This document shows positions 1 to 64,000 of a DNA stretch of 64,000 nt, in pieces. The first letter of the stretch is position 1. Each line of letters starts with the position of its first letter. Both the position numbers and the translations under genes were made by a program. The notes beneath the pieces were generated by a model. That model did no database searches. It saw nothing but the letters and a program-made list of their open reading frames with translations, and was not told where the DNA came from. The DNA comes from Chloroflexus aggregans DSM 9485 (lineage in GTDB: Bacteria > Chloroflexota > Chloroflexia > Chloroflexales > Chloroflexaceae): the NCBI RefSeq assembly GCF_000021945.1, contig NC_011831.1:3609353-3673352 (forward strand). The letters are read 5' to 3'.

Positions 1-909
1 TGCGGCGGCGGTTGCGGCCAGTGCATTCTGTGCGTTGTAGAGGCCGGGGAGTGGGAGGTGTATTTGGAGCTGACCGCCCGGATGTCTGATCTGAAGCTCA
101 CTGCCGTCTAATCCACGTGGTTCAAGCGTAGTCAGTGCAATCTGCGGATCGGGTCGGTGGCGTCCGCAGTGTGGGCAGGTATAGTGACCGATGTGGGCGT
201 AGAAGATGTGCCGGTAGTGATAACGGTGGCCGCACGTCTGGCAAAATTGTGAGTCGGCGATGTGCGTAGCGGCAGCAACTGCGTGACGGGTGTCATTTAA
301 CCCAAACCCGATTACGCGCGCAGGAAGGTGTTCGGTGAGGCCGGCAATAGCCGGATCATCAGCGTTGAACACGACAGTACTGGTTTCGGGTAAGGTTTGC
401 AATGCCCGCCGCCAGTTGCCGGCGATGGTGTCAATCTCGCCGTAGCGGTCGAGTTGGTCTCGGAATAGGTTGAGCAAGACAACGAGCCGTGGGCGGGTTT
501 CGGCGATAGCTTGTGGTAACGCCGCTTCATCAGTCTCGAACAGGGCGCGACGGGCATGGGGGCGTCCGCGCCAATCGGTATCGGTGATGGCGACGGTGGT
601 AAGGCCGGGAAGCAGGTTGGCACCGGCGCGGTTGTGCAACAGTGGTTCGCCGGTATGTTCGAGAATGGCCGCTAACATGCGACTCGTCGTGGTCTTCCCG
701 TTGGTGCCGGCGATCAGAATCACACCATCGGGTAATGCCGTGCAAATGGTGGTCAAGATTGCCGGTTCAATTGAGCGGGCGATTTGACCGGGTAAGCTCG
801 TCCCGCCGCCGAGATGGAAACGGCGGGAGAGAATTCTGGCGGTACGTCCCAAGGCTAATGCGACAGTAGTGCGTAAATGGTTCATACGGTAGATAGTCAC
901 GGTGGACAT
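1..909 (-). CDS. murT: Lipid II isoglutaminyl synthase, Mur-ligase-like subunit MurT (3' end outside window)
   Basis: MurT works with the glutaminase GatD to amidate the D-glutamate of lipid II in peptidoglycan synthesis. The first 303 residues are present and the gene runs off the left edge. The ATP-binding loop AGTNGKTTTSR is near residue 75, followed by FETDEAALPQ and NLFRDQLDRYGE, typical of this Mur-ligase branch. A CQTC/CPHC pair near residues 230-255 is the zinc-ribbon insertion that separates MurT from MurC-F. In-frame ATGs lie at 909 and 885; I took the first. It follows the PD-(D/E)XK-like gene by 29 bp, probably in the proC transcript. gatD would be expected beyond the edge. Confidence 0.9.
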   Translation of the reverse strand, partial: MSTVTIYRMNHLRTTVALALGRTARILSRRFHLGGGTSLPGQIARSIEPAILTTICTALPDGVILIAGTNGKTTTSRMLAAILEHTGEPLLHNRAGANLLPGLTTVAITDTDWRGRPHARRALFETDEAALPQAIAETRPRLVVLLNLFRDQLDRYGEIDTIAGNWRRALQTLPETSTVVFNADDPAIAGLTEHLPARVIGFGLNDTRHAVAAATHIADSQFCQTCGHRYHYRHIFYAHIGHYTCPHCGRHRPDPQIALTTLEPRGLDGSELQIRHPGGQLQIHLPLPGLYNAQNALAATAAA

Positions 910-938
910 TGAGCAATGGCAGCAACCGTCTGAGGTGG

Positions 939-1718
939 TTAGCGTAATCCAGCCTTGCGCAACGCGGCGGCCAGTGGATTATCATCATCGTTATCATCAT
1001 CGTCGCCGCTACTGGCAAAGAGAGTCGTGGCCGGTGGTGGTTCGTCGTCCAATTCGTCGTAGAGATCGTCTTCTTCCCAGTTCAGCGCTAGATTCTCGGC
1101 TCCGACCAGCGCGATGATGTCGTCAACGCTAAACAGCATAAGGTTGACCTGATCGTCACCGGCCGAGCGTGCCGTCAACGTATCGATGATCTGAAGTTGG
1201 GGCAGCGCGGTAAGTACTTCGGCAAGAGGTTCGGGTCGGCGTGGCGGTGGTCGATCGCTCTGCATTAATGCGTCAGCAGCAGCGCTGTCGGCAGGAATGC
1301 CGGTATCGACCAACAGAATCGTTACGCCGACGCGGTGAAAAAGCAGGTGCAAAATCTGGCGTGTCTCGTTCAGTTGAGCAACAGCACGACGCAAAGCACT
1401 GGCCGTGCGGCTGGCTTTGATCTCGAATACCCACGCCACACCGTCAACAATAGCTAAGGCATCAAGTTCACGATACTTAATCTGCGCGGTACGATTGCGC
1501 CGTTCTTCGTATTCGAGAATGCGACGCTCGTCGAGCGATACCTGCGTCGCCAGCCAGTCGCGTAGGGCAACTTCAGCTTGCCCACCGAAAATGTCTCGTT
1601 GGCGGGGGGGGCGGATCGCCTTCTGATTTTTGCGTTGGAGCTTAAATTTTTCGACATAAGCACGGTAGCGCCGGTCGTCTTCGGTCGTTAATCGTACACG
1701 CGCATAACTTACTGCCAT
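939..1718 (-). CDS. Uncharacterised protein with a PD-(D/E)XK nuclease-like core
   Basis: I do not recognise a named family. The protein has 259 residues. A basic N-terminal third (many Arg/Lys to about residue 60) precedes a segment near residues 85-120 that reads ELDALAIVDG then VFEIKAS, the D...ExK spacing of the PD-(D/E)XK nuclease fold. The C-terminus is very acidic, with a run of Asp/Asn near residues 235-250. The start codon directly follows the proC stop (TAG then ATG), so the two are almost certainly cotranscribed and translationally coupled. The nuclease-like fold is an inference from one motif; no substrate can be named. Confidence 0.7.
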   Translation of the reverse strand: MAVSYARVRLTTEDDRRYRAYVEKFKLQRKNQKAIRPPRQRDIFGGQAEVALRDWLATQVSLDERRILEYEERRNRTAQIKYRELDALAIVDGVAWVFEIKASRTASALRRAVAQLNETRQILHLLFHRVGVTILLVDTGIPADSAAADALMQSDRPPPRRPEPLAEVLTALPQLQIIDTLTARSAGDDQVNLMLFSVDDIIALVGAENLALNWEEDDLYDELDDEPPPATTLFASSGDDDDNDDDNPLAAALRKAGLR

Positions 1719-2537
1719 CTAGCCCTGCCTTCCCAATTCAACCGAACGACGGTAAGCAGCCCAGATCGCATCGGCCAGCACTGTCCGTAATCCACCCCGT
1801 TCAAGTTCGCTCAGTGCCGCAGCGCTGGTGCCGCCAGGTGAGGTAACTGCATTGCGCAACTGTGCCGGATGGAGACCACTCTGCATCGCGTACTGTACCG
1901 AACCGAGCATCGTCTGCTGGACTAGCTCCTCGGCGATGCGGCGCGATAAGCCGAGGTGGACGCCGGCATCGATCATCGCTTCCATCATCAAAAAGACGTA
2001 AGCTGGCCCCGTCCCGTTAATCGCGGTAGCCATATCGAGATACGTCTCGTTATCAACGTACAACTCACGTCCCAGCGCACCGAGTACTGTCGCTGCCCAC
2101 CTCCGCTGATGCTCGGTCACGGCGGACGCCGCCGTCCATACCGTCATACCGGCACCGATTTGGGCAGGCGTGTTTGGCATGCTCCGCACGATAGCTTGGT
2201 GATCGAGGGCCTCGGCAAACGTAGCGATGGTGACCCCGGCAATCACCGAGATCACGAGATCTTCGTCGCGGATTGCACCACGCAATGGCGGTAAAATGCG
2301 TCGTAACTGTTGTGGTTTGACGGCAAAAATGACAACCCGCCCCCATTTAGCCGCTTCGAGATTGTCGTGGGTTGTGTGAATCGCGTAGCGATGAGCGAGA
2401 TCGCGCCGGCGATCGTCACGGGGATGGCTGGCCAGTATCTGATCGGGTGTGACGAGTTCGTTGCGCAAAAGACCGCCGATGATCGCTTCACCCATCGCAC
2501 CGGCACCAATCACGGCAATTGGCAAGTCAGTGAGCAT
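1719..2537 (-). CDS. proC: Pyrroline-5-carboxylate reductase
   Basis: Catalyses the last step of proline synthesis, NAD(P)H-dependent reduction of 1-pyrroline-5-carboxylate, in the cytoplasm. The 272-residue length is normal. The N-terminus has the Rossmann motif IGAGAMGEAIIGG (residues 10-22). SMPNTPAQIGAGMT lies mid-protein, and the C-terminal dimerisation domain carries GTGPAYVFLMMEA and the family signature around VTSPGGTSAAALSELE. A purine-rich AGGTGA lies just upstream of the ATG. It heads a minus-strand unit with the PD-(D/E)XK-like gene and murT, and diverges from the deacetylase gene across about 150 bp. Confidence 0.95.
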   Translation of the reverse strand: MLTDLPIAVIGAGAMGEAIIGGLLRNELVTPDQILASHPRDDRRRDLAHRYAIHTTHDNLEAAKWGRVVIFAVKPQQLRRILPPLRGAIRDEDLVISVIAGVTIATFAEALDHQAIVRSMPNTPAQIGAGMTVWTAASAVTEHQRRWAATVLGALGRELYVDNETYLDMATAINGTGPAYVFLMMEAMIDAGVHLGLSRRIAEELVQQTMLGSVQYAMQSGLHPAQLRNAVTSPGGTSAAALSELERGGLRTVLADAIWAAYRRSVELGRQG

Positions 2538-2686
2538 ACATGATCACCTGTGCAAACAATCGGTCATTCTTCCATCACATGACCGACGACATCTATAGTT
2601 CTGTGGGGTATGATACCATAGCAGCCGATAAGATTGATAAGCGGTTGCTATGAAGAAGGCTCCCATCACTCGATGAATAGGCAACT

Positions 2687-3586
2687 ATGCGTTCACAACC
2701 AGAAACGATTATCCTACGGCCAACGATGGTCGATACTCGTCCAACATTATTAGCCGTTTTTGCGCACCCTGACGATGAAAGCTTCGGTCCGGGTGGTACA
2801 TTAGCACGGTATGCGTGGTCGGGGACGGCAGTGCATCTGATTTGTGCTACCGGCGGCGAAGAGGGTACCGTCGATCCAGCACTGCTCAACGGCTACCAAT
2901 CGGTGGCAGAATTGCGACGAGCTGAGCTATTGCGGGCTGCCGAGGCACTTGGTCTGAGCAGTGTGACGTTATTGGGCTACCGTGATTCGGGGATGCCCGG
3001 AACCGCGGCCAATGCCCATCCTGACGCGCTGATCAACCAACCGCGTGAACAGGTGGTTGAGCAGATTGTGCAACGTATTCGCCAACTGCATCCGCAGGTC
3101 GTGATCACCTTCGACCCGATCGGTGGGTATCGCCACCCCGACCATATCGCCATCCACGAAGCGACCGTTGCTGCCTTCCACGCTGCCGGCGATCCGTCGG
3201 CTTACCCATCCGCAGGACCGGCTTACGCGCCACAGAAGCTCTACTACACTACCTTTTCGCGTCGTCTCTTGCGCTTGGTCGTGCGGTTGATGCCGCTGTT
3301 CGGGCGAGATCCACGTGCGTTTGGCCGTAATCGTGATGTCGATCTGACCAAACTGGTAGAAGTTGATTTTCCGACCCATGCTCGGATTGATACGACCGCT
3401 GTCCGTGAGAAGGTACAGATGGCGGCAGTAGCACATCTGAGTCAGGGTGGTGGTGGGCCGTTTACCCGTGGCCCGTTAAGCACTATCGTGAGGTTGCTCG
3501 GCAGTGCTGATACGTTTATGCGGGCGTATCCACCGGCCACCGACGATGTGCGCGAAGATGATCTGTTTGCCGGTGTGGTGTGGTAG
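2687..3586 (+). CDS. PIG-L/LmbE-family zinc-dependent deacetylase
   Basis: Members remove N-acetyl groups from sugar conjugates (GlcNAc-PI, GlcNAc-Ins, GlcNAc-malate and relatives). The metal-binding AHPDDE motif is at about residues 24-29, followed by GPGGTLARYA. The second metal histidine is in the GGYRHPDH segment near residue 145. The 299-residue length fits the MshB/BshB-like group, but the sequence alone does not decide the substrate, so thiol-cofactor biosynthesis is only one possibility. An alternative ATG at 2726 would remove 13 residues with no obvious role. It is a single gene, divergent from proC. Confidence 0.85.
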   Translation: MRSQPETIILRPTMVDTRPTLLAVFAHPDDESFGPGGTLARYAWSGTAVHLICATGGEEGTVDPALLNGYQSVAELRRAELLRAAEALGLSSVTLLGYRDSGMPGTAANAHPDALINQPREQVVEQIVQRIRQLHPQVVITFDPIGGYRHPDHIAIHEATVAAFHAAGDPSAYPSAGPAYAPQKLYYTTFSRRLLRLVVRLMPLFGRDPRAFGRNRDVDLTKLVEVDFPTHARIDTTAVREKVQMAAVAHLSQGGGGPFTRGPLSTIVRLLGSADTFMRAYPPATDDVREDDLFAGVVW

Positions 3587-3692
3587 GACGGCGAATTTCC
3601 TACCTGGCAGTGACCCATACGCTCAATGATAGTCAGATGACGCTGGAGATGGGCAGGACGGTCATCGGGAATAGGGAATGTTGCGCAAATGG

Positions 3693-4523
3693 TCAAGACC
3701 CGGTCACCGTCACGGTTTGCCGCGGAAGCCAATGCTCGGCGAAGGGGCGGAACCCGTCACCGTGTTGATCGAGCCGTAGATGCTGTACGCACGCGCCGTC
3801 ATGCTCGATGGTAATCAGATTGCAGGTATTCATGCCGTGCTCAGGGCCATAGCCGCGTCGTGAAGTGGTGGTGCCACTCTGTACGATATAGGTGCCGTGA
3901 CGTACATCGGGCTGAAAGTCACGGGTATTACCGACAAAGCTGATGTGCAAGTGACCACAGAGCAGGAGATCGACGGCCAACTCATCGAGCAGACGAATCG
4001 CCTCATGGGCGTTGCTGATCGTCACCCGCTTACGCCGATAGGTGGGTGGCAACGCGACCGGATGATGCCAGACCACAATTTTGTAGACATCAGGGCCGAA
4101 TTGGGAGAGGCGCTGACGCAACGCCGTCATTTGGTTGGGGTAAAGCTTCCCGCCGTCTACTGTCCAGCCATGGGCAGTACACGCACCGACAACTGCGAGG
4201 CCGGGTGCAGTAAAAACAGGGTTCAAGTCGGGTGAAATTTGTTGCTGATACCGGCGTAACGGATGCAACAGGCGTTCGGGCAAGTTAAAGAGCGGTACGT
4301 CGTGATTCCCGGCCACCACCAGTTGCGGTTGTGGGAGGCGCTCTCGCAGGATACGGGCAGCACGCCACTGAGCGGCAAAGTCGGCCCGTTGCACGAAATC
4401 GCCTGAAATGACCACCAGATCGGGTTTGAGCGTGTGTGCATCGGCAATCAAGCGTTCGGCAGCGGCAGGGTTGAACGGCGGGCCGGTGTGAACGTCGGAG
4501 ATATGTAGGATACGGAATGCCAC
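3693..4523 (-). CDS. Calcineurin-like metallophosphoesterase
   Basis: All signature blocks of the metallophosphoesterase fold are present: ISDVH at the N-terminus, GDFVQRAD, GNHD, HHP and a terminal GHLH near residue 200. With the GTG start at 4523 the protein has 276 residues, close to CpdA-type cyclic-nucleotide phosphodiesterases. An upstream ATG at 4565 exists, but the GTG is preceded by a good CGAGGAG site and begins the conserved core directly. That ribosome site lies inside the last codons of the 47-residue upstream gene, implying coupling. The family acts on many phosphoesters; cAMP is an attractive but unproven substrate given the two cyclases at 13.8-19 kb. Confidence 0.85.
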   Translation of the reverse strand: MAFRILHISDVHTGPPFNPAAAERLIADAHTLKPDLVVISGDFVQRADFAAQWRAARILRERLPQPQLVVAGNHDVPLFNLPERLLHPLRRYQQQISPDLNPVFTAPGLAVVGACTAHGWTVDGGKLYPNQMTALRQRLSQFGPDVYKIVVWHHPVALPPTYRRKRVTISNAHEAIRLLDELAVDLLLCGHLHISFVGNTRDFQPDVRHGTYIVQSGTTTSRRGYGPEHGMNTCNLITIEHDGACVQHLRLDQHGDGFRPFAEHWLPRQTVTVTGS

Positions 4524-4527
4524 AACG

Positions 4528-4671
4528 TTACTCCTCGACAGTTGATGATGGTGTAGCCGTAGCACATGCTTTCTCGCGGGCGAGGGTGATGATAGCGCGC
4601 AAAATTAATACGCCTTCAACGGCTACAGCCGCTACAAAGGTGTATTTGAGCAGGGTAGGGATGATTTCCAT
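4528..4671 (-). CDS. Small single-span membrane peptide (47 aa)
   Basis: A short gene ending just before the GTG of the metallophosphoesterase; its last two codons plus stop (GAGGAGTAA) form that gene's ribosome-binding site. It begins MEIIPTLLKY, followed by a hydrophobic stretch (FVAAVAVEGVLILRAIITLA, about residues 12-31) that can span the membrane once, and ends in a short polar tail. GAAAGG precedes the ATG at a suitable distance. No family is recognised. The coupling suggests it anchors or accompanies the phosphoesterase, which is an inference from layout. Confidence 0.55.
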   Translation of the reverse strand: MEIIPTLLKYTFVAAVAVEGVLILRAIITLAREKACATATPSSTVEE

Positions 4672-4830
4672 CGGATAACCTTTCTCAATGATTGCACAAC
4701 CAACATCATTATACGAACAATTTCATCTTATCGTAAAACAGCGTCTATAGATGACCGATCGCACAGCGTGGTGATGGGTAATGCGGCAAATGACTTGTCA
4801 CGATGAAATCAGCTTAGGCCTTAGATCGCA

Positions 4831-7800
4831 TTACCCGCGCAATTCCCACCGACTACCGGCAGGTGTCTTGCGGATTTCAAGTGTTGCCGGAAAGCGATCT
4901 TTGAGATCGTCAATGTGGGTGATGACGATAATCCGGGCAAAATCTTGTTGAATCGCCGTAATTGCCTCTACCATCCGCTCACGGCCATCGGCGTCGAGAG
5001 TACCGAATCCTTCATCGATTACCAGTGTTTCAAGGCGCGCACCGGCCCGGTGAGCGAGCAGACGAGAAAGCGCAATCCGAATTGCGAAGTTGACCCGCAT
5101 GGCCTCGCCACCGCTGAACGTCTTGTAGTCGCGTGTACCGAGGGCATCGGCGACACGCACATCGAGCGTCTCAACCGTATCACCCTTCTTGGTGTCACGC
5201 TGCATCTCGAAGCGCAGATGCATCTGCCCATCGGTCAAGCGGGCCAGCAAGCTGTTAGCTTCGTCTTCGATCTGGGGGATGGCGGTTTCGATCAACATCG
5301 CCTGCACCCCCTTTTTGCCAAAGGCTTCGGCCAGCTCGGCAAAGAGTGCGCTACGTTCGCAGAGCTGTCGTTCCTGGGCTTGTAATGTCTCTAATTGTGC
5401 AGCGGCAGCCTCTGCCTGCCGGAGGTACGTCTGCTTTTCGGTCAGATCGCGCTCGGCAATCTGCAATGCGCGTGCAGTTTCGTCTAGACGTTGTTTGATC
5501 TGGGTAACGGTAGTTTGCACGAGCGGCAGTTTGGTTAGTTCGTTAGCTAATGTATCCACCTCGGCTTGCAGCGTTTGTCGCTCACGCTCGGCGTGAGCGA
5601 GCAGCGTTTGCGTCTGCGAACGAAGTTTTAGTTCGCCAGCGTAGCGTTGTTCAGCCAATATCAATTCGCGTTCTGCCTGTTCCCAATGAGCTAAAGAACG
5701 AACCTTCGCCTCGGCCATCTCGAGCAATTCAGGTTGGTAGTTGAGAGCTGCAATCTCGGCTTCCACTTGCCGTCCGGCGCTCCGAATCTCGTGGGCGAAG
5801 TCGTTAGTCTCGATTTGGCGTTGGAGTTCGGCGACGACTGCCTCGACGTCGGGAAGTTTGGCCGAGGCATCTTGCAAGCGTTCTAGCTCGCGTTGACAGC
5901 TATCGAGTTCACCTTCGAGGCGGCTCTGTTCACGCAGTTGGCGCTCACAGGCGGTTAGTTCGTCGTTGATCATCGCCAAGTCGTTTTGGAGACCGGTTAT
6001 GTGGTCAAACTGTGTCAGTTGTGCGGTGACCGCAGTGAGTTCGGCTTGGAGCGGCGGATCGATCTCGTCGGTGGCAAGTTTCGCTTCAAGAGCTGTGAGT
6101 CGCCGGACAATATCGTTCCGTTCTTGTTCCCAAGCAGTAGCTTGCGCAAGTTGACGTTCCAGCGTCTCGATAGCGGCAGCTTGTCGGCGTAACTTGTCCA
6201 GTTCTTGCTCGTTGTCCGCAATCGTGGCGCGCACGGTTGCCAGTGCTTGTTCGGCGGTTTGCGCCGTTGCCAATGCACGTGCTTCCTCGTGCCGAAGCGC
6301 TGCTAGCTCGTGGGCGTAGTGAGCCATCACGTGTTCAGTTTCAGCAGGATCGAGCCGGTGACGGCAAACCGGGCATTCACCACTACCGGTAGCCAGCAGA
6401 GCCTGATTTGCCCGTAGTTTATCCATCGCTTGTTGTGCCTGCATCGCAATAGCCCGTGCCTTCCCAAGTGTTTCAACAATCTCTTGTTCACGCCGACGGT
6501 GCAGCAACTGCTGTTCTTCCAGAGCACGTAAAGCGGCAAGGGCCATTTGCGCTTCCTGAAGCGCCACCCGCCACCGGGCAACGTCGGCGAGTTGACGGTC
6601 GAGGCGTTGCCGATCTTGCTGCAAACGATCCTGCTCGTTCTTGAGCGCAACGCGGCGCTGATCAAGCTGATCTTTGAGCACCGTTTGTCGGTATGTGAGT
6701 TCTTTCAGGTGCGATAGTTGTTGTTCAATGGCGATCCGTTGGTCTTGGAGGTGTGCCATGCGCGCATGCGCCGGTGCCAACTCGTATAGGCGGTGCTGCA
6801 AGGTAGCGACTTGCTGTTGTAATTCGGCGAAGCGGGTTACCGCAGTGTGCAGGCGTTCACGTTCTTGTTCGGCCCGAGATAGACGCTCGCGCAATTCGTA
6901 GAACGCCGTCTTGAGTTCCTGTTTCAGCTCGGTTCGGCGCATCATCAGCGTATTGTACTGGTCGCGCACTTGCCTAAGACGTTCCAATTCGGCACGAGCG
7001 GTAGTCAGTTCGGTGAGACCGGCTTGGATAACCGAGCGACGGGCGATGATGCTTTCGTCGTGACTGATCCGTTGGGCTAATTCATTCAATTCACGGTTGT
7101 AACGCTGAATGTCGGTATGCAAAGACGTAATCCGGTCGAGGAGTTCACGGTGACGTTGGGCGAGGGCTTCCAACTCGCGGAGCCGATTGACGGCAACGGT
7201 ATATTCCGCCTCTAACTCAGCGTAAGCCGCTTGCAAACGCCGCCGTTGTTGTTCAGCATTGACCACCGCCTCTTGCCAGAACGGTACTTTGGCTGCAGTC
7301 GGTTGCAACGATTCAAGCTGACCACGTACCCTGATCGTCTCGGCATCGAGGATACGTACCCGTTCGCGGGCACGTTGTTCAAGCTCGGCATATTCGTCCA
7401 GACCGAGAATCTCGGCCAGCACCTGTTTACGCTCGGCGGCTGGAGCACTGGTGAACTTATCGGCCTGGCCTTGCAACAGGAACGACGCATTGATGAAGGT
7501 GCGGTACGACATTCGCAACAGAGCGTCGATCTTGGCCTGCGTCTCGCGGACGGTATTTTCGCCGATTGGTCGCCACTGCGTGCCGTCTAGTATTTGCAGA
7601 TCGAGCCACGTCTTTCCGGCACTCGTACCTTTGCCGGTGCTCCGCCCACGTTGGTGCTGACGAATCACCCGATATGTGCGACCATCAAGGGCGAATACCA
7701 GCTCGACCATCATCTCGGTCTCACCTTGTGTGATCAGGTCATCGTCGGCACTACGGGCTTTTCCCCACAAAGCCCACGTGATCGCGTCAAGCAGGGTCGA

Positions 7801-7926
7801 TTTGCCGGCCCCATTCTCGCCTGATAAACACAGCACGTGGAGACCATCAAGTTCGAGGCGGAGTGGTTTACCGTCGTCGGTACGGTAACACATAAAGTTT
7901 CGCAGTGAAAGCTGGATTGGTATCAT
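4831..7926 (-). CDS. sbcC: SbcC/Rad50-type SMC-like ATPase
   Basis: DNA double-strand-end processing ATPase of the Mre11-Rad50 type, 1031 residues. The Walker A loop GENGAGKST is at residues 36-44, with FLLQGQADKF about 110 residues further on. Two long coiled-coil arms flank a zinc hook CPVC near residue 518. The ABC signature SGGEAMRVN (about residue 938) and Walker B LVIDEGFGTLD (about residue 968) are close to the C-terminus. Every functional block is intact. The usual partner SbcD is not next to it; the neighbouring phosphoesterase is too short and lacks SbcD's C-terminal domains. Confidence 0.93.
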   Translation of the reverse strand: MIPIQLSLRNFMCYRTDDGKPLRLELDGLHVLCLSGENGAGKSTLLDAITWALWGKARSADDDLITQGETEMMVELVFALDGRTYRVIRQHQRGRSTGKGTSAGKTWLDLQILDGTQWRPIGENTVRETQAKIDALLRMSYRTFINASFLLQGQADKFTSAPAAERKQVLAEILGLDEYAELEQRARERVRILDAETIRVRGQLESLQPTAAKVPFWQEAVVNAEQQRRRLQAAYAELEAEYTVAVNRLRELEALAQRHRELLDRITSLHTDIQRYNRELNELAQRISHDESIIARRSVIQAGLTELTTARAELERLRQVRDQYNTLMMRRTELKQELKTAFYELRERLSRAEQERERLHTAVTRFAELQQQVATLQHRLYELAPAHARMAHLQDQRIAIEQQLSHLKELTYRQTVLKDQLDQRRVALKNEQDRLQQDRQRLDRQLADVARWRVALQEAQMALAALRALEEQQLLHRRREQEIVETLGKARAIAMQAQQAMDKLRANQALLATGSGECPVCRHRLDPAETEHVMAHYAHELAALRHEEARALATAQTAEQALATVRATIADNEQELDKLRRQAAAIETLERQLAQATAWEQERNDIVRRLTALEAKLATDEIDPPLQAELTAVTAQLTQFDHITGLQNDLAMINDELTACERQLREQSRLEGELDSCQRELERLQDASAKLPDVEAVVAELQRQIETNDFAHEIRSAGRQVEAEIAALNYQPELLEMAEAKVRSLAHWEQAERELILAEQRYAGELKLRSQTQTLLAHAERERQTLQAEVDTLANELTKLPLVQTTVTQIKQRLDETARALQIAERDLTEKQTYLRQAEAAAAQLETLQAQERQLCERSALFAELAEAFGKKGVQAMLIETAIPQIEDEANSLLARLTDGQMHLRFEMQRDTKKGDTVETLDVRVADALGTRDYKTFSGGEAMRVNFAIRIALSRLLAHRAGARLETLVIDEGFGTLDADGRERMVEAITAIQQDFARIIVITHIDDLKDRFPATLEIRKTPAGSRWELRG

Positions 7927-7968
7927 ACCGATATGTGTCTCCTCACCGCACCATTGTGCAGCGTATGG

Positions 7969-8466
7969 TTAACGAAACAAACGCTTTTCCTGTATCAATT
8001 CCGGTTCAACGCCGAGGGCTTTCGCAATCGAGCGAATACTGCGGTCGTTAAAGCTCACCAGATAAAACGGCGCAAGTGGTAGTCGTTCACCCGAACGTAA
8101 AGCCACCAGCAGCCGATACTGGGCACGCCGGAGCAAGCGCACTTCTAATCCTTTAACGTCGGCCAGCGGACGTTCTTGGTACGAGCGACCGAGCAGGCCA
8201 TACGATGTCACGGACAAGAGACCGCGTCGGCGGTCGATCCGACACAGGCCGAATTGCCCACCGGTGATCAGAGTAAAGATCATCATGCCAAGTAGTAAAA
8301 CAAGCGCCACTAGTTCACCGGTCGTAATGCCTTGCCCGCGTGCAATAATCGATTGCCCAATCGTCGTTACACCATAGATGACGAGAGCCGCAAAACTCCA
8401 TGTGAGCCATGGGATAAAGCGCACGGTAACGAGATCAGGACTGCCTTGAACTAATTGCCACGTCAT
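7969..8466 (-). CDS. Membrane protein with PH-like (DUF304-type) domain
   Basis: A 165-residue protein with two predicted membrane segments in the first half (about residues 22-40 and 48-66). A short beta-rich domain follows, beginning near GQFGLCRIDRRRGLLSV and continuing through YQERPLADVKGLEVRLL. That pattern resembles bacterial PH-like membrane proteins of unknown function. It sits between sbcC and the divergent terC gene, 42 bp upstream of sbcC on the same strand, so they may share a transcript. No specific role can be given. Confidence 0.6.
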   Translation of the reverse strand: MTWQLVQGSPDLVTVRFIPWLTWSFAALVIYGVTTIGQSIIARGQGITTGELVALVLLLGMMIFTLITGGQFGLCRIDRRRGLLSVTSYGLLGRSYQERPLADVKGLEVRLLRRAQYRLLVALRSGERLPLAPFYLVSFNDRSIRSIAKALGVEPELIQEKRLFR

Positions 8467-8633
8467 AATCTGTTCCTAAATCAAGCATGAAAATCAAGAT
8501 TGTTTGAGGTAAGCACAATCAATAATACCTTGATATTCGGTGTTCGGTACAGCCCTTACCGTCTACGCCAGATGTGTCAACGCCGGCAGACCAACTTTGT
8601 GTCACCGTCATTATACCAATTCGCTATCGAACG

Positions 8634-8662
8634 TTGACCGGTCGGTTGCTGAGTGCTACCAT
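8634..8662 (+). promoter_or_regulatory. Putative sigma-70 promoter of terC
   Basis: TTGACC at 8634-8639 and TACCAT at 8657-8662 are separated by exactly 17 bp, and the likely start point lies about 25 bp upstream of terC. It is the best match in the gap between the PH-like gene and terC. Confidence 0.5.
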
Positions 8663-8695
8663 TAGCACTGTGTATGGTGGATATAGGATGGAAAG

Positions 8696-9472
8696 GTGTT
8701 GCAAACAATTATGGAAACTATCTTTTCGGTTGAGAATCTCTTGGCATTGATCACACTTACCGTTATGGAGATCGTGTTGGGCGTTGACAACATCATCTTT
8801 ATTAGCATTTTAGCAGGTAAGCTCCCGATGGAACAACAACGCCCGGCGCGGCAGATAGGATTATCGCTTGCGCTGATTACCCGATTGCTACTGCTGCTGT
8901 CGATCAGTTGGATAGCCAGTCTCACCCAGCCTCTCTTTGAGGTCGGTCCGTGGCATGTCACCGGACGTAGTCTGATTATGTTGGGGGGTGGTTTATTTTT
9001 GATCTACAAAGCCACTACCGAAATCCACGAGAAGCTTGAAGGCACTGAACACGGTGAGCAATCGGTCGCGGTGACGACATTACAGGCGGTGGTGATCCAA
9101 ATTATCCTGCTCGATATTGTCTTTTCGCTCGACTCGGTTATTACCGCCGTAGGCATGGCAAACGAACTATGGGTGATGATGACGGCGGTGGTCATTGCGG
9201 TTGGGGTTATGCTCTTTCTCGCCGAGGGGATTGCCAAATTCGTCAATGATCATCCAACGATTAAGATGCTTGCTCTTAGCTTTTTGTTATTAATCGGTTT
9301 TTCGCTCGTGGCTGAAGGCTTTGAATTGCACATCCCCAAGGGCTACATCTATTTCGCAATGGGTTTCTCGGTGATGGTCGAGATGCTCAACTTGCGGGTA
9401 GCGGCAAAGGCTAAAGCACGGCAACCGGTCCGGTTACACCAACGCTACGATACGACGAAGCTCGGTCATTAA
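8696..9472 (+). CDS. TerC-family integral membrane protein
   Basis: TerC/Alx-type membrane protein, implicated in metal-ion (notably manganese) export and tellurite resistance. It has 258 residues with about seven hydrophobic segments. The conserved block VMEIVLGVDNIIFISIL (near residues 22-38) and its internal repeat DIVFSLDSVITAVGMA (about residue 138) carry the acidic residues typical of the family. Two starts are possible: GTG at 8696, with AGGA six bases upstream, or ATG at 8711, which begins METIFSVENLLAL as many homologues do. A LysR regulator starts 5 bp downstream, suggesting a two-gene unit. Confidence 0.85.
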   Translation: MLQTIMETIFSVENLLALITLTVMEIVLGVDNIIFISILAGKLPMEQQRPARQIGLSLALITRLLLLLSISWIASLTQPLFEVGPWHVTGRSLIMLGGGLFLIYKATTEIHEKLEGTEHGEQSVAVTTLQAVVIQIILLDIVFSLDSVITAVGMANELWVMMTAVVIAVGVMLFLAEGIAKFVNDHPTIKMLALSFLLLIGFSLVAEGFELHIPKGYIYFAMGFSVMVEMLNLRVAAKAKARQPVRLHQRYDTTKLGH

Positions 9473-9476
9473 GGCG

Positions 9477-10403
9477 ATGTTGAATACCGTTCATCTGCAA
9501 ACCTTTCTGGCCGTCGTGGAAACCGGTTCATTTTCAGCGGCAGCTAAACGTCTGCATATGTCGCAACCGGCGGTCAGCCAGCAAATCCGTGCCCTTGAGG
9601 AGCAGATGGGTGGGGTGCGCTTGTTCCGGCGTAGCGGACAGCAGATGGTGCTTACACTGGCCGGTGAGCAGTTACTCAGTAATGCGCGGGAACTGGTAGC
9701 TATGGCCGAACGAACGGTGCAGGCCGTGAGCGCACTCCGTGGTCAGATCGGTGGGCGGGTCAGGATGGGGTGTGTCACCGGTGGAGCCGAGGCGTTTCTG
9801 CCGTATGCGCTGGCGATTGTTCAGCGCCAGTACCCGGCAGTCACGGTTGAAGTCGAGGTACAAGCCGCCGACCGATTGTTAGAAGGTCTCGGTGAGCGGC
9901 TCTTCGATCTGGTGTTGGTGAATGATACACCAAGACGGCGTGGCTTCGAGACGCGATTGTTGGCCGTTGAACGGTTGGTGCTGGTTGCGTTGAGCGGGCA
10001 TCCGCTTTTGCCGGCAGAGCAGGTTCCAGCCGGTGTCTTACACGATTACCCCTTGGCCTTACCACGTGTCGGTCATCCGTTGCGGCGCGTGATTGAAGAC
10101 GGCTTACGCCGTCGTGGGGTCAACGTGTCCGATCTCCGGATTGTATTGGAGGCTGATAGCCCACTACTCTTACGGACCGCTGTTGAGGCCGGCATAGCAT
10201 TAGCGTTCTTACCGGTTAGTTTGTTGCCGGCTCGGCTGGAACGGCTGGGCATTGTTGCATTAGCCGGTCAACCGGTGGCCCAAGAATGGCATCTCGTTCG
10301 GCTGCGTGAACGCGCACCGGCGCACGTTGTCGATCTTATGTACGAGACGTTGTTGGGTGAAGAAACGCGCTCAGTGCTCTTACAATTGGGATTGACGACG
10401 TAA
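9477..10403 (+). CDS. LysR-family transcriptional regulator
   Basis: The N-terminal winged helix-turn-helix is clear: FLAVVETGSFSAAAKRLHMS followed by QPAVSQQIRALEE (residues 9-41). A long periplasmic-binding-protein-like effector domain occupies residues 90-295. Length (308) is standard. LysR proteins bind DNA as tetramers and respond to a small molecule, which cannot be predicted here. It begins 5 bp after terC and is read in the same direction, unlike the divergent layout common for this family, so it may be cotranscribed with terC rather than drive it from a shared intergenic region. Confidence 0.9.
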   Translation: MLNTVHLQTFLAVVETGSFSAAAKRLHMSQPAVSQQIRALEEQMGGVRLFRRSGQQMVLTLAGEQLLSNARELVAMAERTVQAVSALRGQIGGRVRMGCVTGGAEAFLPYALAIVQRQYPAVTVEVEVQAADRLLEGLGERLFDLVLVNDTPRRRGFETRLLAVERLVLVALSGHPLLPAEQVPAGVLHDYPLALPRVGHPLRRVIEDGLRRRGVNVSDLRIVLEADSPLLLRTAVEAGIALAFLPVSLLPARLERLGIVALAGQPVAQEWHLVRLRERAPAHVVDLMYETLLGEETRSVLLQLGLTT

Positions 10404-10438
10404 TGCCGAGCTACAGCAACCTGATAGTATGAGGTTTT

Positions 10439-11680
10439 ATGTACGATGTGATCATTATTGGCGCCGGGATCGCCGGTTTAGCCGCAGCCCATGCCTTGCA
10501 CGCCGCCGGTTGCAACGTGCTCGTCGTTGAGGCGCGGCAGCGCATTGGTGGTCGGATCTGGACCGACCGGAGCTACGGGCCGGTTGAGTTTGGCGCCGAA
10601 TTTATTCACGGTCATCGCGCTGCGACGTGGGAACTGGTGCAACGGACCGGTCTCAGCACGTCACGCTGGGGACGCGACCGCCGGTTTGCGTTAGACGGCC
10701 AGATGCTGACCGATACCGATCCGGTCGTGCAAGCGGTTTATCAACTGTACCGGCAAATCTGCCAATATCGTGGCCCCGAAGTGAGTGTCGCCGACTTGAT
10801 TGCGCGACTGTCGCCGTCACCGCACGTGCAGACGCTCATCGGGCGCTGGCTGGCAAATCTCGAAGGGGCTGACTTAACTCGTTTGAGTGCAACAGCTCTC
10901 TCCCGTGAGCGTCGGCTGAGTACCATGGGTGAAGATAACTTTCACATTGATGGTGGCTATGACCAGTTACTCGATCCGCTCTGTGCCGGGATTGCGATTG
11001 AGCTAGGGGTGGCCGTGACGAACGTGGTTTGGTCGGCCAATCGGGTTGACGTCATCCTTGCCGATAAGCGCCGACTTCAGGCTCGCCGCGTGGTCATTAC
11101 CGTACCGGTCTCACTGTTGCAAGCCGGTCAACCGCGGTTCGATCCACCGCTGCCGGCTGACAAACAAGCTGCGATTCACGCTATTCCAATGGGCCACGTC
11201 ACCAAGTTAGTCCTTTGGTTTGATCGGCAGTTTTGGTCATCCTTTACCGTACTGAGCACTAATAACACCATTGCCACGTGGTGGCCGGTTACGAGTGCGC
11301 ATGTACCAACATTGATGGGCTACACGGGTGGGCAGCAGGCGGTGGTGGTGTCCGAGTTAGGTGAAGCCAGAGCAATAACCGTTGCACTCGAAGAACTGAG
11401 CACCTTGTTTCAAGTTGACGCGGCAGCCTACTATCGTAACGGTCGGTTGATCGACTGGTCAAGCGATCCGTGGAGTCGGGGGGCATACACCTACAGTGCA
11501 GCGACAACACCGGCGGCGCGCGCCGTGCTCGCTACTCCGCTCGATCCACTCTTCTTTGCCGGCGAAGCGACCGTCACCGGGGCTGAGATCGCTACCGTAC
11601 ATGGTGCGTTTGAGAGTGGGCGCCGGGTGGCGCGTCAGATCTTGTTGGCCCGTCAAGCGCAGATTCAAACATACCTCTAA
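10439..11680 (+). CDS. Flavin-containing amine oxidase
   Basis: A 413-residue FAD-dependent oxidoreductase of the monoamine/polyamine oxidase fold. The dinucleotide-binding motif IIGAGIAGLAAAHALHAAG is at the N-terminus, followed by the RIGGRIWT motif and FGAEFIHG. The C-terminal FAD-contact block LFFAGEATVTGAEIATVHGA is intact near residues 370-395. Substrate cannot be read from sequence; polyamines or monoamines are typical. It stands alone, about 35 bp after the LysR gene and 100 bp before dnaK. Confidence 0.85.
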   Translation: MYDVIIIGAGIAGLAAAHALHAAGCNVLVVEARQRIGGRIWTDRSYGPVEFGAEFIHGHRAATWELVQRTGLSTSRWGRDRRFALDGQMLTDTDPVVQAVYQLYRQICQYRGPEVSVADLIARLSPSPHVQTLIGRWLANLEGADLTRLSATALSRERRLSTMGEDNFHIDGGYDQLLDPLCAGIAIELGVAVTNVVWSANRVDVILADKRRLQARRVVITVPVSLLQAGQPRFDPPLPADKQAAIHAIPMGHVTKLVLWFDRQFWSSFTVLSTNNTIATWWPVTSAHVPTLMGYTGGQQAVVVSELGEARAITVALEELSTLFQVDAAAYYRNGRLIDWSSDPWSRGAYTYSAATTPAARAVLATPLDPLFFAGEATVTGAEIATVHGAFESGRRVARQILLARQAQIQTYL

Positions 11681-11781
11681 CATCCCGCTAGTGTATCGTT
11701 GCTAGAAAACAGGTACACTACACACAGAAACAACAACGCCCCGTAGGGTGTACGACAACATTGCGATGGGAGGCCATTACT

Positions 11782-13662
11782 ATGGGCAAAATTGTAGGAA
11801 TTGACTTGGGCACGACCAACTCGTGCATTGCGGTGATGGAAGGCGGTGATGTAGTTGTCATCCCCAACGCCGAAGGCAACCGCACGACACCGTCGGTCGT
11901 GGCGTTTACGAAGAATGGTGAACGGTTAGTCGGCTTGACCGCGAAGCGTCAAGCAACGATTAACCCGGAAAATACGCTCTATTCGGTGAAGCGGTTTATC
12001 GGTCGCTCGTTTGATGAAGTAACTGAAGAGCGTGAGCGGGTACCCTTCAAGGTTGTGAAGGGGCCGCGTAACGACGTGCGTATCTATGTACCACAGACCG
12101 GCAAAGAGTATGCACCGCAGGAGATCTCGGCAATGGTCTTGCAGAAGCTCAAAGCTGACGCCGAGGCCTTCCTTGGTGAGCCGGTGACTCAGGCGGTGAT
12201 TACGGTGCCGGCCTATTTCAACGATAGTCAGCGTCAGGCGACGAAAGACGCCGGTAAGATTGCCGGGCTGGAAGTATTGCGCATCATTAACGAGCCGACG
12301 GCTGCGGCACTGGCCTATGGTCTTGATAAGAAGAAAGACGAGACCATCCTCGTCTTCGACCTCGGTGGTGGTACGTTCGACGTGAGTATCCTCGAGGTTG
12401 GTGATGGTGTCATCGAGGTCAAGGCGACGAGCGGTGACACCCATCTTGGTGGTGACGACTACGATGCCGCCATCGTCAACTGGATCATCGATGAGTTCCG
12501 CAAAGATCAGGGCATTGACCTGAGCAAAGACCGACAAGCTTTGCAACGGCTCAAAGAGGCGGCGGAAAAGGCCAAGATGGAACTCAGCTCGATGATGGAG
12601 ACTGAGATCAACCTGCCCTTCATCACGGCTGATGCCAGTGGGCCGAAGCATCTGGCGATGAAGTTGACGCGGGCTAAGTTCGAGCAATTGACGGCGCATC
12701 TGACCGAACGCTTGCGCGATCCTGTGTTGCGCGCGCTAAAAGATGCCGGCTTGCAGCCGAGCCAGATTGATGAAGTGGTACTGGTTGGTGGTTCGACCCG
12801 CATGCCGGTTGTGCAAGAGTTGGTGCGCAAGATGCTCGGCAAAGAGCCGAACAAGAGTGTCAACCCAGACGAAGTAGTGGCGGTTGGCGCTGCGATCCAG
12901 GCTGCCGTGCTGGGTGGTGAAGTCAAAGACGTGCTGCTGCTTGACGTGACGCCGCTGTCGCTCGGTGTGGAGACGCTCGGTGGTGTGATGACGAAGCTAA
13001 TCGAGCGCAACACGACCATCCCGACCCGCAAGACCGAAATCTTCTCGACCGCAGCCGATGGTCAGACGGCGGTTGACATCCACATCTTGCAGGGTGAGCG
13101 TGAGATGGCGGCGGACAATATCTCACTGGGTCGCTTCCGCCTCGAGGGTATTCCGCCGGCGCCGCGTGGTGTGCCGCAGATCGAGGTAACGTTCGATATT
13201 GACGCGAACGGTATCTTGAATGTGAGCGCACGTGATAAAGCGACCGGTAAGGAGCAGCGGATTACGATCACCGCAAGCACTAACCTCTCGAAAGAGGAAG
13301 TGGAGCGGATGGTTCGCGAGGCACAGCTCCACGCTGCTGAAGACAAGGCGCGCCGTGAGTTGGTTGAGCTGAAGAATCAGGCCGATAGCCTCGCCTATCA
13401 GGCTGAGAAGTCGCTCAAGGAGCTGGGTGACAAGGTTGATAGCATTGAGCGCAGCCGGATCGAGAACTTGATCAAAGACCTGCGCGAGGCTATTGCCAAG
13501 GAGGAGCGCAGCCGCATCCAACAACTCTCGAACGAGTTGCAGCAGGCGGTGTTCAAGATCTCGCAGGCGGCTTACGGCGATGGTGCTACCCCAGGTGCCG
13601 GCGGTAGCAGCAGTGGCCGTAAGGATGATGGGGTCGTCGAAGGTGAGTATACCGTGAACTAA
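11782..13662 (+). CDS. dnaK: Chaperone protein DnaK (Hsp70)
   Basis: ATP-driven folding chaperone, 626 residues from the ATG at 11782. Seven extra in-frame codons exist upstream (from 11761), but a GGGAGG site at 11765-11770 points to 11782 and the protein then starts [14 protein letters not shown] as usual. The nucleotide-binding domain has [18 protein letters not shown] and the [10 protein letters not shown] block. The substrate domain runs from about residue 390, followed by the helical lid and a Gly/Ser-rich tail. The expected partners grpE and dnaJ are not adjacent, and no CIRCE element is visible upstream. Confidence 0.98.
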
Positions 13663-13679
13663 GCAACGGTACGATGCTT

Positions 13680-13710
13680 GGGATGGGTCATCGCACCCGT
13701 CCCTTTTTTT
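13680..13710 (+). terminator. Rho-independent terminator of dnaK (first copy)
   Basis: GGGATGGGT and ACCCGTCCC form a 9-bp stem (one G-T pair) around a CATCGC loop, followed by seven Ts. It begins 17 bp after the dnaK stop. Confidence 0.9.
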
Positions 13711-13756
13711 GCTGACAATTTTTGTTTTAGGGTTGGTCGGGCGGAACTTCTGTCTC

Positions 13757-13788
13757 GGGATGGGTCATCGCACCTGTCCCTTTTTTTT
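13757..13788 (+). terminator. Second, nearly identical terminator copy
   Basis: The same 24-base hairpin as at 13680-13703 with one change (ACCTGTCCC in the 3' arm), followed by eight Ts. It lies 77 bp further on. The hairpin and T run are also the last coding bases of the convergent cyclase gene. Confidence 0.8.
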
Positions 13789-16700
13789 GCTCTGTTCACT
13801 CGTGAGCGGGGCGGTTTTCGTCGCGATTGGGAAGAATAATCCTACTTGCCAGCGAATGAGTCGTGCTTTCCAGCGTTTTCGCCAAGGTAGTGACATCTGG
13901 GCCAGCGCTTCATAGCTGCGCAAAAGGTAGATCGCTAGGGGAGGAGCTTGATCGATTTGCTCGAGGGCTTGCAGCGCTAACTCGTAGGCTTGCTGGGTTG
14001 CACTGTTCAGCAACGCGATCCGGGCGGCGAGCACGGTGTGCCAAATCTGATCGGCACGGCTAACGCGGTTTGGATCGGTAAATAAATTGCTCGCTGCTTG
14101 CCATTCATTGATCGCTGCCGGCAAATTACCGGCGATCAGATAAATCTCGACGGCGCTTAAGCGCCCCCAAATTTGCACCTGATGATCACGGCTGCGTTCG
14201 CCATAGGCCAAAATCTCGGACAAACCGGCCAGTGCAGTGGTCATCTGACCGGTTCGCACCTGGAGCATACTCAGCAAGGCGCGACATTCGACCCAGCGGC
14301 GGGTATCGCCGATTTGCTTGGCAATTGTCAAACCAAGGTGCAATGCGGCCTGTGCGCGCTTCCAGTCGCCTCGGCCAAGCGCAGCTAACCCGTGGGCTTG
14401 CGCGATCCACGCCACTGTGGCCGGATCACCTAACGCTTGTGCGAGCTGCATCGATTTTCGGCGGTACCTACCGGCAAGAATCGGCAAGCGGTTGAGGATG
14501 ATGCTCATATGCGCGTATGCCCGTGCCCGTGCGTGCGCTAAGCCGATGGCGTTGGCGAAGGTTAATGCCCGCAGTGTACTGTGGACGAGGGTGATCGGAT
14601 CGCGTTGGTAGTAGTCGAGCTGGACGAGTAAGGTAGTTGCTCGTGCAATCTCAAGCAGGTTTATGCCGTCTGGTAGCAGTTGCGAACGGATGCCAAACAG
14701 TTGCAAACTCTGCCGCATAATTTCTGCTAATGCCGGCCAGAGCATTGCTCGTCGTGCCTCCGGTAACGGCAGCCCAAGGTGGGTAAATGCGCTCTGTAAA
14801 CAGCGATAGCTCTCGGCTAGTCGCCCTTGCCCGTAAAACGCTTCGGCAAGCATTCGTTCGCGCCGTCCACGTACTTGCGGCTGTAGATCATTACCGATTT
14901 GATTGGCTTGACTGAGTAGTTCAATAGCCCGTGCATAATCACCGGTATAGAGGGCTAATTCACCCGCACGATCAAGATACGGACGAGCACGGATCGGCTC
15001 ACCGGCTGCTTGCCAGTGATACGCAATCGTGGTCGCTTGGAGCGGATCGTGACCGACGGTTTGCTCAAGATACTCTGCCAAACGTCCATGCAGTTGCCGC
15101 CGCTGCGCAAAACTCATGAGGTTGTAGATCGCTTCGGCAACTGCTGCCGGACGAAAAGCGTAGAACGGATGAGGTTCGAGGCGTTCGAGCGAAATGAGAC
15201 CGGACTGTTGTAACTCGAAGAGCTGCCCGATCAGTTGCTGTTCGTTCAGATTGGTCGGGTGAATGGCAGCTAACGTTGTCGTGTCAAATTCAACTCCGAT
15301 AACACTGGCTGCTTTGAGCGTCAATTGCTGATCGAGTGCTAACTGATCAAATCGGCTGGTAATCAATCCCTGCACAGTTGCCGGCAGGCGTACCATCTGG
15401 TTGGCCGTACTGCTCGCACCCGGTACAAATCGGCAGATACCCTGCTGGCGCATGACTAATCCTGCATCACGTAGGGCTTTGGCCAATTCGATACTGAAAA
15501 ATGGATGCCCTTGCGTCTGCTCGGCAATCATACGCCAGATTGACTCATCGACATGCTCAACGCCAAAGATTTGGGCAATGAGATCGTGAACCAACGGTGG
15601 GCTAAGGCCGCTTAATTTGATATGCTCGATCGATGGGTGATAAATCAGTCGGCGCTGCACTTCCATCTGGTTCAGTGGTGGTCGTCCGGTGGTAACCAGC
15701 AAGATGGGGGGACGCCGATCGAGCAATTCGGCCAGCAAAACCCACGTCGCCTCGTCGAGCCACTGAATGTCTTCAATGACAAGGACAAGCAGTACACGAG
15801 TGGCAGCACTGACGAGTAGGCTGATCAAACTTTCTCGTAATCGCTCGGCGTGGGCCGGGGCTAAGGTTGTTGGTTGAATTGCTTGGCCGCTTAACGTGGT
15901 CGGCCACAATTCGTTGGCAACCTCGTAAACCGTATCCGTCAGATCGGTTAGACGTGGATCACCGAGAAGGCTGGGGAGACAGGTCCGCAGGGTGTTATAC
16001 GGACTGCGATCGATGGGTCGGGCAATGCCGCTTAGGACAACCGCACCCCGGCTTCGCGCCTGCGCGAGAAACGTCTGCACGAGGTGCGATTTGCCGATGC
16101 CGACCTCACCGGTGATGAGCACCCCGCTGCCACGTCCTTTTTGCAAATCTGCGAGTCGGTCCTGGAGAAATGCTAACTCGCTTGCTCGCCCGATCAGCTT
16201 GTCGCTATGCCGGCCAATCGTTGTGATCTCTTGATGATGACTGTTCGGTGTCGTCGGTAGCGGTTGGAAGACGTTGATCGGATCGGGAATGCCGCGGAGG
16301 TGCAACGGTGGCAAAGCACTAAAACTGATATGTTCACGACACGCAGCGACCGTCTCACCGTCACACAAAATTGGTACGTTTTGCTGATGGGCTGCCTGCA
16401 TCAGTCGTGCGGCTCGATTGACAACCGTGCCCATCATCGTATATTCGCGCCGTTCTTGCCCTCCGACCGAACTGCACAAAGCTTGCCCGCTGGTCACACC
16501 GATTGCACATGCGAAACCCAGATCGGTCAATGTTTGCACAATGTCTTGAGCCGCTAACACACCGCGCAGGGTATCATCTTCGTGGGCAAACGGTGGTAAG
16601 CCGAAAGCCGCCAATAATGTCGGCCCCTTACTATCGGTACCAAGCCGATTGATACTACCTTCGTAGCGGTACAAGCAGGTCTGAATGGCACGAATCACGG

Positions 16701-17559
16701 CTTGCGCTGCCGGGAGGGGCGTCTCGGCAGTGAGGCTACCTAAATGAATAAAGAGAACGGTCACGTACCGTAGCTCGGCGAGCCATGCGCTATGCCCGGC
16801 GTCGATGCGCGTGAGGATCGCTTTGGGGACATATGCGCGCAGAAGTTCGAGCTGTTCCGGTACTATCTCGATCTCGCGTAACGCCTGTAACGGCACATCA
16901 TCGAGCAAGGCGGTCAGCTTCCGATGTCCATTCGGCAGCGGTACGGTTTCACACCATTGCCGCACGAGTTCCCACGCAGTATTCGTTAAGGCCACCTCAC
17001 CCGGTGGTGCTGCTGCTTCCGCCGCTCCCGCTTCTTGAACTGCGTCGCCGGTAATCAGTAATTCCCACCGCCCAAATACTCCACCGAGATGCATGATCGT
17101 GACTTCGCCTGCACCGATCCCGACTCGGGCACGCAGTCGGCGGGCTTGCTCATCAATCACCGCCGTGCTCCATACTGCCGGCGCCATCATCATCTGAATT
17201 GCCAGGCCACATTGCACGGCGCGTCGGGTAAGGATCGTCAACGACTCATCGCCGTACCACAGCGCAATCAGACCATCACCGGAGAATTTGATGACATCGC
17301 CGCCATGCGCCGTGACAATCCTTACCAAATGCCCAAAGTAGAGGTCGAGAATCTGTGTCAGTTCTTCTGCACCTGCCGGATTCGTCTGCGTTAAGTGTTC
17401 GGTAAGCGCAGTGAAACCCGATAGATCGGCCACCAGAATGGCTGCTGAACATGTTTCCAGCGCCGGTTCGAGCTGCCCATCGACCCCCAGACTTTGCAGC
17501 CGGCGTCGAATGAGACCGGGAAGATAGCAGGCGAGTTCACTGAGGTGAGCAAGCATCAT
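13765..17559 (-). CDS. Soluble-adenylyl-cyclase-like protein: two cyclase domains, AAA ATPase, TPR repeats
   Basis: A 1264-residue signalling protein. Cyclase domain 1 (about residues 30-200) has VADLSGFTALTEHL and KFSGDGLIALW, keeping both metal aspartates. Domain 2 (about 265-430) reads FIHLGS where FxDxxGF is expected, then DSKGPTLLAAFG, so it is probably not catalytic alone. A P-loop ATPase follows (GEVGIGKSHLVQTFL, near residue 490), then TPR-like helices to the end. This C1-C2-NTPase-TPR order is that of bicarbonate-responsive soluble adenylyl cyclases. The last residues (SKKKGQVR) are encoded within the second dnaK-side terminator copy. It is read toward dnaK. Confidence 0.88.
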   Translation of the reverse strand: MMLAHLSELACYLPGLIRRRLQSLGVDGQLEPALETCSAAILVADLSGFTALTEHLTQTNPAGAEELTQILDLYFGHLVRIVTAHGGDVIKFSGDGLIALWYGDESLTILTRRAVQCGLAIQMMMAPAVWSTAVIDEQARRLRARVGIGAGEVTIMHLGGVFGRWELLITGDAVQEAGAAEAAAPPGEVALTNTAWELVRQWCETVPLPNGHRKLTALLDDVPLQALREIEIVPEQLELLRAYVPKAILTRIDAGHSAWLAELRYVTVLFIHLGSLTAETPLPAAQAVIRAIQTCLYRYEGSINRLGTDSKGPTLLAAFGLPPFAHEDDTLRGVLAAQDIVQTLTDLGFACAIGVTSGQALCSSVGGQERREYTMMGTVVNRAARLMQAAHQQNVPILCDGETVAACREHISFSALPPLHLRGIPDPINVFQPLPTTPNSHHQEITTIGRHSDKLIGRASELAFLQDRLADLQKGRGSGVLITGEVGIGKSHLVQTFLAQARSRGAVVLSGIARPIDRSPYNTLRTCLPSLLGDPRLTDLTDTVYEVANELWPTTLSGQAIQPTTLAPAHAERLRESLISLLVSAATRVLLVLVIEDIQWLDEATWVLLAELLDRRPPILLVTTGRPPLNQMEVQRRLIYHPSIEHIKLSGLSPPLVHDLIAQIFGVEHVDESIWRMIAEQTQGHPFFSIELAKALRDAGLVMRQQGICRFVPGASSTANQMVRLPATVQGLITSRFDQLALDQQLTLKAASVIGVEFDTTTLAAIHPTNLNEQQLIGQLFELQQSGLISLERLEPHPFYAFRPAAVAEAIYNLMSFAQRRQLHGRLAEYLEQTVGHDPLQATTIAYHWQAAGEPIRARPYLDRAGELALYTGDYARAIELLSQANQIGNDLQPQVRGRRERMLAEAFYGQGRLAESYRCLQSAFTHLGLPLPEARRAMLWPALAEIMRQSLQLFGIRSQLLPDGINLLEIARATTLLVQLDYYQRDPITLVHSTLRALTFANAIGLAHARARAYAHMSIILNRLPILAGRYRRKSMQLAQALGDPATVAWIAQAHGLAALGRGDWKRAQAALHLGLTIAKQIGDTRRWVECRALLSMLQVRTGQMTTALAGLSEILAYGERSRDHQVQIWGRLSAVEIYLIAGNLPAAINEWQAASNLFTDPNRVSRADQIWHTVLAARIALLNSATQQAYELALQALEQIDQAPPLAIYLLRSYEALAQMSLPWRKRWKARLIRWQVGLFFPIATKTAPLTSEQSKKKGQVR

Positions 17560-17776
17560 GGCGGATCATCCACACCTTCGCTTACCGCTTCTCAAAAAAG
17601 TGATCATCGGTGGAGATCGATATGGATACATTTTGGGTCGCAAATGATTGTTTGATCTGTTTGATTATGGATCAGAGTAGGCTGCAACGCAAGCGAAGAT
17701 GTTCGATAGGTAACAGATCACCTTCGCCGAGGGTATCTTGAGCGATAAGCGAGTATTGGGAAGCGATGCAGCCCGA

Positions 17777-19042
17777 TCAAGCGGAAACAGAAACCGCTAC
17801 AGCCGGCTGCGGTGCTGTTTCGGTGAGCGAGTAAACCGTAAGCGGATGCGCCTTTCCCTTCACGTGAAGCTGACGTGAGAGATCGCTGGCAAAGATGGTT
17901 TTAACGTACTGATACAGCGGTTCCGAGATCAAGATTTCGCCCTTACCGGCAGCACTCTCGATTCGTTTAGTAGTATTGACTGTGTCGCCTATCACGTCAT
18001 AAAACTTAATGGTGTCGCTGCCCAACAATCCTTCGACCACTTGACCACAATGTAACCCAATGCCGGCACCTAACTGTTCGGGCGCAAGGAGCGGTGTGAT
18101 CTGTTGTTGAATCTCGGCAGCAGCCCGTACTGCTTCAAGGGGCTGAGCAAAGATTGCCATCACCTCGTCAGCCGATATTTTCCATTTGATGACCCGATGT
18201 CGATCCAACACATCTTCAACTGCACAATAATACTGACTGAGCAGCGTAACCGTTTCTTCCGGTGAATGGGCTTCACTCCATTGCGTAAAGCCACGAATAT
18301 CGATAAACATAATTGTTCGCTGTTGACGTTGCTGATGCAGCAATTCTGGTTGGATAAGGGAGATGTTGAGCAGCTCACGCCCAAGCAGCCACTCCGAAAA
18401 GGTCTTTAATTTGGTCGTGGTATCACGGAGTAGACCTAGATAATGTTGGCTCGTTGCATTGGCTAAGCCGATTGCCACACCGAAAAAGAGCAGGGATAAT
18501 CCGATGAACTGGTGACTGGTATCGGAAAAGAAGGTGGTGAGGTTTTCTGTCTGGTTGGGGTTGGTCTGCGTTTCAAAAATATAGTACATCAAAAAGATAA
18601 TTCCGGTACGGATGATGTTCTCAATAATAATCAGAAGATCTTTGATCGATTTACGTTTGGTAAACCCTTGGAGTAATTGAGTAAGGCCGATCAAGAACCC
18701 GAACAACGGATAAAATCTATGATTAAGGTCATTCCAAAAAGTTATTCCTTCGATTGAAAACTCGATGGCGATGTATAGTGATGGAGCAATGAGATTGCCA
18801 AGGAAACGGTAGAAGGGCGATTTAGTGCTATATATTGTCAGGAAATACCCTTGGATCAAACTGCTGAAGAGAAGAACGTATGGATCAAAAGAGAGAAAGT
18901 AATTCTTTTGATAGTCGATAAGCGATTCGAGTAAAATGTTAGCAAGGGCAAAATGAATTGAGTTTCCGAAGAGTTCGAGCATATAGTGAGTAATGAATGA
19001 GCCATTGAGGCGTCGTTCGACCAGATTTGGTACGGTATGCAT
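17777..19042 (-). CDS. Membrane-anchored class III adenylate/guanylate cyclase
   Basis: 421 residues. The first half is hydrophobic with about six likely membrane segments (residues 20-210). The C-terminal cyclase domain (about 235-405) contains FIDIRGFTQWSE, KISADEVMAIFAQ and YDVIGDTVNTTKRIE, which supply the metal aspartates and the transition-state Asn/Arg pair. It is therefore likely active, probably making cAMP. About 215 bp separate it from the soluble-type cyclase downstream on the same strand; I see no strong motif in that gap. The N-terminal region is more AT-rich than its surroundings and matches no sensor module I can name. Confidence 0.85.
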   Translation of the reverse strand: MHTVPNLVERRLNGSFITHYMLELFGNSIHFALANILLESLIDYQKNYFLSFDPYVLLFSSLIQGYFLTIYSTKSPFYRFLGNLIAPSLYIAIEFSIEGITFWNDLNHRFYPLFGFLIGLTQLLQGFTKRKSIKDLLIIIENIIRTGIIFLMYYIFETQTNPNQTENLTTFFSDTSHQFIGLSLLFFGVAIGLANATSQHYLGLLRDTTTKLKTFSEWLLGRELLNISLIQPELLHQQRQQRTIMFIDIRGFTQWSEAHSPEETVTLLSQYYCAVEDVLDRHRVIKWKISADEVMAIFAQPLEAVRAAAEIQQQITPLLAPEQLGAGIGLHCGQVVEGLLGSDTIKFYDVIGDTVNTTKRIESAAGKGEILISEPLYQYVKTIFASDLSRQLHVKGKAHPLTVYSLTETAPQPAVAVSVSA

Positions 19043-19124
19043 AGTAGATTCTCCCGTTCAAGCGAGGGACTCTGCTCGAAGAAATAATGACTCACTCATC
19101 GTTGTTGGTTAAGATAACACAACG

Positions 19125-20321
19125 TTATTGGATTTTTCTTAAAATGTGGTGAGAGTTTGTTTTGATCAAAGATTCTCCAATGTGCTCTAGCTCGGCACAA
19201 TGTCGTTGCCACGAAAACTCGGCGACGACGCGCGCGCGGGCACGTTGCCCCATTGCAAAGGCAGCCGCAGGGTTGACTAAGACCCGTTCAATCGCCGCTG
19301 CCAGGTCATGTACATCACCTTCGCGAAAGAGTGCCCCTTCAATTCCCTCACGAATAATCGTGGTGAGCGGAGGGATCGCGGCAGTAACGACCGGCAGACC
19401 GGCGGCCATGTATTCGTAGATTTTGAGGGGTGACCAGAAAAAGCCGGCGGCGCGTAGGGCCGGATGGGGCGCGGTGTTGAAGGGTGCCACACCCAGATGG
19501 CCTTGGCCGAGCAAGGTAGGAATCTGTTGGTGTGGTACTGCGCCGGTAAAAGTGAACCGATCCCGGTAGGGTGCAGCTAAGGATTCGGCAGCGGCCCGTT
19601 CAGGTCCATCACCGATGAGCACGAAGTGAGCGGGGTGCCCCCGCTCGATAAGTAAGCGGGCCGCGTAGACAAAATCGCTCACTCCATGCCATGCGCGGAA
19701 GGAACCCATAAAGATCACCTTGGGCGGTCCGGGCGGTGGGGTAGGTGGTGGGGTGAAGGTCTCTACATTCGCTCCCCAAGGTAGCTCGATGATCTTGTCG
19801 CGCGGAATGCCTGCCGGAACCGTCGTATGCAGCGGCGTCACAATTCGACTCGCCCAACGACACTGTTGTTCTGCCCAGCGTCGAAATGGCCCACCGAGCG
19901 CGTCATCGATCCGTCGTTTGAGAATCTCCGGTGGATCAACGATCAAGGCGTTTACTTCCAACAGGGTCGGGATGCCGAGTCGACGGGCGGCGATGAGGCC
20001 GGCGCCGGCAAAGTTGTAGTAGCGCTCCATTATCAGATCGGGCCGGAGTTGCCGGGTGAGCTTGATAATTGCAGCCGTTCCCAGTAGGCTAAGGGCTTTG
20101 GGAATGTCTTGGTGGTAGAGGGTAAAACCGTTCCACGACTGCGCGGTGAGTTGACGCATTGGCCGGAGCCGAACATAACTGAGCGGCAGCTCACGGCTCG
20201 CTGCGACCACGTGAACGTCATGACCGCGTTGAGCCAGCCCACGCGCAACTTCCAAGGTGTGGATGCTGCCGCCCAATGTCCCCGGTACCGGAATGCCAGA
20301 GGCTAAATAGAGAATGCGCAC
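19125..20321 (-). CDS. Glycosyltransferase, family GT4-like
   Basis: 398 residues from the GTG at 20321. A GT-B fold enzyme with an N-terminal LYLASGIPVPGTLGGSIHT segment (acceptor-side loop), a donor-domain start at VIFMGSFRAWHG (about residue 200) and the EX7E-like region PLKIYEYMAAGLPVV near residue 305. Such enzymes transfer a sugar from an NDP-sugar to lipids or polysaccharides; the exact product is unknown. A longer frame from 20366 exists, but the GTG starts the fold directly and lies 5 bp beyond the stop of the c-di-AMP-receptor-like gene, consistent with coupling. Confidence 0.85.
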   Translation of the reverse strand: MRILYLASGIPVPGTLGGSIHTLEVARGLAQRGHDVHVVAASRELPLSYVRLRPMRQLTAQSWNGFTLYHQDIPKALSLLGTAAIIKLTRQLRPDLIMERYYNFAGAGLIAARRLGIPTLLEVNALIVDPPEILKRRIDDALGGPFRRWAEQQCRWASRIVTPLHTTVPAGIPRDKIIELPWGANVETFTPPPTPPPGPPKVIFMGSFRAWHGVSDFVYAARLLIERGHPAHFVLIGDGPERAAAESLAAPYRDRFTFTGAVPHQQIPTLLGQGHLGVAPFNTAPHPALRAAGFFWSPLKIYEYMAAGLPVVTAAIPPLTTIIREGIEGALFREGDVHDLAAAIERVLVNPAAAFAMGQRARARVVAEFSWQRHCAELEHIGESLIKTNSHHILRKIQ

Positions 20322-20325
20322 AGGC

Positions 20326-20568
20326 TTACAACCGCTCGTAACGCTCAAGATCCATCGTAATGGCAAGGGTGCCCGGTGCAGCGCGCTGCATGATTTCGTG
20401 GGCGCGATCTACTTGCGAGTCCTCCACGCCAACTAACAGGGTCGTATTCCCCCGTCGTAAGAAACCACCGGTCGTCGCCAGTCGGGTTACACGAAAACCG
20501 GCAGTAACAAGCGCATCAACACCGGCATCGGCATGGGAGTCTTCCACTACAAACACAATCAGTTTCAT
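20326..20568 (-). CDS. Cyclic-di-AMP receptor-like protein (PstA/DarA, DUF970 family)
   Basis: An 80-residue PII-like protein. The family signature is plain: MKLIVFVVED at the start, then FRVTRLATTGGFLRRGNTT at about residues 25-43, and GVEDSQVD. In Firmicutes these trimeric proteins bind c-di-AMP. This copy is shorter than the usual ~109 residues and probably has a reduced loop. The ATG at 20568 has AAAGG upstream; a longer frame from 20592 adds eight residues without homology. It is directly followed by a glycosyltransferase, a pairing that would link a nucleotide signal to glycan synthesis if real. Confidence 0.8.
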   Translation of the reverse strand: MKLIVFVVEDSHADAGVDALVTAGFRVTRLATTGGFLRRGNTTLLVGVEDSQVDRAHEIMQRAAPGTLAITMDLERYERL

Positions 20569-20717
20569 ACTGAACCTTTCCCGCTCGACCATCTACTGCT
20601 GCCGAGATTATACGGAGACGCTGCCACATCGTCAATTTGTTGTATTGTTGGGCAACAGGCGGTATGCTATGATCGTGGTGGCCGGTTTGTCGTTGCCCGC
20701 TGAAAGGAGGTGGTGCT

Positions 20718-21407
20718 ATGCCGGCTCCCGTCGTGTCACAGCGGTTTTTCGATCGTCGCGCCGCCGGACGTGCTCTGGCATGGGCTTTGAGCCACTACGC
20801 CGGTCGCCCGCATTTGCAGGTGTTGGCCTTACCACGCGGTGGTGTTCCCGTAGCGTATGAGGTAGCACAAGCGTTGTCTGCACCACTTGATGTGTTGCTG
20901 GTGCGCAAGTTGGGGGTGCCCGGTCAAGTAGAATTGGCCATGGGGGCAATTGCCGAGCAAGGTGCGCGCGTCTTGAATCACGATATCATCGCTGAGTTGA
21001 ACATTCCTCCTCACGTTATCGAGGAGGTGACAGTCCTCGAACAGGCCGAGATTGAGCGGCGTACTCGTGCGTATCGCGGTTCGAATCCGCCACCTGAGTT
21101 GCATGATAAGACGGTGATTCTGATCGACGACGGTTTGGCGACCGGTGCCACGATGCATGCAGCAGTAACATGTGTGCGATTACAGCATCCTCGTTGGATC
21201 GCCGTAGCCGTGCCGGTCGCCAGCAAAGCAGCCGTGCGGATGTTACGCTCGGTGGCCGATGATGTGATCGCGGTGATGGTGGTCGAACCGTTTTATGCTC
21301 TGAGTTATTGGTACGAAGACTTTAGCCAAACGAGTGATGATGAGGTGCGACGTTTGTTGCAGGCTGGTCGTTCGCTGAGTACTCCATCATCGCCAAAAAA
21401 TGCATGA
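20718..21407 (+). CDS. Phosphoribosyltransferase-fold protein
   Basis: 229 residues with the type I PRTase signature VILIDDGLATGATMHAAV (PRPP loop, about residues 134-151) and an N-terminal LALPRGGVPVAYEVAQAL block. Proteins of this kind are annotated as predicted phosphoribosyltransferases. They often lack a defined substrate and may act as regulators rather than nucleotide-salvage enzymes. A strong AAGGAGGTGG ribosome site precedes the ATG. The stop codon overlaps the start of the BTAD regulator by 4 bp (ATGA), so the two are coupled. Confidence 0.85.
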   Translation: MPAPVVSQRFFDRRAAGRALAWALSHYAGRPHLQVLALPRGGVPVAYEVAQALSAPLDVLLVRKLGVPGQVELAMGAIAEQGARVLNHDIIAELNIPPHVIEEVTVLEQAEIERRTRAYRGSNPPPELHDKTVILIDDGLATGATMHAAVTCVRLQHPRWIAVAVPVASKAAVRMLRSVADDVIAVMVVEPFYALSYWYEDFSQTSDDEVRRLLQAGRSLSTPSSPKNA

Positions 21408-24400
21408 TTACGGTTCAGCTTTTTGGTTCGCCGCTGGTATTGCGTAACCATCAGCCGGTCGTATTGTCGCGCCGGCGCAGTCGGGCACTACTCTACTACC
21501 TTGCAGCACATACGCAGCCGGTGCGGCGGGAGCAGGTGTTGACCTTGTTGTGGCCCGACCACGAACGCAGCTCTGCCCAACAACTGCTGCGTTCAACACT
21601 CTACACCGTTCGGCAAGTTCTCGGTGAGGCGCTAGTTGCCGATAATGAGCAATTGGCGCTGAAGGCAACGGTTGATCTGCGCACGCTGCAAGCCGTACTT
21701 GCCGATCCACACGCAACGGTACAGATGTTAACGTCGGCATTGCCAACCCATGCCGTTGAGGTGTTAGCCGGGTTTGATCTGCCCGACAGTGAGCCGTTTC
21801 AGTCGTGGCTCACCGGTGTGCGTGAACAAGCGCGGGTGCTGGTTGGGCGCGGTTGGTTGCGGCTGGCCCATTTGTATGAACAGCACGGCGATTTGGCGGC
21901 TGCACTGCATGCCCTTGATGTGGCGTTGAGCATCGATCCACTACAAGAGGATGTGCAGCGTGATGCGATGCGTTTGGCGTATCTGAACGGTGATCGGGTA
22001 GGGGCTATCCGTCGGTTTGAGCAGTTTCGCGATCTGCTTGACCAAGAGTTGGGTGTGCCACCGATGCGCGAAACGCAGGCGCTGTACGATGCGATTATTA
22101 CCGATACTCTTCCCGGTACGTCGGCTCCGGTGCGTCTGAGTGCGGTATCGCTGAACGGTGTGCTGCCCTTTATTGGCCGTGATACCGAACTGTTATTGTT
22201 ACAAACAGAAGCCCAGCCCGGTCGTTTACTGTTGATTGAAGGTGTGTCCGGGATTGGTAAGACGCGACTCGCCGAGGAGTTTCTTGCCCGTTGCGGTGGG
22301 CTGGTGTTGAGCGGGAGTGCCCGTGAACTTGAGCAAAATTTGCCCTACCATCCTATCCGCACTGCTCTTGCTGCGTTTGTAGCTCGGCCTGAATGGCCTG
22401 CGCTGCACAGTCGATTGCTGTTGGCGCCGATCTGGTGGCATGAACTGGGGCGGTTGGTGCCCGATCTGGCGCTACCGCCGACCACACCACCCGATGAAGC
22501 GCGGTTGTGGGAAGCGATTGCCCGCTTCTTAAACGAGTTGGCCCGTCAGCGACCGGTCTACCTCCTGATCGATGATCTTCAGTGGGCTGATACGAGTACC
22601 TTAGGTTTGCTCGGCTATCTGTTGCGGCGTAGTACCGATGTCGCGTTAACGGTTATCGCTACGACTCGCCCTCCCGAACCGCGTAGCGCTCTTGCTCATC
22701 TCATCCGTGCTTTGATCCGGGAAGAGCGCCTCGTGCGTGTCGTACTGGAACGGCTGGCACCGGCTGCAATTCTGACGATTGCCCGCCAGCTAAGCCCGGC
22801 CTTTGCCCACCCTCTCGCCGATTGGTTGGAGCGTAATGCAGAAGGGAATCCGTACATCGTTTCCGAACTGGTGCGCCACGCGCGTACCGCCGGTTGGCTG
22901 ACACCCAATGGTATGGTCGATCTAAGTGCATTCTCGGCTCAATCGGTGGTTCCGCAGAGTGTGTATCATCTCATCGAAGCGCGCCTCAGTCGATTGTCAG
23001 GTGCGGCCCGGCGCGTGCTCGATGCGGCGGTTGTCGTAGGTCGTGATTTCGACTTTGCTGTTGTCACGAAAGTTGCCGCGCTTTCCGAAGAGGCAACGCT
23101 AGACGCCCTCGATGAATTGCTGGCCGCTCGTTTGGTGTTGCCGCTCAGCGATGGTCAGTTCCGTTTCGATCATCCCTTGACTATGGAAGTGGTCTATCGG
23201 AATCTCGGCGATCTGCGTCACCGTATGCTTCACCGGCGCGTAGGGGAAGCTTTGGAGGCGTTGTATCGCGATCGGATTGATGAGGTAGCCGGGCAAATCG
23301 TGTTGCACTTTATTGAGGGTGGTTGGTCGGAACGGGCTGCCGGCTATGCGTTGCGGGCCGCCGAACGAGCCGCTGCGTTGGCAGCGTGGCCGGAAGCGGC
23401 AGAGTTTTATCTCAAAGCTTTAGACGGTGTGTTGCCGCCTCAACGTTCAACCGTCTTGCGTAAACTCGGCTATGCTCGGCTATACGCCGGTGCAGCGGGG
23501 TTGGCTGCCGAAGCCTTTCGTGAAGCGATGGGTGTGGCGTCAACCCTGCATGAAGCCGTTGTCGCGCGATTAGCACTTGCCCATGCCCTGATCCCGCAGG
23601 GTCGCTACGCCGATGTGATTGCGTTGGTGAGCCAGATCGATCCTGATATTGATCCACGTCAACAGGCAGAAGCTCTTTTTCTCTGGGGGACGGCGCTCTC
23701 GTTGGAAGGTGCCGATCTCGGTGCTGCCACCGAACGGTTAATGATGGCCGAAGCCGTGTTACGTGCTTGCCCGACGGCTGAAGCAGCCGCTCTGGCGCAA
23801 GTCTCGTTTGAGCTAGGCAATATTGCCGCCCAGCAGGGCGATCTCACTACCGCCATTGCCCGCTACGAGATGGCCCAACAGATCGCCGACGAAGCCGGTG
23901 ATAGTGCGCTGACGTGGCGAGTATTGGCTCGCAATAATCAGGCGTATCATCGTCTGCTGCTCGGTGAAATCTCGGCTGCCGAGACTATAATCACTGCCGC
24001 ATTGAGCCTGGCTGAAGAAGGTGGTTTGCTCTCGGTTATGCCATACCTTCTCTCGACCGCCGGTGAAGTAGCGTTGGCGCAAGGTGATCTGGAGACGGCT
24101 ATCGCTCGCTTCCAACAGGGGTTAGCGCTCGCCACTCAATTCAGCATTCCTGAACGGGTAGCCGGTATCACGGCCAATCTTGGCTTAGTCGCGTTGCAAC
24201 GTGGTGATACGACCTGTGCTGTGCATTACCTCTCGACGGCGTTAGCCCAAGCCGATACGCTTGGTGCCCGTCATCTGGCTGCCCAGATTCGGGTTTGGCT
24301 GGCACCACTGTTACCACCGCCTGAAGCGCGGATACGGCTGGCCGAAGCCCAAGCAATTGCCGAGGCGGGCGGCAGACAACGCCTGCTGGCGGCAATTGCC

Positions 24401-24445
24401 CAAGTTCGAGCAGCGTTGTCCGATCAAGCGACTGTTCCGCGTTGA
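21404..24445 (+). CDS. BTAD-type transcriptional activator with AAA ATPase and TPR domains
   Basis: 1013 residues. The N-terminal winged helix (residues 1-90) and all-helical BTAD domain (about 95-230, ending near MRETQALYDAI) are the SARP layout. A P-loop GVSGIGKTRLAEEFLAR follows near residue 280, with a Walker B LLIDDLQWAD at about residue 388. About ten TPR-like helical pairs fill residues 600-1000. This is the STAND-type architecture: nucleotide-switched activators that respond to protein or ligand cues. The start overlaps the phosphoribosyltransferase stop, so the PRTase is the best candidate for an upstream input. Confidence 0.88.
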   Translation: MITVQLFGSPLVLRNHQPVVLSRRRSRALLYYLAAHTQPVRREQVLTLLWPDHERSSAQQLLRSTLYTVRQVLGEALVADNEQLALKATVDLRTLQAVLADPHATVQMLTSALPTHAVEVLAGFDLPDSEPFQSWLTGVREQARVLVGRGWLRLAHLYEQHGDLAAALHALDVALSIDPLQEDVQRDAMRLAYLNGDRVGAIRRFEQFRDLLDQELGVPPMRETQALYDAIITDTLPGTSAPVRLSAVSLNGVLPFIGRDTELLLLQTEAQPGRLLLIEGVSGIGKTRLAEEFLARCGGLVLSGSARELEQNLPYHPIRTALAAFVARPEWPALHSRLLLAPIWWHELGRLVPDLALPPTTPPDEARLWEAIARFLNELARQRPVYLLIDDLQWADTSTLGLLGYLLRRSTDVALTVIATTRPPEPRSALAHLIRALIREERLVRVVLERLAPAAILTIARQLSPAFAHPLADWLERNAEGNPYIVSELVRHARTAGWLTPNGMVDLSAFSAQSVVPQSVYHLIEARLSRLSGAARRVLDAAVVVGRDFDFAVVTKVAALSEEATLDALDELLAARLVLPLSDGQFRFDHPLTMEVVYRNLGDLRHRMLHRRVGEALEALYRDRIDEVAGQIVLHFIEGGWSERAAGYALRAAERAAALAAWPEAAEFYLKALDGVLPPQRSTVLRKLGYARLYAGAAGLAAEAFREAMGVASTLHEAVVARLALAHALIPQGRYADVIALVSQIDPDIDPRQQAEALFLWGTALSLEGADLGAATERLMMAEAVLRACPTAEAAALAQVSFELGNIAAQQGDLTTAIARYEMAQQIADEAGDSALTWRVLARNNQAYHRLLLGEISAAETIITAALSLAEEGGLLSVMPYLLSTAGEVALAQGDLETAIARFQQGLALATQFSIPERVAGITANLGLVALQRGDTTCAVHYLSTALAQADTLGARHLAAQIRVWLAPLLPPPEARIRLAEAQAIAEAGGRQRLLAAIAQVRAALSDQATVPR

Positions 24446-24614
24446 TGATACATATGTCATGGTGCGAAATGCCGTTGCAGGTTGATGGAGACATCGTGAT
24501 CGCTCGCGCAGCGGGTTGGGGTAGGTGTCGATCGGCCGTCGTTCGAGAGTAGTACACCCATGGCACCTTGCACCGAATGATCGTGGTGGACAAGGGGCTG
24601 CTAGTGGTAAGGAT

Positions 24615-25370
24615 ATGGTTCAGCTACAGGTGGGTGATACAATCGGTCATTCCCGGATTGAAGCCCTCATCGCCTCCTCGATGATCAGCGATGTCTACCG
24701 GGCCATTGATTCGCGAAGCGGCCACCGCTGTGCGGTACGAATCTTTCGCACCTCGTTTGACCATGTGACTGACTTGCGAGTCCTGTTTTACCACGAAGCG
24801 CGTATCGCTGCTGCCCTTCACCATCCTCACATTCTCCGTATCAATGAGATCGGCGAATGGCGTGGTCATGGGTACATTATCAGTGAGTATATGGCCGAAG
24901 GATCGTTACCGCTATGGTTGCGTCGGGCAAGTCCGTCATTCCTAACGCTGTTAGATTTGGCGCGCCAGGCAGCCCTTGCGTTAGTGTACGCACACCGGTT
25001 CAACGTCGTTCACGGTGATTTACGTCCGGCATCCCTCTTGCTCACGAACGATATTCGGTATCGATCCGGATTACGATTAGTCGTAAGTGGTTTTGCGCTT
25101 GGTCGGCTCAGTAGCGAAGTGTTAGCGATTGGCGGCATGACACCGAGTCGTTATCTGGCCCCTGAACGTCGTGAAGGTGCCGCTCCTTCGCCCGCCGCCG
25201 ATGTGTTTGCCTTTGGGCAAATCCTCAGCGACCTATTCATCGCAACCGTTCCCGATCCTGACATTGCTCAACTGTGTGCGGCTTGTACCGCGCTCGATCC
25301 GGCAGCTCGGCCACCGGCCGCCACCATTGCACTTGATCTAGCGCTGCGGATGCACGGTTCAAGGGTATGA
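24615..25370 (+). CDS. Protein kinase-like protein lacking catalytic residues (pseudokinase)
   Basis: 251 residues from the ATG at 24615; a GTG at 24525 would add 30 without kinase homology. The fold is that of bacterial Ser/Thr kinases: a helix-C glutamate (HEARIAAAL), the hinge ISEYMAEGSL, APE at about 172-174 and DVFAFG. The key residues are altered. The VAIK lysine is Arg42 (AVRIF), HRDLKPxN reads HGDLRPAS (133-140) and DFG reads GFA (159-161). Phosphotransfer is therefore unlikely. It follows the BTAD regulator by 170 bp on the same strand and may act as an allosteric partner. No membrane segment or sensor domain is attached. Confidence 0.8.
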   Translation: MVQLQVGDTIGHSRIEALIASSMISDVYRAIDSRSGHRCAVRIFRTSFDHVTDLRVLFYHEARIAAALHHPHILRINEIGEWRGHGYIISEYMAEGSLPLWLRRASPSFLTLLDLARQAALALVYAHRFNVVHGDLRPASLLLTNDIRYRSGLRLVVSGFALGRLSSEVLAIGGMTPSRYLAPERREGAAPSPAADVFAFGQILSDLFIATVPDPDIAQLCAACTALDPAARPPAATIALDLALRMHGSRV

Positions 25371-25384
25371 TAGCGAACATAGTA

Positions 25385-25432
25385 GCGGACCGGCACAAGG
25401 TTTCTCAAGAAAGTCGCCTGCAGCCGGTCCGC
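25385..25432. terminator. Hairpin between convergent genes
   Basis: GCGGACCGGC and GCCGGTCCGC form a 10-bp perfect stem around a 28-base loop, in the 70-bp gap between the pseudokinase and oppF. There is no T-run on either side, so termination is inferred from its position only. Confidence 0.4.
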
Positions 25433-25440
25433 GTCTGCTG

Positions 25441-26535
25441 TTAAGAGTGGGAAATCTGCTTGACCTTTTCGGCATCAGCCGCAATACGCGCAGCGACCGC
25501 TTCAGCCTGTTTACGCGCCACTTCTGGCATCAGAGTCACACTCTCACGCGCTCGCCAGCAAGCGGCGAAGTGCCCATCACCGTAGTCGACGAAGGGCGGC
25601 TCTTCTTCTCTGCACTTCTGGATCGCGATCGGGCAACGAGTATGAAAATGGCATCCCGATGGCGGATTCAACGGGCTTGGGACATCACCCTCGAGAATGA
25701 TCCGGCGTCGTTGCTGCTCAATCTTTGGATCGGGAATCGGCACCGCCGACAGCAGGGCCTGCGTATACGGGTGAAGTGGCATCGAATAGAGTTTCGACCC
25801 CTCGGCCAGTTCAACCACCTTACCGAGATACATGACCGCCACCCGGTCGGAGATATGGTTAACCACACTCAGATCGTGGGCAATGAACAAATACGTCAAA
25901 CCCAACTTGTCTTGAAGTTCTTCAAGCAAATTGACTACTTGCGCCTGAATTGACACATCGAGCGCCGACACCGGCTCATCACAGACGACAAAATCCGGTT
26001 CCACCGCCAAGGCGCGGGCAATCCCGATGCGTTGACGTTGACCGCCGGAAAATTCGTGTGGGTAGCGGTTGGCGAACGCCGGGTTAAGCCCCACTAAATG
26101 CAACAGTTCCTCAACCCGCTCGCGTACCGCTCGTCCCTCGCGCAGCTTATGCACCCGGATCGGCTCGGCAATAATGTCGCCAACTGTCATCCGTGGGTTG
26201 AGCGAAGCATACGGGTCTTGAAAAATCATCTGCACGCGACGGCGCATTTGACGTAATTCATTCCCGCGTAGTTTGGTCAGATCAATTCCTTCAAACAGGA
26301 CCTGCCCACCGGTTGGCCGATAAAGCTGTAAAATCGCGCGCCCCGTCGTACTCTTCCCACAACCCGACTCGCCGACCAGACCGAGCGTTTCGCCGCGCTT
26401 AATCGTAAAATTGACCCCATCAACCGCCTTCACCGTGCCGACGCGCCGCTGAAAGATAATACCGCGCGTTACCGGGAAGTGCATACGCAAATCTTTGACT
26501 TCAACTAAGGTGGTATCTGAGCGTTGGGTTGCCAT
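25441..26535 (-). CDS. Oligopeptide/dipeptide ABC transporter ATP-binding protein (OppF/DppF type)
   Basis: 364 residues, one ABC domain with Walker [14 protein letters not shown] (about residue 54), signature [14 protein letters not shown] and Walker [15 protein letters not shown]. The C-terminal peptide-transporter extension has the Cys-rich [14 protein letters not shown] block. It hydrolyses ATP to drive peptide or nickel uptake at the membrane. The OppD partner lies 15 bp upstream. No permease or binding-protein genes are nearby, so these two ATPases must serve a transporter encoded elsewhere. The Gln/Lys-rich tail after residue 330 is longer than usual. Confidence 0.9.
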
Positions 26536-26550
26536 GCTACGCCTCGCGTC

Positions 26551-27567
26551 TTAAGCTGCAATATCGGAAGTGGTCTGTTGTGGTACCGGAGTTTCAATCG
26601 TAATATCGAAGTGGCAAGCGGCTCGGTGATCGGGGCCAACCCGGCGCAACTCCGGCACACTCGCTAAACATTCTTCGCGAGCATAATCACAGCGGGGGCT
26701 AAAGGGGCAAATCGGTGGTAAGTCGATCAGATTCGGTGGCAAGCCGCGAATTGGTTTGAGTCGGCGACCTCGCTCTTCGTCAAGCCGCGGGATTGAGCGC
26801 AACAGACCGATCGTATACGGCATGCGAGGGTTAGCAAAGATCTCGGCCGTTGGCCCCTCTTCAACCACCTTACCGGCGTACATCACCGTCACTCGGTCGG
26901 TCATCCCGGCCACAACACCCAAATCGTGTGTAATCAAGATTACCGCAGTCTCTAATTCCTCGCGTAGCCGGTTAATTAATTCGAGGATTTGGGCCTGAAT
27001 CGTCACGTCGAGCGCCGTCGTCGGTTCATCGGCGATCAGCAATTCAGGGTTACACGAAAGCGCCATCGCGATCATCACCCGTTGACGCATCCCACCCGAA
27101 AACTGATGCGGATAGTTGTCAAGACGCTTGCTCGGTGACGGAATCCCGACCATATCAAGCAACTCAATTGCGCGGTCACGAGCTTCTTTTTTGCTCAACT
27201 TAAGGTGTAATTCAAGCGACTCGGTAATTTGGCGGCCAATCGTCAATACCGGATTCAGTGACGTCATCGGATCTTGAAAGATCATCGCAATCCGATTACC
27301 ACGAATACGGCGCATTTCTTCTTCACTGACCTGTAACAGATCCTCGCCATCAAATAAAATTTGACCACCAACAATTTTACCCGGTGGGTTGGGGATGAGC
27401 CTCATAATCGAAAGTGACGTCACAGATTTACCACAACCTGACTCACCGACGATACCAAGCGTTTCTCCCCGATTAACATAAAAAGAAACACCGTCAACTG
27501 CTTTGACGATGCCATCTTGCGTATGGAAATAGGTACGCAAGTCACGAACTTCGAGCAATGGGGCCAT
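26551..27567 (-). CDS. Oligopeptide/dipeptide ABC transporter ATP-binding protein (OppD/DppD type)
   Basis: 338 residues. Walker [14 protein letters not shown], signature SGGMRQRVMIAMAL and Walker B LLIADEPTTALDVT are intact, as is the C-terminal PICPFSPRCDYAREEC cluster characteristic of the D subunit. It is the first gene of a two-gene ATPase unit, with a near-consensus promoter about 85-115 bp upstream and oppF immediately downstream. Substrate class is inferred from the family (peptides). The genes for the membrane and substrate-binding subunits are absent from the window. Confidence 0.9.
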   Translation of the reverse strand: MAPLLEVRDLRTYFHTQDGIVKAVDGVSFYVNRGETLGIVGESGCGKSVTSLSIMRLIPNPPGKIVGGQILFDGEDLLQVSEEEMRRIRGNRIAMIFQDPMTSLNPVLTIGRQITESLELHLKLSKKEARDRAIELLDMVGIPSPSKRLDNYPHQFSGGMRQRVMIAMALSCNPELLIADEPTTALDVTIQAQILELINRLREELETAVILITHDLGVVAGMTDRVTVMYAGKVVEEGPTAEIFANPRMPYTIGLLRSIPRLDEERGRRLKPIRGLPPNLIDLPPICPFSPRCDYAREECLASVPELRRVGPDHRAACHFDITIETPVPQQTTSDIAA

Positions 27568-27650
27568 ACATATCCTCGGCGCTGCTGCCCTTGTCGGTGG
27601 GCAGGAAGAACGGATTTGGTATGTTTATCATAGAGGTGCGAACATTGAGG

Positions 27651-27680
27651 ATAGTACCATAAAAAACTGCCCCATGTCAA
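27651..27680 (-). promoter_or_regulatory. Sigma-70-like promoter for the oppD-oppF pair
   Basis: On the minus strand TTGACA (27680-27675) and TACTAT (27656-27651) are spaced by 18 bp, leaving an untranslated leader of about 75 nt before oppD. It is one of the closest matches to consensus in the window. Confidence 0.65.
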
Positions 27681-27761
27681 GAAACCTCATTGCCGTTAAC
27701 ACGCCACATGGCCGTGTTACACTGCACAGCCATGCGGCGTGTTGCCGAAGCAACCAAATTG

Positions 27762-29441
27762 TTACCAGACCCGTCGACCTGGTACGTCAAACGTGGCCGT
27801 ATTCAAGATGTCAAGGATCGTTGGGAGGTAGTTGATAATCAGAATAATCGCCGCAACGGTGACCCACACCAACAACCGATCAAGGATTTTGGGTGCGTCT
27901 TCAGGGCCAGAAAGCGTCTTGGCGAAGTTGAAATCGGGTGCTTCGGCCAGCTTCTTCCCACGGGTGAGGGTCATAATCATGTTAAAGTAGTAGAAGATGG
28001 CGCTCACAAACATAATCAACCCGCCGATCATAGCAAAGAAGAGGAAGAAGCGCCATTCATCCTGCACATAGGGCGCACCACCGATGTCGGTTCGTCGTGG
28101 CATGCCGCGTAAGCCCAGCTCGTGCATAAAGTGTGAGAACAGTCCCATCCCGACAAACCACAGCCATGCTTGGGCTACGCCCAGGCTACGGCTCCACAGT
28201 TGCCGTCCGGTGAGGTGGGGTACCAACCAATAGGTAATGCCCATAAAGCTCAGCGCTACTGCCGTACCAACCGTTAGGTGGAAGTGACCCGAAATCCAAG
28301 ACGTATTGTGTACCACCAGGTTGACGTTGTACGAAGCATTGACCAGCCCACTAATCCCACCGAAGGCAAAGAGCATCATTGCCACGATCTGGGCCGAAAT
28401 CTCCGGTTTGCCCCACGGCAAGTTAAAGATCCACGCCAGCCAGCCCTCACCGCCGTTGCGCCGTCCGGCGTATTCGAGTGATGCCACCACGTTAAAGAAG
28501 GTGAGCAAGCTGGGGAAGAAGACACCAAAAGTGAAGATAGCATGCACCAGTTTCCACATCTCGGAAATGCCCGGATCGGCTACTTGGTGGTGCATGCCAA
28601 TCGGTAATGACAGGATCAGGAAGAGAATGAATGAAACGCGCGCCATCGGGTCGCTAAACAGCTTCCCACCGGCTTGTTCCGGTACGAGAGTGTACCACGA
28701 AATGTACGCCGGTAAGAGCCAAAAGTAGACGATGGGGTGACCGGTGAACCAGAACAGCGTGCGTGCTAGTACCGGATCGGTGCCGCCGACCAGTCCGAGC
28801 GACCACGGAATCACCAGAAAGATCATCTCACTCGCCACACCGATGGTTGAAATCGTCCACATTAGCATGGTGACGATGGCCATAAACGCGGGTAGTGGCG
28901 TGATCTGACCGGGGTTGTCGGCTTTCCACGCATTGCGCGTGAGGATCATATTTACCAGCAGCAACCACGTGCCGGCAACTACGAGCGTCAGCCCAATGTA
29001 GAAGAGGGAGTCGGCTTTGAGCGGTGGGTAAAAGGTGAACATGACCGTTGCGTTGTTGGTCAGCAGTGGGATGGCCGCCAACACTAACCCGCTGACCATC
29101 ACCCACAACGTGGCCCACGCTAGTCGGCTACTGGCTAAGGGCCGACCCAGGGATTTGGTGAAAATATAGGTCAGGAAGCCGATAATATAAAAGGTGGTAA
29201 AAACGAGCACGTTCAACACACCGTGGACGGTCAAACCCTGATAATAGCCACCAGGCAGGATTGGCTTGGCCGGTGTGTAGAGGTCCAAGCCGTTGTAGCG
29301 CAGGATTTGGAGAACTCCCATCAGACCGCCAACGGCAAGAGCGGCAAATGCAATAAAGATATTGATCCCGGCAAGCTTGCGCTCGACACTGAGGTCGGTG
29401 CTGATAGCTACCGGTCGGGCGCGTGCAGCGATGCTGGCCAT
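27762..29441 (-). CDS. cbaA: ba3-type cytochrome c oxidase subunit I
   Basis: The catalytic heme-copper subunit, 559 residues with about 13 membrane helices. It reduces O2 and pumps protons. It belongs to the B (ba3) family: YYQGLTVHGVLN carries the low-spin heme histidine (His73). GHPIVYFWLLPAY has the CuB His and the cross-linked Tyr. HHQVADPG supplies the CuB His pair, and HNTSWISGHFHL the two heme histidines. It is the last gene of a four-gene operon (sco, IIa, II, I). B-family oxidases have high oxygen affinity, which suits a phototroph in microoxic mats. Confidence 0.93.
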   Translation of the reverse strand: MASIAARARPVAISTDLSVERKLAGINIFIAFAALAVGGLMGVLQILRYNGLDLYTPAKPILPGGYYQGLTVHGVLNVLVFTTFYIIGFLTYIFTKSLGRPLASSRLAWATLWVMVSGLVLAAIPLLTNNATVMFTFYPPLKADSLFYIGLTLVVAGTWLLLVNMILTRNAWKADNPGQITPLPAFMAIVTMLMWTISTIGVASEMIFLVIPWSLGLVGGTDPVLARTLFWFTGHPIVYFWLLPAYISWYTLVPEQAGGKLFSDPMARVSFILFLILSLPIGMHHQVADPGISEMWKLVHAIFTFGVFFPSLLTFFNVVASLEYAGRRNGGEGWLAWIFNLPWGKPEISAQIVAMMLFAFGGISGLVNASYNVNLVVHNTSWISGHFHLTVGTAVALSFMGITYWLVPHLTGRQLWSRSLGVAQAWLWFVGMGLFSHFMHELGLRGMPRRTDIGGAPYVQDEWRFFLFFAMIGGLIMFVSAIFYYFNMIMTLTRGKKLAEAPDFNFAKTLSGPEDAPKILDRLLVWVTVAAIILIINYLPTILDILNTATFDVPGRRVW

Positions 29442-29528
29442 GCTACCTCTCCTTCTCGCCTCGCCATCGTAGCGAGGAAATTGCTATTCTGTTCACGACG
29501 GCTCTATGGTGCTAGATCGCCGCTTGGG

Positions 29529-30017
29529 TTAGTTCACGATGATTTTACCCGACATCACATGGTGACCGGCTCCACAAAATTCATGACAGACGACCAGGTA
29601 CTCACCCGGTTTGTCGAATGTAGCAGTGACCCGTGAAATTTGACCGGGGATGACCATGACGTTGATCGGCGCACCTTCGATCTTGAACCCGTGAATCACG
29701 TCCTTGCTGGTCAGGATGAAGGTGACTTTCGACCCTGCCGGGATTTCAATCGTGTTTGGTGTGAACATAAAGGTCTGTGCCGTGATGATCGCTTCGTAGC
29801 GACCGGGCGCAATCTCGCGCAAACCGGGTTGGCTGAAGGTGGTGTCGGTTCCGGCAGCGACTGCACTCACACTCACCCGCCCAGCCGAGGTCGGTACCCG
29901 TACCCCAACGGCAAATGCCGTCACCAGAATCGCAACCATCATCGATACCGGGATCGCCACGCTGGGAAGGATCCACGCCACTTCAAAGAGATAGCTAATA
30001 AACTTCTTGTCTTTCAT
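29529..30017 (-). CDS. cbaB: ba3-type cytochrome c oxidase subunit II (CuA)
   Basis: 162 residues: one N-terminal membrane helix (about 15-38) and an extracytoplasmic cupredoxin domain. The CuA site is complete: His109 (VIHGFKIEG), Cys144 and Cys148 (CHEFC), His152 and Met155 (GHHVM), with Glu146 as backbone ligand. It accepts electrons from a c-type cytochrome or blue copper protein and passes them to subunit I. The short single-helix form is typical of ba3 enzymes. Its ATG overlaps the stop of the IIa gene (ATGA). Subunit I follows after 87 bp. Confidence 0.92.
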   Translation of the reverse strand: MKDKKFISYLFEVAWILPSVAIPVSMMVAILVTAFAVGVRVPTSAGRVSVSAVAAGTDTTFSQPGLREIAPGRYEAIITAQTFMFTPNTIEIPAGSKVTFILTSKDVIHGFKIEGAPINVMVIPGQISRVTATFDKPGEYLVVCHEFCGAGHHVMSGKIIVN

Positions 30018-30175
30018 GATGCCGGTATCCCTCCGTTATTTAGCAGAGTTAGATAGACTTGCATCCACAGAATGCTGAGCGCGAGCAAGAATCCGAGCGT
30101 AATCATGAGCGCACCGCGCGGTGGCTCGTGATCTTCCTCATGGTCGTCGTCTGATGGGCGGCGATAGTCTGCCAT
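30014..30175 (-). CDS. cbaD: ba3-type oxidase subunit IIa-like single-helix protein (53 aa)
   Basis: A short gene with an excellent ribosome site (AAAGGAGG five bases before the ATG). The product starts with an acidic, His-containing cytoplasmic tail (DDDHEEDHEPPRG) followed by one membrane helix, LMITLGFLLALSILWMQVYL (about residues 23-42). Position and form match subunit IIa of the Thermus ba3 oxidase, which completes the helix that subunit II lacks. Its stop overlaps the subunit II start by 4 bp. Assignment rests on context and topology because the sequence is too short for a firm match. Confidence 0.75.
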   Translation of the reverse strand: MADYRRPSDDDHEEDHEPPRGALMITLGFLLALSILWMQVYLTLLNNGGIPAS

Positions 30176-30190
30176 TCAATCCTCCTTTAC

Positions 30191-30928
30191 TTACTCCGGA
30201 TAACACACAAACAAATGCGACGCTTCGTACACTAACCGCATGGCACCTTGGCTGCCCATTTCACGCGCGATCAGATCGACATCACGCAGCGCGATGGCGA
30301 GCGGTGGACCGTCGGCAGGGTACGAGGTGCGGACGTTTCCAACCGGATCGATCAGAAATGTTCGACGCTCGGCGTAGAGTTTGCCGGTTTCGTCCGGCTC
30401 GGTGTAGTACACCCCTAGCCCGCCACCAACCAGCATCTTGACGTCACGCGGATCACCGGTGACAAAGCGCCAACTCTGTGGATCGACACCTAACTGTCCG
30501 GCCAGTGCTGAGAGATCGGCCGGTGTATCGTGTGCCGGGTCGAGGGTAATAGTGAGAAAGAGTACCTCACTGCCCAATCGTCCGGCAGTTTGCAAGGCCT
30601 GGCGCAGTTCGAGGAGCCGTCGGTTTTGCTCGGCACATTCGTCCCCGCAGCGGCTATGCATAAGGCTGATGAAGACCATGCGTCCACGCAGGTCGCTGTC
30701 GAGTAAGCGGTTCCCTCGCTGATCGGTCAGCGCAAAGGGTGGGAGTGGCTCGCCGCGGGGAAGTACTTTCACCGGACGAGCAATCACAAACCATAAGAAG
30801 GCTGCGATCAGGCCACCGATGAGGATGATGCCTAGCCCGAACAACAAGCGGATGATGACCTGTCTGCGTGTTGTTAACTCGTTTGTCGTTGCAGGGAGTG
30901 CTATGTCAAGCCCCATTGTGCGATCCAT
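30191..30928 (-). CDS. SCO1/SenC-family protein, oxidase assembly (copper His missing)
   Basis: 245 residues: an N-terminal membrane helix (about 28-50) and a thioredoxin-fold domain. The copper-binding CxxxC is present (Cys94-Gly-Asp-Glu-Cys98). The family's third ligand, a His shortly before a F/Y-L-I/V-x-P motif, is not there: the segment reads LYAERRTFLIDP, with Ala186 at the expected position. The protein may bind copper weakly or act mainly as a thiol-disulfide reductase for the CuA cysteines. It is the first gene of the ba3 operon, 15 bp before the IIa gene. Confidence 0.85.
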   Translation of the reverse strand: MDRTMGLDIALPATTNELTTRRQVIIRLLFGLGIILIGGLIAAFLWFVIARPVKVLPRGEPLPPFALTDQRGNRLLDSDLRGRMVFISLMHSRCGDECAEQNRRLLELRQALQTAGRLGSEVLFLTITLDPAHDTPADLSALAGQLGVDPQSWRFVTGDPRDVKMLVGGGLGVYYTEPDETGKLYAERRTFLIDPVGNVRTSYPADGPPLAIALRDVDLIAREMGSQGAMRLVYEASHLFVCYPE

Positions 30929-31279
30929 CTAGCTACAATCGCTTGCAAGGCGAGTATACCGAGCAATAGTTGCTAGTGGAGTAAAGCGGTTATAACAAAC
31001 AGTTGCAGTCTTACAACTTTTTGCGGTTGTATTCACGGTGAATACATGCACGATATACACATAATTCCTGCTAGACAATCATAAGTAGCTACACAAAATT
31101 GTTAGTCGGTTAGGTCCACATCAACCGCTCATTGTTGCTATCTGGCTCGGTTGTCTGTTCTTTACTCTGCATGAGGGAACTCTTTCCTCATCGGTCACAA
31201 CCGATAGCTACAATCGGCATGGCCGGTTGCGTTATCGCGTTCGGCATGCCGTTTTGTTGAGTTGATGAGGTGTCGCGGT
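30929..31279. other. Divergent intergenic region upstream of sco and crtI
   Basis: About 350 bp without a credible gene. It holds the perfect palindrome at 31028-31046 and small hairpins nearer crtI: ATGAGG/CCTCAT around 31170, CCGAT/ATCGG around 31200, and CAACCG/CGGTTG enclosing the latter. These would lie in a long 5' leader of crtI or in its terminator-like region just before the gene (CGGCATGCCG then TTTTG near 31243). I see no clear -35/-10 pair on either strand. Confidence 0.4.
31028..31046. promoter_or_regulatory. Perfect 19-bp palindrome, likely operator
   Basis: TGTATTCAC-G-GTGAATACA, two exact 9-bp arms around one base, in the divergent gap between the oxidase operon and crtI. The spacing (TGT-N13-ACA) is one longer than the PpsR/CrtJ site, so the binding protein is open. 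Confidence 0.6.
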
Positions 31280-32761
31280 ATGACCCAAAAGGAGATTGTC
31301 GTAATTGGGAGTGGGTTTGGGGGGCTTAGTGCTGCTATTCGGCTTGCGGCGCAGGGCCATTCGGTGACGATCCTCGAACAACGTGATCGCCCCGGTGGTC
31401 GCGCCTATGTCTATCAAACGAAAGGCTATACCTTTGATAGTGGACCGACGGTGATTACTGCGCCGTTTATGTTTGATGAACTATGGCAGTTAGCCGGTAA
31501 GCGACGCGAAGATTATGTGACGTTCGAGCCATGCCGACCGTATTATCGTCTCTTCAACCATGAGGGCCGCTACCTTGAATATGGTGATGATGAACAGGCT
31601 TTGCTTGAGCAGATCCGCCGGTGGAATCCGGCTGATGTGGAAGGGTATCGCCGTTTTATTGCTAGCACTCGCCCAATCTTTGAAAAGGGTTTTAGCTTGA
31701 TCGATAAGCCGTTTCTTCATTTTCGCGATATGTTACGGGTGACCCCCGACCTGATCCGGCTCAAATCGTATCAAAGTGTTTATCAGTTTGTCTCACAGTT
31801 TTTCCAAGATGATTTTCTCCGCCGTTGCTTCTCGTTCCATCCACTCTTTATCGGGGGGAATCCGTTTGACTCAACGTCGATCTATGCGATGGTGCATTAC
31901 CTTGAGCGGCGGTGGGGCGTTTATCATGCTCGTGGTGGTACCGGTGCTATTGTAAAAGCAATGGTGCAACTCTTTACTGAGTTGGGTGGTACACTCGAGT
32001 TGAACGCTAAGGCGGTAGAGATTGTGATCAATGGTCGTCGTGCCAGCGCCGTGCGTACTCAAGATGGTCGTCTGTTCCCGGCCGATATTGTGGTCTCGAA
32101 TGCTGATGTGCCACAGACGTATATGAGCTTAATCCCACCACGGTATCGCAAAGTGCAGACTGACCGCCGCCTGCGTCGGATGCGCTACAGTATGTCGCTC
32201 GCCGTTATCTATCTCGGTATTAATCGTCGTTATGATGATGGTCGGTTGGTCCAGCACAATATCATCTTTAGTGAACGGTATAAGGGATTACTCGACGATA
32301 TCTTCAATCGAAAACGGCTTGCCGACGATTTCTCGCTCTATCTCCACCGTCCGTCGCATAACGATCCAACGTTAGCTCCGCCTGGTCACGAGGCGCTCTA
32401 TGTCCTAACGCCGGTGCCTAATCTGGCGGCGAACATCGACTGGGCGACGGCTGGGCCTCGCCTACGCGAGGCAATTCTTACCTTCCTTGAAGAGCATTAC
32501 ATGCCTGATCTGCGGCGCCATATCGTGGTTGAACATATGGTCGATCCGCGCTACTACCGTGATGCTCTGAATAGCTACCTCGGTGCCGGCTTTTCGATCC
32601 AACCGCTCTTAACCCAATCTGCGTGGTTCCGTCCACATAACCGTTCTGAAGATATCGATAATCTGTATCTGGTAGGAGCAGGTACTCATCCCGGTGCCGG
32701 CTTACCCGGTGTGATTGCTTCGGGTGCGATTGTTGCTCATTTAGTGGCTCAAGAGGCCTGA
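31280..32761 (+). CDS. crtI: CrtI-family carotenoid dehydrogenase (phytoene desaturase-like)
   Basis: 493 residues from the ATG at 31280, which has GAGGTG seven bases upstream; the frame extends six codons further to 31262. FAD-binding [20 protein letters not shown] is at the N-terminus, then the ERPGGRA-like motif [10 protein letters not shown] and [12 protein letters not shown]. The C-terminal family signature [22 protein letters not shown] is intact. CrtI introduces double bonds into phytoene to give lycopene-type carotenoids at the membrane. The specific desaturation count cannot be read. A second family member lies at 46.6 kb. No phytoene synthase is adjacent. Confidence 0.87.
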
Positions 32762-32775
32762 TAGCTCCCGTTGAG

Positions 32776-32803
32776 GCAAGAGTGGGTCACCACCCACTCT
32801 TGC
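32776..32803 (+). terminator. Terminator-like hairpin after crtI
   Basis: A 12-bp perfect stem (GCAAGAGTGGGT / ACCCACTCTTGC) with a CACC loop, 14 bp after the crtI stop, between convergent crtI and murJ. The following bases are T/G-rich rather than a pure T-run, so it may serve both strands. Confidence 0.65.
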
Positions 32804-32860
32804 GCTGTTGCCGCCTCGCATTGTTCACGGTGCGCTTGACGTTCTTATGGACACGTGTTC

Positions 32861-34438
32861 TTAACTTGCCGTTCTCGTGGTGTAATGATTCATCAAGAGC
32901 GTGAGAACGATGTACAGGGCTGCCCCGCCGATCCCGGTTATGGTCAAGCCGATCAGTAGTCCTGGTACGTCGTTCGGCCAGCGATAACTGGCTGCTGGTG
33001 TGCCGCCGGGGATCAGATCGCGTGCATACCACCATAGCCCGCCAACTAAGAGGCTGGCAGATAAGGCGCTCATGAAGTGCTGCCAGACTCTCGGTGTTTC
33101 CCAGATACCCGGTAGTGTGCGTGCGAGGACAATTGCCAATAACACCGTTTCGAGGGTGTTGGCGATACTGAAGGCAATTGCTAGCCCGCCTATGTCAGCT
33201 CCTGCGAACAGCAATACTGTACCAAGACCGATGTTGAGCGTCACCTGTCCGAGACCGATCAGCACCGGTGGCCAGGTACGTTGCATCGCATAAAAAGTAC
33301 GGATCATGATTTCTGATGCAGCGAAAGCCGGTAACGCGAAGGCGTAGCCGGTGAGGGCCGCAGCAGTGTACGAGAGGGAGAGTGTATCAAACGCGCCCCG
33401 TTCAAATAAGACGCGCGCTAGCGCTGGGCCTAAGGTCAGTAAGGCGGCGGTTGCCGGTAGCGTTAGCCAGAGAATGCGGCTCAGGGTTGTACGCACATCA
33501 TTGATCAGTTCACTCAATTGTTGTTCGGCGACGAGTCGGGCGAGCCGCGGAAACGCTACGGTGCTTAAGCTAAGCGCAAAGACGCCGTATGGTAAAAGCA
33601 TTAATTGATAGGCCCAGCGTAATCCGGCTAGTTTGGCATCACCGTCGGGTAGACGGGCAGCTAATGCTAACGTTGCGACTATGCTCAGATGGGCCGCCGC
33701 TTGCCCGATCACGCGCGGACCCATCGCTTGCGCTACTTTTTTGAGTTCTGCGATATTGTGTCCCAACTGTGGTCGCAGTTTCATCCCTAGCTCGAACAGT
33801 GCCGGTAGCTGGATCAGCAAGTAACAGAGCGCACCAATGATGACACCCCATGCCATTCCCCAAATGCCAACCCATGGCGCCAATAATGCGCCGCCGGTAA
33901 TGCCTAGATTGTAAATGCTCGGTGCAAGTGCAGGCATCGTAAACCGGTCACGGGCATTTAGTGCCGCCATCGCCAGTCCGCCGAGGCCGAGCAATAGTGG
34001 CGAGAGAAGGAACAGGCGGGTCATAGCGACAATGAGGTCGAGGGTTGCGCTTGTAAAGCCCTGTCCGCCGTAGAGCAGCGGGACAAGCCAAGGTGCTACT
34101 CCGAACAAGATAATGCTGGCCACGAACAGAATAATCAACGCCCACGTCACTACAGCACTGGCCAGCTCCCAGGCGCGTTCTGGCTGCTCACGCTCCCACA
34201 GTTCAATGAATACCGGAATAAAGCTGCTGCCAAGCGCCCCACCGATAATTACGAGGTACAGTAAGTCGACGGTGCTGATTGCGGCTCCATAAGCTGCCAT
34301 TTCGGCAGAAGTACCGAAATAGTATGAAGCAACAATGTCGCGGATCAAGCCGGTTATCCGGCTCAAAATAAAGCCGCCCATCACAATCAAGCTGTTACGT
34401 TGCGTGCGGAGACGGCGGTGGACGGTACTCAGTTGCAC
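32861..34438 (-). CDS. murJ: Lipid II flippase MurJ (MviN)
   Basis: 525 residues from the GTG at 34438 (AGGAA eight bases upstream), about 14 membrane helices. The conserved N-terminal segment [22 protein letters not shown] includes the MurJ arginines, and GSSFIPVF follows in helix 2. MurJ flips lipid II across the inner membrane for peptidoglycan polymerisation. A longer frame starts at 34483, but that would place the start beyond the divergent rpsT promoter elements (34433-34461). The GTG is preferred for that reason and for its ribosome site. Confidence 0.9.
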
Positions 34439-34461
34439 AGTCGGCGTTCCTATGCTATACT
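34433..34461 (+). promoter_or_regulatory. Sigma-70 promoter of rpsT
   Basis: TTGCAC (34433-34438) and TATACT (34456-34461) with a 17-bp spacer. It predicts a leader of about 75 nt before rpsT. The -35 box overlaps the murJ start codon on the other strand. Confidence 0.65.
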
Positions 34462-34541
34462 TCAGAACTAGCGCGGCGAGCAAGCGCTCGCCGCTTCACT
34501 TGTCATCAGTAACGCACCAATTATATCCGAGGAGTTTAACC

Positions 34542-34826
34542 TTGGCGAACACAAAATCGGCAAAAAAGCGCATTCGGAGCGACGCACGTAAGCGTCTGCG
34601 CAATCAGTCGTATCGTTCGCGTGTCAAGACGATGATTAAGAAGGCCGAACTCGCACTGGCGAACGGCATCGTTGATGAAGCTGCTTTGCGCGCTGCCTAC
34701 AGTACACTCGATAAGGCTGCCGTAAAGGGGATTATCCACAAAAACAACGCCGCTCGTCGCAAGTCGCGCTTAGCCCAAAAGGCCAAGAAGGTTGCATTGG
34801 CCGCTCAAGCCGGTTCGGCAGCGTAA
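34542..34826 (+). CDS. rpsT: 30S ribosomal protein S20
   Basis: 94 residues, basic and helical, beginning [17 protein letters not shown] after the initiator and continuing with [12 protein letters not shown], the usual S20 pattern. It binds 16S rRNA early in 30S assembly. The start is a TTG, with GAGGAG seven to twelve bases upstream; the frame is open further back to 34335, but no homology extends there. TTG initiation is known to limit S20 synthesis in enteric bacteria, so this may be autoregulated too. Confidence 0.95.
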
Positions 34827-34848
34827 CCTTCCCCCTCCTATTCCGGTT

Positions 34849-34869
34849 GGGCCGCACCCTGTGCGGCCC
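34849..34869 (+). terminator. Hairpin between rpsT and holA
   Basis: A 9-bp GC-rich stem (GGGCCGCAC / GTGCGGCCC) with a CCT loop, 22 bp after the rpsT stop and 6 bp before the holA stop. There is no T-run, so it may act on both transcripts. Confidence 0.55.
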
Positions 34870-34875
34870 GACGTA

Positions 34876-35850
34876 TTATCGACGCTGTGCTGTCGTCGAT
34901 GATGATTGACAAATCTCCACTACAAACAATTCAAGTGCCGTCTCCGCTTGCATCTTACCGGTCTTAATCGCGTAGTCGAGTTCAAGCAGACGGTCATGCG
35001 CAGTCACTAATTCCGCCACAGTAAAATGACGGACCTGTTCTGCCGCTTTCCGTGCGACAAAAGGTTTTAATCCTAGCTCGCCGGCAATATCGTCAGCTCG
35101 ACGACGCTGGCCGAGGAGCTGCTTAACGTGCAACAGAATCCGAATCTGTCGTGCCAGCATAAACAACACGTAGTGTGGAGCTTCACCATCCTCGATAAGT
35201 GCGCGTGCGCCGCGCAAGGCTGCCCCTAAGCGTTTTCCACTCAGATCATCGATAAACGCAAACAGATTTTGCTCTTGCTGATCGGTAACCAGTCGGTCAA
35301 CTGCTGCTTGATCGATCTTTCCACCCCTCCCAACATAACTGGCCAATTTCGCCAGCTCATTCACTAAGGTACGACTATCATTACCGGCTAAATCGACCAG
35401 TCGCTGCGCTGCCGCCGGTTCAATTGTCACCGACAGCAAACGAGCGCGCTGACCAATCCAGTGCAACAGTTCCGAACCGCTGAGTAGTGGAAATTCGCGT
35501 ACCACACCATGTTTGCTCAGATAGGTGAAGAGAAGGTGTCGTCGATCGATATCTTCCTGTTCGACAAACACCAAATCACACGTCGGCGGTACCCGTGCGC
35601 AATAGTCACGTAGTTCTTCACGTGCTTTGCCGGCCTTACTGTGTTTGAGGGCATTGTAAACAATCACCAATCTCCGGTCGGCCAAAAACGGGTGCGCTTC
35701 GCAGGCCGCAACGAGTTGTTCAATCGTCAATTTCCGCCCGTCAAGCACACTTACATTCAGATCGGCAACGTCAGCCGGCAAATGCGACCGTAATTCGGCC
35801 AGCGCTTCGCTACGCGCCAATTCATTTGCTCCGTAGAAGAGGTAAATCAT
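34876..35850 (-). CDS. holA: DNA polymerase III delta subunit
   Basis: 324 residues. Delta opens the sliding clamp within the clamp-loader complex. The N-terminus IYLFYGANELARSEAL and the central RRLVIVYNAL segment (about residue 60) are typical, as is the C-terminal helical region with LLELDYAIKTGKMQAETALELFVV. Unlike gamma/tau it has no functional P-loop, which is normal for delta. The start overlaps the stop of the M28-like gene by 4 bp, so the pair is coupled although functionally unrelated. Confidence 0.9.
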   Translation of the reverse strand: MIYLFYGANELARSEALAELRSHLPADVADLNVSVLDGRKLTIEQLVAACEAHPFLADRRLVIVYNALKHSKAGKAREELRDYCARVPPTCDLVFVEQEDIDRRHLLFTYLSKHGVVREFPLLSGSELLHWIGQRARLLSVTIEPAAAQRLVDLAGNDSRTLVNELAKLASYVGRGGKIDQAAVDRLVTDQQEQNLFAFIDDLSGKRLGAALRGARALIEDGEAPHYVLFMLARQIRILLHVKQLLGQRRRADDIAGELGLKPFVARKAAEQVRHFTVAELVTAHDRLLELDYAIKTGKMQAETALELFVVEICQSSSTTAQRR

Positions 35851-36968
35851 CGCTCTGGCTCATTATCAAGGGTACGGGCAATCGTACCGATTAATCGTGC
35901 CGCCCGTTCGGCTAACGACGGATCGTACTCACATCTGCTATCGGCGATAGCGCGGATACTCAACGTGCGAAAATGTCGTTGCCGAAACGGTGCGAGCAGC
36001 TCGTCACGGACTGCCAACGTGCGTGGTTCGAGATCGATCGCCGGATCGGTCTGATCCGCCATCATCGCCAGTTGATACAAAAACCGATCGGCCCGTTCGT
36101 GTCGCAATACACCGTCACGGCTGATAATTGCCAATTGACCGCATGCTAACGGTCCTAAGCCGATCACGAACGTATTCCGCGGATCGAACGGGTAACGGGT
36201 AAGTAACGTCTTGATACCGTGTTGGTCACAATAGGCAGCACCGATAGTCACCGCCCACACCTCCACGTGACGTAACCCGTGGAGATGATGACCGGCAATC
36301 AACAGCGCCGCCAGCGCCGCGATCCCACCGTCAGGCTCCATAAGCTCTATTGGTCGATAGGTAGCCCAAAGCCAACCTAGGGCGCCGAGCAGCGCAACAA
36401 TCAGCAACGACCACCGCCAGATCGGCCAGGCCGCAGTAGCCGTGCTAACGAGCGGTAAGCTGGTGAAGACCAGCCGTATCAACAAACCTTCTGTCGTTGG
36501 CGCGATCAAGTGGGATATGCCGCGCCATACTGGGGGGGTGTCAAGCGGTGCGACGATAACTAAACGCCAGCGTGGTTGACTCGGCGTACCGATTTCGGTA
36601 ACAGCGATGGGTAGGGCTGCAATAATATTCTGACTCATATGCTGCCGACGCCACACCGGTAGTGGCGTCGCCAAAGCATCGGCACACAAGACGGCCACCA
36701 GCCAGAGGACGAGCACACTACCGGCCACCGGAAGCCAACCACTTACCACCGTAACGGCGATCAACCATACAGCTACCGGTCTAAAACGCACCCCCGGATG
36801 ATCAACTGCCGGGAGCGAACGAGTGTCCACGCTAAAGCCCGCCTGTCGCAGGCGGGCATTGATCTGAGCTGCTGCCACTGCCTCTGCTGTAGAGGTGGCA
36901 CGGCGCGGGCCAAGCTGTTCGGCTAGCCCGGCCAATATTCCAACAGGATTAAAAGGTTGCACCGGCAT
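35847..36968 (-). CDS. M28 peptidase-like membrane protein without catalytic residues
   Basis: 373 residues from the ATG at 36968; a longer frame to 37103 overlaps the upstream gene. The pattern of M28 aminopeptidases is recognisable: an N-terminal helix pair, SQNIIAALP (about 112-120), then VIVAPLD (127-133) where AHxD is expected. EPDGG (201-205) stands where DNASG is expected, and TIGAAYCDQHG (231-241) where the EE/GS block is expected. The zinc ligands and general base are therefore lost. Membrane segments are inserted at about residues 64-102 and 150-192. Probably not a peptidase; a binding or scaffold role is a guess. Confidence 0.6.
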   Translation of the reverse strand: MPVQPFNPVGILAGLAEQLGPRRATSTAEAVAAAQINARLRQAGFSVDTRSLPAVDHPGVRFRPVAVWLIAVTVVSGWLPVAGSVLVLWLVAVLCADALATPLPVWRRQHMSQNIIAALPIAVTEIGTPSQPRWRLVIVAPLDTPPVWRGISHLIAPTTEGLLIRLVFTSLPLVSTATAAWPIWRWSLLIVALLGALGWLWATYRPIELMEPDGGIAALAALLIAGHHLHGLRHVEVWAVTIGAAYCDQHGIKTLLTRYPFDPRNTFVIGLGPLACGQLAIISRDGVLRHERADRFLYQLAMMADQTDPAIDLEPRTLAVRDELLAPFRQRHFRTLSIRAIADSRCEYDPSLAERAARLIGTIARTLDNEPER

Positions 36969-36982
36969 CGATCTGTGCTTGC

Positions 36983-38437
36983 CTAGGGCGTTGGTGTAAG
37001 TGTAGGTATTGGTGTGCTTGGTGCCCTGATCGGTGTCGCAGTGGCCGGAGGTGCCCCCGGATTGGCCGGCAAGCCGGGCAACGGTGTGTCTGGGCGCCGG
37101 CAATCAGTTTGGCCCGGCAGACAAAGGAGCAACACCAAATCGTAGCGAATAAACTGGTTGCCAATATCACCGACATTCTTCACTTGAACGAAATAGAAGC
37201 CGTCAACTTTCGGTGAGAACTCAATTTGCGAATCGAGCGTATTTCCTCCCGGCATATCATCGTTGATATCGAGAATACTCACGCCATCACGATCGGCCAG
37301 CACCAACACCGTGTCGGCTCCTGCTTGGGTGTCACTGTTAACCGTATTTGGTCCACGATACCGCCGGGTATCGGTGTAGATCACATAACGTTTACCGGCC
37401 TTTGCAAAGAATGTCACCCAATCGGCATCACCGGTCGGACAAAGACGGCGATTTTCTTGTACCTCATTAGACGTGATTAAGCGTGCTTGCTCAGGCAACC
37501 CGTCTGGCTCAAATATATCCAGACATACCGCCTCGGCAGGCATCGGCGTTGGGCCATTGCTCTCATCGATCAAAACGATAACATACGAATAATCGTTGCC
37601 GCCTCTACCGGCAGTGTCACGTACTCGAATGTAATAGCTACCATCAGCCGGACTGCGGAACGTAATACGTGGCCGCGTATCACGTGGGTTAGGATTGGCC
37701 GGATCGCGGTTGTAGAAATCATCGTTAAAGGCCAATCGGTTAAGCTGGCTATCGAACAATTCAAGCGAGAGATCGATTCCCGGTTGCATTACCGGTATGT
37801 CAATGGTGTAAACCTTGCCTGCGACACCGCCAAAGTAGAGCCAATCCTCATCGCCGGTTGGACAAATCACGTGCTCTTGCGGAATCTGCACATCGATCCG
37901 CTTTGCTTGAGCCGGGATATTGTCAGGTTCAAAACCATCGGCACACACACCTCGTGCTAATGGGGTGGCGGTGGGAATAAGTGTTGGTGTCGGTGTAGCA
38001 GCGACAACTTGCACGATAATACGGAAAAGGGCCGTCACCGTGGGAGTACTGGTACGAAAAGCAAAAACATCAATGGTGTAGTTCCCCGGCGTTGCACTTG
38101 GCGGAATATCGAAGAAAAAGGTGAAGTTTTGCGTTGCATTCGCTGCGATAGAGATAGGTTGACCGGGCGAAATTGTAAAACCGCTCCAGCCGGTCGGCAG
38201 CGTTGCTGTGATCCCAAACGTATCGGACGCGCCACGATTTTGCAGGTTGGTATTAACCGAAAGCGAAACTTGACCGGCTTGACCGCTGACGGTTGCAGAC
38301 GTTGGTGTCCAAACGAAATCAATTGTTTGACCTAATGGTGCTGCAGTAGCCGGAAGTTGGGGTAGGGCTATCAGCACCATCAGCATTGTTAGACAGATTG
38401 TGATGGTGAGGTTGCGGAGTTTCACAGAGGTTTTCAT
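36983..38437 (-). CDS. Secreted protein with NEW3-like and two PPC-type beta domains
   Basis: 484 residues from the ATG at 38437 (GAGGGAG upstream). A signal peptide is evident: basic start, hydrophobic run ICLTMLMVLIAL and a probable ATA-A cleavage at about residue 33. A beta domain follows (about 35-145, NEW3-like: GWSGFTISPGQ...PPSATPGNYTI). Then come two bacterial pre-peptidase C-terminal-like repeats, each opening with EPD and containing CPTGD(E/A)DW, at about residues 170-295 and 305-445. The tail is Pro/Thr-rich. No enzyme domain is attached, so a cell-surface adhesive or structural role is likeliest. Confidence 0.75.
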   Translation of the reverse strand: MKTSVKLRNLTITICLTMLMVLIALPQLPATAAPLGQTIDFVWTPTSATVSGQAGQVSLSVNTNLQNRGASDTFGITATLPTGWSGFTISPGQPISIAANATQNFTFFFDIPPSATPGNYTIDVFAFRTSTPTVTALFRIIVQVVAATPTPTLIPTATPLARGVCADGFEPDNIPAQAKRIDVQIPQEHVICPTGDEDWLYFGGVAGKVYTIDIPVMQPGIDLSLELFDSQLNRLAFNDDFYNRDPANPNPRDTRPRITFRSPADGSYYIRVRDTAGRGGNDYSYVIVLIDESNGPTPMPAEAVCLDIFEPDGLPEQARLITSNEVQENRRLCPTGDADWVTFFAKAGKRYVIYTDTRRYRGPNTVNSDTQAGADTVLVLADRDGVSILDINDDMPGGNTLDSQIEFSPKVDGFYFVQVKNVGDIGNQFIRYDLVLLLCLPGQTDCRRPDTPLPGLPANPGAPPATATPIRAPSTPIPTLTPTP

Positions 38438-38684
38438 GCTGCTTGCTAGCTCCCTCTGCATACAGAGCGACGGATACGGCAGCATTATACGCTGCTGCTT
38501 GCTTCGATGTCAAACATTTTGGGTGTAAGAAGAATAGGATATAATTTAGATATAAAATATTGATGATTAAAGTATCTGTACCGCAGGTGAAGAGTTCGTT
38601 TCACGCAAAGAGCTATTGCTCAGCTACACTATACGATAGCGGGGAGTCGTTACCAAAAGCGCCAGCGCGGCGCAGGAGGGGGCT

Positions 38685-39002
38685 ATGAACATCGCAATCG
38701 AACTTGTTCAGAGCTGGCGCTTGCACGCTCGTATTCGTGAGCTTATCAATGAGCCGGGTGTGCAGCAGTTGATTATTCGGAATGAGAACGGCGACGATCT
38801 GATCGAGATAAAGGTCCCGGCGATGCTGGAAGGATCCACCATTCGTCCGATGTTGGCAGCCGTGAAGGCAATCGCTGATGAGTTGCCGCGGGTGACAATC
38901 GCAGTTGTCCGCAACCCTGAGCTTGCCCGCGCGGTGGGCGAAACCGATGAGGAGTTTGATCGAGCGATTGATGTGGTCGAGCCGGTGTTTGAGCGGTATT
39001 AG
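38685..39002 (+). CDS. Small uncharacterised alpha/beta protein (105 aa)
   Basis: I do not recognise the family. A strong GCAGGAGGGGG site precedes the ATG and a good terminator follows the stop, so this is a real single-gene unit. The protein looks soluble, with alternating predicted helices and strands: a helix (residues 8-25), strands around QQLIIRN and DLIEIKVP, a helix (55-68), VTIAVVRN, and an acidic C-terminal helix. The region upstream (38460-38660) is AT-rich and shared with the divergent PPC-protein gene; no convincing promoter pair stands out. Confidence 0.65.
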   Translation: MNIAIELVQSWRLHARIRELINEPGVQQLIIRNENGDDLIEIKVPAMLEGSTIRPMLAAVKAIADELPRVTIAVVRNPELARAVGETDEEFDRAIDVVEPVFERY

Positions 39003-39028
39003 GCTGAGGGTACGTTTTCTTCTATCAC

Positions 39029-39070
39029 AGCATCGCAGTGGTTACAATCACTGCGATGCTATTATTTTCA
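39029..39070 (+). terminator. Rho-independent terminator
   Basis: A 12-bp perfect stem AGCATCGCAGTG / CACTGCGATGCT with an 8-base loop, followed by ATTATTTTCA. It ends the 105-residue gene 26 bp after its stop and also faces the pseudogene at 39083. Confidence 0.85.
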
Positions 39071-39082
39071 ATTCCTGATGGA

Positions 39083-40317
39083 TTAGGTAAACCATCTGAG
39101 AAGGGGAAATGCATTTTCATAGGAGGCAAACCTTAACCACATTGGCAAACGCCAGCTTACCACAAACACAATGGCTGCGATCCAGGATAGAAGTGTATGT
39201 TGTTGGTGTACGTGTGAAATACGGTTTGGCGCTTCTTGGATAAGCCATATGAGCAGGAAGGTAAGACAAGTGACATGAATATTGATAAATCGGCCATAAT
39301 CTGCTGCAACAATCATTAGTGGAATGGTGGCTAGTAGCGACATTCCGCTGAAAATGATGATTGCTACCAATCCTCGCCGTGGTATACCTTGCCATAATCG
39401 ATATGAGGTAATAGCAATAACAATAGGGATGAAACTAATGAAACCGGTGATGAGGTAGACAACACTTGTTTCAGGGGTAGTGAATCGTCTAACAAACTCG
39501 ATACCCTGTTCGGTGCTTAGCTCTAAAAAAGAAATCGCCCCGAGCACTTCACCAAACATAATACAGTCCGGTGTGGGAATTGGTTGAATTGAGTCGCAAA
39601 TTGCACCGGTTACTTCTGCATTTACTTGGGGTGACCGAACGATGAAACCGCCGATTAATACCGCAGGTAGCAAGGCAATAGTTGTAGATCGTGATAACGG
39701 GCCAAAATACCGTTCGTAGATGATCGTAGCCGCAATAATATACGGTAAAAACAGCACTAACATCTCATGCGTCAGTACTACGACAATACTCGCTCCACCA
39801 ACCCATATTGGTAGAAATCGTAGTGATGTCTTTGATAGTCTCAAACGAAGAATGACCAGAAGGAGAATACTTTCTAATACTAGCTCTTTACGAACACCGA
39901 GGTGTGGCCATGAATAGAGTGAAATAAGAGAAATGCCGGCGAGAATAATAGCGTAAACGTTATAGGTGATAGCTCTGTTGTGCGGATGAGGTAATAGGTT
40001 AAGGTAAGAAATACGGCGAGAATGGTAGTCTGCACGAGAATAGTGAGTTGTACAGTTGGGATCGATAATCTCTGAGCGATCTGGAAGATGATTTCACCAA
40101 GTAATCCTCGTCTTACAAACCCACCTTAGTAATTAATCAACCATTCCCCGATAATCCATGGATGCGGGATCGGCTGTTACCACAGTAGGAAGCTTAAAAG
40201 GATCTGGGAAAAAAGGGGAATACTGACTAGACCAAATAATGTCAGTGTAAATGTTTTTCGTGATGATATACTGCGCTGAATACCATATACGGTTAATGTA
40301 TTGTGAGTTTGTTCCAT
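39083..40317 (-). pseudogene. Decayed polytopic membrane protein gene (two in-frame stops and one frameshift)
   Basis: Reading the minus strand from the ATG at 40317 gives MEQTHNTLTVYG and a first membrane segment ending FLLW, then a TAA. The same frame resumes as PHPWIIGEWLINY, another TAA, then GGFVRRGLLGEI and a membrane stretch to HSIHG. There a frame change is needed to continue with PHLGVRKELVLESIL and the last intact part, 253 codons from 39844 with about six membrane helices. The GGFVRRGLLGE motif is one I associate with polysaccharide-related polytopic proteins, but I cannot name the family. Three lesions mean no full-length product. Base composition is lower in GC than the neighbours. 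Confidence 0.7.
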
Positions 40318-40420
40318 GCCGACATCTCCGCCTTGTCGCTTCTCATCGCCTCGCTTGTAATCCTAAGCATGTACGTTACCGTAGTATTACCGGTAATCTC
40401 CTGGTGATGACCATCTACCG

Positions 40421-40450
40421 TTGGTTGTTTGACCACCGTAAGGGTATAAT
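40421..40450 (+). promoter_or_regulatory. Promoter region of the 206-residue unknown gene
   Basis: TTGGTT (40421-40426) and TATAAT (40445-40450) with an 18-bp spacer. A second candidate, an extended -10 TGG-TATACT, is at 40479-40487. A perfect 12-bp palindrome ATTACCGGTAAT at 40386-40397 lies just upstream. Confidence 0.5.
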
Positions 40451-40524
40451 AGCCTTGATCGCACTACGCATTTTGTTATGGTATACTGTTGTATGCACAA
40501 CGTGTGCTCAGTGAGGAGAAACCT

Positions 40525-41145
40525 ATGTCTAGCCATGCCCCCGCCGAACTCGATCTGGCGGTTGCTTCGTTAATTATGGTGCGACCTGACGAGGATCGCG
40601 AAGAGTACGAAAAACAGTACGAAAGTGTTGCCGCCGTGCAGGATCAACTGCGCGAGTATGGTATTGATATCGATCTGCTCGGCCAACCCGGCGTCGAGGT
40701 GTGGGAAGGTTCGATCGAGACGATGGGTGCGCTCTACCAGTTAGCCCGCATGGCGGCCCATCTCGAACGGGGCAACGATTTGGCCCCGATTATTGCTGAT
40801 GGCCCCGTCCTCGAAGAGGATCTCGATCGCGCGGTGACTGATGTTTGGGATGAACTGGTGCCGAGTCGCTATCGTCACCTGATCAATCTCCAGGGTATTA
40901 ATAGCTACTATCTGCCGGTTGATTTCGCCGATCCGATCTATCTGCCCTTTGAAGATGACGATGGCGAAGAGGATCAGGCGTTTTTTGGCTCGTCGGTGCA
41001 GTTGTTGCGTGAGTTGTCGGAATTGGCCCCGCAGTTGATCAAAGCCGGCGTTTCGCCTCGCTCTGATGCCTTCCGCTGCCTTGAGGCACTCCGCGAGGCT
41101 GCCGACCAGAGTGTGAAGTGCGGGCTGCCCGTCATCGTTTGGTAA
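40525..41145 (+). CDS. Uncharacterised acidic protein
   Basis: 206 residues from the ATG at 40525, with GAGGAG six bases upstream; the open frame continues to 40489 without support. It is strongly acidic (runs such as EDDDGEEDQA near residue 155) and predicted mostly helical and cytoplasmic. I see no known motif. The stop is 7 bp before miaB, so the two are probably cotranscribed. That link to tRNA modification is only positional. Confidence 0.7.
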   Translation: MSSHAPAELDLAVASLIMVRPDEDREEYEKQYESVAAVQDQLREYGIDIDLLGQPGVEVWEGSIETMGALYQLARMAAHLERGNDLAPIIADGPVLEEDLDRAVTDVWDELVPSRYRHLINLQGINSYYLPVDFADPIYLPFEDDDGEEDQAFFGSSVQLLRELSELAPQLIKAGVSPRSDAFRCLEALREAADQSVKCGLPVIVW

Positions 41146-41152
41146 AGGCTCC

Positions 41153-42532
41153 ATGCAGGACGTCATCTTTTTCGAGCAACCTACCCGCCCTGACCGTGAT
41201 CAGACGCCGCGTGAGCGGCGCTATTATGTATGGACGGTCGGTTGTCAAATGAATATCTCCGACTCAGAACGCCTTGAAGCGGCTTTGCAAGGTGTCGGCT
41301 ATAGCCCGGCTGCACGGCCCGAAGAGGCGAGCTTTATCGTCTTGAATTCATGCAGTGTACGCGCTTCTGCCGAAGAACGTATTCTCGGTAAGCTCGGCGA
41401 GTTGGTGCGGGTGAAGCGATCCTATCCCGATACCAAGATTGTGCTCTGGGGGTGTATGGTTGGCCCCAATAACCGCTCGATTTTCGCCGAGCAATTGCCG
41501 ATGGTCGATCATTTTGTCTCACCGTCGGCGGTCGATGAAGTGGTGGCGCTAGCTCCGAACCCGATCTATACCCTCGATGAACCGGCGCTGCCGGTGCGGG
41601 ATTGGAGCCGTCCACCGGTCTCGGTGCATGTGCCGATCCAGTATGGCTGCAATATGACATGCTCGTATTGCGTTATTCCACTCCGCCGAGGCCGTGAGCG
41701 CTCTCGCCCGTTGCCCGAAATCGTCGAGGAAGTACGTCGGATTGTCGCGCGTGGCGCTAAGGAGATTACGCTGCTCGGCCAGATTGTCGACTCTTGGGGG
41801 CACGACCTTCCCGGACGGCCTGAGCTGGCTGATTTGCTCGAAGCGGTTGATCCGATCCCCGGTCTGCTCCGGTTGCGGTTCCTCACCTCGCATCCGGCCT
41901 GGATGACCGACCGCTTGATCGAGACGGTGGCCCGCTTGCCGCGTTGTCAACCGGAAATCAATTTGCCGGTGCAGGCCGGTTCTGACCGCGTGCTGAAGCT
42001 GATGCGACGTGGCTATACGGTGGCCCGCTATAAGTCGCTGATCGCGAAGATCCGTGCCGCGATTCCGCATATCTCGCTGACCACCGATATTATCGTTGGT
42101 CATCCCGGTGAAACCGAAGAGGATTTTCGCCAGACGATGGAACTCTGCGCCGAAATCGGTTTTGATAAAGTGCATATCGCCGCTTTCTCGGCGCGCCCCG
42201 GAACTCTTGCCGCCGAGCAAGAGCAGGATCCGGCGCTGGCGGTGCCACCCGACGTTAAAGAGGAACGTCGCCGCCGTCTTGAACAGTTGCAAGAACAAAT
42301 TGCCACCGAGCGCATGGCTCGCTTCCTCGGTCAGACGGTTGAGGTGTTGGTTGAAGGTGAAAGCAAGGGAAAGTGGCGTGGCCGTACTCCCGGTAATCGG
42401 CTGGTCTTCTTTTCCCATCCTGCTGATCTGACCGGCCAGTTGGTCCCGGTCAAGATTACTGCTACCAGTCCATGGTCATTGCAAGGTGTGCCGTTGCTCG
42501 ACCAACAGGCCGAGATGGTTCAACCGCGCTAA
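41153..42532 (+). CDS. miaB: tRNA-2-methylthio-N6-dimethylallyladenosine synthase
   Basis: A radical-SAM methylthiotransferase that modifies A37 of tRNAs reading UNN codons. 459 residues in the canonical order: an N-terminal UPF0004 domain with GCQMNISDSERLE and the second and third cysteines (NSCSVRA, WGCMVG). The radical-SAM CxxxCxxC follows in YGCNMTCSYCVIP (about residues 162-174), then the C-terminal TRAM domain (from about 385). All six cluster cysteines are present. It follows the acidic unknown gene by 7 bp. Confidence 0.92.
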   Translation: MQDVIFFEQPTRPDRDQTPRERRYYVWTVGCQMNISDSERLEAALQGVGYSPAARPEEASFIVLNSCSVRASAEERILGKLGELVRVKRSYPDTKIVLWGCMVGPNNRSIFAEQLPMVDHFVSPSAVDEVVALAPNPIYTLDEPALPVRDWSRPPVSVHVPIQYGCNMTCSYCVIPLRRGRERSRPLPEIVEEVRRIVARGAKEITLLGQIVDSWGHDLPGRPELADLLEAVDPIPGLLRLRFLTSHPAWMTDRLIETVARLPRCQPEINLPVQAGSDRVLKLMRRGYTVARYKSLIAKIRAAIPHISLTTDIIVGHPGETEEDFRQTMELCAEIGFDKVHIAAFSARPGTLAAEQEQDPALAVPPDVKEERRRRLEQLQEQIATERMARFLGQTVEVLVEGESKGKWRGRTPGNRLVFFSHPADLTGQLVPVKITATSPWSLQGVPLLDQQAEMVQPR

Positions 42533-42641
42533 CCGAGTGGTCGCTCTCATCAGAGAGAATCACGCTGGCGTCGCTCGTGGTGCCAACGAGTGGCGGTCAA
42601 TGGGAGCGCTGTGTTATCACACCACTAGAGATGCAAGGAGT

Positions 42642-43490
42642 ATGACCTTGTCGAAGCAAGATGAAAAGTTGCGGATTCGCCGCCGTCTCCAAGAAAAAGC
42701 TATTGAACTGGCGGCGTTGAATCGCTGGCAAGAAGCGGCTGAGTTAAACCAACAGTTGCTGCGCGTGGTCGAAGATGCCGAGACGTATAATCGCCTCGGT
42801 AAGGCGCTATTTGAACTCGGTAAGTATGCCGAAAGTTATCGCGCGTATCAGAATGCGCTGCGCCTGAATGCATCGAATCCGATTGCCCGTAAAAATGTCG
42901 CTCGCCTTGAGTCGTTGTTGGCGCGTGGCATTACCGAAGCACCGGTTACGCGCTCGACGCGCCAGCAAGTTGATATGCGGATGTTCATTACCGAAACCGG
43001 CCGCACGGCGCTGACTTCACTGGTCGATGTGCAGCGTGGCCCCACCGTTGATGCACTTATTACCGGCGAGAAGGTTGAACTGCGCGTTGAGGGCAAGATG
43101 GTCTACGTCGTTGATCTCGACGGTAATCTGATCGGGCGTGTCGAACCTAAGCTGAGTCATCGGCTCGTTGAGCTGATAAACGGTGGGAATCGCTATCTCG
43201 CTGCCGTGGTTCAGGCTGACGCGCGCAATGTGCGGATCCTCATCCGCGAGATCTATCAGGATCCGAGCCAGCGCGGACGAGTCTCTTTTCCCGGCAAGTT
43301 TGGCGAAGGTGCGACTATTCTCTCTTCGTTCCGCTTTGATGAGTACGAAGATGTCCTCGACGAAGAAGAGTTGGTCGAAGAGCCGGAGACCCTTGACGAA
43401 GAATATATCGGCGGCGATGAGGAAGATGAAGTCGGTTTGGACGAAATCGATCAAGATATCGCCGACGATGATGATACGCTTGAAGAATAG
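42642..43490 (+). CDS. TPR protein with acidic tail
   Basis: 282 residues from the ATG at 42642 (AAGGAG four bases upstream); the frame is open back to 42486 inside miaB, which is unlikely. Two TPR-like helical pairs lie at about residues 20-90 (WQEAAELNQQLL, AETYNRLGKALFELGKYAESYRAY). A middle region at about 130-215 is predicted beta-rich (VELRVEGKMVYVVDLDGNLIG). The last 50 residues are almost entirely Asp/Glu. Unknown function; probably a cytoplasmic adaptor. A terminator follows. Confidence 0.72.
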   Translation: MTLSKQDEKLRIRRRLQEKAIELAALNRWQEAAELNQQLLRVVEDAETYNRLGKALFELGKYAESYRAYQNALRLNASNPIARKNVARLESLLARGITEAPVTRSTRQQVDMRMFITETGRTALTSLVDVQRGPTVDALITGEKVELRVEGKMVYVVDLDGNLIGRVEPKLSHRLVELINGGNRYLAAVVQADARNVRILIREIYQDPSQRGRVSFPGKFGEGATILSSFRFDEYEDVLDEEELVEEPETLDEEYIGGDEEDEVGLDEIDQDIADDDDTLEE

Positions 43491-43497
43491 TGCCTTG

Positions 43498-43530
43498 GCC
43501 GGTGAGTGGGTTTGTCGCTCGCTCGCCGGC
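43498..43530 (+). terminator. Terminator after the TPR gene
   Basis: GCCGGTGAG and CTCGCCGGC pair (9 bp, one G-T) around a 15-base loop, followed by TTCCCCTT. It starts 8 bp after the stop codon. The T-tract is poor. Confidence 0.55.
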
Positions 43531-43654
43531 TTCCCCTTGCGCTCACCCCTTTAGATCGCTATACTACCTCTAGCGATCTGATGATTCGCTAGCTTAATGT
43601 CTCTGCTAGCCTCAAGATATTACTTGCCCGGCGTTTCGGCAGAAAGGGTGAGTT

Positions 43655-45025
43655 ATGAACTTCCGTCTGCATGAAGTTAATCCGTCGGTAACGACGCCCG
43701 GCACACCGGCACAACAGATGCCGAATATTCCACCTCAGCCCGCCACCATCGCTGAAACAGGGCTGTCAATGGGATTCTTAACCGATCATATTCTGAAAGT
43801 AATCTATTTTTCCGGTGCAATTACCGGCCAGAAACTAGAAGAAACGGTGAAGCTCCCGTTTCTTGGCGTCATTGATAAGGTTCTCGAGTTTCTTAAACTG
43901 GAAGAGTATGTCGATATTATCGGGGCTGAGGGGGGGTTCAGCGAGCGCTCATTCCAGTATGTGATTACCGCTAAAGGTCGGAATAAAGTACACGAGGTGA
44001 TCGATCGTAATCAGTACGCCGGTCCGGCCCCGGTGCCGTTACAACAGTATGTCGAAGTGACGTTACGGCAGAGTATTGGCGAATTGGTGATCGATCAGGC
44101 AACCATCCGTAAAGCCTTTAGCCATCTGGTGGTGAGCGAGAAGATGCTTGACAAGATTGGCCCGGCCGCTAACTCTGCACGGTCACTCTTCCTCTATGGG
44201 CCGCCCGGTAATGGAAAGACGACCATTGCCGAAGGGATCGCCAATCTCCTTGGTGGCCTGGTCATTATTCCGTATGCTGTGGAAGTCGATGGGCAGATTA
44301 TCAAGGTCTTTGACCCTCTCAACCATCAGGTCGTACAGGTGAATGAAGTAGGGCACGCCGATATTCCACCTTCACCGTTTGGCGGACCTGCCGTGCCAAC
44401 AACCTATCCTGATGCGCGGTGGGTGGTGTGTAAGCGGCCCCGGGTGATGGTCGGTGGTGAACTGGAACTTGAACAGCTTGAATTGATCTTCGATCCGGTC
44501 TCGAAGGTCTATGAAGCGCCGTTTCAGATGAAGGCAAATGGTGGCCTCTTCCTGATCGACGACTTTGGCCGCCAGAAGTGCCGTCCGCAAGATTTGCTGA
44601 ACCGTTGGATTGTACCATTGGAGAAGAAAGTTGATTTTCTTGCTCTGCAAACCGGTAAGAAAATTCAGGTGCCGTTTGATGTCTTAATTGTCTTTTCTAC
44701 GAATCTCAATCCGAAAGATTTGGTTGATGACGCTTTCCTCCGGCGCATTCGTCATAAAATTGAAGTGCCAAACCCAACGCCAACCGAGTTTCGTGCTATT
44801 TTTCAATTGGTGTGTAAGAGTAAACGCATCCCATACAGTGATGATGGATTACGTTACCTCATTCAAGAGCATTATATGAAGGTTGGTCGTGAATTACGCG
44901 CTTGTCATCCTCGTGATCTTTGCGACCAAATTCTTGATGAAGCAAAATACCGTGGCATTCCGCCGACAATGTCACGCGAATTGATCGATCGTGCCTGCGA
45001 AGCGTATTTCGTCAAGCTCGGCTAA
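43655..45025 (+). CDS. AAA-type ATPase with N-terminal winged-helix-like region
   Basis: 456 residues. The first 30 are Pro-rich. About 35-110 form a winged-helix-like domain (GAITGQKLEETVKLPF... SFQYVITAKGR). The ATPase core has Walker A LYGPPGNGKTTIAEG (near residue 185), Walker B LFLIDDFG (near 297) and a sensor segment FSTNLNPKDL (near 348). The function is not known. The gene ends 15 bp before cpaF and the two form a clear pair, so a role in pilus or secretion assembly is the natural inference. Confidence 0.75.
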   Translation: MNFRLHEVNPSVTTPGTPAQQMPNIPPQPATIAETGLSMGFLTDHILKVIYFSGAITGQKLEETVKLPFLGVIDKVLEFLKLEEYVDIIGAEGGFSERSFQYVITAKGRNKVHEVIDRNQYAGPAPVPLQQYVEVTLRQSIGELVIDQATIRKAFSHLVVSEKMLDKIGPAANSARSLFLYGPPGNGKTTIAEGIANLLGGLVIIPYAVEVDGQIIKVFDPLNHQVVQVNEVGHADIPPSPFGGPAVPTTYPDARWVVCKRPRVMVGGELELEQLELIFDPVSKVYEAPFQMKANGGLFLIDDFGRQKCRPQDLLNRWIVPLEKKVDFLALQTGKKIQVPFDVLIVFSTNLNPKDLVDDAFLRRIRHKIEVPNPTPTEFRAIFQLVCKSKRIPYSDDGLRYLIQEHYMKVGRELRACHPRDLCDQILDEAKYRGIPPTMSRELIDRACEAYFVKLG

Positions 45026-45040
45026 GGAGGTTGTTGCGTT

Positions 45041-46504
45041 ATGTCACTGCTTAAACGTCTTACCGGTAGTCCGCCTCAGCCCGAGCCTGCTTCGGCTGTT
45101 GCCACCCCTTCTCCACCGGCAGCGTCTGCCGTGACCCCGGCTCCGGTCCCGCCTCCGCCGGTAGCTTCTACCCCGGCCCCGGCGCGTCCAACCGTCCAAG
45201 ATGCGACTCCGGCTAACGACCAGAAGCGGATGCTCGAACTGTCACTCTGGATCGTTGACCGTATTCAAGCGTCGCTCGGTAGCCAGACTGAATTAAAGCG
45301 TTCGCCAGACACCGAACGCCTATTGCAGGAACGGTTTGCGCGGATCTATCAGCAGGCTAATGTGAACCTTCCCGATCAAGATGTCAAGAAACTCTTCGCA
45401 ATGGTGTGCGATGAGTTGTTCGGTTTTGGCCCATTACAACCGTTGCTCGATGACGATAGTATTTCTGAGATTATGGTCAACGGGCCTCACAAAGTGTATA
45501 TCGAGCAGAAGGGTAAGCTGAAACTCTCGGATGTGCGGTTTGCCTCCGATGAGCACGTGATGAAAATAATCGACCGCATTATTCGTCCACTTGGTCGTCG
45601 TATCGACCGTAAGTGGCCAATGGTCGATGCCCGCTTACCCGATGGTTCGCGTGTTAATGCGATTATCCCGCCGTGTGCGATTGATGGGTCGACGATCACG
45701 ATTCGTAAGTTCTCGAAGAATAAGCTTAAGGTCGAAGACCTGATTCGCTTTGGTTCAATGACCGCCGAGATGGCCGAGTTCTTGCGCGCCTGCGTGGTCT
45801 CACGGTTGAATATTGTGGTGGCCGGTGGTACCGGTTCAGGTAAAACAACCTTGCTTAACGTGCTGTCGAACTTTATCCCTGAAGATGAGCGGATTATCAC
45901 GATTGAAGATAGTGCTGAGTTGCAGTTGGCTCAAGATCACGTGGTACGCCTCGAAGCAAAACCACCGGAGATCGATGGTTCTGGTCGGGTGACGATTCGT
46001 GATCTGGTGATTAACTCGCTGCGTATGCGCCCCGAACGGATCGTAATCGGTGAGTGTCGTGGTGGTGAGACCCTCGATATGCTACAGGCAATGAATACCG
46101 GTCATGACGGTTCACTCACTACCCTCCACGCCAATACGCCACGCGATGCAATCGCCCGTATGGAGACGATGTCGCTAATGGCCGGTATGGATATGCCGCT
46201 GCGCGTGATTCGTGAGCAGATTGCCTCGGCTATTGACCTGATCGTGCAGCAAACCCGGTTGGAAGACGGTTCACGTAAGGTAGCCTACATTACCGAAGTG
46301 CAGGGTATGGAGGGTGATACTGTTGTCTTGCAAGATATCTTTAAGCTGGAGATATTGGGCAAGACGCCGGAGGGCAAAATCATGGCCGAATTGCGTCCTA
46401 CCGGTGTCCGGCCTAAGTTTACGCCTCGCCTCGAGGCGCACGGCTTCAAGTTGCCGCCAAGTATCTTCGGTGCGCAAATTCCGGGTCAGCGTGGTCGGTT
46501 TTAG
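45041..46504 (+). CDS. cpaF: CpaF/TadA-family secretion ATPase
   Basis: 487 residues. A Pro/Ala-rich linker (about 12-65) precedes the N-terminal helical domain. The ATPase core shows Walker A GGTGSGKTTLLN, the Asp box TIEDSAELQL, Walker B ERIVIGECRGGE and the His box LTTLHANT. It powers assembly of Flp/Tad-type pili or a type II-like system at the cytoplasmic membrane. AAGGAGG lies upstream of the ATG. No tad/rcp pilin, TadB or TadC genes are in the window; only the AAA ATPase gene accompanies it, and a terminator follows. Confidence 0.88.
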   Translation: MSLLKRLTGSPPQPEPASAVATPSPPAASAVTPAPVPPPPVASTPAPARPTVQDATPANDQKRMLELSLWIVDRIQASLGSQTELKRSPDTERLLQERFARIYQQANVNLPDQDVKKLFAMVCDELFGFGPLQPLLDDDSISEIMVNGPHKVYIEQKGKLKLSDVRFASDEHVMKIIDRIIRPLGRRIDRKWPMVDARLPDGSRVNAIIPPCAIDGSTITIRKFSKNKLKVEDLIRFGSMTAEMAEFLRACVVSRLNIVVAGGTGSGKTTLLNVLSNFIPEDERIITIEDSAELQLAQDHVVRLEAKPPEIDGSGRVTIRDLVINSLRMRPERIVIGECRGGETLDMLQAMNTGHDGSLTTLHANTPRDAIARMETMSLMAGMDMPLRVIREQIASAIDLIVQQTRLEDGSRKVAYITEVQGMEGDTVVLQDIFKLEILGKTPEGKIMAELRPTGVRPKFTPRLEAHGFKLPPSIFGAQIPGQRGRF

Positions 46505-46523
46505 CGGGTGAACGTGTAATGTG

Positions 46524-46600
46524 ACGGTGCGAAGACGCTGAGCGTTGCGATAGGGGTGGCGATTAGCCCGCCGTATGCCCAGCTTCTTCGCACCGTTTTG
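46524..46600 (+). terminator. Terminator after cpaF
   Basis: A 12-bp perfect stem (ACGGTGCGAAGA / TCTTCGCACCGT) enclosing about 49 bases, then TTTTGTTG. The 3' arm ends just ahead of the next gene. The long loop is unusual and may fold further. Confidence 0.6.
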
Positions 46601-46617
46601 TTGTGTCTAGATGGGTG

Positions 46618-48105
46618 ATGCAGATAATGGGACTCCCGATTGTCATTGTGGGTGGTGGCTTAGGTGGCTTAGCTGCTGCAATCCGTCTTGCGACGCAGGG
46701 CCGGCGCGTTATCGTGTGTGAAAAGAACGAACGACTCGGCGGGAAGCTGAATCTTCATCAGGCCGCTGGCTATACCTTTGATACCGGTCCGTCGTTGTTG
46801 ACCATGCCATGGGTTGTTCGTGATTTATTTGCGTTTGCCCAACGCCGGATGGAAGATTATCTCTGTCTAGAACAGATTGAGCCGACGTGTCGCTATTTCT
46901 GGCCCGATGGTACTCGCTTTGATGCCTGGCAGCGCCTACCACAATTGGTGCAAGAGATCGAGCGCATTAGCCCGGTTGACGTGCCCCACTTTTTTCAGTT
47001 TATGGCTCATACCGCACGGATCTACGATGCGGTTGCCGGCCCCTTTTTACTCCGTCCGTTCGATGGGCTGCGTGAATTAATCACGCCATCAATGGTGCGT
47101 CACGCATTTCGTATCGATGCATTGCGCAGCGTTGATGCTGCTGTACGCTCGTTTTTTCGTAGCCCGCATTTGCGCCAACTCTTCAACCGTTACGCCACCT
47201 ACAACGGATCGTCTCCCTATGTATCGCCGGCTACGTTCAACCTTATTTCCTACATTGAGTTAGCAGAAGGTGGTTGGTATGTACACGGTGGTATGTACCA
47301 GTTGGCCGTTGCTCTGGGCCGGTTGGCTGCCGAACTCGGGGTTGAAGTGCGTACCGAAACGCCGGTTAGTGAAGTGATCGTTGAGAAGGGATATGCACGC
47401 GGAGTACGCCTGGCTCATGGTGGGGTACTGCCGGCAGCCGCGGTAGTCATTAACGCCGATCCACAGTACGCCTACACCCACCTCATTCCCGGCGGTCAGC
47501 GCGAAGCGACTCGGTTGGCACGGTTTGAACCTTCGTACAGTGGAGTTGTCCTCTTCCTTGGGGTTGAAGGCGATTTTCCCGCATTGGCGCATCATACTAT
47601 CTTCTTCAGCGCCGATTATCCCTCCGAGTTTCGTGCCATCGTGCAAGATCGTCGTCCGGCACTCGATCCGACCATCTACATCGCTGCTACGTGCCGTTCC
47701 GATCCAACCCATGCCCCTCCCGGTCATATGAATTTGTTCGTGCTGGTGAATGCGCCTGCCGATGATGGTCGGATCGATTGGGAAGCCGTAATGCCGGCGT
47801 ATCGCGACCATATCATCGCCAAACTTGAGGTAATGGGTTTGTCCGGTTTACGTCAGGCGATCCGCTACGAATCCTATTGGACACCGCGTGATTTAGCTCA
47901 ACGCTACAACGCAGCGTTCGGTGCTATTTATGGTCTGAGTTCCAATTCTCCCTTTGCTGCCTTTGCCCGTTCTCCTCTCCGTGCCCGTCGCGTCAAGCAG
48001 CTCTATTTTGTCGGAGGCGGCACGCATCCGGGTGGTGGCATCCCGCTGGTTTTGTTATCCGGGAAAGCCGTGACCTCTCGGATTTTGGCCGATCAGGGGG
48101 CGTAA
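46618..48105 (+). CDS. CrtI-family carotenoid dehydrogenase/oxygenase (second member)
   Basis: 495 residues from the ATG at 46618 (another at 46627). IVGGGLGGLAAAIRLATQGR binds FAD, ERLGGKLNLHQAAGYTFDTGP follows, and the C-terminus has LYFVGGGTHPGGGIPLVLLSG. It is clearly homologous to the crtI product at 31.3 kb but diverged (KLN against RAY after the GG). It probably acts later in the pathway, as a second desaturase (CrtD-like) or a carotene oxygenase. The sequence alone does not choose. No other pigment genes lie beside it; the structured RNA region follows. Confidence 0.8.
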   Translation: MQIMGLPIVIVGGGLGGLAAAIRLATQGRRVIVCEKNERLGGKLNLHQAAGYTFDTGPSLLTMPWVVRDLFAFAQRRMEDYLCLEQIEPTCRYFWPDGTRFDAWQRLPQLVQEIERISPVDVPHFFQFMAHTARIYDAVAGPFLLRPFDGLRELITPSMVRHAFRIDALRSVDAAVRSFFRSPHLRQLFNRYATYNGSSPYVSPATFNLISYIELAEGGWYVHGGMYQLAVALGRLAAELGVEVRTETPVSEVIVEKGYARGVRLAHGGVLPAAAVVINADPQYAYTHLIPGGQREATRLARFEPSYSGVVLFLGVEGDFPALAHHTIFFSADYPSEFRAIVQDRRPALDPTIYIAATCRSDPTHAPPGHMNLFVLVNAPADDGRIDWEAVMPAYRDHIIAKLEVMGLSGLRQAIRYESYWTPRDLAQRYNAAFGAIYGLSSNSPFAAFARSPLRARRVKQLYFVGGGTHPGGGIPLVLLSGKAVTSRILADQGA

Positions 48106-48226
48106 AGCTAAAAATGTTTTACAACACTGCCACGATTTGCGGGCGATTCTTAATGGTTTCTTAACCATACGATCGCGTATCGTGGAAATAATTGTGTTTC
48201 ATCATCGTTAAGTTACGATAAACTAC

Positions 48227-48255
48227 TTGATTCTACACCGTTGTAGTGCTATGAT
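48227..48255 (+). promoter_or_regulatory. Promoter of the structured RNA, with internal inverted repeat
   Basis: TTGATT (48227-48232) and TATGAT (48250-48255) are spaced by 17 bp. The spacer itself contains CTACA-CCGT-TGTAG (48233-48246), an inverted repeat that could bind a regulator over the promoter. Transcription would start near 48262, just before the closing stem. Confidence 0.65.
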
Positions 48256-48261
48256 AAGGCC

Positions 48262-48763
48262 GTAGCTTCGAGAGGGCATCAGAAAGCAAAGGAGGGAACA
48301 CAATCACTTACGTGCAACCGGAAGGCAAGCGCTATACCTTTAATGTAAAAGGTTATGTGTGGGTAAGTTGAGAGAGGTATAGCGTAAGTTCGGGGAAACG
48401 CCCTCATCAATATATGAAAATGTAATGATGATGAGTGGCGGGGAGACGAACAGACAAGCGCCAGGTTACTGCTGAGTAACCGGATGCTCTGCGAGCCATA
48501 CGGTTGCCTCCCAAACAAACTCACCGCGTTGGGGAAGAAGGAGCTGCTATCCCACGCTAGATGGTGAGGTTATCCGATAGCAAAAGCTGGCCCGGCGCAA
48601 TACCTGCTGAAGGCAGAGCAGCTAAAGGATCTGTGAGGGTACGGTGGTTGTCTCCCTCTAGTAGCCCTGATGAACTCTCGAAGCAGCGGCCTCTGTATGG
48701 TGGTAGGTAATAGGTTTAGCTTCTAGTCGCGGTGCGGCAGGTATCTGCCGCATCTGCGTTTTT
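48262..48763 (+). ncRNA. Large structured non-coding RNA of unrecognised family
   Basis: No credible ORF, but dense complementarity. Closing stem 48265-48274 with 48675-48684 (10 bp). Continuing inward: 48277-48282/48667-48672, 48292-48297/48653-48658 and 48301-48307/48644-48650. Internal hairpins: 48330-48339/48375-48384 (10 bp), 48399-48409/48429-48440 (11 bp, one bulge) and 48464-48470/48475-48481 (GCTG loop). A longer helix, 48485-48492/48613-48620, encloses AGCTGCTATC with GATAGC-AAA-AGCT (48542-48551/48576-48588). That last helix crosses CTCACC/GGTGAG (48520-48525/48563-48568), a possible pseudoknot. The unit has its own promoter and terminator. I looked for RNase P, tmRNA and SRP signatures and found none. 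Confidence 0.75.
48733..48763 (+). terminator. Terminator of the structured RNA
   Basis: TGCGGCAG and CTGCCGCA (8 bp, GTAT loop), then a short spacer and five Ts. An overlapping GCATCT/AGATGC hairpin (48750-48769) could serve the convergent fabG-like gene. Confidence 0.75.
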
Positions 48764-48780
48764 AGATGCAGATCGTATTA

Positions 48781-49530
48781 TTAGGCCATCGTCCACCCAC
48801 CGTCGACCATCAGCGTCTGTCCGGTAATGTACGAGGCAACTGGCGAGGCGAGAAAGAGTACTGCTGCAGCGACCTCTTCCGGTTTACCCAACCGGCGCAA
48901 GGCAATGATCCCGGTACTCCACTGCTGGATCGACGGGGGAATCACGTTTATCAGTTCCGTTTCGATCATTCCCGGTGCGACGGCATTGACCGTAATTTGC
49001 CACGGGGCCGCTTCACGGGCTAGCGATCGGGTGAGGCCGATGATACCGCCGGCTGCTGCTGCAAAGTCAGCCTGGCCGGGAAAGCCTGATATACCGTACA
49101 ATGCAGCTATGTTGATGATCCGGCCGTAGCGTTGTTGTATCATCGGTCGCAAGACGGCGCGACAGGTATGGTACACTCCACTCAGGTTGGTCTGAATGGT
49201 TTGTCGCCAGCGTTCGCTGCTTATCTCACCAAACGGCCCATAATTGGCAATCCCCGCACTATTGATTAAGATGTCAACCCGTCCCCATCGTTCAATGGCT
49301 GCCGCAACTAGTGCATTGCCACTGTCGACTTCACGTACATCGATGGCGAGTGCTTGGGCGTCACCACCGGAGTTCTGCACCGCAGCAACGGTGTCAATTG
49401 CAGCATGTTCGTTGTGGTAATACCCAACCAGAACACGGGCACCGTATCGCGCTAAACCTCGCACAATTGCTTGCCCAATACCGCCCGAACCGCCGGTGAC
49501 AATTGCTACTTGTCCACTGAAGTCGATCAT
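48781..49530 (-). CDS. FabG-like short-chain dehydrogenase lacking the catalytic triad
   Basis: 249 residues. The cofactor-binding TGGSGGIG (12-19) and the ILINSAG block are kept, so it can probably still bind NADP(H). The Ser-Tyr-Lys triad of 3-oxoacyl-ACP reductase is absent. The serine position is Ala143 (NIAALYG), the YxxxK motif reads FAAAA (Phe156, Ala160), whereas the neighbour at 49632 has SSLAAL and NYAAAK. It cannot catalyse the standard reaction. It is the last gene of the fatty-acid cluster and may form a mixed oligomer with the active FabG. Confidence 0.82.
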   Translation of the reverse strand: MIDFSGQVAIVTGGSGGIGQAIVRGLARYGARVLVGYYHNEHAAIDTVAAVQNSGGDAQALAIDVREVDSGNALVAAAIERWGRVDILINSAGIANYGPFGEISSERWRQTIQTNLSGVYHTCRAVLRPMIQQRYGRIINIAALYGISGFPGQADFAAAAGGIIGLTRSLAREAAPWQITVNAVAPGMIETELINVIPPSIQQWSTGIIALRRLGKPEEVAAAVLFLASPVASYITGQTLMVDGGWTMA

Positions 49531-49631
49531 ACGTGTACCTACGGTTCTGTCATGCGTCGAATCGAAAGAAGCGGCGGTTTCCCTGCTATGCTTACGATAA
49601 CCTAACAGGTATGTTGCCTAAGTATCGTTGG

Positions 49632-50378
49632 TTATGGCATTACCCAGCCACCGTCTATGGTTAAGACATGGCCGGTGATGTACGATGCACGCGGTGAGAC
49701 AAGAAACCGGATAGCGGCGGCGACCTCTTCGGGGTAGCCAAACCGACCGATGGCAATCGCTTGTAGTGCCCATGCGCGTAATGCTTCGGGCACCGTCTCT
49801 ACCATATCGGTCTCAATGTAACCGGGCGCGACGATATTGACGGTAATGCCGTCACGGGCGACTTCCCGGGCCAATGATCGGCTCAGACCAATAATCCCGG
49901 CTTTCGCAGCAGCATAATTGGTTTGACCAACATTACCGGCTAGTGCTGCTAGTGAACTGACCGATACAATGCGACCATAACCGGCTGCTCGCATAATGGG
50001 CGTAACAGCGCGACAACACAAAAACACCGAGGTGAGATCGATGTCGAGTACTTGCTGCCATTGTTCAGGACGCAGGCGAGCCAGCGGTGCATCTGCGGTA
50101 ATTCCGGCATTGTTGATGAGAATGTCGATTCGACCCCACCGATCAAGGGCAGCCTGCATCATCCCTTGCACCGCTTGTTCATCGGAGACATTTGCCTGAT
50201 ACGAGAAGGCATCGCCGCCGTTGGCAATGATGTCGGCTGCCAATTGCGTAGCCGCCGCAGCACTATGCTGATAGTTGATCAACACACGGGCACCGGCAGC
50301 GGCTAGCTCAAGGGCAGTTGCCCGCCCGATCCCGCGACCGGCGCCGGTAATGATAGCGACTTGTCCCTGTAACTCCAT
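49632..50378 (-). CDS. fabG: 3-oxoacyl-[acyl-carrier-protein] reductase
   Basis: 248 residues. Reduces 3-oxoacyl-ACP with NADPH in fatty acid elongation. TGAGRGIG (11-18), NNAG (89-92), the catalytic Ser142, Tyr155 and Lys159 (NYAAAKAG) and the C-terminal YITGHVLTIDGG are all present. Eight bases separate it from fabD, so fabH-fabD-fabG are probably one transcript, followed by the inactive paralogue about 100 bp later. The two paralogues are clearly similar, suggesting duplication. Confidence 0.93.
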   Translation of the reverse strand: MELQGQVAIITGAGRGIGRATALELAAAGARVLINYQHSAAAATQLAADIIANGGDAFSYQANVSDEQAVQGMMQAALDRWGRIDILINNAGITADAPLARLRPEQWQQVLDIDLTSVFLCCRAVTPIMRAAGYGRIVSVSSLAALAGNVGQTNYAAAKAGIIGLSRSLAREVARDGITVNIVAPGYIETDMVETVPEALRAWALQAIAIGRFGYPEEVAAAIRFLVSPRASYITGHVLTIDGGWVMP

Positions 50379-50386
50379 GGCAGTCT

Positions 50387-51346
50387 CTACACCGGCTGCA
50401 TTACAGTGAGTGCTCGTATATCCTCAAATGTCGCAATATTGATCAACCGCGCTTCTGGTGCAATCCGACGGATCAAGCCGGTTAATACTCGACCCGGTCC
50501 GATCTCGATAAAGGTTTCGACCCCCATTGCCACCATATAACGAACCGATGCAATCCAACGTACCGGGGCCACTACTTGCGCGACGATCTCACGGCGTACA
50601 TCATCGGTTGAGCGGATCGGTTCGGCAGTTACATTGGCGATCAACGGAATGTCGAGATCGCGGATCGAGACTTCGGCAATAGCCTTAGCCATCCCTTCAG
50701 CGGCATCAACCATGAGCGGTGAATGGAAAGCTGCACTGACTTTGAGCGGAATCACCCGTTTGGCACCACGGCTTTTTGCCAGCAAGCTAGCGTGTTCGAC
50801 GGCGACCGAGGTTCCGCTGATGACTAGTTGGTCAGGCGCATTGTAATTCGCAATCACCACAGTACTTTGTGACACGCCATGTTCCTGGAGAGTAGCACTG
50901 ACTTCATCACAAATCTGTTCGAGTACATCGGCATCAAGCCCAATGACGGCTGCCATACCGCCTTCGTGGGCGGCGGCCATCAACTCACCGCGTCGGCGCA
51001 CGAGGCGGAGCGCAGTAACGAAGTCGAGCGAGCCACCGGCTACTAACGCTGAGTATTCACCTAAACTATGACCGGCAACGGCAATCGGTGGTTCTAAGCG
51101 GTCACCTGATACTTCGCGCAGTGCGGCCAGTAAAGCGATACTTGTCGTCAGCAATGCGGGTTGGGCATTCTCGGTTGCAGTAAGGTCGGTTTCCGGCCCA
51201 CTAAAACATAATTCACTCAACCCAAAATCAAGCGTCTCGTCTGCTATTGCAAAGATTTGACGCGCTGCCGGTGATGCTGTGATCAAATCGCGTCCCATAC
51301 CAACCACTTGCGATCCCTGACCCGGAAATACCCATGCGATGCTCAT
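50387..51346 (-). CDS. fabD: Malonyl-CoA:ACP transacylase
   Basis: 319 residues. Transfers malonyl from CoA to ACP, supplying the elongation cycle. The N-terminus WVFPGQGSQVVGMG, the nucleophile serine in GHSLGEYSALVAG (about residue 93) and the catalytic His in the AFHSPLM segment (about residue 205) are all canonical. It lies between fabH and fabG. A purine-rich site (GAGAAGG) precedes the ATG. Confidence 0.95.
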   Translation of the reverse strand: MSIAWVFPGQGSQVVGMGRDLITASPAARQIFAIADETLDFGLSELCFSGPETDLTATENAQPALLTTSIALLAALREVSGDRLEPPIAVAGHSLGEYSALVAGGSLDFVTALRLVRRRGELMAAAHEGGMAAVIGLDADVLEQICDEVSATLQEHGVSQSTVVIANYNAPDQLVISGTSVAVEHASLLAKSRGAKRVIPLKVSAAFHSPLMVDAAEGMAKAIAEVSIRDLDIPLIANVTAEPIRSTDDVRREIVAQVVAPVRWIASVRYMVAMGVETFIEIGPGRVLTGLIRRIAPEARLINIATFEDIRALTVMQPV

Positions 51347-51369
51347 GGTATACTCGCCTTCTCCTTCCC

Positions 51370-51403
51370 TGCCGGCGCATAGTACCCCTTACGTGCGCCG
51401 GCA
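51370..51403 (-). other. Intergenic hairpin between fabH and fabD
   Basis: TGCCGGCGCA and TGCGCCGGCA pair over 10 bp with a 14-base loop in the 95-bp gap. No T-run follows; instead comes the fabD ribosome site. It could be an RNA-processing or attenuation element. Confidence 0.45.
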
Positions 51404-51440
51404 TGCACTGACCTTGGTCAAACCGTTGTGATGGTGGCCG

Positions 51441-52445
51441 TTACCGACTCGGCCGTCCCCAACGCACGATCCCTGATCCCCACGTCAGACCACCGCCGAA
51501 GGCGGTCATCAAGACATAATCGCCGGCCTTGATCCGTTCCTGTTGAGCTGCTTCGTAGAGGGCAATTGGGATCGACGCCGCCGACGTGTTTCCATACCGG
51601 TCGAGATTGATCATCACCCGCTCAGGCGGTAGTTCAAGACGTCGTGCTACGGCATCGATAATTCGCACATTCGCCTGATGGGGGATTACGAGCGCAATAT
51701 CATCGATGGTCAACCCGGCAGCCTGCACCACGTGCAATGCCGACTCACTCATCTCCCGCACGGCGTGCTTAAAAATCTCGCGCCCGTTCATGTAAACATA
51801 CTGTCGGCCTTCGGCAAGCAGTTCAGCCGTAAGTGGCATACGAGTACCCCCGGCGTCAACGGCCATTAGGTCTTCGAGGTTACCGTCGGCGCTTAGGTTA
51901 GAAGCGATCAGACCTAACGGCTCATCGGTTGCCTCAAGTACGACAGCTCCGGCGCCATCACCAAACAGGACGCAGGTATTGCGATCGTTCCAGTTAATAT
52001 AATGGGTAAAGATGTCGGCGCCGATCAGTAACAACCGACGGCTCACACCGCTCTTAATGAGGCTGGTTGCGACCGTCAAACCGTACACGAAGCCACTACA
52101 TGCCGCTGCTAGATCAAACGCAGTAGCACGTGGGATTTGCAGATTCGCTTGCACTGTGCAAGCAGTAGCGGGGAAGGGCCGGTCGGGGGTACAGGTCGCG
52201 ACAATTACAGTATCGATTGTTGCCGGCGAGACACCGGCCATCTCAAGAGCCTCTCGGCCGGCAGCAGTTGCGAATGTCGAAGTGCTTTCACCGGGGCCAG
52301 CTACCCGACGTTCACGGATACCGGTGCGAGTACGGATCCACTCATCAGAGGTATCGATCCGTTGTGCTAAATCATCATTAGTAACCACGCGATTGGGGAC
52401 GGCCATTCCCCAGCCAATTACTGCCGCATAACGTTCCCTACTCAC
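51441..52445 (-). CDS. fabH: 3-oxoacyl-[acyl-carrier-protein] synthase III
   Basis: 334 residues from the GTG at 52445, which has AAAGG upstream; a longer frame to 52469 adds eight. It condenses acetyl- (or branched acyl-) CoA with malonyl-ACP to begin fatty acid synthesis. The active Cys is in DLAAACSGFVYGL, the His in VIPHQANVRIID and the Asn in RYGNTSAASIP. The first gene of the fabH-fabD-fabG set, downstream of rpmF, an arrangement common in bacteria. Confidence 0.94.
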   Translation of the reverse strand: MSRERYAAVIGWGMAVPNRVVTNDDLAQRIDTSDEWIRTRTGIRERRVAGPGESTSTFATAAGREALEMAGVSPATIDTVIVATCTPDRPFPATACTVQANLQIPRATAFDLAAACSGFVYGLTVATSLIKSGVSRRLLLIGADIFTHYINWNDRNTCVLFGDGAGAVVLEATDEPLGLIASNLSADGNLEDLMAVDAGGTRMPLTAELLAEGRQYVYMNGREIFKHAVREMSESALHVVQAAGLTIDDIALVIPHQANVRIIDAVARRLELPPERVMINLDRYGNTSAASIPIALYEAAQQERIKAGDYVLMTAFGGGLTWGSGIVRWGRPSR

Positions 52446-52556
52446 CCTCGCGACCTTTCTATCATACACTGAAGGGCTGCTCCGGCCCGATCATCTCGGC
52501 ATGCAGCCCCCCTTATGCCTATGAAACCACGCTCTGCATTGCACCGGTGTGGTTAC

Positions 52557-52742
52557 TTATTCGGCACCTACTTTGAGGATCTGCCGGCCCTTGTAATACC
52601 CACAAGACAGGCAGACGCGATGTGCCCGCATCAGCTCACCACAGCGCGGGCATGTCACCATGACCGGTGGCGTCAGTGCTAAATGTTGTCGTCGGTTGCC
52701 ACGCCGGTGGCGCGAAACTTTTCGTTTTGGTACTGCACCCAT
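52557..52742 (-). CDS. rpmF: 50S ribosomal protein L32
   Basis: 61 residues from the ATG at 52742 (GAGGAG ten bases upstream). It starts GAVPKRKVSRHRRGNRR, typical of L32, and has the zinc-binding CPRC...CLSC pair (about residues 34-51). The frame extends upstream but overlaps the DUF177 gene and lacks homology. L32 sits between the DUF177 protein and fabH, as in many bacteria. Confidence 0.95.
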   Translation of the reverse strand: MGAVPKRKVSRHRRGNRRQHLALTPPVMVTCPRCGELMRAHRVCLSCGYYKGRQILKVGAE

Positions 52743-52756
52743 CGTTTCGTTACTCC

Positions 52757-53290
52757 TCAGTGTTGATTGCGTTGTCGTTCCACCCATTCACGCAGCGCAG
52801 CAAAGCGCTCATCGGTGGTGGTGTCTTCTTCTTCAATGCCCTCTGACTCAACGGTATAGTTGACCGGTTGATCACGGTAAGCTGGTGCCACCGGATTCAT
52901 CGGCAGGTTAATCAGCGCGTAGCTCCGAATTGCCTCACCTACGTCGATATGGTGCAGCTCATCGAGCATAAACGGATCATCCTCTACCGGTTGTGGTAAT
53001 CGATGCCCATTCACCACATCGACCACCGCATAAAACTGGTCGCTGAAGTCGAGATCAAGCTCGTAATCAAACGGTTCTAATGAGCGCACGCATGTCAGTG
53101 TCACAATCCCGTGTACAGTTACCTGGGCATACACACCGGCTGCGGTACGGGTCAAGCGCAGGCGTCCGGTAATATTCCGCAGGGTCAGCTCATCATCGAG
53201 CGGCAAGACCGCTTCGGTGAACGAGATGTCACGTCGTGCTCCCATTTCTTCGCGCAATAACTGCGCGAGATTAAACCGTAATGCAGTCAT
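52757..53290 (-). CDS. DUF177 (YceD-like) protein
   Basis: 177 residues from the ATG at 53290; AGGTGA lies five bases upstream, and the GTG at 53299 falls within that site. The YceD family is encoded next to L32 almost everywhere and is linked to rRNA/ribosome assembly (precursor 23S accumulation in plants and E. coli mutants). The GIVTLTCVRSLEPFDYELDLDFSDQF segment in the middle carries the family's conserved cysteine region, here with one Cys rather than two. The C-terminus is acidic. Confidence 0.82.
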   Translation of the reverse strand: MTALRFNLAQLLREEMGARRDISFTEAVLPLDDELTLRNITGRLRLTRTAAGVYAQVTVHGIVTLTCVRSLEPFDYELDLDFSDQFYAVVDVVNGHRLPQPVEDDPFMLDELHHIDVGEAIRSYALINLPMNPVAPAYRDQPVNYTVESEGIEEEDTTTDERFAALREWVERQRNQH

Positions 53291-53360
53291 AGCAATCACC
53301 TGTGGCGCGCCATTGGCTCCGCCACAAGCGCCAAATTATAGGCGAGAGGGCGGAGGATTG

Positions 53361-53795
53361 TCAAGCGCCTGATTGACGTTCATCTAGAGCGTGCAGACCA
53401 TTCCGCACACTTGTGAGCAGCTTGCTCAGACGCTCATCGAGTTCTTCCAGCACTTGTCGGGCATATGCATCGGCACCGGCTCGTACTTCGGCGGCTTCCT
53501 GTTCGGCCTGTTGCAACAAACGGGCCCGTTCTGCTTCTACTGCTGCCAGGAGACCGCGTTCGCTCAGCACTTCTTGCACACGGGCTTGAGCAGCAGCGAG
53601 CAATTGCTCTTGCTCGGCAATGATCCGGCGCGCACGCCGAATTTCTTCAGGAATGACCGTGCGCATCTGATCGATGATCTCCAGCACCCGACTTTCATTG
53701 ATCAAGGTGCGTCCACCGCTAAGTGGAAGCCGAACCCCGGTGGCGATCACCTCTTCTAGCTCATCAATCAGATCATCAAGCTCGATGGCGATCAC
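53361..53795 (-). CDS. Coiled-coil protein next to coaD
   Basis: 144 residues. After a short N-terminal segment ([13 protein letters not shown]) the chain is almost wholly helical, with long heptad-like stretches (about residues 45-135) rich in Glu, Ala, Gln and Arg, resembling DivIVA-like or ATP-synthase-b-like coiled coils. No enzymatic motif. Such a protein beside coaD is, to my knowledge, seen in several Chloroflexi and Gram-positives. Its start overlaps the coaD stop by 4 bp. Confidence 0.72.
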
Positions 53796-54277
53796 CCCCT
53801 CTGCGCGAACTTTTCTCGTAAGGCTGCTACCACTACCGGTGGGGTAAATTCCACCGGGTCGCGGCCAAGGCTGGCCATTTCGCGAACCGCAGTTGAACTG
53901 ATATGGGCAAATGGCCGTCCTGCCATCAACACAACCACCTCAATACCGGGATCGATCGTCTGGTTAACCTGAGCCATTTGAAACTCGGCCTCAAAGTCAC
54001 TCCCAGCGCGTAAGCCGCGCACAATGGCACAAGCGCCAACCTGGCGGGCAAATTCGACTGTCAAGGTATTGTAGCTCATGGCTTCGACATGATCGAGGTC
54101 GGCTGTGGCAGTCCGTAACAAGTGTAACCGCTCTTCGGTTGAGAAGAGCAAGCGCTTTTGTGGCCGGTCGAACACTGCCATAATCACCCGATCGAAAATG
54201 CGCGTTGCCCGTCGGGCAATATCGAGGTGAGCATACGTAACCGGATCGAAACTGCCGGGATAGATCGCGATGCGCAT
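53792..54277 (-). CDS. coaD: Phosphopantetheine adenylyltransferase
   Basis: 161 residues, standard length. Makes dephospho-CoA from phosphopantetheine and ATP. The N-terminal [17 protein letters not shown] holds the nucleotidyltransferase (T/H)xGH motif, here T-Y-A-H, with Ala in place of the usual Gly. The ISSTAVRE motif near residue 128 is intact. Coupled to the coiled-coil gene downstream and 3 bp after rsmD. Confidence 0.92.
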
Positions 54278-54280
54278 AGC

Positions 54281-54868
54281 TTACCCTTCTGGGGTCGGCG
54301 AGGCCGAGGCCGTGAGTTCATAAATTGAGAAACAGGAATCACCAAGTCGGCGATACTTGATCCGGTGGAGGCCGGGATATGTGTCGGCGAGTTCAACCCG
54401 TGGTGAATGACCGATGATCAATAAACTACCTTCCTTACCTACATCGCTCTGGGCAACGAGCTGAATCGTTGCTTCAATCGCTGGATCGGCATATGGTGGG
54501 TCCATAATGATTATATCATAGTGCCTGACCCCTCGCTGCCGATGCAAGAAGCGATCGACCGGCATTTGGTAGATGCGTCCCTGTTGCTCAAAGTGTGTGT
54601 GGCGCAGATTGTCGGCGATAATGGTGCAGACATGCGCATTTCGTTCCACGAAATCAGCACTGTCGGCGCCGCGTGAGAGACATTCAATACCGAGTGAACC
54701 GGTTCCGGCGTAGAGATCGAGGACAACACCACGGATCGGCCCATAGCCTTCGAGTACCGAAAACAACGCCTCTTTGACCCGATCCAGCATTGGTCGGGTA
54801 CCCAGCCCTTTTGGAGCTTTCAGGCGATGTCCTTTGGCTTTTCCGGTAATGACGCGCATAGTTGTCAT
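54281..54868 (-). CDS. rsmD: 16S rRNA (guanine966-N2)-methyltransferase
   Basis: 195 residues. The N-terminal RVITGKAKGHRLKAPKG, then RPMLDRVKEALFSVL, the SAM motif DLYAGTGSLGIECLSRGA and the catalytic DPPY (about residue 125) match RsmD. Acts on the 30S head during assembly. The usual order rsmD-coaD is kept, with a 3-bp gap. Confidence 0.92.
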   Translation of the reverse strand: MTTMRVITGKAKGHRLKAPKGLGTRPMLDRVKEALFSVLEGYGPIRGVVLDLYAGTGSLGIECLSRGADSADFVERNAHVCTIIADNLRHTHFEQQGRIYQMPVDRFLHRQRGVRHYDIIIMDPPYADPAIEATIQLVAQSDVGKEGSLLIIGHSPRVELADTYPGLHRIKYRRLGDSCFSIYELTASASPTPEG

Positions 54869-54874
54869 AATGCA

Positions 54875-54904
54875 CGGCAGACGGTTATGCCCGACCGTCT
54901 GCCG
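54875..54904 (-). terminator. Hairpin between rpsI and rsmD
   Basis: CGGCAGACGGT and ACCGTCTGCCG make an 11-bp perfect stem at the end of the ribosomal cluster, just before rsmD. There is no T-run, so it may allow partial read-through. Confidence 0.5.
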
Positions 54905-55036
54905 CTGAGCATCATTGTGATGAAGCCTGTACTCGAGCTACTCACAGTGGTGAAGCCATAGGCATAGGGATACCGTAGTACGACCCATGTACCTATGTCA
55001 TCGCCAGCGCCATCTCCCGTGCGCCATAATATCGAA

Positions 55037-55435
55037 CTAGCGCTTGGTATACTGTGGCGCTTTGCGTGCGCGCTTGAGACCGGCCTTCTTCCGCTCTTTG
55101 GCACGCGGATCGCGTGTGAGCAGACCGGCCTGCTTGAGAACTGGGCGCAACCCACTGTCGTAATCGAGCAGGGCACGGGCAATCCCATGACGTACCGCAC
55201 CGACTTGTCCAGAGACACCGCCCCCCTTGACTTTTACCAGTACATTGAATGTATTAAGATGGTTGGTCAAGACGAGCGGCATCCGGAGTTCATGCTGAAA
55301 CAAATCGCGCTTGCCGAAGTAGTCTTCCGGCTTTTTGCCATTAACGATCATATCCCCACTGCCGGGGAAGAGGCGCACGCGCGCCACCGCCGTTTTGCGG
55401 CGACCGGTGCCCTGATAGTAGCGCTTGCCTTCCAT
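55037..55435 (-). CDS. rpsI: 30S ribosomal protein S9
   Basis: 132 residues. Starts with [20 protein letters not shown] and ends with the basic [17 protein letters not shown] tail that reaches the decoding site tRNA. Complete and standard. It follows rplM, the conserved L13-S9 pair, at the 3' end of the cluster. Confidence 0.96.
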
Positions 55436-55527
55436 TCCTTCTCCTCACCACCTATGCGCCAACTCGGCGCTTCGTCATTGCCTGCATGCGAGGCGCAATC
55501 ACCGTATCATCAATCGCCCGTGCCGCT

Positions 55528-55959
55528 TTAGCGCGGAATGTAGGGCTTAGGCTGCTGCGCGGCATGCGGGTGGTTCGGCCCGGCGTAGATGCGCAGCTTG
55601 CTAAGTAATCGGCGGCCCATGCGGTTCTTGGGAAGCATGCGCTTCACCGCAAGGCGCAGGATGCGCTCCGGGTGTTTGGCCAGCATCATCTTGTACGGGA
55701 TTTCTTTGAGACCACCCGGATAACCGCTATGGCGGTAGTAGATCTTCTGCTCAGGCTTGCGCCCGGTCAGGACAATCTTTTCGGCGTTGACCACAATCAC
55801 GAAATCACCACCATCAATAGATGGTGTAAAGGTCGGCTTGTGTTTGCCGCGCAGGAGCGTACTGATTTGTGTCGCCAGCCGACCGAGCACTTTACCGCTC
55901 GCATCGATGACGTACCAGTCGCGCTGCACTTCTGACGGTTTCTGATGATAGGTCTTCAC
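55528..55959 (-). CDS. rplM: 50S ribosomal protein L13
   Basis: 143 residues. Contains [19 protein letters not shown], the [21 protein letters not shown] region (as [10 protein letters not shown] here) and [20 protein letters not shown], all diagnostic of L13. It follows truA by 5 bp. Confidence 0.96.
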
Positions 55960-55964
55960 AGCAC

Positions 55965-56801
55965 CTATTCCTCGTGTACGTAGGACGAAGGCTGTTCGAC
56001 CTTCGTCGCGCCTTGTTGCCGTTCTAATGGTTCTACCCAGCGGATGAGGCCGGGAGGATAACGTACCGCTGTTAATGTCAGCCCGTGCGCCGGAGCGGTC
56101 GGACCGGCTAGTCGGCGATCACGACCGGCTAACACCTCACCAAACTGATCGACGGTCATCCGTCCGCGCCCCACGAGGAGCAACGTCCCGACGATCATCC
56201 GCACCATATGCTGAAGAAACGCATTAGCCGCTAATTCAATCGCGAGTAAGCGCCGGTCAAACCAGACCCGTTCAACAATCCGAGTCCAATACATCGTTCG
56301 TACCGTTGATCGTTGGCTCGGCGTTGCCGTTGTAAACGCGGCAAAATCGTGCGTTCCCTCTAGCAGCTTCAGCGCAGTCGCCATTGCCGTCACATCAAGC
56401 GTTCCGGCATAATGCAACGCCTGATGGCGTAGTTGTGGCAATGGCACCGGCGCACAATCGATCAAGTAGCGATATTCACGCTCGATTGCGCTGTATCTTG
56501 CATGAAAATCGCGCACCGCTTCACCGACATTTTGCACCGTCACATCGGTTGGCAAGTGGGCGTTCAAACCACGCCAGATCGTTGCCAACGAATGACGGGT
56601 CGCAGTTTGCACATGGGCTACCTGACCTGAGGCGTGGACACCGGCATCGGTACGTCCTGCCAATACAATCCGGCGTTGCTCTTGGGTTAATGCCTCCCAG
56701 GCTGCCTCGATTGCACCTTGGACGGTACGAATATCGGTTTGCCACTGTGAACCGGCGAAATCTGTGCCGTCGTAGGCCAGCAGCAGTGCAATCGTGCGCA
56801 T
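55965..56801 (-). CDS. truA: tRNA pseudouridine38-40 synthase
   Basis: 278 residues. The catalytic aspartate is in [17 protein letters not shown] (about residue 52). Also present are IAYDGTDF-like [15 protein letters not shown] at the N-terminus and a C-terminal [19 protein letters not shown] block. Modifies U38-U40 of tRNA anticodon arms. Start and rplQ stop share bases (ATGA-type overlap at 56801), so it is translated with the ribosomal genes. Confidence 0.93.
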
Positions 56802-57151
56802 CAGATCAACTCGATCAAGGCCATCTCGGCTCCATCACCACGACGTGGGCCGAGCTTGGTAATGCGAGTATAGCCTCCGTTGCGTCCGCCGTAGGTCGTC
56901 GGCGCAAAGGTAAATAGCTTGCGCATAGCGTTCTTGCTGGCCAGCTTCGAGAGCGCCATCCGACGCGCATGCGGGGTATCTTCACGGGCAATCGAGATCA
57001 AGTGCTCGATTTCCGGCTGGACGGCCCGCGCTTTGGCCAGCGTTGTCTTAATCTTCTTGTGTTCGATCAGAGCGATCATCAGGTTGCGGTAGAGCGCCTT
57101 GCGGTGCTCATACGACCGCCCCAATAATTTTCCGGCATGACGGTGTCGCAT
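56801..57151 (-). CDS. rplQ: 50S ribosomal protein L17
   Basis: 116 residues. [23 protein letters not shown] followed by [19 protein letters not shown] and the [11 protein letters not shown] segment are canonical for the bacterial L17. Follows rpoA by 10 bp. Confidence 0.96.
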
Positions 57152-57161
57152 GGTCGTATCC

Positions 57162-58118
57162 TCATGAGCGCGATGACCCGTTGATAGGCAATCGCGGAAT
57201 ATAACCCCGTTCGATCAACTTGTCGCGAATCTCTTCCATCGATTTCTGGCCTAGATTGCGCACCGAGAGGAGCGCCTTTTCGTCCATTTGTAGGACCTGA
57301 CCAATCTTGGTAATCTCGGCCCGTTTCAGACAATTGTACGTGCGGGTCGAGAGTTCTAGCGTCTCGATGGAGGTATCGTAGACGCTAGGAGGAATCTCAA
57401 GACCGGTAGTTTCGGGCTGAGCTTCCGGCTCAACGGCCATGCGGTTGAAATTCGCGATCGTCGTATTGTAGTGAACCAGGACCCGTGCTGCATAATCGAG
57501 CGCATCGACGGGTCGTACCGTGCCGTTCGTCCATACTTCAAGAATCAGACGGTCGAAGTCAGTTGCCTGCCCGATACGAGTATTTTCGACAATATAATTG
57601 ACACGTGGCACGGGTGTAAAAATGGCATCAATGGGAATTTCACCCAACGGCAGAATACCGCGCTGGTCTGCCGACAGGTACCCTCGCCCACGTTCAATCG
57701 TCGCCGTCAACTCGATCTGGGCTTGCTCATGTTCGAGTGTACAAATATAGTGATCGGGATCAACGACCGCGAGCCCTTCAGGCAGTACCAGATCGGCAGC
57801 CGTTACCACCCCCGGCCCCTGTTTCCGGATCGTTGCCGTCACCGTTCCCTCGTGGTGACCGCGCAGATGGATGCCTTTCAGGTTCAAAATCAGTTCAACC
57901 ATATCCTCGGTCACACCGGGGATGCGGTCGGTTTCCTGATAGACACCGGTAACCCGCACGTGAGTAATCGCCGATCCGGGGATAGCCGTAAGCAGAACGC
58001 GCCGTAGCGCGTTGCCGAGCGTATGTCCATAGCCCGGATCGAGCGGCTCGATTTTAAAGCGACCAAAGCTCTCGGTGGCTTCCACAACCTCGATCTTTGG
58101 CTGAGCGATATCGAGCAC
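57162..58118 (-). CDS. rpoA: RNA polymerase alpha subunit
   Basis: 318 residues from the GTG at 58118, which has GGGAGG at the right distance; a longer GTG-started frame at 58139 has none. The N-terminal domain (GHTLGNALRRVLLTAIPG, assembly interface) and the C-terminal domain (about 245-310: LSTRTYNCLKRAEITKIGQVL, then LLSVRNLGQKSMEEIRDKL) are both intact. The alpha-CTD contacts UP elements and activators. Lies between rpsD and rplQ, the standard alpha-operon order. Confidence 0.96.
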   Translation of the reverse strand: MLDIAQPKIEVVEATESFGRFKIEPLDPGYGHTLGNALRRVLLTAIPGSAITHVRVTGVYQETDRIPGVTEDMVELILNLKGIHLRGHHEGTVTATIRKQGPGVVTAADLVLPEGLAVVDPDHYICTLEHEQAQIELTATIERGRGYLSADQRGILPLGEIPIDAIFTPVPRVNYIVENTRIGQATDFDRLILEVWTNGTVRPVDALDYAARVLVHYNTTIANFNRMAVEPEAQPETTGLEIPPSVYDTSIETLELSTRTYNCLKRAEITKIGQVLQMDEKALLSVRNLGQKSMEEIRDKLIERGYIPRLPINGSSRS

Positions 58119-58162
58119 TGCTGCCTCCCATTTCTTCACTTGCTTCCCAGAACTGGGAGCAT

Positions 58163-58783
58163 TTACCGGCTATAGAACTCGACGATCAACTGCTCATTAA
58201 TCCCGGCCTCAGCATCCTCACGGCGTGGCAACGCGACAACCGTGCCTGAGAGTTCGGCAGGATTCAAGCGTAACCACTCCGGAGCACGATGCTTGTTGAG
58301 CACACCGCTATCGACCAAATTCTTGAAATATGTACGGCTGCGGCTTTGTGGTCGCACTGCAATTACCTGCCCAACTTTCACCGTATACGACGGAATATTC
58401 GTCTTGCGACCATCAACAACGATATGCCCATGGTTTACCAACTGGCGAGCCTGAGCGCGGGTCGTAGCAAACCCAAGACGATACACCACATTATCAAGTC
58501 GGCGCTCGAGCAAACTCAGCAAATACTCGCCGGTTACTCCGCTGCGTCGCGCCGCCTGCTCGAACAGACGGCGGAACTGGCGCTCAAGGACGCCATAAAT
58601 AAACTTTGCCTTCTGCTTTTCGCGCAACTGCGCACCGTAGTCAGACAACGCCCGGCGACGGGCAGCCGCGCCGTGCTGACCCGGTGGGTCTGGCCGCTTA
58701 TTGAGAATACGCTGACCTTTTTCGGTGATACCAATGCCCAATCGTCGACTCACTTTGCCGACGGGCCCTCGAAATCGCGCCAT
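58163..58783 (-). CDS. rpsD: 30S ribosomal protein S4
   Basis: 206 residues. The S4 RNA-binding domain ([31 protein letters not shown], about residues 96-126) and the N-terminal [14 protein letters not shown] are standard. No N-terminal zinc cysteines (the C-minus form). It is preceded by a 190-bp gap containing a structured leader (58845-58942), suggestive of autoregulation. Confidence 0.96.
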
Positions 58784-58844
58784 AGTCTACTATCCTTTTA
58801 TATCGTAAAACATGGGCAGAAACATCTGCACACCTTTTCCCAAA

Positions 58845-58942
58845 CCTGTGAGATGGGCGCTAGCGCTGCTCGTTGGCAAACGCCACCGCAGTGGGCGTCC
58901 GGGAACAAAGCCCTCCGGTTCCAGTTGCGGTCGTCTCACAGG
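58845..58942 (-). promoter_or_regulatory. Structured leader upstream of rpsD
   Basis: On the minus strand CCTGTGAGA (58942-58934) pairs with TCTCACAGG (58853-58845). The closed region contains further helices, including a CGCC(C)AC/GTGGCG hairpin and the palindrome GCGCTAGCGC. It lies 61 nt upstream of rpsD and is the only sizeable gap inside the alpha-type block, so an S4 feedback site or an internal promoter/attenuator is likely. Confidence 0.45.
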
Positions 58943-58972
58943 AGAAAAACGTCGATTGTCCAAGAACCGTAG

Positions 58973-59386
58973 TCACACCCGGCGTCGCTTCGGTGGTCGG
59001 CAACCATTATGCGGGATAGGCGTTACATCGGTAATCGCCGTAATCTGCAAACCGGCAGCCTGTAACGAGCGAATTGCCGCCTCACGGCCGGCACCGGGGC
59101 CTTTCACGAAGACCTCAACCGATCGCATGCCATTTTCCATCGCCTTGCGGGCTGCATTCTCAGCAGCGACCTGTGCGGCATAGGGCGTGCTCTTGCGTGA
59201 GCCTTTAAAACCGCTTTGACCGGCACTCGACCAGCACACAACGGCGCCCTGTGGATCGGTGATGGTTACAATCGTGTTATTAAACGTGCTCTGGATATGA
59301 GCATACCCACGCGGCACGTTTTTACGCTCACGGCGCTTACCGCGTTGGCGAGTGGTAGTAGCTGTTGTTTTTCCCTTGGCGGGCAT
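58973..59386 (-). CDS. rpsK: 30S ribosomal protein S11
   Basis: 137 residues with a basic, Thr/Lys-rich N-terminus, then [37 protein letters not shown] and the C-terminal [18 protein letters not shown]. All the diagnostic blocks of S11 are complete. Twenty bases after rpsM. Confidence 0.96.
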
Positions 59387-59405
59387 TCCGTGCTCCTTAT
59401 AGCAA

Positions 59406-59786
59406 CTACTTCTTTACCTTCTTCTTAATACCGATCGCCTGACCGCGACGCCCGCGACGGGTACGCGCATTAGTACGTGTGCGCTGACCACGCACCGGCA
59501 TACCGCGGCGATGGCGCAAACCGCGATAGCAGCCAATATCCATCAGACGTTTGATATTCAACTGCACTTCACGGCGGAGATCACCTTCAACTCGGTATTC
59601 ACGGTCGATAATCTCGCGGATCCGGCCTACTTCTTCTTCGGTCAAATCGCGTACTCGGCGATTGGGATCAACGTTCGCCTTCCGCAGAACGTCCATACCA
59701 TTCGAGCGACCGATACCGTAGATGTATGTGATTGCAATTTCGATCTTCTTGTTGCGGGGAATATCAACCCCGGCGATACGTGCCAT
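59406..59786 (-). CDS. rpsM: 30S ribosomal protein S13
   Basis: 126 residues: [25 protein letters not shown] at the start, and the [15 protein letters not shown] motif then the NARTRRG tail near the end. The C-terminal tail is Lys/Arg-rich as usual. Ninety-six bases after rpmJ. Confidence 0.96.
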
Positions 59787-59882
59787 GCCTGTCCTCTTTG
59801 CTGCTGTTACGCTCCATCAACTGGTCGATTGGTGGTAATATCCTCTTCAGCCAACGATGGTAGAGCGCATGACGACTACCGT

Positions 59883-59999
59883 TTACCCTTGCCGCTGTTT
59901 GTGCTTTGGTGTGCGCGAGCAGATTACGCGAATCACGCCCTTGCGCTTAATCACCTTGCAATACTCGCAGCGCGGCTTTACCGACGCTCGCACTTTCAT
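59883..59999 (-). CDS. rpmJ: 50S ribosomal protein L36
   Basis: 38 residues, too short for most gene finders. [20 protein letters not shown] then [14 protein letters not shown]. The zinc ligands (Cys11, Cys14, Cys27 and His32) are all present, so this is the zinc-binding form. AAGGAGG lies about five bases upstream of the ATG. Placed between infA and rpsM as in most bacteria. Confidence 0.95.
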
Positions 60000-60047
60000 A
60001 GTCAACCTCCTTGCGGCGGCGGACGCCGCCGTGCTGCGTCGCGCCCC

Positions 60048-60269
60048 CTACTTATAGCGATACGTGATACGTCCCCGAGTGAGGTCATACGGCGAAAGTT
60101 CGACCAGCACTCGGTCGCCCTTCAAGATACGAATGTAGTTCATCCGCATCTTGCCCGAGATGTGAGCAAGCACCTCGTGCCCATTGTCGAGTTGCACCCG
60201 GAACATTGCGTTTGGCAATGGTTCCGTGATGGTACCCTCCATCTCGATGACGTCTTTTTTCTTCGACAT
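60048..60269 (-). CDS. infA: Translation initiation factor IF-1
   Basis: 73 residues, OB fold. [40 protein letters not shown] and [21 protein letters not shown] are the standard blocks. Binds the ribosomal A site during initiation. Follows adk by 12 bp. The methionine aminopeptidase gene often found between adk and infA is absent. Confidence 0.96.
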
Positions 60270-60281
60270 AGCCCTCCTAAC

Positions 60282-60968
60282 CTACGGCTGCGCTGGCGTT
60301 AGATATGGACTCAGCGCTTTAAGCATTGCCTCTGTCACGAGCGCGATCTCGCGTTGACCATCAATCTCGTGCAGGATGCCCTGCCGCTGGTAATATTCGA
60401 TCAGCGGCATTGTTTGGGCGAAGTAGACATCCAGCCGGTGCTGCGCTGTCTCGATTGAGTCATCGCTCCGTTGGTAGAGTTTGCCGCCGCAGGCATCGCA
60501 GATGTCCGGCCGGTGTGACGGAAAATAATAGATGTTGAATACTGCGCCACAGGTACGGCACGTCTGCCGCCCGGCAATACGTCGCAACAGTACTTCTTGG
60601 GGTACGGCCAAGAAGAGAACGGCATCAATCCGGGCGCCATCTTTTGCGAGCGCTTCTTCGAGGGCCCGTGCTTGATCTTGGGTGCGCGGAAACCCGTCGA
60701 AGATGACCCCAGAAGCGCAATCCGGTTGCCGGATACGTTCCAAGATCATACGAATCACGACCTCATCAGGTACTAATTCACCACGATCCATATAGGATTT
60801 TGCCAGCATACCCAATTCGGTCCCTTCACGTAAAGCTGCGCGAAAGAGATCGCCGCTAGCGACGTGGGTGAGACCCGTTCGATCGGCGAGAGTCTTTGCC
60901 TGTGTACCTTTGCCGGCTCCCGGCGGTCCTAACAAGATAACGTTGGTCATGACTCGGCGCTCGCTCAT
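60282..60968 (-). CDS. adk: Adenylate kinase
   Basis: 228 residues (222 if the ATG at 60950, directly before NVILLGPPGAGKGT, is used). It interconverts ATP+AMP and 2 ADP. The P-loop GPPGAGKGTQ, the DGFPRTQDQARAL segment and a long LID with a four-cysteine zinc knuckle (CRTC ... CDAC, about residues 136-160) are all present. The zinc LID is usual in Gram-positives and thermophiles. Confidence 0.95.
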   Translation of the reverse strand: MSERRVMTNVILLGPPGAGKGTQAKTLADRTGLTHVASGDLFRAALREGTELGMLAKSYMDRGELVPDEVVIRMILERIRQPDCASGVIFDGFPRTQDQARALEEALAKDGARIDAVLFLAVPQEVLLRRIAGRQTCRTCGAVFNIYYFPSHRPDICDACGGKLYQRSDDSIETAQHRLDVYFAQTMPLIEYYQRQGILHEIDGQREIALVTEAMLKALSPYLTPAQP

Positions 60969-61092
60969 TTCAGAACCATACCTTTACCAGGTACAGTAGA
61001 CCATCTGCCTGTCTCACAAAGACGCTGCCCAACCGGCTTTCCGGCGAGCAACGGCTTTTATTGTACTACACTTTTGCCGTTTGTGTGCAGCA

Positions 61093-62445
61093 CTATCTGG
61101 TCAAGAAACCCTCGTAGTCACGCATGATCAACTGTGCCTCGAGTTGGCGCATCGTATCCACCGCCACACCCACCACGATCAGGAGAGCCGTGCTACCCAA
61201 CCCAATTTGCACACCGGTAATCGATTGGGTGATGAATGGTAGCACTGCAATCAAGCCAAGAAACAGTGCGCCGGCCAATGTAATGCGGTTAAGTACCTTC
61301 ATCAGATACTCTTCCGTCTTTTTACCTGGCCGAATGCCGGGAATGAAACCACCGTTGCGCTGGAGGTTCTCGGCCAAATCCTGTTGGGTAAAGATGACAA
61401 TGGTGTAGAAATAGGTAAAACCGACAGTCAGGAGGAAGAGCAACGTCATATAGACAATCCCACCGCCCTGACCGGTTGGGTTAAACGTATTGTAAAAGAA
61501 ACCGGCGATAGCATTACCAATTCCCTCGGCACCGGGCCGGTAAAACCATGAGGCAACGATACCGGGGAAGATGATAATACTCTGGGCAAAAATCAGCGGT
61601 ATCATGCCGGCCGAATTGACCTTGAGCGGAATGAAGCTGCTCTGACCGCCGTAGACTTTATTGCCGCGGACCCGCCGTGCATATTGAACGCGAATCCGGC
61701 GCTGCCCCTCTTGGATGAGCACAATACCGACAATTGTCAGCAATGCAATGACAACAAAACCGATGAGGCCAAGAATGGTGCTAAAATCACCGGCCTGGCT
61801 AATCTGGAAGCCCTGAATAATGAGACCCGGCAGCCGTGAAACAATTCCGCCGAAGATAATGATCGAGATACCGTTACCGATCCCGCGCTCGTTAATCTGT
61901 TCACCGAGCCAGATCAGTAACATCGTGCCGGCGACCATCGTGGTAAGGACGGTAAATGTAGGGAGAAAGTTGGCCGCCAGATCGAACGGTGTTCGGAAGA
62001 GTGATGCGGTCGGATCGTTATTCGGGTTGATAGTTCGTTCAAGTGTCAGGGTTTGGCCGTAGGCCTGCAAATACGCCAACGGGATCGTTAACCACAATTG
62101 GTAGCGATTGAGGCGTAGACGACCCTGTTCACCCTCTTTTTGCAATTCTTGCAACGCGGGAATCAGTGGTTGCAACAACTGCATAATAATCTGGGCGGTG
62201 ATGTAGGGATACACCCCCATCGCAGCCACCGAGAAGTTTTCCAACGCACCACCGGCGAACAGATTCAGCAGTTGCGCCAATTGATTGGTCGCCAGCGCCT
62301 GTCGCAACTGTTCGAGCGTTGTCGGATTAATATTGGGTACCGGAATATGCGCGATCAGGCGAAACAGGAACAGCATCCCCAGAGTAAAGAGGATACGGCG
62401 CCGGAGATCAGGCAACTGAATTGCACGCAGTACAGCTTGCAGCAT
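61093..62445 (-). CDS. secY: Protein translocase subunit SecY
   Basis: 450 residues, ten membrane helices. The central channel of the Sec translocon. Characteristic stretches: RRILFTLGMLFLFRLIAHIPVP in helix 1, GVYPYITAQIIMQLLQPLIP in the helix 2b region, and LIWLGEQINERGIGNGISIII, plus the C-terminal GIRPGKKTEEYLMKVLNRIT. Located between rplO and adk, as expected in the spc operon. Confidence 0.96.
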   Translation of the reverse strand: MLQAVLRAIQLPDLRRRILFTLGMLFLFRLIAHIPVPNINPTTLEQLRQALATNQLAQLLNLFAGGALENFSVAAMGVYPYITAQIIMQLLQPLIPALQELQKEGEQGRLRLNRYQLWLTIPLAYLQAYGQTLTLERTINPNNDPTASLFRTPFDLAANFLPTFTVLTTMVAGTMLLIWLGEQINERGIGNGISIIIFGGIVSRLPGLIIQGFQISQAGDFSTILGLIGFVVIALLTIVGIVLIQEGQRRIRVQYARRVRGNKVYGGQSSFIPLKVNSAGMIPLIFAQSIIIFPGIVASWFYRPGAEGIGNAIAGFFYNTFNPTGQGGGIVYMTLLFLLTVGFTYFYTIVIFTQQDLAENLQRNGGFIPGIRPGKKTEEYLMKVLNRITLAGALFLGLIAVLPFITQSITGVQIGLGSTALLIVVGVAVDTMRQLEAQLIMRDYEGFLTR

Positions 62446-62499
62446 GATGATGCTTCCTGTGAGCGGCGAGAACAGTCTCGTTCTCGCCGCACTGACCGA

Positions 62500-63012
62500 T
62501 TACGATTGGCGAGCGTTACGCATGCTCGGATTAGGCCCACGCGAGCGCGAATGGCGTTCGACAATCCACGTCAGGTCAATTGCCTTACCGCCGGCCGCTT
62601 CAATCTTCTGGCGAGCGCTCGCCGAGAACTTGTGTGCTTTGATTACCAACGGCTGGTTTAACTCACCATCGCCGAGAATCTTGACCGGCATTTTCTTGCG
62701 CCGCACGAGTCGACGCGCTAACAACGTCTCTGGTGTTACCTCGAGTTCGGTTGGCCAATCGACCAGACTGCCAACATTGACCACTTCATATTCAACGCGA
62801 AACTTATTCGTAAAGCCGCGTTTGAAGGGCATTCGTTTCACCAGTCGGTTCTGACCACCTTCGAAGGTCCGGTAAGGGCCGGGGCCACTCCGGGCTTTTT
62901 GGCCCATCATACCTTTACCACCGGTCTTAACTTTACCTGAGCCGTGGCCACGCCCAATCCGCTTACGCTTACGATGCGAACCCTCGGCAGGGCGTAAATC
63001 GTGAAGTTTCAT
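62500..63012 (-). CDS. rplO: 50S ribosomal protein L15
   Basis: 170 residues. The N-terminal [20 protein letters not shown] then [20 protein letters not shown] is the L15 signature. The C-terminal part is slightly longer than in E. coli (144). Overlaps the rpmD stop by 4 bp. Confidence 0.95.
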
Positions 63013-63209
63013 GCCTGCACCTCGTCCTCAACCTCTTCCACCTTTACGAGGTGCTGAATCTTAAACAGCATCCCACGCACCGATGGATTATCCGGTTTGA
63101 GTACACTCTGATTCAAGCGGCGCAAGCCAAGCGCAGCCAGCGTTTCCTTCTGGTCACGCGCATAGCCAATTGCGCTCTTTACGTATGTTACGCGCAGCTT
63201 GCCCATCAC
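63009..63209 (-). CDS. rpmD: 50S ribosomal protein L30
   Basis: 66 residues. [34 protein letters not shown], then [20 protein letters not shown]30 is small and lost in some lineages; here it is complete. It overlaps both neighbours by 4 bp, so rpsE-rpmD-rplO are tightly coupled. Confidence 0.95.
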
Positions 63210-63745
63210 GCCGCCTCCGTCGTTTCACGTCGCATCCGGCGTGCGTTCAGCTCTTGTGGTGTCATATCACGCCGGCGAGCCATCTCTTGCAGTGAGGTCA
63301 TTTCACTCAGCGCCTTGAAGGTCGCCTTCACCACATTAACCGGGTTGTTGCTCCCATAGACCTTCGAGAGGAGGTCTTTGATCCCGGCAGCTTCCACTAC
63401 CGGGCGGACACCACGACCGGCGATAACACCGGTACCGGGTGCTGCCGGGCGCAACATCACCTTCGTGGCGGCAAACTTCGTCACGATCTCGTGAGGGATC
63501 GTCGAATGGACCAGCGGTACACGAATGAGGTTCCGCTTGGCTGCTTCGGCCCCCTTGCGGATCGCGTCTGGGACTTCCGCCGCCTTTCCCATGCCAATAC
63601 CTACGTGGCCTTTACCATCACCGACCACAACGACTGTGCTGAAGCTGAAGCGCCGGCCACCCTTCACGACCTTTGACACGCGGTTGATCAGGACGACTCG
63701 CTCATCGAGCTCCAGCGTGTCGGGGTTGATACGTTCTCGTTTCAC
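63206..63745 (-). CDS. rpsE: 30S ribosomal protein S5
   Basis: 179 residues. The S5 RNA-binding domain ([23 protein letters not shown]), the [31 protein letters not shown] segment and the [26 protein letters not shown] block are all present. It acts in decoding fidelity. Begins 29 bp after rplR. Confidence 0.96.
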
Positions 63746-63774
63746 AGTTCCTCCGCTACGCTGCCCTTGGGCAA

Positions 63775-64000
63775 CTAGAAGTTCAGACCTGCTTCGCGGG
63801 CCGCTTCGGCCAGCGCTTTTACTCGTCCGTGATACTTATAGCCGCCGCGATCGAAGACCACCTTTGTAATTCCCGCCTGCAACGCCCGTTCGGCGATCAG
63901 CTTGCCGACCAGCGCTGCCTCTTGCGTCTTGGTCAATTCCGGGCTACCACTCCAGCCCTTCTCAATCGTCGAAGCGGCAACAAGGGTATGACCAACGGTA
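63775..64000 (-). CDS. rplR: 50S ribosomal protein L18 (5' end outside window)
   Basis: The last 74 residues are present: [16 protein letters not shown], then [42 protein letters not shown], which is the diagnostic C-terminal block of L18 (5S rRNA contact). The gene continues beyond the right edge, consistent with the spc operon order L18-S5-L30-L15-SecY. Confidence 0.95.

Follow-up and report, generated by a model that had tools for sequence, protein, structure and literature searches.

To our knowledge, few large and intricately folded bacterial RNAs without an assigned function have been described. Housekeeping RNAs such as RNase P RNA and tmRNA are of comparable length and have their ends brought together. 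Three of the large RNAs without an assigned function have recently been solved and form unexpected RNA particles; OLE, ROOL and GOLLD reportedly assemble into protein-free multimers, whereas the raiA RNA is reported to be a monomer and the HEARO RNA to be disordered without its protein (PMC12286853). For Chloroflexus aggregans, the Chloroflexi-1 RNA (RF01698) is listed as a candidate structured RNA (PMC2864571), and a 2010 paper found only partial rnpB regions in this species and in two Roseiflexus (PMC2996960).

Here, we describe a locus in C. aggregans DSM 9485, the genome of which is a single contig of 4,684,931 bases. The locus lies in a stretch of 64,000 nucleotides, hereafter called the window, in which an original prediction had seen a large structured RNA gene. 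Comparison with relatives makes it highly probable that it is a stand-alone non-coding RNA gene of about 500 nt, the product of which folds and most likely acts in trans. The likeness to OLE, ROOL and GOLLD drawn in the prediction is fair for size and layout, and homology is not implied. OLE RNA shares the layout of a large, structured, stand-alone bacterial RNA, and its hosts and neighbours differ from those found here. ROOL and GOLLD are alike only in layout, being large, closed and multibranched, and differ in that the present RNA is syntenic in one bacterial order and its core pattern has no exact match in the viral contigs of IMG/VR. The raiA-motif RNA, a structured RNA class of different size and distribution, gives no Rfam match in the window, nor does the Chloroflexi-1 RNA.

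Transcript signals and distribution

The features of the locus are collected in Table 1. The promoter and terminator that had been claimed are both present by scan, the promoter-like matches on both strands numbering 3 against 1.3 expected from shuffles. Transcription would start at about 48262, which places the closing stem about 3 nt past the start; the terminator hairpin begins about 47 nt 3' of the stem, close to the spacing of about 50 nt first proposed. There is one copy of the RNA in the C. aggregans genome.

Table 1. Features of the RNA locus and its neighbours (window positions)
Feature	Position	Strand	Remark
Upstream neighbour, phytoene-desaturase family gene (crtI)	46603..48105	+	TIGR02734, E 3e-125, above cut-off
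Palindromic element ATCGTTAAGTTACGAT	48204..48219	+	putative operator of the RNA promoter
Promoter	48227..48255	+	predicted by promoter scan; sigma-70-like; -35 TTGATT, 17-nt spacer, -10 TATGAT preceded by TGC
Predicted transcript, about 500 nt	48262..48763	+	closed structured domain 48265-48684, then 3' tail and terminator
Closing stem P1, 5' strand GCUUCGAGAG	48265..48274	+	pairs with 48675-48684
Inward continuation of closing stem, 5' strands	48277..48305	+	partners within 48647-48672
Core domain closed by P5, with P6, P7-P8 and P9	48312..48508	+	P5 = 48312-48320/48501-48508
P6 hairpin	48331..48383	+	84-85% paired; 6/7 consensus pairs changed on both sides
P7-P8 arm with symmetric purine internal loop	48384..48455	+	GGGAAA 48393-48398 / GGGAGA 48441-48446
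P9 hairpin	48457..48488	+	13 pairs, one unpaired base each side
P10 arm	48519..48566	+	inner stem 48526-48533/48551-48557
3' arm with conserved AGCAAAAGCU	48572..48629	+	helices 80.6-91.4% paired
Closing stem P1, 3' strand CUCUCGAAGC	48675..48684	+	partner of 48265-48274
Intrinsic terminator	48731..48763	+	hairpin 48731-48754, then TTTTT 48759-48763
Downstream neighbour, FabG-like reductase, convergent	48781..49530	-	PF13561 E 4.6e-63; TIGR01830 E 1e-74, below its cut-off

Two types of the RNA can be told apart, type I and a diverged type II. The signals are best documented for type I, of which 38 loci were delimited, L013, L019, L023, L025 and L027 by typed stem patterns. In all 38, a 16-bp palindromic element lies 44-48 nt 5' of the closing stem (in the form ATCGTYAA-N4-CGAT in 37 and ATCGTAAA-N4-CGAT in one) and a -10-like TAnnnT stands 7-10 nt 5' of the stem, preceded by TGC in 37. 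Across genomes, the exact palindrome adjoins the RNA in 43 of 44 with type I, the 44th (G060) having the ATCGTAAA form, and in the C. aggregans genome the exact pattern occurs once. The palindrome is thus probably an operator of the RNA promoter, on which a regulator would bind. The pattern is also met away from the RNA, with 34 other matches in 41 family genomes against 12 for the reversed control, and with 40 against 5 in nine RNA-negative genomes of a second family (G041-G049, family f2), where the palindrome may have had an earlier role as a binding site. The regulator likely to act at the palindrome may therefore not be specific to the RNA. Terminator-like hairpins were found 14-229 nt 3' of the closing stem in 30 of the 38 loci by a script that ran without a shuffled control. 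In L017, a 30-nt tandem repeat of 3.8 copies (1781-1895) lies between closing stem and terminator, and the tails of several relatives hold similar motifs, which are absent from the window copy.

BLAST found full-length or nearly full-length relatives in each of the seven further genomes of the genus, split into two pieces in one of them and 80-87% identical in the best pieces, as well as a core conserved throughout the family; two of the BLAST relatives, L035 and L036, were left unused. A core covariance model (R1), built on 29 sequences and run against the class at E<=0.1, matched in 46 of 158 genomes, one of which (G125; partial, E 0.09) was set aside as chance. The RNA was found in 45 of the 82 genomes of the order Chloroflexales, namely in 35 of 41 from the window's own family and 10 of 26 from that of Roseiflexus; R1 found it in none of the 15 genomes of the order's two other families and, once the partial match is removed, in none of the 76 genomes of the class outside the order. 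Of 400 genomes sampled from the phylum, 29 match, and all of these fall in the same two families, which we infer to be Chloroflexaceae and Roseiflexaceae. The class and phylum runs used stricter filters, at which weak matches are lost. Scanning 84,980 species for the core pattern gave 33 stretches, of which 30 are the RNA and three (L053, L058, L060) chance; the genera include Chloroflexus, Oscillochloris, Chloroploca, Viridilinea, Roseiflexus and Kouleothrix, and one locus titled Gracilibacteria (L043) is probably a binning error.

The RNA went undetected in 6 of the 41 genomes from its own family and in 16 of the 26 Roseiflexus-family genomes, some of them incomplete; it is therefore dispensable in part of the order, and these absences count against the proposed stand-alone, trans-acting RNA. 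A further model (R2), which recovered four held-out loci, close relatives of its members, at E 2e-21 to 2e-17, found no copy in the 37 RNA-negative genomes of the order, in a run made without a positive genome as control, so that the empty result carries no weight.

Type II occurs beside type I in six Roseiflexus-family genomes and by itself in one. It has a different promoter (CTTGTAAA and TATACT in 7/7) and a different closing stem, and it shares with type I the loop of P7 and, at a similar position in P9, a bulge. Its neighbours are a short-chain dehydrogenase and a PurL-like protein in L101; the neighbouring protein in L103 matches a family of peptide-maturation metalloproteases at E 6.9e-35, short of the cut-off. 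One genome rated 100% complete (G065) has type II, with type I undetected.

Reaction-centre matches above cut-off are present in 42 of the 45 RNA-positive and 21 of the 37 RNA-negative genomes, including 9 of 11 of genus g34. A strict link between the RNA and phototrophy was rejected on account of these 21 genomes and of the converse case, G070, a 100% complete genome with the RNA but without a reaction-centre match; the association may reflect family history.

Fold and covariation

The minimum-free-energy fold of 48262-48763 (+ strand) has -202.1 kcal/mol compared with -162.4 (sd 6.1) for 100 dinucleotide shuffles, none of which was as low (z -6.5). The minus strand of 48227-48763 does relatively better (z -8.4), and folding energy therefore cannot name the strand. 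Over the 113 consensus pairs, G-U cells number 238 against 135 A-C cells, a count biased by the use of a fold that was predicted with G-U allowed. Promoter, terminator and the G-U excess favour the + strand as that of the RNA.

The closing stem proposed by hand can be read in the sequence and recurs in the minimum-free-energy fold. The further paired segments that were said to continue inward on both sides are present as well, the consensus fold having 19 helices. Whether relatives preserve the fold was assessed on core alignments of 29 rows, A1 (26 pairs) and A2 (type I and type II core), and on full-length alignments of 31 (A3, 489 columns), 6 (A4) and 7 sequences (A5), which omit L037 and the undelimited members; the alignments are not structure-aware, and some rows are off by one base. 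In A1, 95.1% of the cells are paired, against 81.1% in shuffles and 29-44% when the structure is slid along the alignment, and the corresponding values for A2 are 91.5, 74.7 and 29-43%. The fold predicted from the window sequence alone pairs 76.6% of the cells of A3, against 68.7% in shuffles and 36-39% in slides; 92 of its 143 pairs are changed on both sides, where shuffles have 72.1 and slides 50-60. On the 23 rows from outside the genus it still pairs 71.3% (slides 34-39%), with 73 pairs changed on both sides (slides 41-50). The RNAalifold consensus of A3 gives 87.1%, 74 of 113 pairs changed on both sides and 462 cells (shuffles 76.3%, 51.2 and 164; slides 34-40%, 33-44 and 98-129); because it derives from the very alignment that is tested, the tests of the window-sequence fold are the more independent ones. 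One type I sequence of the Roseiflexus family folds at z -5.85 and one type II sequence at z -9.40. The Roseiflexus-family type I fold pairs 95.7% of A4, with 13 two-sided pairs (slides 36-39%), and the type II fold pairs 93.0% of A5, with 23 (slides 31-35%).

Covariation is thus abundant in the core, full-length and outside-genus row sets, closing stem included, which supports the fold and upholds the view of a large RNA gene with a conserved structure. The count of 'further pair types' is less favourable: the observed values were reached by 49 (A1), 123 (A2), 335 (A4) and 497 (A5) of 500 shuffles and do not exceed the shuffles in A4 and A5, nor clearly so in the core alignments, which counts against the proposed folded, trans-acting RNA.

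The closing stem P1 is 98% paired over the 31 full-length sequences, and at two of its pairs A-U has become G-C in 8 and 14 rows. The helices between P1 and P5, an outer rod, covary and form the weakest part of the fold; that each of them pairs in only 57-81% of the cells is another point against the proposed folded, trans-acting RNA. The core is firmer. P5 is 87.9% paired (7 of 8 pairs changed on both sides), P7 99.5% (2 of 7), P8 79.6% (7 of 7) and P9 99.5% (6 of 13), and the P7-P9 part is common to type I and type II. In the purine internal loop, 10 of 12 positions are at least 90% conserved in A1. The inner stem of P10 is 89.8% paired, with 5 of 7 pairs changed on both sides, and its outer CUC/GAG pairs are near-invariant. 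Conserved stretches in the full-length alignment include GCAAAGCUC and GCAAAAGCU. A scan for pseudoknots or covarying stacks outside the fold, which is blind to symmetric kissing loops, returned only two 3-bp candidates.

Neighbours, known families and coding potential

In 18 of the 20 loci L015-L034, the RNA follows crtI in the same orientation, as would be expected of a cis element, whether this was the crtI 3' untranslated region or belonged to some other neighbour. This reading is very improbable. The RNA has its own conserved promoter region, the next downstream gene in the window is convergent, and type II adjoins other genes. In the two exceptions (L023 and L025, from two Viridilinea genomes), crtI is not adjacent and the operator is intact. 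Conversely, crtI persists without the RNA: 9 of 11 RNA-negative genomes keep a close relative of it (44-64% identity; the other two have distant ones only), and behind crtI in these nine R2 found nothing except a match of E 0.68 in L129 (the region searched in L127 ends at the contig end). In G017, a fabD-like sequence (by eye) stands closely behind crtI, as at an empty site. The downstream side changes as well, with metX/metY-like genes (by eye) in L107 and L108 where fab genes otherwise stand. In L112 (G002), the crtI frame is not listed beside the RNA and a secretion-ATPase-like frame (by eye) lies upstream, an arrangement due to loss or misassembly. A riboswitch or cis-acting leader is not indicated either, as the next gene lies on the opposite strand and the terminator ends the RNA. 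The immediate neighbours, of the phytoene-desaturase family and FabG-like, are also not those of an IscB- or TnpB-linked RNA (HEARO, omega RNA).

Large structured RNAs are frequently of mobile-element origin, and the locus could be such a remnant (an intron, an omega RNA or similar) kept by chance. Its syntenic conservation and strong covariation, two immediate neighbours that are not mobile-element genes and a core pattern unmatched, as an exact string, among IMG/VR viral contigs leave this barely credible.

The prediction had placed the RNA in no recognised family, and the searches agree. Rfam 15 gave no match in the 64-kb window at gathering score, including to the models of OLE, ROOL and GOLLD, families which we take to be included in the library. 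At E<=10 over 47000-50000, its only match (E 9.6, other strand, 48064-48226) lies outside the RNA. In ten homologue loci searched at E<=5, no match fell on the RNA; the two sub-threshold matches are both in L108 and off the RNA. One of these, at 2189-2236 of L108 on the opposite strand and outside the core, is to the C/D-box sR28 (E 0.002) and probably due to chance.

A divergent housekeeping RNA was rejected since the genome has its RNase P RNA and tmRNA elsewhere, in line with their earlier exclusion. The genome's only RNase P-like match (RF00010) is at 144000-144436 (G000:C1; L070) with E 1.9e-27, below the gathering score, and the tmRNA (RF00023) is at 1921078-1921438, above cut-off; ARAGORN finds no gene in 47900-49000. 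For 6S RNA (RF00013), no match was obtained at the locus, nor at E<=1 in the genome; as this search gives a match in only 6 of 14 control genomes, which include archaea, the genome may still encode one. None of the families tried includes the RNA, which resembles in kind other large structured bacterial RNAs. No report of it was found in the literature, most subscription papers lying outside the search, and a term search of the main texts of PMC11109978, PMC8632094 and PMC6429828 met neither roseiflexus nor any word beginning with chloroflex.

A coding locus was rejected, as no reading frame is kept. In pairwise comparisons with the window copy within the genus, 27 of 31 gaps are not multiples of three (related gaps being counted repeatedly), and in the window copy the longest run free of stops, 96 codons on the minus strand, stays below the 95% shuffle level of 125; some relatives have runs of up to 140. 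The stretch of about 500 nt between a carotenoid gene and a fab gene is hence free of an evident open reading frame, as first noted.

Possible modes of action

The conserved fold with its compensatory changes, the promoter-like region with an upstream palindrome and the terminator-like hairpins in most loci, together with the lack of an evident open reading frame, the survival of the RNA when neighbours change and a paralogue with another promoter, are all seen by comparison and appear to establish a stand-alone structured RNA, its expression apart. It is probably a new class of such RNAs, and probably trans-acting; its transcription and function and the regulator at the palindrome are inferred. 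On balance, we lean towards a trans-acting class confined to part of the Chloroflexales that would work as a ribonucleoprotein or an RNA-only particle under the control of a conserved operator, and that a duplication in the Roseiflexus family would have supplied with a separately regulated second RNA.

The most likely single mechanism, which we advance tentatively, is a ribonucleoprotein scaffold. The closing stem would bring the ends together and present the core P5-P9, where the purine loop GGGAAA/GGGAGA and A-rich joints may bind protein, and the amount of the scaffold would be set at the operator. Alternatively, the RNA could assemble with itself into dimers or larger particles, proteins being secondary. 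Size class, a closed multibranched fold and a stand-alone gene are as in OLE, ROOL and GOLLD, for which protein-free multimers are reported, yet stacks outside the fold amount to the two 3-bp candidates, and the monomeric raiA RNA and protein-dependent HEARO RNA speak against it (PMC12286853); we regard RNA-only assembly as unlikely. Since multimeric, monomeric and protein-dependent RNAs are all known from that study, layout cannot decide the mechanism.

The tightly conserved promoter region, suggestive of controlled expression, and conserved stretches such as those named above would also suit a regulatory RNA that presents short unpaired regions for pairing with mRNAs or for sequestering a regulator. 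Typical pairing small RNAs are shorter and folded more simply, and we consider such a role rather unlikely. A ribozyme or other catalytic RNA could account for a large, multibranched molecule with invariant core positions; with a single genomic copy and no Rfam match on the RNA down to E 10 in a search of 4227 families, presumably including the intron and ribozyme families, catalysis is improbable.

As a ribonucleoprotein scaffold or otherwise, the RNA is one more class in this group, with a fold of about 420 nt that is well supported, a paralogue encoded in the same genomes, and related genomes in which it was not detected. Some of its hosts are cultured. Its natural presence, absence and duplication make its function testable, and the conserved operator offers a handle on the timing of its production.
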